Shown: positions 1 through 50,003 of the stretch, in pieces
How the letters are laid out: every line of letters begins with the position of its first letter
Position numbering within the stretch: the stretch's first letter is position 1
From: Sideroxydans sp.
Lineage (GTDB): Bacteria; Pseudomonadota; Gammaproteobacteria; Burkholderiales; Gallionellaceae
Direction of reading: 5' to 3'
Assembly (NCBI GenBank): GCA_027310665.1
Contig: DAIDAJ010000104.1
Span: 1-50,003 of the forward strand
Length of the DNA: 50,003 nucleotides
Made by a program: the position numbers and the translations under genes
The notes under the pieces: model-generated
Told to the model about the DNA's origin: nothing
Databases searched by the model: none
The model's input: only the letters and a program-made list of their open reading frames with translations

Positions 1-174
1 CACTTTGAGGCAGGGACGCTGGCGATGCAGGCGCAACTCGCGGATCATCGGATTGCTCCCCGCTTCCGGCACGCGCGCGTCCAGCACTTCGATGACGACA
101 TCGATGCGCGCCATGGTCTCGGCGGCTTTTTTCTTCGCCGAGGTCATGTGTCCAGGGAACCATTGAATCGCCAT
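1..174 (-). CDS. rbgA: Ribosome biogenesis GTPase RbgA/YlqF, N-terminal part
   Basis: This is the first 58 codons of a gene that runs off the left edge. The start is the CAT at 172-174 read on the minus strand, and the frame stays open to base 1. The visible protein begins MAIQWFPGHMTSAKKKAAE and continues through IDVVIEVLDARVPEAGSNP, the hallmark N-terminus of the circularly permuted GTPases YlqF/RbgA, which act in late assembly of the large ribosomal subunit. The GTP-binding G4-G5-G1-G3 motifs would lie outside the window. It is divergent from the fumarase gene, with about 100 bases between the two starts. Family assignment is firm; function in this organism follows from the family. Confidence 0.88.
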   Translation of the reverse strand, partial: MAIQWFPGHMTSAKKKAAETMARIDVVIEVLDARVPEAGSNPMIRELRLHRQRPCLKV

Positions 175-277
175 TTTTTGAGTCTGTTGCTTGAATGAGG
201 CGCGCATTCTAACTGTTATTTGACGCGGGTAGCCCTCCCTCCCATAATCGCCAAATCCCTAACTTGGAGTTCCATTC

Positions 278-1804
278 ATGACCACGATCCGCCAGCAGGA
301 TTTCATCGACAGCATCGCCGACGCTTTGCAGTTCATCTCCTACTACCACCCGGCAGACTATGTCCAGGCGCTGGCCGATGCGTACAAGCGCGAGGAATCG
401 CCTGCGGCGAAGGATGCGATGGCGCAGATACTTACCAACTCGCGCATGTGCGCCCTGGGCAAGCGCCCGATCTGCCAGGATACCGGCATCGTGGTGGCTT
501 TCGTGCGGGTGGGGATGGATGTGCGCTGGGCGGACGCCACGATGAGCATCACCGAGATGGTGAATGCCGGAGTGCGCAAGGGATATCTGTTGCCGGACAA
601 CGTGTTGCGCGCCTCCATCGTGAGCGACCCCGCGGGCAAGCGCAAGAACACGGGCGATAATACGCCGGCGGTGGTGCATTTCGAGCTGGTACCCGGCGAC
701 AAGGTGGATGTGCGCATCGCGGCCAAAGGCGGCGGTTCCGAGAACAAGTCCAAGATGGCGATGCTCAACCCCAGCGACGACCTGGTGGAATGGGTGGTGA
801 ACCAGTTGCCGGGTATGGGCGCCGGCTGGTGTCCGCCGGGGATGTTGGGCATCGGTATCGGCGGTACGGCGGAGAAGGCGGTATTGATGGCCAAGGAGTC
901 ATTGATGGAACCCATTGACATGACAGCCCTCAAGGCGCGCGGCGCAAAGAATCGCATCGAGGAACTGCGCATCGAAATCTACGACAGGGTGAACGCGCTG
1001 GGTATCGGTGCGCAAGGTCTGGGCGGTCTGACCACGGTGCTGGATGTGAAGATACTGGATTACCCGACTCATGCGGCTTCCAAGCCTGTCGCGATCATCC
1101 CCAACTGTGCTGCGACGCGGCACGTCGATTTCGAACTGGATGGCAGCGGTGTGGCTGAATTCACGCCGCCCAGGATCGAGGATTACCCGGACGTGCATTG
1201 GCACCCTGCGGCGGACGCCCGACACGTGAACCTGGATACCGTGACGCGTGCCGACATCGCGCAATGGCAGCCAGGCGATACCCTGCTTCTTTCCGGCAAA
1301 CTCCTGACCGGGCGCGACGCCGCGCACAAGCGCATCGTGGAAATGCTGGCAAAAGGCGAGAAACTGCCCGCCGGCGTGGATTTTAACGGTAGATTCATTT
1401 ACTATGTCGGCCCGGTCGATCCGGTGCGCGACGAGATAGTCGGGCCCGCCGGACCGACGACGGCGACACGCATGGACAAGTTCACGGAAGCCATGTTGGC
1501 GCAGACCGGTTTGATCGGCATGGTCGGCAAAGCGGAGCGCGGCAAGGCCGGTCTCGAGGCAATCAAAAAACACGCGGCGGTGTATCTGATGGCAGTGGGC
1601 GGGGCCGCCTATCTGGTGTCCAAAGCGATACGCAGCGCGAAAGTAGTGGCCTTCGCCGATCTCGGCATGGAAGCCATCTACGAGTTCGAGGTGCAGGACA
1701 TGCCGGTGACCGTGGCCGTGGACACGCAAGGGCGCTCGGTGCACGAGATCGGTCCGGCGGAGTGGAAGAAGCGGATCGGGATGATCCCGGTGAAACAGAT
1801 TTAG
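278..1804 (+). CDS. fumA: Fumarate hydratase, class I (iron-sulfur, FumA/FumB type)
   Basis: Catalyses reversible hydration of fumarate to malate in the citric acid cycle, in the cytoplasm, using a [4Fe-4S] cluster. The 508-residue length matches one-chain class I fumarases, with the alpha and beta domains fused. Three cysteines sit where the family has its cluster ligands: C66 in ICQDTG, C185 in GWCPPG and C277 in NCAATRH. An N-terminal KRPICQDTG stretch and a C-terminal domain with GPTTATRMDKF (about residue 390 onward) are typical. The start is supported by GGAG at 266-269, 8 bases before the ATG. The gene stands alone, divergent from rbgA and just upstream of the SRP RNA gene. An oxygen-sensitive fumarase would suit a microaerobic life, which is inference. 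Confidence 0.95.
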   Translation: MTTIRQQDFIDSIADALQFISYYHPADYVQALADAYKREESPAAKDAMAQILTNSRMCALGKRPICQDTGIVVAFVRVGMDVRWADATMSITEMVNAGVRKGYLLPDNVLRASIVSDPAGKRKNTGDNTPAVVHFELVPGDKVDVRIAAKGGGSENKSKMAMLNPSDDLVEWVVNQLPGMGAGWCPPGMLGIGIGGTAEKAVLMAKESLMEPIDMTALKARGAKNRIEELRIEIYDRVNALGIGAQGLGGLTTVLDVKILDYPTHAASKPVAIIPNCAATRHVDFELDGSGVAEFTPPRIEDYPDVHWHPAADARHVNLDTVTRADIAQWQPGDTLLLSGKLLTGRDAAHKRIVEMLAKGEKLPAGVDFNGRFIYYVGPVDPVRDEIVGPAGPTTATRMDKFTEAMLAQTGLIGMVGKAERGKAGLEAIKKHAAVYLMAVGGAAYLVSKAIRSAKVVAFADLGMEAIYEFEVQDMPVTVAVDTQGRSVHEIGPAEWKKRIGMIPVKQI

Positions 1805-1823
1805 TTGGTAAAGTTGAGAAGCG

Positions 1824-1851
1824 TTGCTGAATTGATGAGCAAAGCTTCAAT
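1824..1851 (+). promoter_or_regulatory. Putative sigma-70 promoter of the 4.5S RNA gene
   Basis: TTGCTG at 1824-1829 and TTCAAT at 1846-1851 are separated by 16 bases, and the predicted RNA 5' end at 1857 falls about 6 bases after the -10 box. Position is the main support; the boxes match consensus only partly. Confidence 0.35.
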
Positions 1852-1856
1852 GATTT

Positions 1857-1952
1857 GGCGGGTCTCCCCGCATTGCACTATGGTGAACCTGGTCAGGTCC
1901 GGAAGGAAGCAGCCACAGCCAATCGGTGCAAGTGCCGGGGGTAAGGCTCGCC
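1857..1952 (+). ncRNA. ffs: 4.5S RNA of the signal recognition particle (small bacterial SRP RNA)
   Basis: The RNA pairs with the Ffh protein and targets nascent membrane proteins to the SecYEG translocon. The conserved SRP domain IV is unmistakable: GGTCAGGTCCGGAAGGAAGC, containing the GGAA tetraloop and the asymmetric internal loop, followed by AGCC. The flanks pair as in the E. coli RNA: GCATTGCAC with GTGCAAGTGC, and GGCGGG at the 5' end with GCTCGCC at the 3' end. Total length of about 96 nt fits the short bacterial form. The ends are set by the outer helix and could be off by a few bases. It lies between fumA and dnaX, a common place for ffs in betaproteobacteria. Confidence 0.95.
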
Positions 1953-1980
1953 TCCCGTTTCTTTGAAGGTGTTTTATTTT

Positions 1981-2008
1981 TCGAGGGAATCACACTCGAT
2001 ATTTTTTT
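1981..2008 (+). terminator. Putative rho-independent terminator after the 4.5S RNA
   Basis: TCGAG (1981-1985) can pair with CTCGA (1995-1999) around a 9-base loop, followed by a run of seven T at 2002-2008. The stem is short, so efficiency is uncertain. The position directly after the SRP RNA and 10 bases before the dnaX start fits separation of the two transcripts. Confidence 0.45.
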
Positions 2009-2018
2009 GGCAGGCGAT

Positions 2019-3620
2019 ATGTCAGCGACTTCTGTACTGGCCCGCAAGTGGCGTCCCCGGAACTTCGCTCAACTGGCGGGGCAGGAACATGTCGTCCAGG
2101 CGCTGACCAACGCGCTGACACAGAACCGCCTGCACCACGCCTATCTTTTCACTGGCACGCGCGGCGTGGGCAAGACCACCATCGCGCGCATCTTCGCGAA
2201 ATCCCTGAATTGCGAGACCGGCGTGACGGCTACTCCGTGCGGTGTGTGCGGTGCCTGCACCGAGATCGACAGCGGGCGCTTCGTTGACCTGATCGAGCTG
2301 GATGCGGCGTCGAACACCCAGGTCGACAACATGCGCGAACTGCTGGAGAGTGCGCTGTATGCGCCGACCAGCGGGCGTTTCAAGGTATACATCATCGACG
2401 AAGTACATATGCTGTCGAAGTCGGCGTTCAACGCGATGCTGAAGACGCTGGAAGAGCCGCCGTCGCATGTGAAATTCATCCTTGCCACCACCGATCCGCA
2501 GAAGATCCCCGTCACCGTCCTGTCGCGCTGCCTGCAGTTCAACCTCAAGCAACTGCCGCCCGCGTTGATCCTGTCCCGCCTGCAATATGTGCTTGGACAG
2601 GAGAATATCCCGTTCGAGAACGGTGCGCTGAACCTGGTGGCACGTGCCGCCCAAGGAAGCATGCGCGATGCACTGAGCCTGCTGGACCAGGCGATCGCCT
2701 ATTCTTCCGGCAAGGTCGATGAAGTGCTGGTACGTACCATGCTGGGTGCGATCGATCAGGGTTACCTGTTCGACCTGCTTCAGACGCTGCGTGCCGGTGA
2801 CGGAGCCGGGCTGTTGCGCATCGCCGACGACATGGCTATACGCAGCCTTGCGTTCGAAGCCGCGTTGCAGGATCTTGCGACACTATTGCATCGCGTCGCG
2901 CTGGCACAGACCATCCCCCAGGCGATCCCGGACGACGAGCCCGAACGCCTGCGTCTGCTGGAGCTGGCGCAGCAGTTCACGCCGGAAGAGATACAGCTGA
3001 ACTACCAGATCGTCATTCACGGGCGCAACGAAATCAACCTTGCGCCGGACGAGTACGCTGGATTCACCATGACGCTCCTGCGTATGCTTACATTCGCTCC
3101 GCAAAATACCGGAGCAGACGCCGCGCAGCCAGCACCCAGGGCAGTGCCGGTTGCAGCAGGCGCATCGCGGCTGGTCGCGGCCGAGCCGGTTCCGGCAAGA
3201 CAGCCGGCCCACGCGGAGCAAAGCCCGGCAACTGGCGCCGGGCTGGATTGGAATACCTTGCTGGCACAACTCAATCTGCAAGGCATGGCGCGCGAATTGG
3301 CGAAAAACAGCGTATTGGCAAGCTTTGCGGAGGGGCGCATCGTCTTGAACCTTGCCCCGCAACATAAACACCTGCAAAGCAACAAGATCGCCCAGGAAAA
3401 ACTGCAAGCGGCACTCAGCGAATATTTCGTCAAGCCGGTCAGGTTGGTGGTGGAACTGGGAGCAACGAAGGATGCCGCAACCCCCGCTGCCGTCGAGCTG
3501 CATGAGAAGCAGACGCGCCAACAACAGGCTGAGGAAGCCATCAAGCAAGATGCATTTGTGCGCGAAGCGCAGACGTATCTGGGCGCACAAGTGATCGAGA
3601 ACTCGATCAGACCCGTATAA
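2019..3620 (+). CDS. dnaX: DNA polymerase III subunit gamma/tau
   Basis: The clamp-loader ATPase of the replicative polymerase. The AAA+ domain shows Walker A GTRGVGKT at 46-53, a zinc-binding set C65, C74, C77, C80, Walker B IIDEVH ending at 130, and the sensor-1 region [10 protein letters not shown] followed by SRCLQF. A proline/alanine-rich linker (about 375-430) leads to a C-terminal domain that would contact the polymerase (tau part). At 533 residues it is shorter than E. coli DnaX (643). I saw no A-AAA-AAG slippery heptamer of the kind that makes gamma in E. coli. The frame is open further upstream, but ATG 2019 ([13 protein letters not shown]) matches the family start and upstream codons overlap the SRP RNA. 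It is followed by ybaB and recR, the classic dnaX operon. Confidence 0.95.
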
Positions 3621-3640
3621 CTAAACCGGAGGAAGTGGAA

Positions 3641-3964
3641 ATGATGAAGGGCGGATTGGCCGGGCTGATGAAGCAGGCGCAACAGATGCAGGCAAACATG
3701 AAGAAGGCACAGGACGAGCTGGCCAATGTTGAAGTGGAGGGACAATCCGGCTCGGGCATGGTCAAAGTGACCATGACCTGTGGACATGAGGTTCGCCGCG
3801 TGAACCTCGATCAAAGCGTGATGGACGACAAGGAGATGCTGGAAGACCTGATCGTCGCCGCCTTGAACGATGCAAACAAGAAAGCTGCCGAGACTTCCCA
3901 GAAGCGGATGAGCGGATTCACGGCCGGAATGAATCTGCCGCCCGGCATGAGCTTGCCGTTTTGA
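3641..3964 (+). CDS. ybaB: YbaB/EbfC family nucleoid-associated protein
   Basis: A small DNA-binding protein of 107 residues, known in the family as a homodimer that binds DNA and is nearly always encoded between dnaX and recR. The N-terminus [20 protein letters not shown] is the conserved helical region. The middle contains the family beta segment ([19 protein letters not shown]). ATG 3641 is preferred over an in-frame GTG at 3635 because GGAGG at 3628-3632 stands 8 bases before it. Its stop overlaps the recR start (TGATG), so the two are translationally coupled. Confidence 0.93.
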
Positions 3965-4563
3965 TGAATCCACCTTCCAGTCTGGAAGAGCTGATCAAGG
4001 CATTGCGTTGCCTGCCGGGCGTAGGACCGAAATCCGCACAGCGCATGGCTTACCACCTGTTGCAGCGCGACAGGCAAGGTGCTCTGCATCTGGCCCGTTC
4101 GCTCGATCATGCTGTGGAAAGCGTCAAGCACTGTACCAAGTGCAATAATTTTTCCGAAGAAGAAATATGCCCTTTGTGCCGCTCGTCGCGGCGCGAGACC
4201 AATATGTTGTGCGTGGTCGAGATGCCTGCGGACCTGCTGATGATGGAGCAGGCTCAGTGCTTTCGCGGCATGTACTTCGTGTTGATGGGGCGTTTGTCGC
4301 CGCTGGATGGGCTGGGTGCACGCGAACTTCCGCTGGAGCGCTTGCTAAGGCGCGCGCAGGAGTTGTCGTGCGAAGTGATCCTGGCGACCAATTTCACGGT
4401 TGAGGGCGAAGCGACAGCGCATTATCTGGCGACTTTGCTGGGGGCGCAGGGCATCAAGGTGTCGCGCATCGCGCGCGGATTGCCGGTGGGCGGGGAACTG
4501 GAACATGTTGATAGCGGGACCTTGGCGCAGGCGGTGCTGGAGAGACGGGCGGTGACAGAATGA
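3964..4563 (+). CDS. recR: Recombination mediator protein RecR
   Basis: Part of the RecFOR pathway that loads RecA on gapped single-stranded DNA; its partner RecO is also in this window (19295-20026). The 199 residues show the N-terminal helix-hairpin-helix ([19 protein letters not shown]), a four-cysteine zinc finger (C57, C60, C69, C72) and a TOPRIM domain starting at [15 protein letters not shown]. The C-terminal [12 protein letters not shown] stretch is conserved. The start ATG 3964 overlaps the ybaB stop. The stop overlaps the next start (ATGA), continuing the operon into rluB. Confidence 0.95.
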
Positions 4564-5402
4564 GCGAGCAAACCGAAGCAAGTCCGCAGGGCGAACGACT
4601 GCAAAAAGTGCTGGCGCAAGCCGGTATCGGCTCGCGTCGCGAAATGGAGGAATGGATCAGCGCCGGTCGGGTGAGCGTGAACGGCACAGTGGCCACCTTG
4701 GGGATGCGTGTCTCCGAAGGCGACAAAGTGCTGGTGGACGGGCGCCATATCCGCCTGCAACTGCAGGCAGAGCAAACATTGCCGCGAATTTTGCTCTATC
4801 ACAAGCAGGAAGGCGAAATCGTCAGCCGCGATGATCCGAAGGAGCGTGCCAACGTTTTTGACGCTCTACCGAAATTGCGCGGACAGAAATGGATCGCGAT
4901 CGGGCGTCTGGACTTCAACACCAGCGGGTTGCTTATCTTCACTACCTCCGGCGAACTGGCCAATCGCCTGATGCACCCGCGTTTTGAAGTCGAGCGTGAA
5001 TATGCGGTGCGAGTTCAGGGAGAGATGACTCAGGATCAGATGCACCAGATGATCAAGGAAGGTATCGAACTGGAAGATGGGCTGGTGCGTTTCGAGCATC
5101 TTAGCGACGAAGGCGGCGAGGGTTTCAATCACTGGTATCGCCTGGTGCTCAAGGAAGGGCGTAACCGGGTGGTGCGGCGTACTTTCGAGGCATTGGGTTT
5201 GCCAGTGAGCCGTCTGATGCGGGTGCGTTTCGGGATGATCAATCTGCCGCCGCGCATCAAGCGCGGCATGATGGCCGAACTGGGCGAGCACGAGGTAAGG
5301 GCGATTCTGGAATGGGTTGGTTTGCCCGCCGGCGTTGCCAGACAAGTGGTTGACGATGGGCGCAAGAGCAAGCTGCAACGCGCACGGCCGCGTAAAAATT
5401 AA
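4560..5402 (+). CDS. rluB: 23S rRNA pseudouridine synthase B
   Basis: Converts a uridine of 23S rRNA (2605 in E. coli) to pseudouridine. An N-terminal S4 RNA-binding domain (about residues 12-60, [20 protein letters not shown]) is followed by the RsuA/RluB catalytic domain, with the active-site aspartate D118 in [11 protein letters not shown]. The downstream [15 protein letters not shown] and [10 protein letters not shown] motifs are typical of the RsuA/RluB/RluE/RluF group. RluB is preferred over RsuA or RluF from length (280) and the basic C-terminal tail ending RARPRKN. It overlaps recR by four bases and is the last gene of the dnaX operon. Confidence 0.88.
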
Positions 5403-5434
5403 AACTGGCGAGATTGGCATACACTCGTTAAAAT

Positions 5435-5456
5435 CCGCGGGCTTAAGCGGCTTTCT
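5435..5456 (+). terminator. Weak hairpin after rluB, possible terminator
   Basis: CCGC (5435-5438) can pair with GCGG (5447-5450), followed by a short pyrimidine run CTTTCTT. The stem is only four base pairs, so this is tentative. The remainder of the 99-base gap to the next gene shows no clear signal. Confidence 0.2.
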
Positions 5457-5501
5457 TAAGTGATAACGGTAACCTAGACGCGAACTGGCGAGCAGGAAGA
5501 C

Positions 5502-6779
5502 ATGGAAGAGCGGGGCAACAAGACCATCATCTGCAGCGTATTGTTTTTGGAAATAGCTGAATATTCAAAAAAATCCGTTTCGGGTCAGATATCGCTGAAA
5601 GAGCGTTTCAACGCTTTTCTGTCCATCGCCATTCGCGATGTGCCCGTCAACGACCGCATTATTCTGGATACCGGAGATGGCGCGGCGATCAGTTTCCTCG
5701 GCGACATCAGCGACGCGTTGCATGCCGCATTGAGCATGCGCAGCAGCCTGCTGAATGAAGGCGTGCGGATGGAGCCGCCTTTACTGGTGCGCATAGGCGT
5801 CAACCTCGGGCCTGTGCGTTTGGTCAAGGATATCAACGGTCAACCCAATATCGTCGGCGATGGAATCAACGTTGCGCAGCGCGTGATGGGTTTCGCGGAT
5901 CCGGGGCAGATACTGGTATCGCGCTCGTATTACGACGCGGTTTCCCGCTTGTCGCAGGAATATGCCGGCATGTTCCATTACCAGGGATCGCGAACCGACA
6001 AGCACGTACGCGAGCATGAGGTGTACGCGATTGGCTATCCGGGCGACTTTACCTCCACGCAGCGTACGCTCGCGAAGCAGTCCAGACACGCGGGAGCAAC
6101 GGGCGTTGATGCGGTGCTGTTCAGGCTGGAGAGTTACTGGGATATTTTTGCCGCCAGGATGGCTCGGTGGGAACGTTTTGCAGTCGAGTCATTCCGCGAC
6201 GCGTCTGCCAGGCAGCGCGCCGGGATTATTGGAGCTGCGCTGGTTGCGGTCGCTCTGTTGCTTGCGCTGACGATCAAGCTTGCGACCCATCCGGAACCGA
6301 AACCTGCGCAAATTGCTTCCGTGGAGCCGGTTAAAACGGATAAATTGCCGGCCTCTTCGGTTGTCGAGACAGGGCAGGCCAAAGTTGCCAAAGAGGCTGC
6401 CAAGGGAGCCAACGAGAATCCCAAAGCCGTCAAAGAGGCTGCCAGGGAAGGTGACACGGACGCAAGGAAGGCAGCCCGGAAATCAAGGAAGGCTGCCGCG
6501 GCCGAACAAAAAGCGCAGGATGCAAAGAAGGATCCTCGCATCAGAACCTTGGCTGAGACGACTGGTGCGCCTGCCGTGGTGAGTTTGGGGGTCCTGCCCT
6601 GGGGCGAGATTTATCTGGATGGTAGAATGCAGGGAGTCAGCCCACCCCTGATGGAATTGCAGGTCGTTGAAGGCCAGCACGAGATAAAGATTCGAAATAC
6701 AACCTTTCCGACAGTCACCCGTATTATTACGGTGAAATCGGGAGAGAAGATAAAAATCAGGCATAGATTCGCCAATTAG
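5502..6779 (+). CDS. Membrane protein with class III nucleotide-cyclase-like domain and C-terminal PEGA domain
   Basis: Residues about 8-170 resemble the catalytic domain of class III adenylate/guanylate cyclases: IICSVLFLEIAEYS, then LDTGDGAAISFLG and NIVGDGINVAQRVMGFADPG. The second metal aspartate is present (D59), but the first metal position reads E17 instead of D, so activity is uncertain. One transmembrane segment follows at about 233-255 (IIGAALVAVALLLALTI). Next comes a lysine/alanine-rich, low-complexity stretch (about 295-345, repeats of the type KEAAK) and a PEGA domain at the C-terminus (WGEIYLDGRMQGVSPPLMELQ). This implies a cytoplasmic cyclase-like head and a periplasmic PEGA tail. 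It heads a three-gene set with a lipoprotein and a Ser/Thr kinase. Substrate and activity cannot be told from sequence. Confidence 0.75.
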   Translation: MEERGNKTIICSVLFLEIAEYSKKSVSGQISLKERFNAFLSIAIRDVPVNDRIILDTGDGAAISFLGDISDALHAALSMRSSLLNEGVRMEPPLLVRIGVNLGPVRLVKDINGQPNIVGDGINVAQRVMGFADPGQILVSRSYYDAVSRLSQEYAGMFHYQGSRTDKHVREHEVYAIGYPGDFTSTQRTLAKQSRHAGATGVDAVLFRLESYWDIFAARMARWERFAVESFRDASARQRAGIIGAALVAVALLLALTIKLATHPEPKPAQIASVEPVKTDKLPASSVVETGQAKVAKEAAKGANENPKAVKEAAREGDTDARKAARKSRKAAAAEQKAQDAKKDPRIRTLAETTGAPAVVSLGVLPWGEIYLDGRMQGVSPPLMELQVVEGQHEIKIRNTTFPTVTRIITVKSGEKIKIRHRFAN

Positions 6780-6815
6780 CGATTTTTTGCGTCTGTGAAG
6801 AACTGGAGTGTTTGG

Positions 6816-7214
6816 ATGTCAGGTTGCCGCAATGCGCTGCTGGGAGTGGTTGTTATTGGGCTCCTCAGTGGCTGCCAGGCGCTGAACTCTTGCGACGAGT
6901 GCTGGTGGTACAACAGGACGGCCAGTCATAAATTGAGCAAGGGCGTTGAAAACTACGAAGATGGAAATTACATTGCCTCGATTGAGGCATTGAACAACGT
7001 ACTTCAAACGAAACTGGCCGACCGGGATGATAAAGTGAGTGCATATAAATATATCGCTTTCATACACTGCGTCTCCGGGAGGGAGAAGATGTGTTATGAG
7101 GCATTCCGGAAAGCGCTGCTGTTGAATCCCAATTTCGAATTGACTCCGGCCGAGGCGGGTCATCCGGTTTGGGGGCCGGTGTTTCGCAGCGCCAAGGCGA
7201 AATTCAAAAAATAA
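6816..7214 (+). CDS. Small lipoprotein with a tetratricopeptide-like region
   Basis: A 132-residue protein with a signal peptide ending in the lipobox LLSGC (modified Cys about residue 20). ATG 6816 is chosen over GTG 6795 because GGAG at 6805-6808 lies 7 bases upstream and the signal peptide then has normal length. After a cysteine- and tryptophan-rich stretch (SCDECWWYNR), the remainder looks helical and TPR-like (NYEDGNYIASIEALNNVLQ, then CYEAFRKALLLNPNFELTPAEAG). It resembles small lipoproteins found beside Ser/Thr kinases and type VI secretion genes (the TssQ type). No secretion genes are nearby, so I do not assign that role. It sits 36 bases after the cyclase-PEGA gene and 18 before the kinase gene. 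Confidence 0.7.
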   Translation: MSGCRNALLGVVVIGLLSGCQALNSCDECWWYNRTASHKLSKGVENYEDGNYIASIEALNNVLQTKLADRDDKVSAYKYIAFIHCVSGREKMCYEAFRKALLLNPNFELTPAEAGHPVWGPVFRSAKAKFKK

Positions 7215-7232
7215 ACTATCCTCACGGGAATT

Positions 7233-8450
7233 ATGATCACTCATTTGGGGCGTTACGAGATTGTCGGCGAACTTGGCCAGGGGGCAATGGGTGTCGTTTA
7301 CAAGGCAACCGACCCCCTGATTGACCGCGTCGTTGCAATCAAGACCATCACCCTGAGTCTTGCGCAGGAAGAGCGAGACGAATATGAGGCACGATTCTAC
7401 CAGGAGGCCAAGGCGGCCGGCCGCCTCAGCCATCCCAATATCGTTACCATATACGACGTCGGACGTAGCGGTGACATTGCCTATATCGCGATGGAATTCC
7501 TGCAAGGCCGGGAGTTGCGCGACATCCTCAATGACGACAAGTTGCTGCCCGTCGACCAGGTCCTCGATATCGTGACGCAAGTGGCCATGGGACTGGCCTA
7601 TGCGCATGAACACGGCATCATTCATCGCGATATCAAGCCTTCAAACATCATGGTGGGGCGGGACTGCCAGGTCAAGATCACAGACTTCGGCATTGCGCGC
7701 ATGGCTTCTGCCGGTGTGCGCACGCAGACAGGCATGGTCCTCGGCTCCCCGAAATACATGTCTCCCGAGCAGGTCATGGGCAAATTGACCGATCAGCGTT
7801 CCGATATCTTCTCCTTGGGCGTCATGCTGTATGAGATGCTGACGGGACAGCCCGCGTTCACGGGCGAGAACGTGAACGCGATCATGTATCAGACCTTGAA
7901 TGCGATCCCGCAGCCTCCGAAATCGCTGAATCCGGCTGTGCCGGAGATGCTCAATTTCATTGTGGCCAAGGCGCTGGCGAAAGACGTGGATAACCGCTAC
8001 CAGAATGCCAGAGATTTGGCGAACGATCTGCGCGCCTGCCGGGGCACCATGCCGGGCAGCTTGTTTTCTGCGGATGTGCCCAAGCCGGTCAAGGCGGCAT
8101 CTGCGACAGATGCGGACGCCACGGAGGTGGACTCTGGCGAAGAATCCGATCCTGGCGTGACGATGAGGCTGTCTCCCTCATTTGACTCGGCTGCTGCAAC
8201 GATGCGCCTGGCCGCGATGACGGCCAGTCAGGAAGATGTGGACGAACTGTCCAAGACCTTCAAGATGGCACGTCCCAGCATCGAAGAGATCAATCGGTCC
8301 GCGCCACAGGCCGCGGCGTCCGCCAAGCGCGTGCCGAGCAATACGGCACATCCGGCGGGAGAGGCGCGGGCTTCCAGGGGAGGGGGGATTTTGTTGATGG
8401 CTATTGTTGCCCTGATCCTGATCGGACTGATCTCCGCACTGCTGTTTTAG
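7233..8450 (+). CDS. Membrane-anchored serine/threonine protein kinase (PknB/Hanks type)
   Basis: All main kinase motifs are present: glycine loop GELGQGAMGVVY (12-23), ATP lysine K37 in VAIK, catalytic loop HRDIKPSN with D133, DFG at 151-153, and activation-segment end SPEQ. It should phosphorylate Ser/Thr of target proteins. Beyond the kinase domain (to about 275) is a polar linker with two TMRL-type threonine motifs (VTMRLS, ATMRLA), the sort of site that can be autophosphorylated or bound by FHA domains (inference). One C-terminal transmembrane helix (about 384-404) ends the chain almost at the membrane, so unlike PknB there is no periplasmic PASTA sensor. With the cyclase-PEGA protein and lipoprotein it forms a likely envelope-signalling unit. 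Confidence 0.9.
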   Translation: MITHLGRYEIVGELGQGAMGVVYKATDPLIDRVVAIKTITLSLAQEERDEYEARFYQEAKAAGRLSHPNIVTIYDVGRSGDIAYIAMEFLQGRELRDILNDDKLLPVDQVLDIVTQVAMGLAYAHEHGIIHRDIKPSNIMVGRDCQVKITDFGIARMASAGVRTQTGMVLGSPKYMSPEQVMGKLTDQRSDIFSLGVMLYEMLTGQPAFTGENVNAIMYQTLNAIPQPPKSLNPAVPEMLNFIVAKALAKDVDNRYQNARDLANDLRACRGTMPGSLFSADVPKPVKAASATDADATEVDSGEESDPGVTMRLSPSFDSAAATMRLAAMTASQEDVDELSKTFKMARPSIEEINRSAPQAAASAKRVPSNTAHPAGEARASRGGGILLMAIVALILIGLISALLF

Positions 8451-8472
8451 CCGGCTCCAGGGAATGACCGGT

Positions 8473-8913
8473 ATGCAGCGGCATTTCAAGTTGCGCCCAT
8501 CCCGTGCTTTGGCCTTGTTTTTGTTCATTCTGTGTTTGTCTGCGCTTGTTTCCATATGGTCGCTGCCGTTCCCCGCGCTGATCTTGCTGGTCCTGTCGTT
8601 GATTGTGTTGTCCTGGAGCGGCTATTGTCTGTTGCTACATGCAGGCTTGCGTATGGGAAATTCCTGTGTCGCCTTGAGGCTGGAGGAGGGCGACGAGGTC
8701 GTCCTCGTCTTGCGCAACGGCAGCCACTTGATGTGCAGGCTATGTGGCGATTCCCTGGTGACTCCCTATATTGTCATCCTGAATGTTACAAGGAATGAAC
8801 AGCGTGGAGGGCGCAGTGTGCTAATCATGCCGGACGCGATCGGAGCGGAGAGTTTCCGTCGTTTGCGCGTTATTCTGCGATGGGGAGACGCGGCCAATCA
8901 GGTCGCGACATAG
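8473..8913 (+). CDS. ygfX: YgfX-like inner membrane protein
   Basis: About 146 residues with a short basic N-terminus ([11 protein letters not shown]), two adjacent hydrophobic helices (about residues 14-55) and a small soluble C-terminal domain. The RPSR motif before the helices and the overall layout match YgfX/CptA, a family linked in E. coli to the SdhE (YgfY) flavinylation factor and to effects on cell shape. ATG 8473 is preferred to ATG 8464 because the AGGGA at 8459-8463 is too close to the latter. It converges on nadB, and the two coding regions overlap by 16 bases. No sdhE partner is visible next to it, so the toxin role described in E. coli should not be assumed. Confidence 0.6.
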
Positions 8914-10487
8914 TTACGCGGTGTCAGCACGGTTGGTATGGCTTCGGGCAGCATCTGCGGATAGTCCTTGCTGAAGTGCAGACCACGGCTTTCGTGTCGG
9001 AGCAGCGCGCTTTGCACGATGAGATCGGCTGTTAGAACAAGGTTGCGCAGTTCGAGCAGGTCGGCGCTGACATGGAAGTTGCTGTAATACTCGTTGATCT
9101 CCTCGTGCAGCAGCTTGATGCGATGTTGCGCGCGTTCCAAACGCTTGGTGGTGCGCACGATACCGACGTAGTCCCACATGAAGCGGCGCAGTTCGTCCCA
9201 GTTATGCGAGATCACCACAGTCTCGTCCGCATCCGTTACCTGGCTTTCATCCCATTGCGGCAGCGCGGGGATTCTTGCTGGTGACTTGCCCAGGATGTCT
9301 TGCGAGGCGGACTCGGCGAACACCAGACATTCCAGCAGTGAGTTGCTGGCCAGGCGATTGGCCCCGTGCAAGCCGGTGCATGCAGTCTCGCCTATCGCAT
9401 ATAGTCCGTCAACGTCGGTGCGCCCATGCAGATCGGTCACTAGTCCGCCGCAGGTGAAATGCACTGCCGGAACGACGGGGATCGGTTGTTTGGAAATGTC
9501 AATTCCAAGCGCGAGGCAGCGCGCATAGATAGTCGGAAAATGCTCCCGCAAGAAATCCACGGGTTGGTGCGAGATGTCCAGATAGACGCAGTCCAGCCCG
9601 CGCTTCTTCATCTCGAAGTCGATGGCTCGGGCCACGACATCGCGCGGCGCCAGTTCGGCGCGCTCGTCGTGCCAAGGCATGAAGCGTGTGCCGTCGGGCA
9701 ATTTTAATGTGCCCCCTTCGCCGCGCACGGCTTCGCTGATGAGGAAGGATTTAGCGTGGGGGTGGTAGAGGCAGGTGGGATGGAACTGGATGAACTCCAT
9801 GTTGGAGACGCGGCAGCCTGCGCGCCAGCCCATCGCGATCCCGTCGCCGGTGGCGGTGTCGGGATTGGTGGTGTACAAATAGACCTTGCCGGCGCCGCCC
9901 GTGGCGAGAACCGTGTTCTGGGCCTCAATCGTGATGACTTCGCCGCTCAGGCTGTTCAAAGCGTAGGCACCGTAGGCACGGTTTTCACCCTGCCCCAATT
10001 TGCTTCCGGTGATGAGGTCGACGGCTATATACCGTTCCAGCAATGTGATGTTGGGATGGACTCGCGCCTTGGCAGCGATTGTTTCCTGCACGGCCTGTCC
10101 GGTGGCATCGGCAGCATGGATGATGCGGCGATGACTATGCCCCCCCTCCCGTGTGAGATGGTAGCCGTTGTCCGAGCCGGGATCGCGGGTGAAAGGGACT
10201 CCCTGGTTTATCAGCCAGTCTATGGCTGCTGCGCCATGCTCGACCACGAAGCGGGTGGTTTTGAGGTCGCACAGTCCGGCGCCGGCAATCAGGGTGTCAT
10301 GGATGTGCTCTTCCAGTGAATCTTCGGGGGAAAGTACCGCAGCGATTCCGCCCTGAGCCCAGGCGCTGGCACCGTCCAGGAGGGATTTTTTGGTGATCAC
10401 GGCGACTTTTTGCCGGTCGGCCAGCTTGAGCGCCAAGGACAGGCCGGCCAGCCCGCTGCCTATGATGAGAGTATCGAAACGCAACAC
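8898..10487 (-). CDS. nadB: L-aspartate oxidase
   Basis: FAD enzyme that oxidises L-aspartate to iminoaspartate, the first step of de novo NAD synthesis; its product goes to NadA. The N-terminal dinucleotide fold [14 protein letters not shown] (11-24) is followed by [12 protein letters not shown], the substrate/FAD region [14 protein letters not shown], the fumarate-reductase-like EFIQFHPT, and [21 protein letters not shown]. The 529-residue length is normal. It is divergent from rpoE across about 190 bases, an arrangement also seen in E. coli, and it converges with ygfX. Confidence 0.96.
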
Positions 10488-10557
10488 GTTGCTTTGTCCA
10501 GTATGATTATCTATTTGGCAACTATATCAAACTTGGGTGGGCTATCATTCTGTTGAG

Positions 10558-10585
10558 TGAACTTATTTCTTCACGTGCTGTCAAT
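10558..10585 (+). promoter_or_regulatory. Sigma-E-type promoter upstream of rpoE
   Basis: TGAACTT (10558-10564) resembles the sigma-E -35 element GGAACTT. After exactly 16 bases comes TCAAT (10581-10585), close to the usual -10 (TCTGA/TCAAA). The site lies about 95 bases before the rpoE start. Sigma-E operons are commonly autoregulated from such a promoter, so this is the expected place. Prediction from pattern only. Confidence 0.5.
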
Positions 10586-10635
10586 TTGTGCGGCTGGCAA
10601 AGCTGACGTTTGTGTATCCATCCGGTTATACTGAC

Positions 10636-10655
10636 GAACCGCTTGTGGGCGGTTC
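10636..10655 (+). repeat. Perfect inverted repeat in the rpoE leader
   Basis: GAACCGC (10636-10642) and GCGGTTC (10649-10655) form a 7-bp perfect stem around the loop TTGTGG, 23 bases before the rpoE start codon. There is no T-run after it, so it is not a terminator. It could be an mRNA hairpin affecting translation or a protein-binding dyad. Confidence 0.45.
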
Positions 10656-10678
10656 AGATTAATAAACCGGGAAACGGA

Positions 10679-11278
10679 ATGGGTGACAGGGAGGTCGATC
10701 AGCAACTGGTAGAGCGGGCGCAGCGCGGCGACAAGCACGCGTTCGAGTTGTTGGTGGCAAAATATCAGCGCCGTCTGGGGCGGTTGATTTCGCGCTTCGT
10801 CCGTAATGCCAGCGAGGCAGAGGATGTCACTCAGGATGCTTTCATCAAGGCGTATCGTGCTTTGCCGTCATTCCGCGGGGATAGTGCGTTTTACACCTGG
10901 TTGTACCGGATCGGCATCAATACCGCCAAGAATCATCTGGTGGCCCAAGGCCGCAGAGCGCCAACCAGCACCCCGTTCGATGCAGATGAGGCTGAAGATT
11001 TCGAGGATGCCGCGCTGTTGCATGAGGTGGCAACGCCCGAAAATGAGCTGATGAGCAAGCAAGTGGTAGAAGTAGTGAACTCTTCGTTGCAGGAATTGCC
11101 TGATGACTTGCGTACGGCGTTGACATTGCGCGAGATTGAGGGCTTGAGTTATGAAGAGATCGCCGTCGTAATGGATTGCCCGATCGGTACGGTCAGGTCG
11201 AGAATTTTCAGGGCACGCGAGGCGATTGCAGCCAATCTGCGTCCTTTATTGGGTACGAATGAAAATACAAGGTGGTAG
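10679..11278 (+). CDS. rpoE: RNA polymerase sigma-E factor (ECF sigma, RpoE/AlgU)
   Basis: Extracytoplasmic-stress sigma factor of 199 residues. Region 2 is visible as FELLVAKYQRRLGRLISRFVRNASEAEDVTQDAFIKAYRAL with the -10-recognition part FYTWLYRIGINTAKNHL. Region 4 is visible as LPDDLRTALTLREIEGLSYEEIA, with the helix-turn-helix MDCPIGTVRSRIFRARE. ATG 10679 is used because the family starts MGDREVDQQLVERAQRGD, although the frame is open further upstream. The cognate anti-sigma RseA, RseB, RseC and a DegP-type protease follow directly, giving the standard rpoE-rseABC-mucD operon. Confidence 0.97.
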   Translation: MGDREVDQQLVERAQRGDKHAFELLVAKYQRRLGRLISRFVRNASEAEDVTQDAFIKAYRALPSFRGDSAFYTWLYRIGINTAKNHLVAQGRRAPTSTPFDADEAEDFEDAALLHEVATPENELMSKQVVEVVNSSLQELPDDLRTALTLREIEGLSYEEIAVVMDCPIGTVRSRIFRAREAIAANLRPLLGTNENTRW

Positions 11279-11280
11279 AT

Positions 11281-11760
11281 ATGAAACAGGAAATTTCGGC
11301 ATTGATGGACGGTGAGTTGTTCGAGGATCAGGCGGATGCCTTCCTGGATAAGCTCAAACGACATCCGGAGGCCCGGCACGATTGGGAGAGCTATCATCTG
11401 ATAGGTGATGCCTTGCGACAGCCGGATCATATCTGCAAAGGTTTCCAGAAATCCTTCCATGAACGGTTGCAAGCCGAACCTACCGTCATTGCTCCCTACA
11501 AACGTACCACCCAACGTGTTCGAAATTTTGCATTGTCCGCTGTTGCTTCCGTGATGGCCCTGGCTCTGGTTGCATGGCTGTCGCTTCAGGTTGGAAATGA
11601 ACCGGCGCCACAGGTTGCCTCAATACAGCCGGAAAATATTTCCGCAGTAAGACCCGCTTCTTCGCAAGCCGACGATTACCTGATGGCGCATCAGGAGTTC
11701 TCGCCGAGTGCGGATATACATGGCGCTGCTTCTTACATTCACGCGGTGGCAGGTCGATAG
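11281..11760 (+). CDS. rseA: Anti-sigma-E factor RseA
   Basis: Membrane anti-sigma factor that holds RpoE inactive until cleaved by DegS and RseP homologues. The N-terminal cytoplasmic domain (KQEISALMDGELFEDQADAFL, then DWESYHLIGDALRQPD) is the sigma-binding module. A single transmembrane helix lies at about 85-106 (NFALSAVASVMALALVAWLSL), followed by a periplasmic tail of about 50 residues. ATG 11281 with AAGGTGG upstream is preferred over GTG 11272. It begins 2 bases after the rpoE stop and overlaps the rseB start. Confidence 0.9.
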   Translation: MKQEISALMDGELFEDQADAFLDKLKRHPEARHDWESYHLIGDALRQPDHICKGFQKSFHERLQAEPTVIAPYKRTTQRVRNFALSAVASVMALALVAWLSLQVGNEPAPQVASIQPENISAVRPASSQADDYLMAHQEFSPSADIHGAASYIHAVAGR

Positions 11761-12755
11761 TGCATAGAATGATGCAACGATTCATATATCTGCTTTTCTT
11801 CGTGCTGTTGCAACTGGCTGTTGCATCGTCGTTCGCCGATCCCATACAGGAAAATGAGGCAGATTGGCTGAAAATCATGGCGCAGGCAGCGCACCAGACC
11901 GACTACAGTGGTGTGTTCCTTTACCAATCAGGCGGGCGCGTCGAGATGTCGCGCATTACGCATGTTTCAGATGCGAACGGAGAGCACGAACGTCTCGAAG
12001 GTATTGGCGATAGCAAGAGAGAACTCATTCGGGACAACGACCAGGTTTGGCTGTATACCGATGGACACAGGGTCAAGGTTGAAAAACGTCAGATCAAGCG
12101 CGCATTTCCGGCATTGTTGCCGGAAGAATTATCGTTGTTGAAGGAAAATTACTCGGTCAGTCAGGCTGAAGAGGATGAAGTAGCCGGGTATCACGCGCAC
12201 GCTGTCGTGTTCCTGCCCCGGGATAATCTGCGTTATGCGCGCAAGATGTGGGCGAACAGCGATTCCGGCTTGTTGCTGAAAGCCGTCGTGCTGGATGATC
12301 ACGGGTATGTGATCGAACAATACGCATTTGTGCAGCTGGATATGGGCGGGAAAGTTGACCATAAATGGATCGCTCCGGACAAGTCGTCCGCTACAGCGAT
12401 TGCCCAGGAACTCCATCTCACTCCCTTGCCAAAGATCGAGTTGTTTGAGGGTTCATGCGGGTGGCAGGTTGATGCGTTGCCGGCCGGATTCAAGAAGATA
12501 CTGGAAATGCGCCGTCCTTTCAGAGGTAATAAGGAGCCGGTTATACATATGGTTTTCTCCGACGGACTGGCAGGTATCTCGGTATTCATTGAAAAGGCGC
12601 GCGATGCGGCATTCAGTCATTCGGGGCTTTCCGGACAGGGCGTATCGCATGTCTATACCCGTATCGTTGGTGACCACCTGATTACGGTGGTTGGAGAAGT
12701 CCCGGCGCGGACTGTCATTCAAGTGGGCGATTCCGTCCGATACGCTGGAGAGTGA
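11760..12755 (+). CDS. rseB: Sigma-E regulatory protein RseB (MucB)
   Basis: Periplasmic regulator that in the family binds the RseA periplasmic tail and protects it from the site-1 protease; mislocalised lipids or LPS relieve this. An N-terminal signal peptide (FIYLLFFVLLQLAVASSFA) is followed by the mature protein with the MucB/RseB N-domain (AADWLKIM to about 200) and a smaller C-domain (about 215-331). GTG 11760 overlaps the rseA stop; ATG 11769 or 11772 would work equally well and keep the signal peptide. Its length of 331 is normal for MucB/RseB. Confidence 0.92.
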   Translation: MHRMMQRFIYLLFFVLLQLAVASSFADPIQENEADWLKIMAQAAHQTDYSGVFLYQSGGRVEMSRITHVSDANGEHERLEGIGDSKRELIRDNDQVWLYTDGHRVKVEKRQIKRAFPALLPEELSLLKENYSVSQAEEDEVAGYHAHAVVFLPRDNLRYARKMWANSDSGLLLKAVVLDDHGYVIEQYAFVQLDMGGKVDHKWIAPDKSSATAIAQELHLTPLPKIELFEGSCGWQVDALPAGFKKILEMRRPFRGNKEPVIHMVFSDGLAGISVFIEKARDAAFSHSGLSGQGVSHVYTRIVGDHLITVVGEVPARTVIQVGDSVRYAGE

Positions 12756-12756
12756 A

Positions 12757-13200
12757 ATGATAGAGATGCGCGCAATCGTTATTCAGCTAGATGGGAGAGA
12801 AGCCTCGGTGCAGCCTGTGGGCACGGGTGGGTGCGGTCATTGCGACAGCGAAGGCGGTTGCGGGAGCGGCACTCTGACGAAAGTGTTTTGCGGAGACAAA
12901 CCCCGTCAGTTCAAAGTTCGCAACGAAGTGAATGCCGGGATAGGTGACGAGATTCAGGTATCCATACCCGATGGTGTGTTATTGCGCGGCGCGATAAAGA
13001 TGTATGTCTTGCCGTTAATCTTGCTTTTGGCCGGCGGCATCGCAGGAGTCGGCATGGCTGGAGACGGGGCTGGACGTGACGCCTATGCTGTAGTCGGGGC
13101 GGTTCTGGGGCTATCGCTGGGTTTTATCCTTGCAAAGATGTCGCCCAAAGCGGGGCTGGCTGTCGCGTCATCTATAGTCACTTCGAGATCGGTCTCTTAA
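12757..13200 (+). CDS. rseC: Sigma-E regulatory protein RseC (MucC)
   Basis: Inner-membrane protein of 147 residues. The N-terminal cytoplasmic part has the cysteine cluster GGCGHCDSEGGCGSG, known from RseC/RsxC-reducing-system proteins and thought to bind an Fe-S cluster or act in redox. Two transmembrane helices follow (about 82-100 and 108-127). In E. coli, RseC is part of the complex that reduces SoxR and has a mild positive effect on sigma-E. ATG 12757 is chosen since upstream codons overlap rseB. It lies 1 base after rseB and is followed by mucD. Confidence 0.9.
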   Translation: MIEMRAIVIQLDGREASVQPVGTGGCGHCDSEGGCGSGTLTKVFCGDKPRQFKVRNEVNAGIGDEIQVSIPDGVLLRGAIKMYVLPLILLLAGGIAGVGMAGDGAGRDAYAVVGAVLGLSLGFILAKMSPKAGLAVASSIVTSRSVS

Positions 13201-13230
13201 TCGTTGATTCATCAGGAGGATGAGTAAATC

Positions 13231-14628
13231 ATGCTGAGGAAATTGTTTTTTTTCGCATTGTTCGGGTTGTTCGCGCAATCGGTCGTTGCAAGCAATCTGC
13301 CTGATTTCACCGAATTGGTGGAAAAGCAGGGTGCCGCGGTGGTTAACGTCAGCACCACGCAGCTGATTCACACGCCGCAGATGCTTCAAGGGATGCCGAA
13401 CCTGCCGGAGGACGACCCGTTCTACGATTTCTTCCGCCGCTTCGCACCCCAGACACCGCGCGAGCAGGAATCGCAATCGCTGGGATCCGGTTTCATCATC
13501 AGTTCGGACGGGTACATACTGACTAACGCACATGTGGTGGATCACGCAGACAAGATCACTGTGCGTTTGACCGATAAGCGCGAATTTAAAGCCAAGGTCA
13601 TCGGCGCCGACAAGCGCACCGATGTTGCATTGCTGAAGATCGAGGCAAATGGCCTTCCGAAGGTCGCCCTTGGAAATCCCGAGCAAATCAAGGTGGGCGA
13701 ATGGGTGCTGGCGATCGGTTCACCCTTCGGCTTTGACAACAGCGTGACTGCGGGTATTGTCAGCGCCAAAGGCCGTTCATTGCCACAGGAGAATTTCGTT
13801 CCCTTCATCCAGACCGATGTGGCGATCAACCCCGGAAATTCCGGCGGCCCGCTGTTCAATATGAAAGGTGAAGTGATCGGAATCAATTCCCAGATATACA
13901 GCCGTTCCGGGGGGTACATGGGGTTGTCGTTTTCCATTCCCATCGATGTGGCAATGGACGTGGTTACCCAGTTGCGGAGCACTGGCAAGGTCACCCGCGG
14001 CCGCATCGGCGTGACTATCCAGGAAGTAACACGGGAGCTCGCAGAATCGTTTGGCTTGTCCAAGGCCGGTGGGGCACTGATCTCCGGAGTGGAAAAAGGA
14101 GGACCTGCGGACAAGGCAGGTGTGCGCCCCAGCGATGTAATTCTCAAATTTGACGGCAAGGTGGTCACCTCGTCGGCTGATTTGCCGCGCATCGTGGCTG
14201 CGACCAAACCGGGAACCAAGGTCAGCGTACAACTGTGGCGGAAGGGCAGCACCCTGGACGTTTCGGTGGTGGTTGGAGAGATCAAGGATGAAGGAGGGGT
14301 CGCCCAGCGCGGAGGCAGTCGCGGCAGTGCGGAGGGATCGTCGGAAAGCGAAACCCGCCTCGGGGTGGTCGTGAGCGAATTGAATGACCAGCAAAAAGCC
14401 GAATTGCAGGTTGAGGGCGGCTTGATCGTTGAGGATCTGAAAGGGGCTGCAGCGCGCAGTCAGTTGCAGCGCGGAGACGTGATCCTTGCAGTAGGCAATA
14501 TCGAGATACGCAGTGCCGAACAGTTCAATGAAGTACTCAAGAAGGTACCGCGGGGGCGCAACATTGCTTTGCTGGTGCGCCGCAGCGAAGGCACCGTATA
14601 CGTTCCAATCAAGTTGGACGAGAAGTAA
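13231..14628 (+). CDS. mucD: DegP/DegQ-type periplasmic serine endoprotease (MucD)
   Basis: Envelope protease-chaperone, 465 residues. A signal peptide (LFFFALFGLFAQSVVA) precedes a trypsin-like domain with catalytic H101 (TNAHVVDHAD), D131 (KRTDVALLKI) and S204 (GNSGGPLFN). Two PDZ domains follow (about 255-345 and 375-460). The loop LA insertion is short, as in MucD/DegQ. AGGAGG at 13215-13220 precedes ATG 13231. It is the last gene of the sigma-E operon, which couples stress sensing to degradation of misfolded envelope proteins. Confidence 0.95.
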   Translation: MLRKLFFFALFGLFAQSVVASNLPDFTELVEKQGAAVVNVSTTQLIHTPQMLQGMPNLPEDDPFYDFFRRFAPQTPREQESQSLGSGFIISSDGYILTNAHVVDHADKITVRLTDKREFKAKVIGADKRTDVALLKIEANGLPKVALGNPEQIKVGEWVLAIGSPFGFDNSVTAGIVSAKGRSLPQENFVPFIQTDVAINPGNSGGPLFNMKGEVIGINSQIYSRSGGYMGLSFSIPIDVAMDVVTQLRSTGKVTRGRIGVTIQEVTRELAESFGLSKAGGALISGVEKGGPADKAGVRPSDVILKFDGKVVTSSADLPRIVAATKPGTKVSVQLWRKGSTLDVSVVVGEIKDEGGVAQRGGSRGSAEGSSESETRLGVVVSELNDQQKAELQVEGGLIVEDLKGAAARSQLQRGDVILAVGNIEIRSAEQFNEVLKKVPRGRNIALLVRRSEGTVYVPIKLDEK

Positions 14629-14652
14629 GCGGCATTCCGTGACTCAGCGTGT

Positions 14653-14705
14653 CCCGTCAAAATCGGCTAGAATCCGCGCTTTGCGAAATTGCCGCTTTCG
14701 ACGGG
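14653..14705 (+). promoter_or_regulatory. Nested inverted repeats in the mucD-lepA gap
   Basis: Three nested arms line up: CCCGTC (14653-14658) with GACGGG (14700-14705), CGGC (14664-14667) with GCCG (14691-14694), and CGC (14677-14679) with GCG (14683-14685). A TAGAAT box at 14668-14673 lies inside. A T-rich run (TTTATTATTTT) follows the outer stem. It could be a weak terminator for the sigma-E operon, a structured lepA leader, or chance. Confidence 0.3.
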
Positions 14706-14724
14706 ATTTATTATTTTGAGCCTC

Positions 14725-16518
14725 ATGCAGCATATCCGTAATTTCTCCATCATCGCCCACATCGACCACGGCAAATCCACACTGGCAGACCGCATCATCC
14801 ATTTGTGCGGCGGCTTGTCCGACCGGGAAATGGAAGAGCAGGTTCTGGATTCGATGGACATCGAACGCGAACGTGGCATCACCATCAAGGCCCAGACGGC
14901 CGCGCTGAGCTACAAGGCGCGCGACGGACAAATATATAACCTTAACCTCATCGACACGCCGGGGCATGTTGACTTTTCCTATGAAGTTTCGCGTTCGCTC
15001 TCCGCTTGCGAAGGCGCATTGCTGGTGGTGGATGCATCCCAGGGGGTCGAGGCGCAGACCGTTGCCAATTGTTATACCGCGCTGGATCTGGGCGTCGAGG
15101 TGGTGCCGGTACTGAACAAGATCGACCTTCCTTCGGCGAATCCGGAGAATGCGATTGCCGAGATCGAGGATGTAATCGGTATCGGTGCGCAGGACGCGGT
15201 GCGTTGTTCGGCCAAGACCGGAATGGGGGTGGAAGACGTGCTGGAGGCGTTGATCGTCAAGGTGCCACCGCCCCAGGGTGACGTTGCGGCACCCTTGCAG
15301 GCCCTGATCATCGACTCCTGGTTCGATAACTATGTCGGCGTGGTCATGCTTGTGCGCATCGTGAACGGCACGCTCAAGCCAAAAGACCGGATTCTGCTCA
15401 TGGCGACCGGCGCGCAGCATCTCACCGAGCATGTGGGTGTGTTTACGCCAAAATCGCAAAACCGGGAGTCGTTGTCAGCGGGCCAGGTAGGATTCGTGAT
15501 TGCCGGCATCAAGGAATTGAAAGATGCCAAAGTGGGGGATACGGTCACTTTGGTCGCGAATCCTGCAAGCGGGGCCTTGCCAGGTTTCAAGGAAGTCCAG
15601 CCCCAAGTGTTCGCCGGACTGTTCCCAGTCGAATCCAACCAGTACGAAGCGCTGCGCGATTCGCTGGAGAAGCTCAAGCTGAACGACGCTTCGCTGCAAT
15701 ATGAGCCGGAAGTCTCGCAGGCATTGGGCTTCGGTTTCCGCTGTGGTTTCCTGGGTTTGTTGCACATGGAGATCGTGCAGGAGCGTCTCGAGCGCGAGTT
15801 TGATATGGACCTGATCACCACGGCACCTACGGTGGTCTATGAGGTGGTGCAGCGCGACGGCACCGTGCTGATGGTGGACAATCCGTCCAAGTTGCCCGAC
15901 GCATCCAAGATCGAGGAAATCCGCGAACCCATCGTGCACGTCAATCTTTATATGCCGCAGGAATACGTCGGTTCGGTGATCACACTATGCACGCAAAAAC
16001 GCGGTGCGCAGATCGACATGACATACCACGGCAAACAGGTGCTGTTGCAATACGAGATGCCGATGGCTGAGATCGTGCTCGATTTCTTCGATAAATTGAA
16101 ATCCGTATCGCGCGGGTATGCATCGATGGATTACGAGTTCAAGGAATACCGTCCCGCGGATGTGGTGAAAGTGGATATGCTGATCAATGGCGAGAAAGTG
16201 GATGCGCTGTCCATCATCGTGCATCGTGCCAACAGCCAGTATCGGGGGCGCGAAGTGGCCGCCAAAATGCGCGAACTGATTCCGCGCCAGATGTTCGATG
16301 TGGCGATTCAGGCAGCCATTGGCGCGAATATCATCTCGCGCGAGAATGTGAAAGCGCTGCGCAAGAACGTTCTGGCCAAATGCTACGGCGGCGATATTTC
16401 GCGCAAGAAAAAACTGCTTGAAAAGCAGAAAGCGGGCAAGAAGCGCATGAAGCAGGTGGGTAGCGTGGAGATTCCGCAGGAGGCCTTCCTCGCCATCCTG
16501 CGAGTGGACGATAAATAA
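14725..16518 (+). CDS. lepA: Elongation factor 4
   Basis: Ribosome-associated GTPase that back-translocates or assists ribosome function. The 597 residues begin [20 protein letters not shown], with the G1 motif at 9-18, the switch region [13 protein letters not shown]3 DTPGHVDF and G4 NKID. The LepA-specific C-terminal domain ends with [32 protein letters not shown] split over the last 40 residues. A TTG at 14716 (MSLMQHIRN) is an equally possible start, since neither has a strong ribosome-binding site. lepA-lepB-DUF4845-rnc-era-recO-pdxJ-acpS follows without breaks, the conserved betaproteobacterial order. Confidence 0.97.
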
Positions 16519-16535
16519 CCGGAATTGGAAGAAAA

Positions 16536-17339
16536 ATGCCCTTTGCCCTGATCTTGTTTTTGTTGATGCTATTGACCGGCGCGATCTGGTTGCTGGATCG
16601 CTTCATGTTGCGCGCCAAGCGTCCTGCGGGGGTGAATGAGCCCTGGTGGGTGGAATACGCCAAGAGTTTTTTTCCGGTCATTCTGGTTGTGTTTTTGCTG
16701 CGTTCCTTCTTGATCGAACCGTTCAAGATCCCGTCCGGCTCGATGATTCCGACCCTGCATGTCGGAGACTTCATTCTGGTCAACCGCTTTACCTATGGCC
16801 TCAGATTGCCTATCGTGAATAAGAAGTTCATCGAGATCAACCAGCCGCAGCGCGGAGACGTGATGGTGTTCCACTATCCCGAGGACCCATCGGTAGATTA
16901 TATTAAGCGTGTGGTAGGCGTGCCGGGTGACAAGGTCGTTTATCGCGATAAGAGGTTGTGGATCAATGGTGTGGCACAGGAACTGCAACCTGATGGCGAC
17001 TACAATTATGTCGAGAGCGAGTTGCGTTTCGTGCATACCGAGCGCTATAAGGAAGACCTGAATGGTCGCGTGCATCCTGTGTTATTGAATCCGGATATGC
17101 CGCTGGTGCACTTGGGCAATGTGGCAAATTTTCCGCTGCATGAGCAATGCAGCTATAGCGAACAGGAAGTGAGCTGCGTTGTTCCGCCCGGTCAATACTT
17201 CATGATGGGCGATAATCGCGATAATAGCCGCGACAGCCGCTACTGGGGCTTTGTGCCGGACGACATGATTGTCGGCAAGGCGTTTTTCATCTGGATGAAC
17301 TTCGGCGAATTGAAACGTATCGGTTTATCGATTCAATAG
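16536..17339 (+). CDS. lepB: Signal peptidase I
   Basis: Removes signal peptides from exported proteins at the outer face of the inner membrane. Two N-terminal hydrophobic segments (about 2-21 and 45-60) anchor it. The catalytic serine S69 is in IPSGSMIPTL and the general-base lysine K124 in YIKRVVGVPGD. The later boxes GDNRDNSRDSRYWGFVP are intact. The 267 residues are typical for betaproteobacteria. It lies 17 bases after lepA. Confidence 0.96.
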   Translation: MPFALILFLLMLLTGAIWLLDRFMLRAKRPAGVNEPWWVEYAKSFFPVILVVFLLRSFLIEPFKIPSGSMIPTLHVGDFILVNRFTYGLRLPIVNKKFIEINQPQRGDVMVFHYPEDPSVDYIKRVVGVPGDKVVYRDKRLWINGVAQELQPDGDYNYVESELRFVHTERYKEDLNGRVHPVLLNPDMPLVHLGNVANFPLHEQCSYSEQEVSCVVPPGQYFMMGDNRDNSRDSRYWGFVPDDMIVGKAFFIWMNFGELKRIGLSIQ

Positions 17340-17363
17340 GCAATAATGAGGAAAGGAATGAAG

Positions 17364-17729
17364 ATGAAATCAGCGGCATGCAGGCAGCGCGGAGTCGGCT
17401 TCGTCGGAATGATCTTGATTGCGGCAGGGTTGATCTTTGTCACGATACTGGGCATGAAGCTGGTTCCTGCCTATATCCATAGTGCGCAGATTGCGCAGAT
17501 ATTCAAGACAATTGCACATGACCCCGCGATGCAGGGGGCAACAATCAGTGAAATCAAGCAGTCATATGGCAAGCGCGCCAATATCAACTACATCACTGAC
17601 ATCACTGCGGAAGATATCGAGATCAGCAAGGGGGACGGCCAGTTAAGGCTGAGTGCCAGCTATTCTGTCAAGATTCCAATCGCGGGCAACGTCACCCTGT
17701 TGCTTGAATTCAATCCGAGCAGTTCTTAG
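17364..17729 (+). CDS. DUF4845 family membrane protein
   Basis: About 121 residues: a short basic N-terminus ([10 protein letters not shown]), one hydrophobic helix (about 14-36) and a small extracytoplasmic domain. The [11 protein letters not shown] start resembles a type IV pilin-like N-terminus, and the family is found almost exclusively between lepB and rnc in betaproteobacteria. Its function is unknown. ATG 17364 is preferred because AAAGGA at 17352-17357 stands 6 bases before it; ATG 17346 and 17358 are alternatives in the same frame. It ends 8 bases before rnc. Confidence 0.8.
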
Positions 17730-17737
17730 CACTTCCG

Positions 17738-18412
17738 ATGAAGCACGCTGCGTTGTGCAAGCGCCTCGGATATCAGTTTTTGCAACCGCAATTGTTGCAG
17801 CGTGCCTTGACTCACCGCAGCTACGGCGCCGTGCATAACGAGCGGCTCGAATTCCTCGGCGATAGCGTGTTGAACTGCGTCATCGCCAAATATCTTTACG
17901 ATACCTTTCCAGACTTGCCGGAGGGGGATCTGTCCCGTTTGCGCTCCAATCTGGTCAATCAGCAGACATTGGCAATTTTGGCGCAGCAGCTGAATCTCGG
18001 CGAGCAGTTGTTGCTCGGGGAAGGCGAACGCAAAAGCGCAGGATTCCGCCGCCCGTCGATTCTTGCAGACGGGTTGGAGGCCGTGTTTGGCGCGGTGTTG
18101 CTGGACGCGAATTTTGCGGCCGCGGAAAAAGTGGTGTTGGGCTTGTATGTGCCGTTCATCGCGCAAACCGACTTGCAGTCTTTGGGCAAGGACGCCAAGA
18201 CTTTACTGCAAGAACATCTGCAAGGTCGCAAGTTGCCTTTGCCGCAATACAACGTAATCGAGATTCAAGGTGAGGCACATGCACAGACTTTCGTCGTTTC
18301 GTGCGAGGTCGCGCAACTTGGCCTGACCACGCGGGGCGAAGGTGGAAGCCGTCGCATCGCCGAACAGATCGCCGCCGAGCGTGCTTATCAAAAAATCAAA
18401 GAGAATCCATGA
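17738..18412 (+). CDS. rnc: Ribonuclease III
   Basis: Double-strand-specific RNase for rRNA processing and mRNA decay. The signature [12 protein letters not shown] lies at 34-45, and the second acidic site reads [14 protein letters not shown] (D and E kept). A double-stranded-RNA-binding domain occupies about 152-224 ([22 protein letters not shown] split over the start, ending with [13 protein letters not shown]). Length of 224 is normal. Its stop overlaps the era start (ATGA), the usual rnc-era coupling. Confidence 0.96.
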
Positions 18413-19302
18413 CCGAATCTGAAAACTTTCACAGCGGCTTTATCGCCATCGTCGGCCGCCCCAATGTGGGGAAGTCGACTCTGCTCAACCATCTGATCGG
18501 GCAGAAGATCAGCATCACTTCGCGCAAGGCGCAGACAACGCGCCATCGCATCACAGGCATCCTCACCGAAGGCAAGACACAATTTGTCTTTGTGGACACG
18601 CCGGGTTTTCAGACTCAGCATACGAACGCCCTGAATCGTGGCATGAACCGCGTCGTCACCAGCAGCCTGCGCGAAGTGAACGTTGTCTTGTTCGTGCTGG
18701 AAGCGCGCCATTTCGATGAACGCGACCAGCAGGTGCTTGATCTGTTGCCTCAGGACCGCCCGGTGATCCTGGTTATCAACAAGGCTGATTTGTTGGCAGA
18801 TAAAACGGAGCTGTTGCCTTTCATCGAAAAGTTGTCGGCGTTGCGCCATTTTGCAGCCATTGTTCCGGTCAGCGCCCGGCAAGGTAAACAACTCGATACC
18901 TTGCTGGATGCCATACGCCCGTTTATACCGGAAGGTGAACACTTGTATGCGGAAGATGAGATCACCGACCGGAACGAGCGTTTCCTTGCCGCCGAATTGC
19001 TGCGCGAGAAAGTGTTCCGTTTCACGGGAGAGGAGTTGCCGTATTCCGTCAGCGTAGTGATCGAGCAATTCAAGCTGGAAGGCAAGCTGCGCCGGATTCA
19101 TGCTGCCATCCTGGTGGACAAGGAGGCGCACAAGGCGATGCTCATCGGCAGCAAGGGCGAAAAGCTCAAAGAGATCGCCACCCAGGCGCGACTCGACATG
19201 GAAAAGCTGTTCGATGGCAAGGTATTCCTGGAAGTGTTCGTCAAGGTACGCAGCGGTTGGGCGGACAGTGCGCAAATGTTGAAATCACTGGGGTATGAGT
19301 AA
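18409..19302 (+). CDS. era: GTPase Era
   Basis: Essential GTPase in 30S subunit maturation that binds the 3' end of 16S rRNA. G1 is GRPNVGKST (16-24), G3 is DTPGFQ and G4 is NKAD. A C-terminal KH domain (about 205-285) contains the RNA-binding signature [16 protein letters not shown] 18409 overlaps the rnc stop and gives the normal N-terminus; codons upstream in this frame lie in rnc. Length is 297. Confidence 0.97.
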
Positions 19303-20026
19303 CGTAGCATCGAAACAACGTATCCAGGACGAGCCCTCCTTCGTGCTGCACAGTTATCCATTCCGCGAAACCAGCCTGGTGCTCGAGGTGTTCAGCAGGC
19401 AGCATGGGCGAGTGGCGCTGGTGGCGCGCGGGGCGCGGCGACCAAGATCGGCGCTGCGCGGCCTGTTGATGGGGTTCCAGCCCCTCTCGCTGAGCTGGTT
19501 CGGCAAGCACGAGTTGCGCACACTGCACAGCGCCGAATGGCAGGGCGGGCAGCCGCAATTGCAGGGGACGGCGCTGTTGTGCGGTTTCTACCTGAATGAA
19601 CTGCTGCTCAACCTGATGGCGCGCGACGATCCGCATGAGAGCCTCTTCGATTATTATCAGCAAACATTGCAGCGTCTGGCGCAGGAAAGCGATCATGCTT
19701 TCACGTTGCGTTGCTTCGAAAAACACATGTTGCAGGAATTGGGTTATGCGCTGTTGCTGGAGACCGAGGCGGGTGGCAACAAGCCCATCGTGCCGACCCG
19801 GACTTACCGCTATATACTTGAGCGCGGCGCGGTAGAGGAATCGGCGGATGCCACGCAAGGCATGCCGGTGACGGGCAAGACATTGCTGGATATGGCGGCT
19901 GACGATTACCGTGACGCCAACAGCGCGCGCCAGAGCAAACAATTGATGCGCATGTTGCTCGACCATCATCTTGCCGGAAAGACATTGCATACACGCGAAC
20001 TGATGAGGGATCTGCAGAAACTATGA
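19295..20026 (+). CDS. recO: DNA repair protein RecO
   Basis: Works with RecF and RecR to load RecA at gaps. The 243 residues show the N-terminal OB-fold ([21 protein letters not shown], then [15 protein letters not shown]) and the helical C-terminal part ([16 protein letters not shown]). The zinc cysteines seen in some RecO proteins are absent, as in many proteobacterial ones. It overlaps era by 8 bases and pdxJ by 4. Confidence 0.93.
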
Positions 20027-20739
20027 TCAAGCTTGGACTGAACATCGACCATGTCGCCACACTGCGCCAGGTGCGCGGTGCGCGCTACCCCAACGTTGTC
20101 CGCGCGGCACTGATATGCGAGGAGGCGGGTGCGGACGCCATCACCCTCCACTTGCGCGAAGACCGCCGCCACATCCAGGACGCGGATGTGGAGGTTCTGC
20201 GCGGCATGTTGCAAACGCGCATGAATCTGGAATGCGCCGTTACCGAAGAGATGATCAGCAATGCGCTACGCGTGAAACCGCACGATATCTGCCTCGTGCC
20301 GGAGAAGCGCGAAGAACTGACCACTGAAGGCGGACTGGATGTGGTCGGGCATTTCGATGCGATACAGCGCGCCACACAACGCTGTACGGACGCCGGAATT
20401 CGCGTTTCGCTGTTTATCGACGCGGACGAAAAGCAACTCGATGCTGCCAGGAAGGCGGGGGCCCCGGTCATCGAGATACATACCGGAAAATATGCCGACG
20501 CCGACAGCGTTCCGGCGCAAGAACAGGAGCTGGCGCGTATTCGGAATGCCGTGTTACATGCCCATGCCCTGGGGTTGCAAGTAAATGCCGGACACGGCCT
20601 CAACTACCACAACGTGGGCCCCATCGTGGCGATTCCGCATATTGCGGAGCTCAACATCGGCCACGCCATCATTTCCGAGGCGCTATTCATCGGGTTGGAG
20701 CAGGCGGTGAAGAAAATGAAAGCGCTTCTGTCGGCATGA
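20023..20739 (+). CDS. pdxJ: Pyridoxine 5'-phosphate synthase
   Basis: Condenses 1-deoxyxylulose 5-phosphate with 3-amino-2-oxopropyl phosphate to make vitamin B6 phosphate. The TIM-barrel begins [16 protein letters not shown] with the family motif [16 protein letters not shown], then [15 protein letters not shown] and the C-terminal phosphate site [12 protein letters not shown]. The 238-residue length is normal. Overlaps with recO and acpS (ATGA junctions) place it in the same transcript. Confidence 0.97.
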
Positions 20740-21119
20740 TCTTTGGCATCGGCACCGACATCGTTACCGTGGCGCGAATCGAGGCGGCCAGTACACGCCA
20801 CGGGGAGCCATTTGCCAGGCGTATCTTGAGTGCGCAGGAATTCGGCGAGTTCGTTACTCAAGCTCATCCGGCGCGCTTCCTGAGCAAACGTTTCGCTGCC
20901 AAGGAGGCATTCGCGAAGGCAACAGGGCATGGGTTGCGACATCCGGTGAGCTTGCATCGCATTACCGTCAGCCATGATGAACTGGGCAAACCTATTTTTT
21001 TGTTTGATGCTGAATTGTCTGCATATTTGCAGCAGCTCGGTATTACACGCCATCACCTGAGTATCAGCGATGAGCGCGACACTGCGGTGGCATTCGTGAT
21101 TCTGGAGGGAATGGATTGA
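20736..21119 (+). CDS. acpS: Holo-[acyl-carrier-protein] synthase
   Basis: Transfers 4'-phosphopantetheine from CoA to acyl carrier protein. The Mg-binding aspartate D8 sits in [14 protein letters not shown], and the second acidic site in [13 protein letters not shown]. Length is 127. The stop at 21117-21119 shares a base with the nagZ start. The pdxJ-acpS pairing is conserved across proteobacteria. Confidence 0.95.
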
Positions 21120-22168
21120 TGGGTAACGGGCCGGTGATGCTGGATATTATGGGGAAAGCACTCACCCCGGAGGACGAGGTGCGCCTGCGTCATCCGCTGG
21201 TCGGTGGGGTGATCCTGTTCACGCGCAATTACGATACACCCGGCCAGCTCGCCGAGCTGGCCGCCAGCATTCACGCATTGCGCTCGCCCCCACTATTGAT
21301 CGCGGTGGATCACGAGGGGGGGAGGGTACAGCGCTTTCGCAAGGGCTTCACCAGGATCCCGCCGATGCGCGAACTGGGCCGGGTGTGGGACGAACATCCA
21401 AAGCGCGCCAGGCATCTGGCGCAGCAGACTGGCTTCGTGCTGGCATCGGAGCTGCGGGCTTGCGGGGTGGACTTCAGCTTTACACCCGTACTGGATATCG
21501 ATTACGGCGAAAGCTCCGTCATCGGCGACCGTGCTTTCCATTCCGACCCGCAAGCCATTGCCGAATTGGCCCATAGCTTGTTGATGGGATTGAAACAGGG
21601 CGGTATGCCTACCGTGGGCAAGCATTTTCCCGGCCACGGCTTCGTCCGCGAAGATTCGCATCTTGAGATTCCGGTGGACGAGCGCAGCTATACCGATATC
21701 GAATTGAGCGACCTCATTCCTTTCCGGCAGATGGTGAACTACGGCCTCACCGCGGTCATGCCTGCACATGTCATCTACCCAAAGGTCGATCCCCAGCCTG
21801 CAGGGTTTTCCAAGGTGTGGCTGAAAGACATCCTGCGGGGCGAGCTGAGTTTCGAGGGCTGCATCTTCAGCGACGATTTGAGCATGGAAGGGGCGACGGT
21901 GGCAGGCGGAATCGTGCAGCGCGCGGAAGCGGCGCTGAATGCAGGATGCGACATGGTACTGGTGTGCAACAAGCCGGAATCAGCCGATGAACTGCTGGCA
22001 GGCTTGAAATGGGTCATGCCCGCAACAAGTCGCGCTCGCCTGGCCCAGATGCACGGGCGATCCCATCCCAAGACATTGATGCAACTGCATGAAGAAGCGG
22101 AGTTTGTCAAAGCCTTGCACGAAGTGGCCAGTATTGGAATGCGCGAGGGTGACCTTCCTTTGGCTTAG
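21119..22168 (+). CDS. nagZ: Beta-N-acetylhexosaminidase (peptidoglycan recycling)
   Basis: Glycoside hydrolase family 3 enzyme that removes N-acetylglucosamine from anhydromuropeptides in the cytoplasm, a step that also feeds AmpR-type signalling in some species. [12 protein letters not shown] and [13 protein letters not shown] open the barrel, KHFPGHG lies at 168-174 and the nucleophile is D252 in [11 protein letters not shown]. Length is 349. ATG 21119 overlaps the acpS stop (TGATG), and it is the last gene of the lepA-to-nagZ run. Confidence 0.95.
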
Positions 22169-22206
22169 CATGTGAGGTGCGCTCATGAGAATGATAACTT
22201 GGACTT

Positions 22207-22223
22207 CTCGAATCGGATTCGAG
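22207..22223 (+). promoter_or_regulatory. Operator-like palindrome upstream of the DSF synthase gene
   Basis: CTCGAAT (22207-22213) and ATTCGAG (22217-22223) are perfect inverted arms around CGG, 46 bases before the rpfF start. A good -10-like TATGAT lies just downstream at 22228-22233, so the dyad would occupy the -35/-10 spacer, a classic repressor or activator position. It has no T-run, so it is unlikely to be the nagZ terminator. An imperfect TGTGA-N7-TCATG (22171-22187) lies further upstream. Confidence 0.45.
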
Positions 22224-22269
22224 GGATTATGATGCGCGACATCCAGAGCTGAGTAAGGAGGAAAGAAGA

Positions 22270-23175
22270 ATGGAACTCGTTCAGAATCACCGCGATTTGC
22301 TGAAGGCAGTATATTCTCAACTCCGCATTCGGTTCGATGCAGATCATGGCGTGCTTTGGACTCAGGTCTGCCAGGACGCCGTTCCGTGCGTGACGCCGGA
22401 ACTCCTGAAAGATCTCGGCGATCACCATAGGGCTATTGAAAATGCCCAAGGTAAGTTGCTGGTCGGGGATGAGCTGCATGAAATCCGCTATTCGGTATTG
22501 TCTTCCATCACGCCTGGAGTCTTTAACCTGGGCGGTCAGCTTGCACTTTTCAGACAACTGATCAGAAATCAGGATCGCGAATCGTTGCTGAGTTATGCGA
22601 TCGCGTGTATCGATGTCATCTTCCCCAGGATGCGCCATTTTGACCTGCCATTGGCGACAATAACCTTGTTGCAGGGTGATGCGCTGGGTGGTGGCCTGGA
22701 GGCCGCACTGGCCAGCGATGTTGTCATTGCCGAACGCAATTGCCAGTTGGGCTTTCCGGAAATATTGTTCAACTTGTTCCCCGGAATGGGGGCCTATAGT
22801 CTGATTGCCAGAAAAGTCAGCCCGAAATTCGCCGAAAAAATGATCCTGGGCGGAAAGATTTACAGTGCAGAAGAACTGCATGAAATTGGGCTGATCGACA
22901 TCCTCGCTGAGGACGGCAAGGGAGTCGAGACAGTTAACGACTACATCAAAAAGCAGGAACGGCGCTCCAACGGTTTTCTGGCTGTCCAGAAAGCACGTCA
23001 CAGATTCAATCCGCTAACCTATCAGGAACTGATCGATATCACGACTGTTTGGGTTGACGCAGCACTCAAGCTTAATGAAAAGGACTTGAAGGTGATGGAT
23101 CGCTTTGTTCGTTCCCAGGAGAAGCTCTTTCTGCAGCCTCAAGCCGTGCCGGCGCAGCTTCCCAGCGCGGCCTGA
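22270..23175 (+). CDS. rpfF: RpfF-like DSF (cis-2-unsaturated fatty acid signal) synthase
   Basis: A crotonase-fold protein of 301 residues. RpfF enzymes act on acyl-ACP as both dehydratase and thioesterase to release cis-2-enoic acids. Two catalytic glutamates are recognisable, E144 in GGGLEAALASD and E164 in GFPEILF; their 20-residue spacing equals E141/E161 of the Xanthomonas enzyme. An ordinary enoyl-CoA hydratase would not be expected in this context. The region PGVFNLGGQLALF matches RpfF except that the usual NLGGD reads NLGGQ. A strong AAGGAGG (22255-22261) precedes ATG 22270. The gene converges with rpfC, 3 bases apart at the stops, as in Xanthomonas. No rpfB is in the window. Which fatty acid it makes is unknown. 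Confidence 0.87.
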   Translation: MELVQNHRDLLKAVYSQLRIRFDADHGVLWTQVCQDAVPCVTPELLKDLGDHHRAIENAQGKLLVGDELHEIRYSVLSSITPGVFNLGGQLALFRQLIRNQDRESLLSYAIACIDVIFPRMRHFDLPLATITLLQGDALGGGLEAALASDVVIAERNCQLGFPEILFNLFPGMGAYSLIARKVSPKFAEKMILGGKIYSAEELHEIGLIDILAEDGKGVETVNDYIKKQERRSNGFLAVQKARHRFNPLTYQELIDITTVWVDAALKLNEKDLKVMDRFVRSQEKLFLQPQAVPAQLPSAA

Positions 23176-23178
23176 CGT

Positions 23179-25698
23179 TTACAGGATAGCCTGATTGGCG
23201 CCGTTCAGGTAATGCAGTAGCGAAGCGCGAGTGGCAGGGTGGCTATCCAGTGCTTCAAGCAGCAAATCTTTGGCTGAACCTTCTAGTTCCGTGTCACTGA
23301 GCACCAGTATTTTGCAGCAGACCTTGAACAATACTTCGGCTCCGACGTTACCGGAGCTTCCCTTTAATATGTGTGCAAGCTCCTTGAACGTGGCGTATTC
23401 CTGTTTCGATAGTGCGATGCGCATGGCTTCAAGCAACTTTTCGGTTTCGGAGAGAAATCCGTAGATCACTGTCCGCAAAAAATCATCCTGTTCGCCACCC
23501 AGTAGCGTCAAGTGATGCAGCGTATCTTCATTGATAAACCCGTTCGCAATTTGTTCGGCATGATGAGCCAGTTCCGGGGCATCGGAACTGGATGGGGTCA
23601 GCGTCAAACGAGCGACGGTATCAAGCAAAGTTAACGCATCGACCGGTTTGGTCAGGTAGGCATCGATGTGAGCGCGTTCGCATTCCAGTTTTGCCTCAAG
23701 TGTGGCATTGGCAGTGAGGATGATCACTGGAGTATCCGTAGGCTGTCTGGACAGGGCACGATAAACCTTGACCACATCCAGTCCGCCCATCTGCGGCATG
23801 TTCATGTCCAGTATCAACAGGTCGTAATTGTTTTCTTCCAGCTTGTCCAGCGCCTGTTCGCCGTTCTCAACCAGGTCAACCTGGTGATTGCCGTGCATGA
23901 GTATCTTCTTGATAATTTGCTGGCCTGTACCATTGTCCTCCGCAACAAGGATCCGAACCCCGCGCTTGCCGGCCGTGCTGCGTTCGTAGTGCTCCTTGAA
24001 CGAGATTACGCCTTCCGAAGGGCGCGGCGCCATGATTCCGTGCAACGCGTTGAATAACAGAGTTTTGTCGAGCGGCATCCGCAACAGGCATGAATATCCG
24101 GCATTGAGATATTCCTCTTCGCGATGGTTATGAAGGTCGGGATTGAGGAGGATGGAAGATAGCCTCTGCGGTCCGCGCAGTTCCCGGAGGTTGGCCGCGA
24201 AATCCTTAGCGCTCATGCCGATGTTTTGCGGCAGGCACAGGATCGCGAGATTGTCCGGACGGGAGGCATTTTTGTCCATTAAATATGTGAAGAAATGCGT
24301 CAGCGAGACAGCGTGTTCGCATCGCAACCCCCAGCTTCTTGTGAAATTGGTTACGGCGAGTTGGTCGCTTTGTGGCAAGCCCACGGTTAGCACGTACAGT
24401 TGTTGCAGCGTCGGTTTGGCCTCGCTGAGAATTGCCGCCGGTTGCTTGGAGAAGGGGGCTTCGAACCAGAAAATGCTGCCGATGCCCGGTTCGCTCTGTA
24501 CACCCATGCTTCCGCCCATCAATTCCACCAGTTGCTTGGATATTGTTGTGCCCAGTCCGGTGCCGCCGTAGATCCGGGTGATGTTGTGATCGGCCTGGGT
24601 AAAACTTTCGAATATCCTCGATTGTGCCTGCGGAGGGATACCGATGCCTGTGTCGATCACTTCGAACCGAAGCCGGGTTTTGCAGTCGTCCTGAAGCACT
24701 GTCGCGATCCTGAGTTCGACACTTCCCTTGTTGGTGAACTTGATCGCATTGCCGATCAGGTTGATCAGGATTTGCTGCAGATGCAAGGGATCGCCTTGCA
24801 GCATGAAGCAAGTCTCCGGCGTAAACCGAACCGACAGGCTCAGTTGCTTTTTTTCCACCTGGGGCAGGAACATCTCAAGCGTGCTGTTGACCAGTTTGTG
24901 CAGATCGAAATCGGTTATTTCGGAGACCAGCTTTCCGCTTTCGATTTTGGAGAGGTCGAGAATATTGTCGATGAGCTTGAGCAGGAGCTGAGCCGATTTC
25001 TTCAAGGTCGAGACCAGATCCTTCTGCTCTTCATCCAGACGCGTGCTGATCAACAGGTCACTGGCGCCGATCACCCCGTTGAGCGGGGTGCGCATTTCGT
25101 GGCTCATGTTGGAGAGGAAGTCGCTTTTTGCCTTGCTGGCCGCCTGAGCTTTTTCCAGGGCATCATTCAATTGTCCGCGCAGCTTCAGGATATATAGCGG
25201 AACGCAAAGCAGAGTGAGCCATAGTCCTACTGCAATGCGCAGGTGATCATGCCAATAGTCGTTCAGGTAGAGAACTGCGGAGAAGCCGACAAGGCTGGTC
25301 ACATAGGAGCTGACAAGAGATTCCTTGCCGTAACGAATACCATTTCCGGTGATGACCCACAGATAGATGCCGTAAAACAACACTCCGGCTTCCTGCGTCA
25401 TCACCATGCCGACACTCACCGCGACGATATCGGCAAACATCGCCACCCATTGCCGCCTTCTGGAAGTGTTGCGCCGATACAGGACGTAGAGGGCCAACAG
25501 GACAGAGCAGAAGAACCAGACGGCAGAAAAGACGAAAACTGGAACGCCGACTGAAGTTGGGCTCACGAAATAGAATTCGACAAACAGGTAAATAAATATC
25601 GGCAAGGCGAAAAAAACCCTCAACAGGGTTTGTTCATGCTCGCCTTCACGCTGTCGAACCTGCTGGACGAAATAGGCTAGCCTTTCGTTCATTGCCAT
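23179..25698 (-). CDS. rpfC: RpfC-like hybrid sensor histidine kinase (DSF receptor candidate)
   Basis: An 839-residue hybrid kinase. A short N-terminal segment precedes five or six transmembrane helices (about 26-172). Next come HisKA with H200 in FLSNMSHEMRTPLNG (RpfC of Xanthomonas uses H198), and HATPase with NLIGNAIKFTNKG, DTGIGIPPQAQ and GGTGLGTTISKQLVELMGG. A region of about 430-555 folds like a receiver but lacks the acidic pocket. A true receiver has D631 in LLILDMNMPQMGG, and a C-terminal Hpt domain has H776 in LAHILKGSSGNVGA. The expected relay is H200-D631-H776 to the RpfG receiver. It overlaps rpfG by 10 bases and is transcribed after it; the promoter should be upstream of rpfG. 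Confidence 0.88.
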   Translation of the reverse strand: MAMNERLAYFVQQVRQREGEHEQTLLRVFFALPIFIYLFVEFYFVSPTSVGVPVFVFSAVWFFCSVLLALYVLYRRNTSRRRQWVAMFADIVAVSVGMVMTQEAGVLFYGIYLWVITGNGIRYGKESLVSSYVTSLVGFSAVLYLNDYWHDHLRIAVGLWLTLLCVPLYILKLRGQLNDALEKAQAASKAKSDFLSNMSHEMRTPLNGVIGASDLLISTRLDEEQKDLVSTLKKSAQLLLKLIDNILDLSKIESGKLVSEITDFDLHKLVNSTLEMFLPQVEKKQLSLSVRFTPETCFMLQGDPLHLQQILINLIGNAIKFTNKGSVELRIATVLQDDCKTRLRFEVIDTGIGIPPQAQSRIFESFTQADHNITRIYGGTGLGTTISKQLVELMGGSMGVQSEPGIGSIFWFEAPFSKQPAAILSEAKPTLQQLYVLTVGLPQSDQLAVTNFTRSWGLRCEHAVSLTHFFTYLMDKNASRPDNLAILCLPQNIGMSAKDFAANLRELRGPQRLSSILLNPDLHNHREEEYLNAGYSCLLRMPLDKTLLFNALHGIMAPRPSEGVISFKEHYERSTAGKRGVRILVAEDNGTGQQIIKKILMHGNHQVDLVENGEQALDKLEENNYDLLILDMNMPQMGGLDVVKVYRALSRQPTDTPVIILTANATLEAKLECERAHIDAYLTKPVDALTLLDTVARLTLTPSSSDAPELAHHAEQIANGFINEDTLHHLTLLGGEQDDFLRTVIYGFLSETEKLLEAMRIALSKQEYATFKELAHILKGSSGNVGAEVLFKVCCKILVLSDTELEGSAKDLLLEALDSHPATRASLLHYLNGANQAIL

Positions 25699-26801
25699 AC
25701 CTGCACTTTCTGTGTGGGCGAAGCATCCTGCAGCTGTTGCTGGATGATGCTGATCTTGCTGAATTGCAGCATGAATGCTTCCACGCAGCCCGGGTCAAAA
25801 TGCGTGCCTTTGTTGGCATCCAGGTATGCCAGCGCATCCTGGTTTGACCAGGCCTTCTTGTAAGGACGTTCGGAAGTAAGGGCGTCATAGACGTCGGCTA
25901 CCGCGACAATGCGCGCGTCGAGCGGGATGGACTTTGCCTTCAGGCCATTCGGGTAGCCGCTGCCGTCGTATTTCTCATGGTGCGAAAGCGCGATCTCGGC
26001 GCCAAGGCTGATGTACTTGGAGTTGCTGTTCTGGAGTATCTGGTAGCCGATGGAACAATGCGTCTTCATAGTCGCAAATTCCTCATGATTCAGCTTTCCC
26101 GGCTTGAGCAGGATATGGTCCGGAATGCCGATCTTGCCGATGTCGTGCATGGGGGCGGCCATCTCGATCAGGCTGCAACGGTTTGCGTCCAATCCCATCC
26201 CTTCGGCGATCAGGCGCGAAAACTTTGCCATGCGCAAGACGTGGTTGCCGGTATCCGAATCCCGGTATTCACCTGCCTTCGCCAAACGGATGAGCGTCTC
26301 CTGTTCGCGTTCCCGTATTCGCCGCGTCGCTTCGGCAACGGCTTCTTCCAGTTTTTCGGAACGGAGCAATACCTCCTTATGGTGTCGGTGCAGGGCGAGC
26401 AGATTGCGGCAGCGGATCTGGCATTCGTAGTGGTTGAAGGGCTTGGAGAGAAATTCTGCGACACCCAGGTCCAACGCCCTGTGACGTATTTCATTGTCGT
26501 TCGACACGGTGATCATGATGATGGGGACGTGTTCAAGGTGTGGAATGTGCCGTATCGTTTTGACAACCTCCAGTCCGGACATCTCATCCATCAGATAATC
26601 GACCAGGATCAGGTCGGGCTGGTTCAGCCTTAGCCAATCGATCGCCCCCAGGGGGGAGGCGAATGCCTGAACGAAAATATCCTTCTGCAGACTGCGCACG
26701 ATCTTGTCGAGGATGATGCGGCTGGTGAACTCATCGTCGATGATCGCGATCGTGGGATGAGACAGGTTCTTGTCGTTCTGGCTGATGATTTCGAATGGCA
26801 T
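25689..26801 (-). CDS. rpfG: RpfG-like response regulator, cyclic-di-GMP phosphodiesterase (REC-HD-GYP)
   Basis: Hydrolyses cyclic-di-GMP when activated by the RpfC relay. The receiver domain (about 15-135) has the acidic pair IIDDE (21-23), phospho-acceptor D68 in LILVDYLMDEMSG and lysine in FLSKPF. A coiled linker (about 145-170) leads to the HD-GYP domain with MHDIGKIGIPDHILLK (HD at 219-220) and HHEKYDGSGYP (274-284), all metal and GYP residues intact. AAGGA stands upstream of the ATG on the minus strand. It is the first gene of the rpfG-rpfC operon and divergent from zipA. RpfH, the small protein between the two in Xanthomonas, is missing. Confidence 0.9.
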   Translation of the reverse strand: MPFEIISQNDKNLSHPTIAIIDDEFTSRIILDKIVRSLQKDIFVQAFASPLGAIDWLRLNQPDLILVDYLMDEMSGLEVVKTIRHIPHLEHVPIIMITVSNDNEIRHRALDLGVAEFLSKPFNHYECQIRCRNLLALHRHHKEVLLRSEKLEEAVAEATRRIREREQETLIRLAKAGEYRDSDTGNHVLRMAKFSRLIAEGMGLDANRCSLIEMAAPMHDIGKIGIPDHILLKPGKLNHEEFATMKTHCSIGYQILQNSNSKYISLGAEIALSHHEKYDGSGYPNGLKAKSIPLDARIVAVADVYDALTSERPYKKAWSNQDALAYLDANKGTHFDPGCVEAFMLQFSKISIIQQQLQDASPTQKVQVWQ

Positions 26802-26840
26802 GATGGTCGTTCCTTTGTAAACGCATCGTGAGATACTCTG

Positions 26841-26859
26841 CCCCGTCTTCGGTGCGGGG
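26841..26859 (-). repeat. Hairpin in the rpfG-rpfC leader
   Basis: CCCCG and CGGGG form a 5-bp stem around a 9-base loop, 40 bases upstream of the rpfG start. The 277-base divergent region (26802-27078) should hold both rpfG and zipA promoters. I found no convincing -35/-10 pair and no recognisable riboswitch in it. Confidence 0.25.
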
Positions 26860-27078
26860 TTATGGATGGAGTGAGGTTGGTCCCAATGCCGGTTCTTCGG
26901 GACACGCCGGCGTAAGTAGAACCTTCGCGGCCGCCATCGTCAACTGTCCGAATGACGGCATGGCCGATCTTACGGTTAGCGACAAGTGGCCGCAATACTT
27001 TAAGACCTGCCATTCTAAGCAAGGATTTGAGATAATTCATGGGTATTTCCCACTTGGTGTGCTCCCCGGTATTCGAAC

Positions 27079-31035
<3,957 letters not shown>

Positions 31036-31039
<4 letters not shown>

Positions 31040-31587
31040 TCCTGGACAACCTGCAGGCGCGCAGCATTCTGCAAGATGCCGAGTTGATTCGTTCGGCAGA
31101 CGAGGTGCAGGCCGCCGTGCAGCGTGTGGCCCAGGCTATCAATTCAACGTTGTCGGACCGGCATCCGCTGGTACTGTCTGTAATGGGCGGGGCGGTCGTG
31201 TTCACCGGGCAATTGCTGCCCCTGCTCGACTTCCCGCTGGATTTCGATTATCTGCACGTGTCGCGCTACGGGAGCGAAAAGCGCGGCGGCGAATTGCATT
31301 GGAAGGTGGCACCGCGCGAAAATGTGCGCGACAAGGTCATACTGGTGGTGGATGATATTCTTGACGAGGGCGAAACCCTGCATGCGATCAGACAGCGCGT
31401 GATGGAGCTGGGGGCGCGCGAATTTTACAGCGCCGTGTTTGCCGACAAACAGAACGGCAAGGACAAACCCATCCGCGCCGATTATGTTGGCCTCGAATTG
31501 CCCGACCGTTTCGTGTTCGGCTACGGGATGGATATCCATGGAGCATGGCGCAATTTGCCCGCAATCTATGCAGTAAAGGAATATTGA
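31036..31587 (+). CDS. hpt: Hypoxanthine-guanine phosphoribosyltransferase family protein
   Basis: Salvages hypoxanthine or guanine to IMP or GMP with PRPP. The PRPP-binding signature [18 protein letters not shown] is intact, as is the early loop [14 protein letters not shown]. The C-terminal region [26 protein letters not shown] is the HPRT-type hood. 183 residues. The start is GTG 31036, overlapping the galU stop. The next gene, one base downstream, makes a purine base by phosphorolysis, so the two probably act in sequence. Exact base preference is not decidable here. Confidence 0.88.
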
Positions 31588-31588
31588 T

Positions 31589-32335
31589 ATGCTGGCAATC
31601 ATCGGCGGTACCGGACTTTCCCAACTGACGAACCTCAAAATCACCCACCGGCAAGTGATGCGCACGCCGTACGGCGAGCCCTCCGGGCCGGTGACGTTCG
31701 GCACCATCAACCAGCATGAAGTCATGTTTCTCGCTCGCCACGGTTACGGTCATACCATCCCGCCGCACGAGGTGAACTATCGCGCCAATCTGTGGGCACT
31801 GCGCGACCAGGGTGCGATGCGCATCATCGCGGCCACTTCCGTCGGCGGAATCCGCGCCGATCTGGTGCCCGGCACGCTGGTTGTCCCGGACCAGATCATC
31901 GACTATACCTATGGGCGCGACTTCACTTATTTTGACGGCAAGGACAGGCCTGTCACGCACATCGACTTCACGCGGCCTTATAACGAAGCCATGCGCCAGC
32001 AGGTATTGGCAGCGGTGAAGCGTGCGGGCGAGACCTGTGTTGACGGAGGAGTGCATGCCGTGGCACAAGGGCCGAGGCTGGAGACGTCGGCAGAGATCAA
32101 CCGGCTGGAACGCGACGGCGCGGATATGGTCGGCATGACAGGCATGCCGGAAGCCTCGCTGGCAAAGGAGCTGGGCGTGGCGTACGCCACCATCGCCGTG
32201 GTGGTGAATTATGCGGCGGGACGCGGTAGCAGCCGCGACCGTGTTCCTCTTGAATCGATAGGAGTAGTCATGAGTCCGGCGATGGAGCGGGTGCGCAATA
32301 TCCTCGAACATGCGGTAGAGCAAGATGGCGACTAG
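31589..32335 (+). CDS. mtnP: Methylthio-purine-nucleoside phosphorylase, S-methyl-5'-thioinosine type
   Basis: Member of the MTAP/PNP family, 248 residues, with the N-terminal phosphate loop [29 protein letters not shown], and substrate region [18 protein letters not shown]. The purine-binding site reads VVVNYAAG with N207, whereas enzymes specific for methylthioadenosine carry aspartates at this point. Asparagine favours 6-oxopurines, so I infer use of methylthioinosine (as in Pseudomonas PA3004), releasing hypoxanthine for the neighbouring hpt product. It overlaps def by 11 bases. Confidence 0.85.
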
Positions 32336-32858
32336 GGAAGTGTTGCGCATGGGCGACGCGCGTTTGCTGCGCAGAGCCGAAGAGCTGGTGCTGTTCGATA
32401 CGGCCGAATTGCATACCCTGCTGGCCGATATGCGCGATACCATGCTCGCCATGGACGGCGTCGGACTGGCTGCGCCGCAGATCGGTGTGAATCTCCGCGT
32501 GGTCATCTTCGAAGTGAACAAGAACCCGCGATATCCCGATGCCGAAACCGTACCACAGACCGTGCTGATCAACCCCGTCCTCACTCCGTTGACCGACGCC
32601 ATGGAAGATGGCTGGGAAGGGTGTCTCAGCGTACCCGGCATGCGCGGCCTTGTCCCGCGCTACGCCAGCTTGCGTTATCAGGGCCGCGACGAATATGGCG
32701 CGCTGATCGATCGTACGGTGAGCGGTTTCCACGCCCGGGTAGTGCAGCACGAATGCGACCATCTTGACGGCATCCTGTACCCGATGCGCATTCGCGACAT
32801 GAAAAACTTCGGTTTTACCGATGTGCTGTTCCCCGATGCAGGGGGACAGGACGAATAG
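32325..32858 (+). CDS. def: Peptide deformylase
   Basis: Removes the formyl group from nascent proteins. The three family motifs are intact: [10 protein letters not shown] (45-54), EGCLSVP with metal ligand C100, and QHECDHLDG with H142, E143, H146. 177 residues. A C-terminal FGFTDVLF tail is common in betaproteobacterial copies. It is not beside fmt here, so it may be an additional deformylase; the usual def-fmt pair could lie elsewhere. Confidence 0.95.
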
Positions 32859-32859
32859 C

Positions 32860-33885
32860 ATGGTCGATCACCACGAATCGAAAGTCATCCGCAACCTCCT
32901 TATCGCCCTGCTGGCGCTCGTATCGGTCTTCGTCGCCGGCACGGTAGGCTACAGGATCCTGGGCGGACCGCAGTACTCCTGGATGGATTGCTTCTACATG
33001 ACTTTCATCACGATCTCCACCATCGGTTATCACGAGGTGGTCGACGTCACCGGACATGAGTATGGGCGCCTGTTCACTGTGTTTATCGGTATCGCGGGTA
33101 TCGGTGTTCTGGGTTATGTACTTTCCACAGTGACGGCGTTCATGCTGGAAAGCGATCTCAATATCTCTCGGCGGAGAAAGAAGATGAAATTAAAGATAGG
33201 GCAACTGAAAAATCATTACATCGTGTGCGGCGTTGGGCTGGTGGGTACCAATGTGGCCCATGATCTTGAGCTGACCGGTCGCCCGTCCGTCATCATCGAC
33301 AACGACCTCGAAAACATCCATCAGTACCTGGAGATGCACCCGGCGCAGCTCTATCTGCATGGGGACGCGACCGACAACGATGTGCTGCTGGCAGCCGGAG
33401 TGACCAGTGCCAAGGGTGTATTTGCTGTGGCACACGACGACAGCGCCAATCTCGTCATCAGTCTGAGCGCCAAACAACTCAATCCGAAACTGCGTGTGGT
33501 GGCGCGCTGCCATGCGCCAAAAAACGCGGAAAAAACACGGCGCGCAGGGGCGGACGAAGTCATTTCGCCGGACTTCAGCGGAGGCTTGCGCATCGTTTCA
33601 GCCATGGTGCGGCCAAACGTGATGAATTTTCTCGATGAGATGCTGAAATCGGACAGCAAGCTTCGAATGGAAGAAATCGTGATTCCGGACAGCCTGACCA
33701 GCAAACCGTTGAGTGTGCTGTATCACAGCAACAAGGACTGCATGGTGCTTGCGCTTCAGCGCGAGGAAACCTGGCAGTTCAATCCGCAGGCTGGCTACCT
33801 GTTGCAGGATAAGGATGTGCTGATGGTGATGGCTACACCTGAAGGCCGTTCCCGTCTGGAACAATTGATACAAGGTATCGATTAG
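32860..33885 (+). CDS. Potassium channel with RCK (TrkA-N/TrkA-C) regulatory domain
   Basis: A 341-residue two-helix channel. TM1 lies at about 11-31, a pore loop at about 41-58 with the filter TISTIGYHE, and TM2 at about 72-96. The filter has TIGY instead of TVGYG, as in MthK/Kch-like prokaryotic channels with altered last residues. A basic linker (RRRKKMK) leads to a Rossmann RCK domain with GVGLVG (124-129) and an acidic D after the second strand (IIDND), then TrkA-C (about 255-340). It should be a ligand-gated K+ channel, perhaps nucleotide- or Ca-responsive. The start ATG 32860 is one base after the def stop. Confidence 0.88.
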   Translation: MVDHHESKVIRNLLIALLALVSVFVAGTVGYRILGGPQYSWMDCFYMTFITISTIGYHEVVDVTGHEYGRLFTVFIGIAGIGVLGYVLSTVTAFMLESDLNISRRRKKMKLKIGQLKNHYIVCGVGLVGTNVAHDLELTGRPSVIIDNDLENIHQYLEMHPAQLYLHGDATDNDVLLAAGVTSAKGVFAVAHDDSANLVISLSAKQLNPKLRVVARCHAPKNAEKTRRAGADEVISPDFSGGLRIVSAMVRPNVMNFLDEMLKSDSKLRMEEIVIPDSLTSKPLSVLYHSNKDCMVLALQREETWQFNPQAGYLLQDKDVLMVMATPEGRSRLEQLIQGID

Positions 33886-34020
33886 GCCGATACGCGGTTC
33901 ATGCAGGATTGCTCAACAGCCGATGCGTCGCAACGATTCATGGCCCAATGAGTCATCCCGGTGCCAGTCAATGGATGACGTGATAAAGTGTGGCATCTCA
34001 ATGCAACATTGGGGGATGCG

Positions 34021-35826
34021 GTGGATCGTACTTTATTGCTGGTCGACGATGAGGAAGATGTCATTGCCGCTCTGGAACGCCTGCTCAGATATGACGGTTA
34101 CCGGATCCTGCGCGCGAACAGCGGGCGGCAGGGCCTGGAAATGCTGGCCAGGCACGAGGTCGGTGTAGTCATTTCGGACCAGCGTATGCCGGAAATGTCC
34201 GGGGTCGAGTTCCTGTCCCAAGTCAAAGAGTTGTATCCTGAAACGATACGCATCGTATTGAGCGGTACCGCCGATTTCGATTCGGTGAAAGAGGCCATTA
34301 ATCAGGGTGCGATTTACAAGTTTTTTTCCAAACCCTGGGACAACGAAGTCTTGCGCGTGGACGTCATGGAAGCGTTCTGGCGCCGGGATCTGGCGTGTGA
34401 AAAGGAACACCTGCTGCGGGACATTCAGTCCGCAAACGATCAACTGGCGCAGGTCAATCTGGAACTTGCGGCCGCCATGGAGAGCAAGGACATCCAGATC
34501 GAACGCTTCGCGCATTACGATGCACTCACCGGTCTGCCTAACCGCACCTTGTTTCTCGACCGGCTAGAGCAGGAACTGGCCCGCGCCCATCGCGATAACC
34601 ACATGGTAGCGGTCCTGTCGCTCGATCTTGACCGGTTCAAGCAGATCAACGATTCTTACGGCCACCCTGTCGGTGACCAGCTGCTGCAGGCCGTGGCGGG
34701 GAGGCTGTCCAGCCATGTTCGCGCCTGCGACACGGTTGCCCGGACAGCCGGCGACGAATTCGGACTTGTGCTGACGGACTTGAAGGCAGCCCACGATGCT
34801 GCCGAGGTGGCGCAGAAGCTGCTTGATTCGTTCGCGCACAATCCCATATCGACAGGAGACAGCGAAATCTTCGTCACGTTAAGCATAGGGATCAGTATCT
34901 ATCCGCTCGACGGTTTGAACACGGCAACGATGCTAAAGAATGCTGATGCTGCGCAACACCAGGCGAAGGATGAAGGCCGCAATAATTTCCAGTTTTACGC
35001 GGGACACATGAATGCTACCGCATGGCAGCGCCTGAATCTGGAAACCGAATTGCGCCGCGCCATTGAGCGGGAGGAATTCACGCTCTATTACCAGCCGAAG
35101 GTCGATATGGACAGCGCAAAGATCGTGGGAATGGAAGCCCTGTTGCGTTGGCAAAGCCCGGATCGCGGACTGGTGATGCCGGGCGGGTTCATTCCGCTGC
35201 TGGAAGAAACAGGCCTTATCCTGCCGGTCGGGGAATGGGTCTTGCGGGCAGCGTGCAAGCAGGCGCGCGCATGGAAAGCAGTCGGTTTGTCAAATATCCA
35301 TATTGCGGTCAACCTGTCCACGCTGCAATTCAGACAACCGGATTTTGCCGGCCTGGTACTGGGCATCCTGAACGAAAATGGTCTTGACCCGGCTTTGGGG
35401 GAAATCGAACTGGAACTGACAGAAAGCCTGTTGATGAGCAACGCAGAAGGGGCGATCGATACGCTGAACAAGTTGCACGAATCGGGCATCCGGTTCTCCA
35501 TAGACGATTTCGGCACCGGCTATTCGAGCCTGAGCTATCTGAAGCGCTTTCCGATTAGCAGCCTCAAGATCGACCAGTCCTTCGTGCATGACCTTTCCAG
35601 CGATCGCGACGATGAAGCGATCGTTGCAGCGATCATCGCGCTGGGCCATAGCCTCGGATTAAGCATCATCGCGGAGGGCGTGGAAACGAAGAGTCAGCTG
35701 GCGCAGCTGCGCAAGATGGGTTGCAATGAAATGCAGGGATACTTGTTCAGCCGTCCTGTGCCTGCCGCTGAAATGACGTATTTGCTGCAAAAGGGCGAAA
35801 CCCTGAATTGTGCTCTGGGGGGATGA
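34021..35826 (+). CDS. Response regulator with GGDEF and EAL domains (cyclic-di-GMP turnover)
   Basis: A 601-residue cytoplasmic protein. The receiver domain (about 3-120) has D53 in VVISDQRMPEMSG and lysine in FFSKPW. After a short helical linker, GGDEF spans about 165-330 with the signature AGDEF at 243-247, an I-site RACD five residues before it, and substrate residues DLDRFKQIND. EAL follows with MEALLRW (371-377), NLSTLQFRQ, ELTES and DDFGTGYSSLSYLKRF. Both catalytic halves look competent, so phosphorylation may decide the direction of turnover. GTG 34021 with GGGGGA upstream gives an N-terminus parallel to the next gene (MDRTLLLVDD versus MERTLLLVDD); GTG 33988 is an alternative. It begins the seven-gene sensory cluster. 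The 135 bases upstream may hold its promoter. Confidence 0.9.
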   Translation: MDRTLLLVDDEEDVIAALERLLRYDGYRILRANSGRQGLEMLARHEVGVVISDQRMPEMSGVEFLSQVKELYPETIRIVLSGTADFDSVKEAINQGAIYKFFSKPWDNEVLRVDVMEAFWRRDLACEKEHLLRDIQSANDQLAQVNLELAAAMESKDIQIERFAHYDALTGLPNRTLFLDRLEQELARAHRDNHMVAVLSLDLDRFKQINDSYGHPVGDQLLQAVAGRLSSHVRACDTVARTAGDEFGLVLTDLKAAHDAAEVAQKLLDSFAHNPISTGDSEIFVTLSIGISIYPLDGLNTATMLKNADAAQHQAKDEGRNNFQFYAGHMNATAWQRLNLETELRRAIEREEFTLYYQPKVDMDSAKIVGMEALLRWQSPDRGLVMPGGFIPLLEETGLILPVGEWVLRAACKQARAWKAVGLSNIHIAVNLSTLQFRQPDFAGLVLGILNENGLDPALGEIELELTESLLMSNAEGAIDTLNKLHESGIRFSIDDFGTGYSSLSYLKRFPISSLKIDQSFVHDLSSDRDDEAIVAAIIALGHSLGLSIIAEGVETKSQLAQLRKMGCNEMQGYLFSRPVPAAEMTYLLQKGETLNCALGG

Positions 35827-36647
35827 TGGAACGTACGCTGTTGCTGGTCGACGACGAGGAGAATATCACTTCCGCGCTGGTGCGCTTGCTGCGCCGGGAC
35901 GGCTACCGCATTCTGCGTGCCAACAGCGGCGAAGCCGGGCTGGAGTTGCTGGCGCAAAATGAGGTTGGCGTGATCATTTCGGACCAGCGTATGCCCGGAA
36001 TGACGGGCGTTGAATTTTTGGGGAAGGTGCGGGAACTTTATCCCGATACTGTGCGTGTCGTACTGAGCGGTTATACCGAACTCAATACGGTGACCGATGC
36101 CATCAACCGCGGCGCGGTCTATAAATTCCTTACCAAGCCTTGGGAAGACGAGCTGCTTCGAGCCAACGTGGAAGAGGCATTCCAGCGTTATGAAATGAAG
36201 ATCGAAAATGTTCGATTGGCACGCGAGCTGGAGGATGCGAACGAGGAATTGATGCGCATCAACCATGAGCTTGAATTGCGCGTGGAAGAGAAGACCCGGG
36301 AAGTGATGCGCAACCTTGAGATTCTGCAGGTGTCGCAGGAAGTACTGGAACGCCTGCCGGTGGCGGTAATCGGTATCGGAAATGACGGGGTGATCGCCAT
36401 CGCCAACCAGAACGCGCATGGCCTGTTTTCAGAAAATGGCATGCGGCCATTGCTTGGCGAGGTGGCCGACAGTGTGATCCCGCCGGAATTGCTGAGCTAT
36501 ATCCATGACGAGGATAGCCGCAAGTTTAAAAGGAAAGTTTTCTACCGGCTGGCGGATGGCCGTGAGTCCCAGTGCTGGTGCAGCCCAATGGGGGAGATTT
36601 CATCGTCGCAGGGAGTGGTACTCGTCGTTGTCGCCGATCAGGAGTGA
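35826..36647 (+). CDS. Response regulator with C-terminal PAS-like domain
   Basis: A 273-residue protein. Its receiver (1-120; D53 in VIISDQRMPGMTG, lysine in FLTKPW) is a close relative of the preceding receiver, clearly by duplication. A coiled coil (about 125-165, IENVRLARELEDANEELMR) links to a PAS-like fold (about 170-273, RLPVAVIGIGNDGVIAIANQNAHG). There is no enzymatic or DNA-binding output, so it may be an adaptor or phosphate sink, or act by protein contact. ATG 35823 overlapping the previous stop is an alternative start. Confidence 0.8.
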   Translation: MERTLLLVDDEENITSALVRLLRRDGYRILRANSGEAGLELLAQNEVGVIISDQRMPGMTGVEFLGKVRELYPDTVRVVLSGYTELNTVTDAINRGAVYKFLTKPWEDELLRANVEEAFQRYEMKIENVRLARELEDANEELMRINHELELRVEEKTREVMRNLEILQVSQEVLERLPVAVIGIGNDGVIAIANQNAHGLFSENGMRPLLGEVADSVIPPELLSYIHDEDSRKFKRKVFYRLADGRESQCWCSPMGEISSSQGVVLVVVADQE

Positions 36648-36655
36648 AAGAGAAT

Positions 36656-37489
36656 ATGCCCGCCGTGACAGACAAAGAAGCGATCCTGGACAAGCTGCAC
36701 CAGCTGCCCGCCATGCCGTTGGTGGTCAGGGAGGTGATGTCCAGTTTCAGGGACGCCAATGTGGGCAGTGCCATCATGGCGCGCAAGATCGAGCTCGACC
36801 AGGGATTGAGCGCCAGGGTATTGCGCGTGGCGAATTCCTCGTTTTACGGTTTGTCGCGCGAGGTGGGTTCGATACAGGATGCGGTCACTGTGCTTGGATT
36901 CGACACTGTCCGCTCGCTGGTGGTATCGGCGGGATTCACCCGCGCCTTCCCGGCGGGTGCCGATGGCCTGTTTGACCGCCATGCCTACTGGATGCGCAGT
37001 TTCAAGGTGGCTTCCTACACCGAGGCGCTGGCGCAGCGCCTCGGTGGAGTCCGGCAACTGTCGTTCACATCCGGCTTGTTCCATGATGTCGGACAACTGG
37101 TGTTGAGTATCTGCATCCCGGAAAAGTTTGCGGACATACTGGCGCAGCAAAAGACCACAGGATTGAACCTGATCGAGGTCGAGCAGGCCGTGCTCGGCTT
37201 CGACCACTCCGAAATCGGAGCGGAAATGGCCAAACGTTGGAACTTTCCGCCGGAAATCGAGCACGCCATCAATTTCTGGCGCGTGCCGGATCATGAGCCG
37301 TTCGAGCCGATCAGCGGCATGGTGTACGTTGCGGCATCGCTTGAAAGCGGGCTGAAGGGTGACGCCTTGATCGAAAGCCTGCCTGAAGTGTTGCGGAATC
37401 GTTTGCAGATAAGCTGGGAACGCATTGAACCCGGCATGCCGCAGCCGGACCAGTTGAATGCCGTGGCAAATCTTATGCTGGAAGCGTGA
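36656..37489 (+). CDS. HDOD domain signalling protein
   Basis: A stand-alone HDOD domain, 277 residues. The start LDKLHQLPAMPLVVREVM and the core SARVLRVANSSFYGLSREVGSIQDAVTVLG (split) are diagnostic, and FTSGLFHDVGQLVLS keeps an HD-like pair. HDOD proteins usually lack phosphodiesterase activity and serve as scaffolds near two-component and cyclic-di-GMP genes. It lies 8 bases after the receiver-PAS gene in the same transcript. ATG 36656 is used because upstream codons lie in the previous gene. Confidence 0.88.
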   Translation: MPAVTDKEAILDKLHQLPAMPLVVREVMSSFRDANVGSAIMARKIELDQGLSARVLRVANSSFYGLSREVGSIQDAVTVLGFDTVRSLVVSAGFTRAFPAGADGLFDRHAYWMRSFKVASYTEALAQRLGGVRQLSFTSGLFHDVGQLVLSICIPEKFADILAQQKTTGLNLIEVEQAVLGFDHSEIGAEMAKRWNFPPEIEHAINFWRVPDHEPFEPISGMVYVAASLESGLKGDALIESLPEVLRNRLQISWERIEPGMPQPDQLNAVANLMLEA

Positions 37490-37528
37490 GTCCCGTATCA
37501 ACCCGGCAGTCCGAGGGGAGCTTTGACG

Positions 37529-38866
37529 ATGGAAATACAAATGAGTGAAAAGCCCGGAATCCCGGCATCCCAGAACGGAACGGAGGGAAATTCGACCCTG
37601 CTGTTCGTGGATGACGAGGGGAACATCCTGTCTTCGCTGAAGCGCCTGTTCCGCCCCTGCGGTTACCGCATATTCACGGCTGAGAGCGGCGCGCAAGGAT
37701 TGGAGATCATGCAGCGCGAAGCGGTCGACCTGGTGGTTTCCGATATGCGCATGCCGGAAATGAGCGGGGCGCAATTCCTGGAGCAGGTGAACGCCAGATG
37801 GCCGGACACGATACGCATTCTGCTGACCGGGCATGCCGAGATCGGAGCGACCATCGATGCCATCAACAAGGGGCATATATACCGCTACATATCCAAGCCT
37901 TGGGAAGATAACGACATCGTCCTGGCCATCAGGCAGGCTTTGCACCAGAAAGCGCTCGAGTCTGCAAACCGGAGCTTGGAAGAACTGACGCGCAAGCAAA
38001 ACGAGGAGTTGAAGGACCTGAATGCAAATCTTGAACAGAAGGTCAAGGTGCGCACGGAGGAAGTACGCCAGACGATGGGATTTCTGGAAATCGCGCACGA
38101 CAAGCTCAAACGGGATTTCATTACGTCGATCCGGGTTTTCTCCAACCTGATCGAGATGCGCGAAGGTGCCATGGCCGGACACTCGCGCCGGGTCGCCGAG
38201 CTGTCCCGAGCCATTGCCCAGAAGATGAAGGTGAATGACGCGGATGCGCAGGATATATTCCTTGCCGCGCTGCTGCACGATGTCGGGAAGATCGGATTCC
38301 CGGATTACCTGCTGGAAAAGTCATTCGCAAACCTGACCAGCGAAGAGCGACTCGATGTGATCAAACATCCTGTCAAAGGACAGACGGCGTTAATGGCGCT
38401 GGAACCGCTTAATGGTGCGGCAAAACTGATACGCAGCCACCATGAACGTTTTGACGGGCTGGGCTTCCCGGACAAGCTGCAGGGGCTGGCAATTCCCTTG
38501 GGGGCGCGGATCATTGCGCTGGCGAACGAGTATGACGCGGTCCAGATCGGCATGCTGTTGAGCAAGCGCCTGAAGCAGGCCGACGCGGTGCTGTTCATTC
38601 AGGAAGGGAGCGGCAAGCGTTATGACCCGGCGGTAGTGGGTGCATTCATGTCCGTCATGGAGTCGGCCGCTCATGTCGTTCAAGAACAGGCGCTGCGTCC
38701 GGAGCAACTCAGGCCCGGCATGGTGCTGTCACGTGACTTGCTGAGCGGTCAGGGCGACCTGTTGCTGTCGAAAGAACACCTGCTGGACGCTTCATTGATC
38801 GATCAGATAAGGGGCTTCAAACAACTCGGTGACGAGCTGGTCATTTATGTGCTTGATAAAAAATGA
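37529..38866 (+). CDS. Response regulator with HD-GYP-type domain
   Basis: A 445-residue protein. The receiver (about 22-140) has D72 in LVVSDMRMPEMSG and lysine in YISKPW. A long coiled coil (about 140-195) leads to an HD-GYP domain with LLHDVGKIGFPDYLL (HD at 250-251) and HHERFDGLGFP (304-314). The GYP motif is altered to GFP but all metal-binding residues appear present, so it may still cut cyclic-di-GMP or may act by binding. A C-terminal region (about 385-445, LRPGMVLSRDLLSGQGDLLLSK) is common in HD-GYP regulators of this type. ATG 37529 follows GAGGGGAG by 8 bases. Confidence 0.88.
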   Translation: MEIQMSEKPGIPASQNGTEGNSTLLFVDDEGNILSSLKRLFRPCGYRIFTAESGAQGLEIMQREAVDLVVSDMRMPEMSGAQFLEQVNARWPDTIRILLTGHAEIGATIDAINKGHIYRYISKPWEDNDIVLAIRQALHQKALESANRSLEELTRKQNEELKDLNANLEQKVKVRTEEVRQTMGFLEIAHDKLKRDFITSIRVFSNLIEMREGAMAGHSRRVAELSRAIAQKMKVNDADAQDIFLAALLHDVGKIGFPDYLLEKSFANLTSEERLDVIKHPVKGQTALMALEPLNGAAKLIRSHHERFDGLGFPDKLQGLAIPLGARIIALANEYDAVQIGMLLSKRLKQADAVLFIQEGSGKRYDPAVVGAFMSVMESAAHVVQEQALRPEQLRPGMVLSRDLLSGQGDLLLSKEHLLDASLIDQIRGFKQLGDELVIYVLDKK

Positions 38867-38934
38867 TGCATGGCCCGGAGTTTTTCGCGTAGCGGGTCGG
38901 CAGGCTGACTTCCAACTAATCGGGACAATCCATC

Positions 38935-40071
38935 GTGAAGATAGAACAGCAATACTGGACCGTCGGCGAAGGCTGGAAAATCGAATCGGCGGCGCAGCTC
39001 GACGGCAACGCTTCTCTGGTGCTGGCTTTCGGTGCCGGGCATATTTTGGACGATACCATTGTGATGGATGACGTTCGTGCACGCTATCCGGGTGCGCCCT
39101 TGGTCGGGTGTTCAACATCCGGTGAAATCTGCGGAACCCGAGTGCGCGACGATACACTTGTCGTCACTGCACTGCGTTTCGAGCATACCGCGTTCAAGCT
39201 GGTGCATGAGGTCATCGCGGAGGGAGGAGACAGCCTTGCCGCGGGTGAGCGCCTGGCTAAAGCGCTTCCGACGCAGGAGTTGGTGCATGTGTTGGTACTC
39301 TCCGACGGTCTGAAGGTCAACGGCAGCGAACTGGCACGTGGCCTGCGCGAGAACTTGCCGGCCGATGTGGCCGTCACCGGCGGACTCGCAGGAGATGGTA
39401 CGGCTTTCCGGCAGACCCTGGTTTTTGCGGATCGCGTACCCAGCCAGGGTGTGATCACTGCGCTGGGCTTTTACGGAAAACGCCTCAGGGTTGGCTACGG
39501 TTCCCTCGGCGGCTGGGACTCCTTTGGTGCGGAGCGCCGGATCACCCGTTCCAAAGGCAATGTGTTGTATGAGCTGGACGGACGTTCTGCACTGGAGCTA
39601 TACAAGAAATATCTGGGCGAACGATACACAGGACCAGCGGATGCGTTGCTGTTCCCCCTGATGCTACGCTACGGCGAGGATGATTTCGGCCTGGTTCGCA
39701 CGGTGCTGGCCGTCAATGAGGAAGAGCAGAGCCTGACCTTCGCGGGGGATATGCCCGAGGGCGGTTATGCACGTTTGATGAAGGCCAATTTCGATCGTCT
39801 TGTCGATGGTGCCGAGGGTGCGGCTCGTGCCAGCTACGAAATGCTGGGCTCGGTCGAGCCGGAACTGGCTTTGCTTGTCAGTTGCGTCGGGCGCAAGCTG
39901 GTGCTGAAGCAGCGCATCGAGGAGGAGGTCGAAAGCGTGCGCGGAGTGTTGGGAAAGAATACGGTGCTCGCCGGATTTTATTCCTACGGCGAAATCTGTC
40001 CGCATGGCGCCATCACGCAGTGCGAGTTGCACAACCAGACGATGACGATCACCACATTTTCGGAGAGATGA
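38935..40071 (+). CDS. FIST domain sensor protein
   Basis: A 378-residue soluble protein made of FIST-N (about 25-225) and FIST-C (about 225-365) domains. Typical motifs are VGCSTSGEICG near the start, VTGGLAGDG in the middle and VLAGFYSYGEICPHG near the end. FIST proteins are thought to bind small ligands such as amino acids and occur next to histidine kinases and GGDEF genes. It has no signal peptide or membrane helix, so it would sense cytoplasmic ligands. GTG 38935 is taken as the start; the next gene begins 3 bases after its stop, which makes that kinase its probable partner. Confidence 0.9.
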   Translation: MKIEQQYWTVGEGWKIESAAQLDGNASLVLAFGAGHILDDTIVMDDVRARYPGAPLVGCSTSGEICGTRVRDDTLVVTALRFEHTAFKLVHEVIAEGGDSLAAGERLAKALPTQELVHVLVLSDGLKVNGSELARGLRENLPADVAVTGGLAGDGTAFRQTLVFADRVPSQGVITALGFYGKRLRVGYGSLGGWDSFGAERRITRSKGNVLYELDGRSALELYKKYLGERYTGPADALLFPLMLRYGEDDFGLVRTVLAVNEEEQSLTFAGDMPEGGYARLMKANFDRLVDGAEGAARASYEMLGSVEPELALLVSCVGRKLVLKQRIEEEVESVRGVLGKNTVLAGFYSYGEICPHGAITQCELHNQTMTITTFSER

Positions 40072-40074
40072 ACT

Positions 40075-41151
40075 GTGCACAGGCTGCTCGAACGCCAGAT
40101 CAAGCGTTACATAGATGAACAGGCGACGCTGCCGCCGGCGTTCGAGAATTTCATTGCGGCGGTGAATGAAGCGTATTTCAGCGCCGACGCCGATCGCCTG
40201 ATGATCGAGCGCTCCCTTGATCTGATGTCGAGGGAGTTGACCGAGGCCAATGCCGATCTGCGCAATGAACTGGCAGAACGCAGGCGTACCGAAGCGGATC
40301 TGAACAAGGAAAAGGAAGAGCAGCGCGTCCTGATCAAGAAGCTGGAAGATGCTTACAGCCTCATGCTGCAATCGGAGAAAATGGCATCGATAGGCCAGCT
40401 TGCGGCAGGCGTGGCGCACGAACTGAACAATCCGATCGGCTTTGTATACTCCAACCTGGGTACGCTGGAAAAATACGTGCAATCCACCTTCCGCATGATC
40501 GAGCTGTATGAAAAGGCTGAAGAGGCGATCCCGGATCAGGACGTGCGGAGATTGCTTCAGACGGCAAAAGAGGAATTGGATATCGCATTCCTGAAAACGG
40601 ACCTGAGCGCATTGATGGATGAATCGAAGGACGGTATCACCCGCGTCAAGGTGATCGTGCAGAACCTGAAGGACTTTTCTCACGTGGGCGCTTCCGATGA
40701 ATGGCATTTCTCGGACCTGCGCAAAGGACTCGACAGCACCCTGAGTATCGTCAACAACGAAATCAAGTACAAGGCCGCCGTGGTCAAGGAATATGGCGAT
40801 ATCCCCGAAGTGGAGTGTCTGGCTTCGCAACTCAATCAGGTATTCATGAACCTGCTGGTGAACGCCGCACACGCTATTGCGGAAAGAGGCACGATCACGA
40901 TCCGCACAGGACAAGAGGCAGATCAAGTATGGGTGGACATTGCTGATACCGGGCACGGTATCGCTCCCGAGCACATGCAGAAGATATTCGATCCTTTTTT
41001 CACCACAAAACCGGTCGGTAAAGGGACTGGGCTGGGATTGTCGCTATCCTACGGAATCGTGCAGAAGCACCACGGGAGAATGGAAGTGCAGAGCGATGTC
41101 GGCAAGGGGACAACATTTCGTGTCTGGCTGCCGGTTAAACAGCCCCAGTGA
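40075..41151 (+). CDS. Soluble histidine kinase, partner of the FIST protein
   Basis: A 358-residue cytoplasmic kinase without transmembrane helices. An N-terminal helical region (1-60) is followed by a coiled coil (60-100), HisKA with H115 in QLAAGVAHELNNPIG, and HATPase with NLLVNAAHAI, DTGHGIAPEHM and GKGTGLGLSLSYGI. With no sensor domain of its own it likely receives input from the FIST protein encoded just before. Its catalytic half is strikingly like that of the next gene. GTG 40075 is the start. The receivers upstream are the obvious phosphate acceptors. Confidence 0.9.
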   Translation: MHRLLERQIKRYIDEQATLPPAFENFIAAVNEAYFSADADRLMIERSLDLMSRELTEANADLRNELAERRRTEADLNKEKEEQRVLIKKLEDAYSLMLQSEKMASIGQLAAGVAHELNNPIGFVYSNLGTLEKYVQSTFRMIELYEKAEEAIPDQDVRRLLQTAKEELDIAFLKTDLSALMDESKDGITRVKVIVQNLKDFSHVGASDEWHFSDLRKGLDSTLSIVNNEIKYKAAVVKEYGDIPEVECLASQLNQVFMNLLVNAAHAIAERGTITIRTGQEADQVWVDIADTGHGIAPEHMQKIFDPFFTTKPVGKGTGLGLSLSYGIVQKHHGRMEVQSDVGKGTTFRVWLPVKQPQ

Positions 41152-41207
41152 CGGGCCTGCGACGGAGGCTGTGGGTTAAGGGATACAGAAGAGGTCGGCA
41201 ATTTTGA

Positions 41208-42755
41208 ATGGGGGCCGGTATGTATACGGAAGCTGATGAGAAATTCATAGCCTTCAACTGGGACAACAAATTCGATACCGGTGTCGATGCGGTGGATGTC
41301 CAACATCAGAAGCTGGTGGACATCATCAACCGCCTGGGTTCCATCAGCGCGAACCAGACCAGTTACGCGGCGCTGGACGCTATCCTGAACGAGTTGGCGA
41401 ATTACACGGTGTATCATTTCGAAGCCGAAGAAAAGCTGATGAAGCACTATGCGATAGACGAGGCTCACCAGGCTGTCCATATCAAGGCGCATCAGCATTT
41501 CACCAGCCAGGTGACACAGGCGGCGAAGATTCTCCGGAGCAGTCCCGACATTTCCCGGCAACTTCTCACGCCGTTGCTGAAATACCTCACCAACTGGCTG
41601 GTACAGCATATCCTTGGTCTGGATAAACGCATGACCCAGGAAGTACTGGCCTTGCAGGCCGGAGACAGTCACTATGAGGCTACCCGCAAGGCGACCGCCT
41701 TCATGACCCAGGCAGCAAACGTGCTGATGGAAGCGCTGAACGAGATGTATGGAAAGCTCGGGGACAAGACACTGGAGGTGATGAAGAAGAACCAGGAACT
41801 GGAAGCGGAACAGGAAGCGCTGCGCGCACTGAATGAACAATTGGAGCAGCGCGTGCAACAGCGAACCGCCGCGGTGGAACAAGCCAATCGCCAGTTGCAG
41901 TCCAATAATGCCGAACTCAAACAGCTCAACGAACGGCTGGAATCCGCTCAGACCCAGTTACTGCAGGCAGAGAAGATGGCGTCCATCGGCCAGCTGGCGG
42001 CCGGCGTGGCGCACGAGATCAACAATCCCGTCGGATTCGTCAATTCCAATCTGGGCACGCTGGGCAAATATATCGGCAGCATGTTCAAGGTTATCGACGC
42101 TTATGCAGCGGAAGCCGGCAACGAGGCCGGTGTATTTCCCGAGGTGGCACGGGTCAAGAAAGCCGTGGATTTCCCCTACCTGGTCGAAGACATCCCCAAT
42201 CTCTTGAAGGAGTCTCAGGATGGGCTGGCGCGAGTCAAGCGCATCGTCCAGGACCTCAAGGATTTTTCTCACGTCGACGAAAGTACGTGGCAGCACGCCA
42301 ACCTCGAGAACGGGATGGATAGCACGCTGAATGTCGTCGCGAACGAGATCAAATACAAGGCGGAAGTGATCAGGGAGTATGCGGGGCTGCCGGAGGTGGA
42401 ATGCATGCCGTCGCAGATCAACCAGGTGTTCCTGAACCTGCTGATGAACGCCGCACAGGCGATCGACAGGAATGGTGTCATCACGGTTCGTACCGGAAGC
42501 AGCGAACAAGAGGTGTGGGTGGAGGTGGAAGATACGGGCCAGGGTATCGCTCCTGAACATATCAACCGCATCTTTGATCCCTTTTTCACCACGAAACCGG
42601 TAGGTAAAGGTACCGGTCTTGGCTTGTCGCTGTCATACGGCATCGTGCAGAAACACCATGGGCGTATCGAAGTGAACAGTGAAATGGGTAAAGGCACCCG
42701 GTTCAGGGTATGTTTGCCCGTGCGGCAGGCGCCCATAAGCGGACCTTGGCATTGA
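41208..42755 (+). CDS. Bacteriohemerythrin-histidine kinase fusion (oxygen or redox sensor kinase)
   Basis: A 515-residue cytoplasmic kinase. The N-terminal hemerythrin domain (about 15-145) carries all seven expected diiron ligands: H33, H70, E74, H91, H95, H134 and D139 (patterns HxxxE, HxxxH, HxxxxD). A long coiled coil (about 185-255) leads to HisKA with H269 in QLAAGVAHEINNPVG and HATPase with DTGQGIAPEHI and GKGTGLGLSLSYGI. Hemerythrin domains bind O2 (and in some proteins NO), so this should report oxygen to the nearby receivers. ATG 41208 or ATG 41220 could be the start; the latter has a G-rich stretch 5 bases upstream. Confidence 0.9.
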   Translation: MGAGMYTEADEKFIAFNWDNKFDTGVDAVDVQHQKLVDIINRLGSISANQTSYAALDAILNELANYTVYHFEAEEKLMKHYAIDEAHQAVHIKAHQHFTSQVTQAAKILRSSPDISRQLLTPLLKYLTNWLVQHILGLDKRMTQEVLALQAGDSHYEATRKATAFMTQAANVLMEALNEMYGKLGDKTLEVMKKNQELEAEQEALRALNEQLEQRVQQRTAAVEQANRQLQSNNAELKQLNERLESAQTQLLQAEKMASIGQLAAGVAHEINNPVGFVNSNLGTLGKYIGSMFKVIDAYAAEAGNEAGVFPEVARVKKAVDFPYLVEDIPNLLKESQDGLARVKRIVQDLKDFSHVDESTWQHANLENGMDSTLNVVANEIKYKAEVIREYAGLPEVECMPSQINQVFLNLLMNAAQAIDRNGVITVRTGSSEQEVWVEVEDTGQGIAPEHINRIFDPFFTTKPVGKGTGLGLSLSYGIVQKHHGRIEVNSEMGKGTRFRVCLPVRQAPISGPWH

Positions 42756-42889
42756 GCGTGTAGATGTGTCGTCCGGCAACACTCCGACGTTGCTGTTATA
42801 ATTTCATTTTATAAACATATAGATAAAATAATTACCATATCGATCTTTGGCATTGGCCACTTAATTCTTTCCATAATTAATCAATCGCT

Positions 42890-42916
42890 TTTTACGATCG
42901 GTAAAATAACTATAAT
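42890..42916 (+). promoter_or_regulatory. LysR-type operator and promoter in an AT-rich leader
   Basis: TTTTAC (42890-42895) and GTAAAA (42901-42906) are perfect inverted arms around 5 bases, a dyad of LysR-binding type. A perfect TATAAT follows at 42911-42916, and a 12-base palindrome GATTAATTAATC lies at 42923-42934. The whole stretch from about 42795 to 42945 is far richer in A+T than the surrounding genes. This suits an autoregulated lysR promoter. Confidence 0.45.
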
Positions 42917-42974
42917 TCATTTGATTAATTAATCTTCTTCACGCATATTGCCTGTCCGGCAATCGAGATCAATC

Positions 42975-43847
42975 ATGACCCTGGAGCAGTTAAGAATTTT
43001 TGTTGGTGTAGCAGAACGTGAGCACATGACCAGAGCAGCCGCAGCGCTCAATGTGACTCAGTCGGCAGCGAGTGCGGCCATTGCCGCATTGGAAGCGCGC
43101 CACGACGTTGTCCTGTTTCATCGCATCGGCAGGCGAATCGAACTGACGGAAGTGGGGCGCGTGTTTCTGGACGAGGCTCGCGCGGTGCTTGGCCGCGCCG
43201 CAAGTGCGGAGCAGGCACTTTCAGAGTTTGCGGGACTGAAACGCGGCACTCTGCACCTGGTTGCAAGCCAAACGATCGTCGGCTACTGGTTACCTCAGCA
43301 TCTGGCCACATTTCGTTCGCGCTATCCGCAGATCACTGTCGATCTGGCCATCGCCAATACGGAACAGGCAGCGCATAGCGTGACTGCAGGAACGGCTGAA
43401 CTCGGCTTTGTCGAAGGCACCATAGACGATGGCTCGATAACCCATTGGCCTGTTGCGCATGACCGGTTGCTGCTGGTCGGAACCGAACCGGTCGAGCGCA
43501 TCGATAACGAATGGCTGCGTAGTGCGCGCTGGATCATGCGCGAATCGGGATCGGGAACCCGCTCGACCTTTGAAGAAGCACTGCGTGTCCGGGAGATTGA
43601 TCCGGCGATACTCGATATCGCTTTAACTCTGCCGTCGAATGAGTCTGTCTTGACTGCGGTTGAAGCCGGCGGTGGGGTGGCCGTGCTTTCCGCGCTGGTC
43701 GTTGCGCGCGCGCTGAACAACGGAGCGTTGCACGTATTGCCGTTCGAGTTTCCGGCGCGACCATTTTTTGCGCTGCGCCACAAGGAGCGCTATCGCAGCA
43801 AGCCTGCAGACGCGCTATTGAATTTGATTAAGGAAAATACAAGATGA
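42975..43847 (+). CDS. LysR family transcriptional regulator
   Basis: A 290-residue LysR regulator. The winged helix-turn-helix (MTLEQLRIFVGVAEREHMTR then AALNVTQSAASAAIAALE) is followed by the effector-binding domain (about 88-290). The N-terminal wording is like YeiE-type LysR proteins, which in enterobacteria control yeiH and respond to sulfite (established for that family; transfer to this gene is inference). Its stop overlaps the start of the TDT transporter (ATGA), so it should control that gene and itself. ATG 42975 is used because it starts the conserved DNA-binding domain. Confidence 0.88.
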   Translation: MTLEQLRIFVGVAEREHMTRAAAALNVTQSAASAAIAALEARHDVVLFHRIGRRIELTEVGRVFLDEARAVLGRAASAEQALSEFAGLKRGTLHLVASQTIVGYWLPQHLATFRSRYPQITVDLAIANTEQAAHSVTAGTAELGFVEGTIDDGSITHWPVAHDRLLLVGTEPVERIDNEWLRSARWIMRESGSGTRSTFEEALRVREIDPAILDIALTLPSNESVLTAVEAGGGVAVLSALVVARALNNGALHVLPFEFPARPFFALRHKERYRSKPADALLNLIKENTR

Positions 43848-44998
43848 CACACACTTCTCTTTCCGAACTTGCGACCGAGTTCAAGCCGCATGCGCAAATC
43901 GAACGCCCGCGTGAAATGATCCGGCAGTTCACCCCCAATTGGTTTGCGGCCACGATGGGCACCGGTATCCTCGCGCTGGCCTTGCCCCAAGTACCCGGTG
44001 CGGGCCCGACGTTGCATGCCATAGGCGAAGGGCTGTGGCTGTTCAACATCGGCCTGTTTACATTGTTCACCGTGCTTTACACGGCGCGCTGGATGTTGTT
44101 CTGGGACGAGGCCAAGAGGATATTCAGCCACAACATCGTGTCGATGTTCATCGGTACCATTCCGATGGGGCTGGCAACGATCATCAACGGCTTCCTGTTC
44201 TTCGGCTTGCCCCGCTGGGGCGAAAGCATGATCGATGTTGCCCAGGTGCTGTGGTGGATCGATGTCGCCATGTCGATTGGCTGCGGTGTTCTCATACCGT
44301 ATTTCATGTTCACGCGGCAGGCGCACGGTATCGACAAAATGACGGCGATATGGCTGTTGCCCATCGTCGCAGCCGAGGTCGCGGCAGTGAGCGGCGGCCT
44401 GCTTGCACCGCATCTGGCCGATCCGACTGCGCAGTTTCACACACTGATCGCCAGCTACGTACTCTGGGCTTATTCGGTCCCGGTCGCCTTTGCCATTCTC
44501 ACGATATTGTTCCTGCGCATGGCCTTGCACAGGTTGCCGCCCGATAGCATGGCCGCTTCAAGCTGGTTGTCGCTCGGGCCGATCGGAACCGGCGCACTCG
44601 GCTTGATACTGCTGGGGGCAGATGCCCCTTCAATCCTTGCTGCTCAAGGCATGACTGGCATCGGTACGATTGCAGAGGGATTCGGTGTGATTGCAGGCAC
44701 GCTGCTTTGGGGCGTGGGCCTCTGGTGGCTGCTGCTTGCGGTCCTTATTACGATCCGCTATTTCCGCGCCGGCGTTCCGTTCAACCTCGGTTGGTGGGGC
44801 TACACTTTCCCCCTGGGGGTCTATACGGTGACGACATTGAAGCTGGGCGTTGTGCTGAAAATTGCGGCGTTCTCCGCCTTGGGGACGTTTCTGGTCATCG
44901 TGCTTGCCGCGATGTGGATCCTTGTCGCTTCGCGCACTATCCATGGCGGCTGGAAAGGTCACCTGTTTGTGTCGCCCTGTATCGCGACTGTCAATTAG
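43844..44998 (+). CDS. TDT family transporter (SLAC1/TehA, Mae1/SSU1-like)
   Basis: A 384-residue integral membrane protein with about ten hydrophobic helices. After an N-terminal tail comes IRQFTPNWFAATMGTGILAL, close to the F-P-x-W-F-x-x-x-M-G-T-G signature of the tellurite/dicarboxylate/sulfite exporter group; a conserved pore phenylalanine is expected in such proteins. The C-terminal half has WWGYTFPLGVYTVTTLKLG. Candidate substrates in the family are C4-dicarboxylates, tellurite-related anions and sulfite. The LysR partner and the nearby yeiH operon make sulfite or a related anion attractive, but the substrate is not proven. Confidence 0.82.
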   Translation: MTHTSLSELATEFKPHAQIERPREMIRQFTPNWFAATMGTGILALALPQVPGAGPTLHAIGEGLWLFNIGLFTLFTVLYTARWMLFWDEAKRIFSHNIVSMFIGTIPMGLATIINGFLFFGLPRWGESMIDVAQVLWWIDVAMSIGCGVLIPYFMFTRQAHGIDKMTAIWLLPIVAAEVAAVSGGLLAPHLADPTAQFHTLIASYVLWAYSVPVAFAILTILFLRMALHRLPPDSMAASSWLSLGPIGTGALGLILLGADAPSILAAQGMTGIGTIAEGFGVIAGTLLWGVGLWWLLLAVLITIRYFRAGVPFNLGWWGYTFPLGVYTVTTLKLGVVLKIAAFSALGTFLVIVLAAMWILVASRTIHGGWKGHLFVSPCIATVN

Positions 44999-44999
44999 A

Positions 45000-45190
45000 T
45001 GCTTCGGGAGCCGGTTGCCGCATTCGTGGCCTTCATTGCGGGTAATGCCGAGCGCCACATGGCGTAACCGATTGCCGAAACAGTCGCATACACAATTCCC
45101 GCGCTGTCCTGTGAAGGGCCATCATGCGTAACGAGGCTCAGTGCCGCCGCGAAAGGGACTGGCGCGCGGGAAACTTCCCGCGGTGACCCT
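45000..45190 (-). pseudogene. Remnant of a DMT/EamA-family permease (C-terminal fragment)
   Basis: On the minus strand the frame reads PFAAALSLVTHDGPSQDSAG, then IVYATVSAIGYAMWRSALPA and MKATNAAT. This is the wording of the penultimate helices of EamA drug/metabolite transporters, in which G-Y-x-x-W-x-x-A-L-P-x-x-x-A-T-x-A-A is typical. The sequence ends early (GSRSI then stop), and no start or other helices are recognisable upstream. I infer a decayed gene fragment in the 286-base gap between the transporter and the GGDEF gene. The rest of the gap shows nothing else. Confidence 0.45.
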
Positions 45191-45284
45191 GATGGGATAT
45201 CCCTTGCCGTTTTCGCGCAAATAATTGTGTCGCTTGCCGAAATATAAAACATCCAAAAGCCTGATGAGCCATTGTATCCGTAGC

Positions 45285-46292
45285 TCACGAAACCCCCTTG
45301 TTCCTCAGTTGCGAGGCAAGCTGGGTATCGTGTTCTCTGATATGTTCCCATAACCACTCATTGGCGCTGTGAATTACCCTTGCCAGTTCTTCTTCATTGA
45401 AATTCAGGTTTCCGAAGATCGACCTCAGTTGTCTCAACCTCACCTGGTGTTCGGTACGATGTGCATCAGAACCATCGAGGTCATGGAGTTGCATCAGGTC
45501 TTCCTCTGTCTTGAAATGTATCCGGCAAAGTTCGACCAGGAGATCAACTCTCTTCAGCAGTTTTGTTGAATGATCGCCATTCTTGAGTGATTCAATGATC
45601 CCTTGGATGAAATTGGCCATGGCTTTATGCTGCTCATCCAGGATGGAAATTCCCAGATTCATATTGGTTGGCGGCGCTCCTGGTGAGGGCTGGCCCACTT
45701 TTCTGGAGGCCATCTGCAAGTTCCTGCTGAAGCCTATCAGCCCCCTGCCATTGTTCCTGGCAACATTCATCGCCTGATTTGCGCACAGCATCAATTGCTC
45801 GGCCAGATAACCATCCTGCGGACTCAGGACGATACCCGCACTGGCCCCGACACTGATCTGCGTACCATTGCCCAACTTGATAGGGCCGGACATGGCTCTC
45901 ATGATTTTCAGGGCAACGATCTCTGCTTCCTTTTTGTTCATTACTCCGTCCAGCAGGATAGCGAACTCATCACAGCCCGTTCGGGCGACAGTATCAACAT
46001 CACGAATTGCGGATGCCAGGTGATTGGCCACATCGCATAACACTTGATCGCCGGCATCGTGACCATTGGCGTCATTTACGGCCTCGAACTCATCCAGATC
46101 AAGCATGATCAATGCAAAGCCGCTCTCGTAACGGCGCACACGCGCCAGTTCGCGATTCATCCGTTCAACAAACAAATCGCGATTGGGCAGTCCCGTTAAC
46201 GGGTCATGAAATGCACGATGCCCAACCTGATTGTGCAAGTGTGAGTCTCCTTTATTTACTGAAACAGTGTGTGCGACTTCTTTTTCTGCCAT
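45285..46292 (-). CDS. Degenerate GGDEF protein with C-terminal hemerythrin domain
   Basis: A 335-residue cytoplasmic protein. The GGDEF domain (about 28-190) has PLTGLPNRDLF and metal residues in MLDLDEFEAVND, but the signature reads GCDEF (106-110) instead of GGDEF. The RDVD I-site stands five residues before it. The C-terminal hemerythrin domain (about 212-330) keeps all ligands: H222, H259 with E263, H278, H282, H317 and D322. It could be a cyclic-di-GMP-binding oxygen sensor with weak or no cyclase activity. ATG 46290-46292 follows GGGGA on the minus strand; ATG 46304 and a longer frame from 46427 are alternatives. No gene is seen in the 236 bases upstream. Confidence 0.87.
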   Translation of the reverse strand: MAEKEVAHTVSVNKGDSHLHNQVGHRAFHDPLTGLPNRDLFVERMNRELARVRRYESGFALIMLDLDEFEAVNDANGHDAGDQVLCDVANHLASAIRDVDTVARTGCDEFAILLDGVMNKKEAEIVALKIMRAMSGPIKLGNGTQISVGASAGIVLSPQDGYLAEQLMLCANQAMNVARNNGRGLIGFSRNLQMASRKVGQPSPGAPPTNMNLGISILDEQHKAMANFIQGIIESLKNGDHSTKLLKRVDLLVELCRIHFKTEEDLMQLHDLDGSDAHRTEHQVRLRQLRSIFGNLNFNEEELARVIHSANEWLWEHIREHDTQLASQLRNKGVS

Positions 46293-46528
46293 GGCTGTCC
46301 CCATGTATTGCAGCTGGCGTGTTCTCGCTTTGCGGGTGAACTTCATTTCTGGAAAATATAGACAAACCGGGCAAATCTCAATCACCCGACTGCCATTAAT
46401 CAGGGCAGCGTTTGTCCAGACTCGCAAGTAACCTTACATCAATTAGACGGATTTACCTATAAGTCCGAATACGCCCGCATAAACCATATCAAACACAGGA
46501 TAGATTGAATGCTCGTACGGCATCGCGG

Positions 46529-46981
46529 CTAGGGAAACAGAAGCAGCGGACGGGACGCTTTCCTTTCAAGGATTGCGGCGAGCGATTTCAGACTGGGTCT
46601 GCCGCTCACCTGAAACACCCGCCGGCCAGTAACCAGAATCCCGGTATTCTCGGACGAGGCTTGGGCCAATAGGACTTCGGTGGGATCGCCGGCATGAACG
46701 GAGAAACAGGACTGTTCCATTCCTTGTGTGGCTCGTTCAAATTGTGACTGTGCCGCTTCGGCCTGCTCTTCCTGCTCTTTGCGGATATAGTCGAGGAAGC
46801 CCTGTCTTGCGCCCTTGGCCGACTGCCAATCGTTGCCGATAAAATCGGCCCATTGGGTATCGATGATGAAGATGCCCGTCAGTGATGCGTTGCTCTGACG
46901 GGCAAGATCAACGGCGTGGTCCAGCGCCTCTTGCGAGGCGTCGGAACCATCTACCGCGACAACAATATTGCTATAGCTCAT
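46529..46981 (-). CDS. Universal stress protein, UspA family
   Basis: A 150-residue UspA-fold protein: NIVVAVDGSDASQEALDHAVDLARQ at the start, ILVTGRRVFQVSGRPSLKSLAAIL and LLLFP at the end. The nucleotide-binding glycine motif G-2x-G-9x-G-S/T is poorly kept, so ATP binding is doubtful. It begins 6 bases after a small membrane protein gene, which follows yeiH, so the three probably form one operon. UspA proteins often modulate neighbouring transporters. Confidence 0.88.
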   Translation of the reverse strand: MSYSNIVVAVDGSDASQEALDHAVDLARQSNASLTGIFIIDTQWADFIGNDWQSAKGARQGFLDYIRKEQEEQAEAAQSQFERATQGMEQSCFSVHAGDPTEVLLAQASSENTGILVTGRRVFQVSGRPSLKSLAAILERKASRPLLLFP

Positions 46982-46987
46982 GCAGAT

Positions 46988-47143
46988 CTACTTCATTTTA
47001 AGCAGCACGATGACGGCAACGATTAGCACGGTCAGGATGATCGCCCCGATATCCTCCGCGCGGTCATCCTTGAACAGCGTCATCTTGCTTTTAGGGCCGG
47101 CTGCACCGATGGTTTCACTTCCTGTTTTCTGTTGGGTGGTCAT
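46988..47143 (-). CDS. Small single-helix membrane protein
   Basis: A 51-residue protein, MTTQQKTGSETIGAAGPKSK and then a charged segment MTLFKDDRAED, ending in one hydrophobic helix (IGAIILTVLIVAVIVLL) with a short basic tail. AGGAG stands 8 bases before the ATG on the minus strand. It sits 23 bases after yeiH and 6 before uspA, so it may be a small subunit or regulator of the YeiH transporter. I do not recognise a named family. Confidence 0.75.
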   Translation of the reverse strand: MTTQQKTGSETIGAAGPKSKMTLFKDDRAEDIGAIILTVLIVAVIVLLKMK

Positions 47144-47166
47144 GATCGAATTCTCCTCGCAGTATT

Positions 47167-48315
47167 TTAGATTGACACCAGATAGTCCTTGATCAGGTAC
47201 ACGACGACCAGCGCCAGAACATATTTGGTGGTGCCCACGATCAGGCCCAATTTGAGTGGCGTGCCACCAGCCTGGCGCAATTCCTTGAAGTCGATGAATC
47301 CGCCCAAGCCAACCAGGCCAAAGCCGAAGATCCATTGCATCACCAGGCGGAGCGTTTTGATGGTCTCCGAGGCGGGAGGGCCTCCTTTGATGCCAACGTC
47401 ACCGAAGGCACCCATGCTGGTAAAGAACACCATGACCATGAAACCGATCACGAACACCGGGAATTTTTCCACCAGCAGCGTACCCAGCGTTTTCTTCTTT
47501 CCGGAGCTGTCAGATTCTTCCTTTCCAGCCCAATACCAGATCGTTACCGCGAATACGGCGAAGGGGATGGAGATCACGCGCATGATGTTCCATATTTCGG
47601 CGATCGATACCGCAGTACCCGGCGCCACATTGGGATTGAAAGCGAGTGCTGCCGCCAGTACCTGGCCGGAGTTGAGTATGCCGGTACCGATCCACGCGCC
47701 GTACTGCAGGTCGGTCAGGCCGAGTTCGTGACCGATGAACGGGCTGATGAACATGGTCAGGATGCCGAAGCCCAGTATGGTAGCGATGGCATAGGCGACA
47801 TGACTCGCCTTGGCCTCGACCGCCGGCGAAGTGGCGACGGCTGCGCTAACGCCGCAAATGCTCAGGGCATTGGCCAGTACGGCGGTCATGGAACGATCCA
47901 GCCCGAACAACTTTCCCAGCCACAGTACCATGATGATGGTCATGATGACGAAGCCGCCGATCAGGAAGATCGCCATGGAACCCAGCTGGACGATGGCGGA
48001 GAAGGTATACAGAGAGCCCAGCATGATGATGCCGGTCTTGATCATGAGACGGGACAGCTTGAAACCGTCAACGAATATCTCCGGCATTTTCCCGCCAAAA
48101 ATCACATTGCGATAAAGCAGTCCGCAGAGGATGCCGAGCAGAATATAGTTGAGGTGAAATGCATCGGTAAGTGGCTTTTCCATGCCGAATACCTTGGTGT
48201 GGGCCATCCATGGTTCGACCCACAGTCGTATCACGACCATGGTGACGATTATCAAGGAAAGGCCGGGAAGTGCGCTGGGAAGCTGACGAAAAAATCCATG
48301 CGATTCGTTATGCAT
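47167..48315 (-). CDS. yeiH: YeiH/UPF0324 family putative sulfate exporter
   Basis: A 382-residue membrane protein with about ten helices. The family signature ICGVSAAVATSPAVEAK is present, as are YAIATILGFGILTMF and WIGTGILNSGQVLAAA, typical of the YeiH group annotated as putative sulfate exporters. AAGGAG precedes the ATG on the minus strand. It heads a likely operon with a 51-residue membrane protein and a UspA protein. A GGTAAAA half-site like that in the lysR dyad lies about 50 bases upstream (near 48365), weak support for co-regulation. The true substrate (sulfate, sulfite or another anion) is unproven. Confidence 0.85.
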   Translation of the reverse strand: MHNESHGFFRQLPSALPGLSLIIVTMVVIRLWVEPWMAHTKVFGMEKPLTDAFHLNYILLGILCGLLYRNVIFGGKMPEIFVDGFKLSRLMIKTGIIMLGSLYTFSAIVQLGSMAIFLIGGFVIMTIIMVLWLGKLFGLDRSMTAVLANALSICGVSAAVATSPAVEAKASHVAYAIATILGFGILTMFISPFIGHELGLTDLQYGAWIGTGILNSGQVLAAALAFNPNVAPGTAVSIAEIWNIMRVISIPFAVFAVTIWYWAGKEESDSSGKKKTLGTLLVEKFPVFVIGFMVMVFFTSMGAFGDVGIKGGPPASETIKTLRLVMQWIFGFGLVGLGGFIDFKELRQAGGTPLKLGLIVGTTKYVLALVVVYLIKDYLVSI

Positions 48316-48513
48316 AATTACTCCTTGCAGGTATGAGTGAAGGTGCTTGACTCTAACGTTTCAGGGTAAAAATACTTCTGTGAGGCTTTGATTCTCATAC
48401 AGATTGAATCTTGCTTCTGCGCGTATCTTCATCGGATCCGATTCGAGATCGGACGATTGCTGGTTCATTCATGCCGCCCCCTTCGACAAAAATATCCACG
48501 CAAAGAGAAGGAT

Positions 48514-48648
48514 ATGCCTATTTGGCTGGATAGGATATATGCCAAATATATACACCGTGAATTATCACTTAAACCGAGCATGGGTATCTTGAAGAGACAT
48601 TATCACCGGATGCTTGGGAACGATGCTTTCAACCAAAGATTTATGTAA
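48514..48648 (+). CDS. Possible small basic protein, 44 residues
   Basis: The frame gives MPIWLDRIYAKYIHRELSLK followed by PSMGILKRHYHRMLGNDAFN, rich in basic and aromatic residues. AAGGA (48508-48512) is only one base from the ATG, poor spacing for a ribosome-binding site. In favour: its stop lies 4 bases before a strong terminator, as if a short transcript ended there. The surrounding 463-base gap (48316-48778) otherwise holds only the yeiH promoter region, that terminator and the acnA 3' hairpins. I see no similarity to a known family. Confidence 0.25.
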   Translation: MPIWLDRIYAKYIHRELSLKPSMGILKRHYHRMLGNDAFNQRFM

Positions 48649-48652
48649 TAAA

Positions 48653-48683
48653 AAAGCCCTTGCCATACTTATGCAAGGGCTTT
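48653..48683. terminator. Strong bidirectional rho-independent terminator
   Basis: AAAGCCCTTGC (48653-48663) pairs perfectly with GCAAGGGCTTT (48673-48683) over 11 base pairs, with a 9-base loop. A-rich sequence on the left and T-rich on the right provide a U-tract for transcripts in both directions. It should end aconitase mRNA on the minus strand and whatever runs rightwards from the yeiH side. Confidence 0.88.
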
Positions 48684-48726
48684 CTTCCATTCATCATCCA
48701 GGTATCGCCTGATTCTGGCTCGACGA

Positions 48727-48761
48727 CTCTCGGCACGAGAGGGGCGAACTTCAACCCCTCT
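48727..48761 (-). repeat. Overlapping hairpins in the acnA 3' region
   Basis: CTCTCG (48727-48732) pairs with CGAGAG (48736-48741) around a 3-base loop. AGAGGGG (48738-48744) pairs with CCCCTCT (48755-48761) around 10 bases. The two stems share bases 48738-48741, so they exclude each other. They lie 18 to 52 bases after the acnA stop, before the terminator. Confidence 0.4.
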
Positions 48762-48778
48762 GGTGCTGGCCGCGCCGC

Positions 48779-50003
48779 TTACCGGCTTACCAGTTCCTTC
48801 AACACATACGGCAGGATACCGCCCGCGCGGTAGTAGTCCACTTCGATCGGTGTGTCTATACGGAGGAGTAGTGCGACACTTTGCGAGCTGCCGTCCTTGC
48901 GTGTGATGGTCAGTGTCACGTCCTGTTGGGGTTTCATGTTGTCGCTGATGCCGACCAGGTCGAACGTTTCCTCGCCGGTCAGGTTCAGGCTGGTTGCGCT
49001 GTCGCTGCCCTTGAACTGCAATGGCAATACGCCCATGCCCACCAGGTTGCTGCGGTGTATGCGCTCGTAGCTCTTGGCGATGACTGCCTTCACACCCAGC
49101 AACTGTGTTCCTTTCGCAGCCCAGTCGCGCGAAGAACCAGTGCCATATTCCTCTCCGGCGAAGATCACCGTCGGCGTGCCGTCATGGACGTGTTTCATTG
49201 CGGCGTCGTAGATCGCCATCTGTTCGCCCTTGTAAAGGGTATAACCACCTTCGACGCGGCTGCCATCGGCATTCGGCGGCAGCATCAGGTTCTTGATACG
49301 CACGTTGGCGAACGTGCCGCGCATCATCACTTCGTGGTTGCCGCGACGAGAACCGTAGCTGTTGAAGTCCTTCACAGCCACATGATGTTCTTGCAAATAC
49401 TTGCCTGCGGGTGTGGTGGGCTTGAAGCTGCCGGCCGGGCTGATGTGGTCGGTGGTTACCGAATCGCCCATGAGTGCCAGTGCCTTCGCGCCCCTGATGT
49501 CGCCGACCTTGGGCACGGCGGCATCGAAGAACGGCGGACGCGCGATGTAGGTGGAGTCATCCCACTGATAGCGTTCGCCTGTGGGCGCCTTGATCGCGTT
49601 CCACAACGGCAGGTCCTTGGTCAGGTCGGAATACAGCTTGCGATAGACAGCCGGGTCGGCGGCGAACTTCATCACGGTCTGTATCTCGGCGCTGTTTGGC
49701 CAGATGTCTTTCAGGAATACCGGTTGGCCGTCCTTGCCCGTGCCCAGCGGCTCGGTATCGAGGTTGATGTTCATCTTTCCGGCGATGGCGTAAGCGACCA
49801 CCAGTGGAGGAGAAGCCAGGAAATTGGCTTTCAGGTTCGGGTGGATGCGCGCCTCGAAGTTGCGGTTGCCGGAGAGTACTGCCGCGCAGATCAGGCCGTT
49901 GTCGGTGATGGTCTTGTCGATGTCTTCGCGCAAGGGGCCGGCATTGCCGATACAGGTCGTGCAGCCATAAGCGGCCACGCTGAAGCCCAGTTGTTCCAGG
50001 GAT
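48779..50003 (-). CDS. acnA: Aconitate hydratase A, C-terminal part
   Basis: About 407 residues of a gene cut by the right edge (a full AcnA has roughly 890 residues). The frame stays open to the edge, so no start is visible. The fragment begins [20 protein letters not shown] with two of the [4Fe-4S] cysteines (GCTTC). It continues through [44 protein letters not shown] and [18 protein letters not shown], the aconitase swivel domain with active-site serine and arginine. It interconverts citrate and isocitrate. IRP/AcnA-type wording ([18 protein letters not shown]) separates it from AcnB. With fumA at the other end it adds a second iron-sulfur citric acid cycle enzyme to the window. Confidence 0.96.

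Follow-up and report, generated by a model that had tools for sequence, protein, structure and literature searches.

Genes of the rpf locus and their surroundings

Three genes lie between positions 22,270 and 26,801 of the window, by which we mean the whole stretch of 50,003 nucleotides that was analysed. On the forward strand, preceded by a ribosome-binding site AGGAGG read from the sequence (22256..22261), rpfF (22270..23175) encodes a crotonase of the DSF-synthase type, 301 aa long, with the glutamates E144 and E164; the assignment comes from the PRK08788 score, the PDB ranking and the tree described below. Convergent to it, on the reverse strand, rpfC (23179..25698; identified by its ORF, Pfam, PDB sequence matches and alignment) encodes a hybrid sensor kinase of 839 aa, and rpfG (25689..26801; Pfam and PDB match) a REC-HD-GYP response regulator of 370 aa. 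The 3' ends of rpfF and rpfC face each other, their stop codons being separated by 3 bp, and rpfC overlaps rpfG by 10 bp. In Pfam, RpfF matched ECH_1, RpfC matched HisKA, HATPase_c, Response_reg and Hpt, and RpfG matched Response_reg and HD_5. The motifs of RpfG are intact (receiver D68, HDIGK at 219 and HHE..DGSGYP), and the HD, HH and GYP motifs were aligned in its best PDB match, 4mcw, named "metal dependent phosphohydrolase", which we take to be the HD-GYP protein PmGH. Since there are 14 HD_5 matches in the organism's own genome, RpfG is one of many. A first-pass annotation of this DNA had given the same coordinates and residues (E144 and E164; H200, D631 and H776; the HD-GYP motifs), all of which proved correct.

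The rpf block is preceded by a Glyco_hydro_3 gene, to which we gave the name nagZ, and followed by zipA (ZipA_C) and then by an ORF read as ligA. The G+C content is 0.53 in the block and 0.56 in the window, a gap too small to decide on horizontal gain. No riboswitch was found in the window, the sole Rfam match being a small SRP RNA (1857-1955). Between rpfG and zipA, a near-invariant DNA element of 33 bp (27007..27039, assigned to neither strand) overlaps a promoter-like site reading into zipA. Its mean identity over 12 genomes is 99.5%, against 65% for the remaining rpfG-zipA spacer; it occurs once in 13 of the 34 genomes of the genus, exact in 12 of these 13 and always beside rpfG, and is absent from all 19 loci in which nagZ directly adjoins zipA. 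An ORF in the rpfG leader (26630-27040) was considered as an extra gene and rejected, because G011 and G030, at least, have an early stop in its frame. Its first codons are near-unchanged in the DNA, with one base differing in G005, and its start is ATG in the window and GTG in the others; because the DNA is so conserved and yet the frame stops early, we read the block as constrained at the DNA level. Our guess is that it could be a regulator site common to the divergent genes.

Nine named loci contain close relatives of RpfF. The top ones belong to MAGs of Sideroxydans (95% identity), Sideroxyarcus (89%) and, lower, Gallionellaceae (76%), and the remaining records are labelled Nitrosomonadales, Gammaproteobacteria, Proteobacteria and Ferrovaceae (63%); because the nearest named records are Sideroxydans, Sideroxyarcus and Gallionellaceae MAGs, we call the window's family Gallionellaceae. 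In the own genome, an MtrA/MtoA-like decahaem protein (283 bits, cut-off 192) adjoins an MtrB/PioB-like protein (460 bits, cut-off 240), and there are two matches to the RuBisCO large subunit. Judged by gene content only, an iron-oxidiser-type autotroph would be a fair description of the host; the chemolithotroph-like, iron-oxidiser-type organism proposed at first pass agrees with these MtoA/MtoB-like and RuBisCO genes and with the nearest named MAGs.

The predicted synthase, its partners and their distribution

RpfF scored 367 bits with the PRK08788 model, above the cut-off of 177, and 67 bits with the best ordinary hydratase model. The second-best model was the NCBI RpfF equivalog NF053515, with 228.9 bits, below a 550-bit cut-off that is passed by 1 of 369 genomes of the class. 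Among PDB sequences, the top four matches had E values of 2e-49 or better, and the next crotonase 2e-14; two of the four are named RpfF, and two crotonase or putative enoyl-CoA hydratase. A quick IQ-TREE phylogeny, supported by SH-aLRT only, without bootstrap, was built from 128 RpfF-like rows (window included) and five crotonases. The crotonase outgroup splits from the RpfF-like rows at SH-aLRT 99, and a single clade (SH-aLRT 99) holds all 19 rows from the window's family; it groups, at 93, with other rows from the same order that are linked to RpfC. The window RpfF is 38% identical to the protein of G373, our Xanthomonad-type reference. For RpfF itself, the AlphaFold model built on 10 sequences was of poor quality, with a pLDDT of 49.4, and was excluded from the evidence.

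E144 is present in 126 of the 128 aligned rows, E164 and W261 in all of them. W261 occurs in none of the five outgroup crotonases, two of which have gaps at that column. The 20-residue spacing of the two glutamates had been taken at first pass as the mark of RpfF; four of the five ordinary crotonases (PaaF, CaiD and both FadB-like domains of the own genome) also have Glu in both columns, and E144/E164 are therefore not diagnostic. With this ordinary catalytic pair and its ECH_1 domain, the protein might be a catabolic enoyl-CoA hydratase lying by chance beside a two-component system, but the family scores, the tree, the PDB ranking and the linkage to RpfC and RpfG all speak against it; on the scores, tree and linkage we reject a catabolic identity and assign this reading hardly any probability. 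The phylogeny against hydratases, which the first-pass annotation had named as one way to refute its proposal, places RpfF with the DSF synthases, and the model scores agree. Two ORFs elsewhere in the genome, FadB-like in our reading, could serve beta-oxidation.

A convergent RpfC-like kinase within 2 kb of rpfF was found at 82 of the 128 loci (window included), 53 of which also have rpfG in reach. The Xanthomonas-like gene order and convergence noticed at first pass recur in the window's family, with a convergent kinase in 19/19 and rpfG in 18/19, the exception, G026, being a contig of 4,860 bp. GGDEF/EAL-type ORFs lie near rpfF at 29/128 loci, and the RpfF rows linked to them fall in other clades than the window's family. 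Two of these loci must be G254 and G365, in which an RpfC comes after an ORF with HD-GYP and GGDEF/EAL features and shares its strand; we take the remaining 27 as RpfR-like, by motif patterns alone. In Burkholderia the synthase belongs to the same family and the receptor, RpfR, is a PAS-GGDEF-EAL protein, as described in a section of a review (PMC4504480). A receptor of this type was rejected for our locus, no GGDEF/EAL ORF lying beside the window's rpfF. In one count, no partner was recognised within the stretch examined at 15 of the 128 rpfF loci, some of them at contig ends; in another, 17 loci had neither an RpfC-like kinase nor a GGDEF/EAL-type ORF. Pairwise distances of RpfF and RpfC are correlated with r 0.85 (79 pairs; 0 of 500 permutations as high), a value to which shared species history contributes, and with r 0.71 (61 pairs) when the window's family is left out.

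The distribution of rpfF is patchy. It was detected in 67/369 genomes of the class (RpfF model, E 1e-30), in 54/300 of the order and in 28/100 relatives, namely 14/34 in the genus (own genome included), 5/26 in the other genera of the family and 9/40 in the rest of the order. A fifteenth rpf carrier of the genus, G018, has no rpfF match, and the first 94 codons of its rpfG stand at a contig end beside zipA. Among 30 nagZ loci read in the genus, 11 have nagZ next to rpfF and 19 are empty sites in which nagZ directly adjoins zipA, two of the latter (G012 and G026) carrying rpf elsewhere; G008 and G010, where no nagZ locus was readable, stand outside this count. The block occupies the nagZ-zipA site in 13 of the 15 carriers, if G011 (nagZ in two pieces) and G018 (zipA side only) are counted. 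A single gain at this site, with losses, may explain the pattern, and it is compatible with the NagZ tree, which does not resolve there.

Domains and sensor stretch of RpfC

All parts of RpfC are read on the reverse strand. A simple hydropathy scan placed the membrane bundle at residues 28-173 (25180..25617), with five hydrophobic segments at the lenient cut and three at the strict one. Pfam located HisKA with H200 (24934..25131), HATPase_c (24451..24795), the receiver with D631 (23614..23952) and Hpt with H776 (23308..23457). The top match of the receiver, out of 237 in the PDB, was the RpfC receiver 3m6m_D, from an entry that also holds RpfF. The first-pass annotation was right about the TM bundle, HisKA, receiver and Hpt, but missed a further domain at about residues 430-560. 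This domain lies in a stretch of about 160 residues between HATPase and receiver (420-582, linker included; 23953..24441), which gave no Pfam match at E 10. By hhalign, a profile of 73 such stretches matched true receivers at 98.3% (E 1e-14) and the HATPase control at 0.16%. The structure predicted from 10 sequences (pLDDT 77.2, low in the tail) retrieved PDB receiver domains in Foldseek, the best being PA1611 (E 1e-4), and 17 matches reached E 0.001 or better. When 10 pseudo-receivers were combined into a sequence profile, no receiver was found among PDB sequences, the best match being a transporter at E 0.067; the link to receivers rests on hhalign and on the fold comparison. Since the predicted fold is that of a receiver, with Leu489 at the phospho-acceptor place and Met541 for the usual Lys, we call the domain a pseudo-receiver. 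Among the 73 long RpfCs, the phospho-acceptor place is Asp in 28 and Glu in 12.

The pseudo-receiver is present in 74 of the 83 RpfC-like kinases aligned (each stretch's best match over 200 bits), and the other nine are short and lack it. The term long is used for 73 of them; G448, which has the domain but no Hpt, and whose kinase is upstream of rpfF, was left out. The short ones include G373, whose RpfF passes the NCBI cut-off, and its family mate G111, and G373 is the one genome that serves as our Xanthomonas-type yardstick for an RpfC without the domain. The long form is thus the majority in this sample, and RpfC of Xanthomonas, the model protein, may well not be the typical one. A literature query, in a single wording and from 2005 onwards, returned no paper seen to join RpfC, RpfF and a pseudo-receiver.

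The second-best PDB match of RpfC, the hybrid kinase 6qrj, covers residues 194-699, beyond which lie the membrane bundle and Hpt of RpfC, and has kinase core, pseudo-receiver and receiver in the same order. We presume this entry to be ShkA of Caulobacter, which fits the counted positions of its DDR and Tyr338. Pseudo-receivers at the equivalent position are described in parts of the ShkA paper for GacS/BarA, RcsC and ShkA, and that of ShkA binds c-di-GMP, with Tyr338 implicated (PMC7010744). The RpfC pseudo-receiver might likewise bind c-di-GMP, whose level, set by RpfG, would feed back on the DSF sensor; the shared domain order and the appearance of ShkA Rec1 with c-di-GMP at rank 13 of the fold search are in keeping with this. 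However, Tyr338 aligns with Leu538 of the window, a place held by Val, Leu or Ile in 56/73 long RpfCs, and the linker HDDR aligns with HYER. With neither Tyr338 nor DDR conserved, binding in the manner of ShkA is weakened, and we hold this feedback to be quite improbable. Most likely, the pseudo-receiver, with the kinase core on one side and the true receiver on the other, gates the kinase activity.

Residues 17-23 of RpfC, REGEHEQ (25630..25650), are by alignment the counterpart of the DSF-sensor stretch of Xanthomonas. In the passages available of the relevant study, DSF detection by Xanthomonas RpfC needs Arg15, Asp17, Ser18, Glu19 and Gln22, and any replacement of Ser18 except Thr lowered the DSF response (PMC5391125). 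The window does not fully match this five-residue set: Glu and Gln are kept, Asp17 is replaced by Glu and Ser18 by Gly (Gly19), and the distance from the Arg to the conserved Glu is shorter by one residue. In the window's family, the Ser18 place is Gly in 15/18 (window included) and Ser in 3/18; elsewhere it is Ser or Thr in 34 of the 50 other long RpfCs, and Ser in 5/9 short ones. With Gly at this place, we expect the ligand to be a different one or the response to be weaker.

RpfF could make a DSF-family acid, or trim acyl-ACP as a thioesterase, while RpfC and RpfG answer a different ligand; the sensor would then have diverged, and what keeps the genes together would be contact between RpfF and RpfC or fatty-acid homeostasis rather than classical quorum sensing. 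The prevalence of Gly in the family, the displaced Arg and the presence of a domain type that in ShkA binds a small molecule (PMC7010744, in part) are in favour; against it, Glu and Gln are conserved in 18/18 of the family, the change from Asp17 to Glu is conservative, and 16 of the 50 other long RpfCs likewise lack Ser/Thr at the Ser18 place. On balance we find it unlikely. A broader proposal, which we advance tentatively and at low confidence, is that the usual RpfC outside the Xanthomonads is a two-input kinase, whose membrane part senses a fatty acid and whose pseudo-receiver, next to the receiver that holds RpfF, senses a second small molecule; as the Gallionellaceae sensor is also shifted from Ser to Gly, the pair would respond to another fatty acid or, for the most part, to this second input.

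The probable signalling module and its known relatives

We consider it likely that this Gallionellaceae bacterium, of the Sideroxydans/Sideroxyarcus group, has in this locus an RpfF-RpfC-RpfG module for cell-cell signalling of the DSF family. From gene content and order, conserved residues, family placement and predicted domain fold, which are its direct basis, we infer the enzyme product, the ligand, the phosphorelay, the RpfF-RpfC contact, the gating and the output. Against this reading we count the RpfF score below the NCBI equivalog cut-off, the Gly for Ser18, the other partners of RpfF, the patchy occurrence in the genus and the pseudo-receiver profile that found no PDB receiver.

As a DSF module the locus would work as follows. 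RpfF, as expected from its family, would dehydrate a 3-hydroxyacyl-ACP from fatty-acid synthesis to a cis-2-enoyl thioester and then free the cis-2-unsaturated fatty acid from it. The acid would reach RpfC at its N-terminal stretch and membrane bundle; the kinase would autophosphorylate at H200 and pass the phosphate via D631 and H776 to D68 of RpfG. The HD-GYP domain of phosphorylated RpfG would then be active and degrade c-di-GMP, so that the cells would tend towards motility or dispersal and away from biofilm. As long as the signal is low, RpfF would be held by the RpfC receiver, limiting synthesis.

The nearest textbook case is the rpfF/rpfGHC locus of Xanthomonas, for which sections of the review already cited describe an RpfF crotonase, an RpfC with membrane bundle, HisKA, HATPase, receiver and Hpt, an HD-GYP RpfG and a convergent rpfF (PMC4504480). 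Our locus differs from it in the absence of rpfH and in its flanks, nagZ and zipA; the absence says little, because rpfH is not widely conserved even among xanthomonads (PMC4504480, same sections). It differs also in the pseudo-receiver of RpfC, lacking in the G373 reference, and in the Gly for Ser18. The Xanthomonas-type set proposed at first pass holds for gene set and convergence, and not for the pseudo-receiver, the missing Ser18 and the RpfF score of 228.9 against 550 bits. With ShkA, RpfC has in common the three central domains and their order.

Thiobacillus and Methylobacillus are betaproteobacteria. Together with Methylophaga and Leptospirillum, they are named as carriers of an rpfF-rpfG-rpfC cluster in part of the same review (PMC4504480), which extends the first-pass list of Xanthomonas, Xylella and Burkholderia; we liken the Thiobacillus and Methylobacillus clusters to ours by description. 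For the iron-oxidising chemolithotroph Leptospirillum, RpfF, RpfC and RpfG and DSF-family compounds in cultures are reported in the portions seen of two papers (PMC8357829, PMC9592645). Its genes are co-directional, whereas those of the window are convergent, and the window, known from its genes alone, was compared by description. Ours is not the first DSF system in a chemolithotroph, since Leptospirillum precedes it, with DSF compounds detected. As far as our searches go, the kind of system is already known, and what is new within the literature searched is the bacterial family and the form of RpfC. No paper joining RpfF with Sideroxydans was found; the passages seen from papers on diffusible signal factor and Gallionella do not connect the two, and for quorum sensing and Gallionellaceae the part of the paper examined names quorum sensing only in a reference.

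Gallionella capsiferriformans, of the same family, is noted in an excerpt of a paper for a density of c-di-GMP turnover proteins that ranks among the highest (PMC10333796). The locus places a testable cell-cell signal in iron-oxidiser-type Gallionellaceae and, if RpfC does take two inputs, signal synthesis would be tied to the internal state of the cell.

Conserved block and RNA in the window

The spacer between rpfG and zipA contains a near-invariant DNA block of 33 bp (27007–27039), which is overlapped by a promoter-like site directed into zipA. This block was found as a single copy in 13 of the 34 genomes of the genus, that of the window included, and in every case rpfG was adjacent to it. 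Among RNA families, the small SRP RNA at 1857–1955 was the only Rfam match across the window.

Variant rpfF loci in other genomes

When the 128 RpfF-like sequences, including that of the window, were aligned, the first catalytic Glu was replaced by Gln in two of them, at the rpfF loci L182 (genome G161) and L183 (G399). Gene content also varied: in L132 (G254) and L133 (G365), two further genes lie behind rpfF on the same strand: first an ORF of 780 aa that combines HD-GYP-like with GGDEF/EAL features, next an RpfC of the long form, which has a pseudo-receiver. Two genomes carry two copies of rpfF each. In G489 (L192 and L223), one copy is linked to RpfC/RpfG and the other to a GGDEF/EAL-type ORF; in G600 (L211 and L214), each copy has a separate, distant RpfC-like kinase (~26% identical). 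Moreover, nagZ is split into two pieces at L052 (G011), and rpfG is spread over two frames at L056 (G022), which may be due to assembly error or to decay.

Signalling and haemerythrin genes elsewhere in the window

A cluster of c-di-GMP and two-component genes was observed at 33988–42755, and comprises a REC-GGDEF-EAL protein, a lone receiver, an HDOD protein, a REC-HD-GYP protein, a FIST protein, a histidine kinase and a haemerythrin-kinase. The FIST protein matched NosP weakly (61 bits, against a cut-off of 450); the REC-HD-GYP protein belongs to the NosR family (570 bits, cut-off 400). In addition, a single ORF at 45285–46427 encodes both a GGDEF and a haemerythrin domain, in that order.
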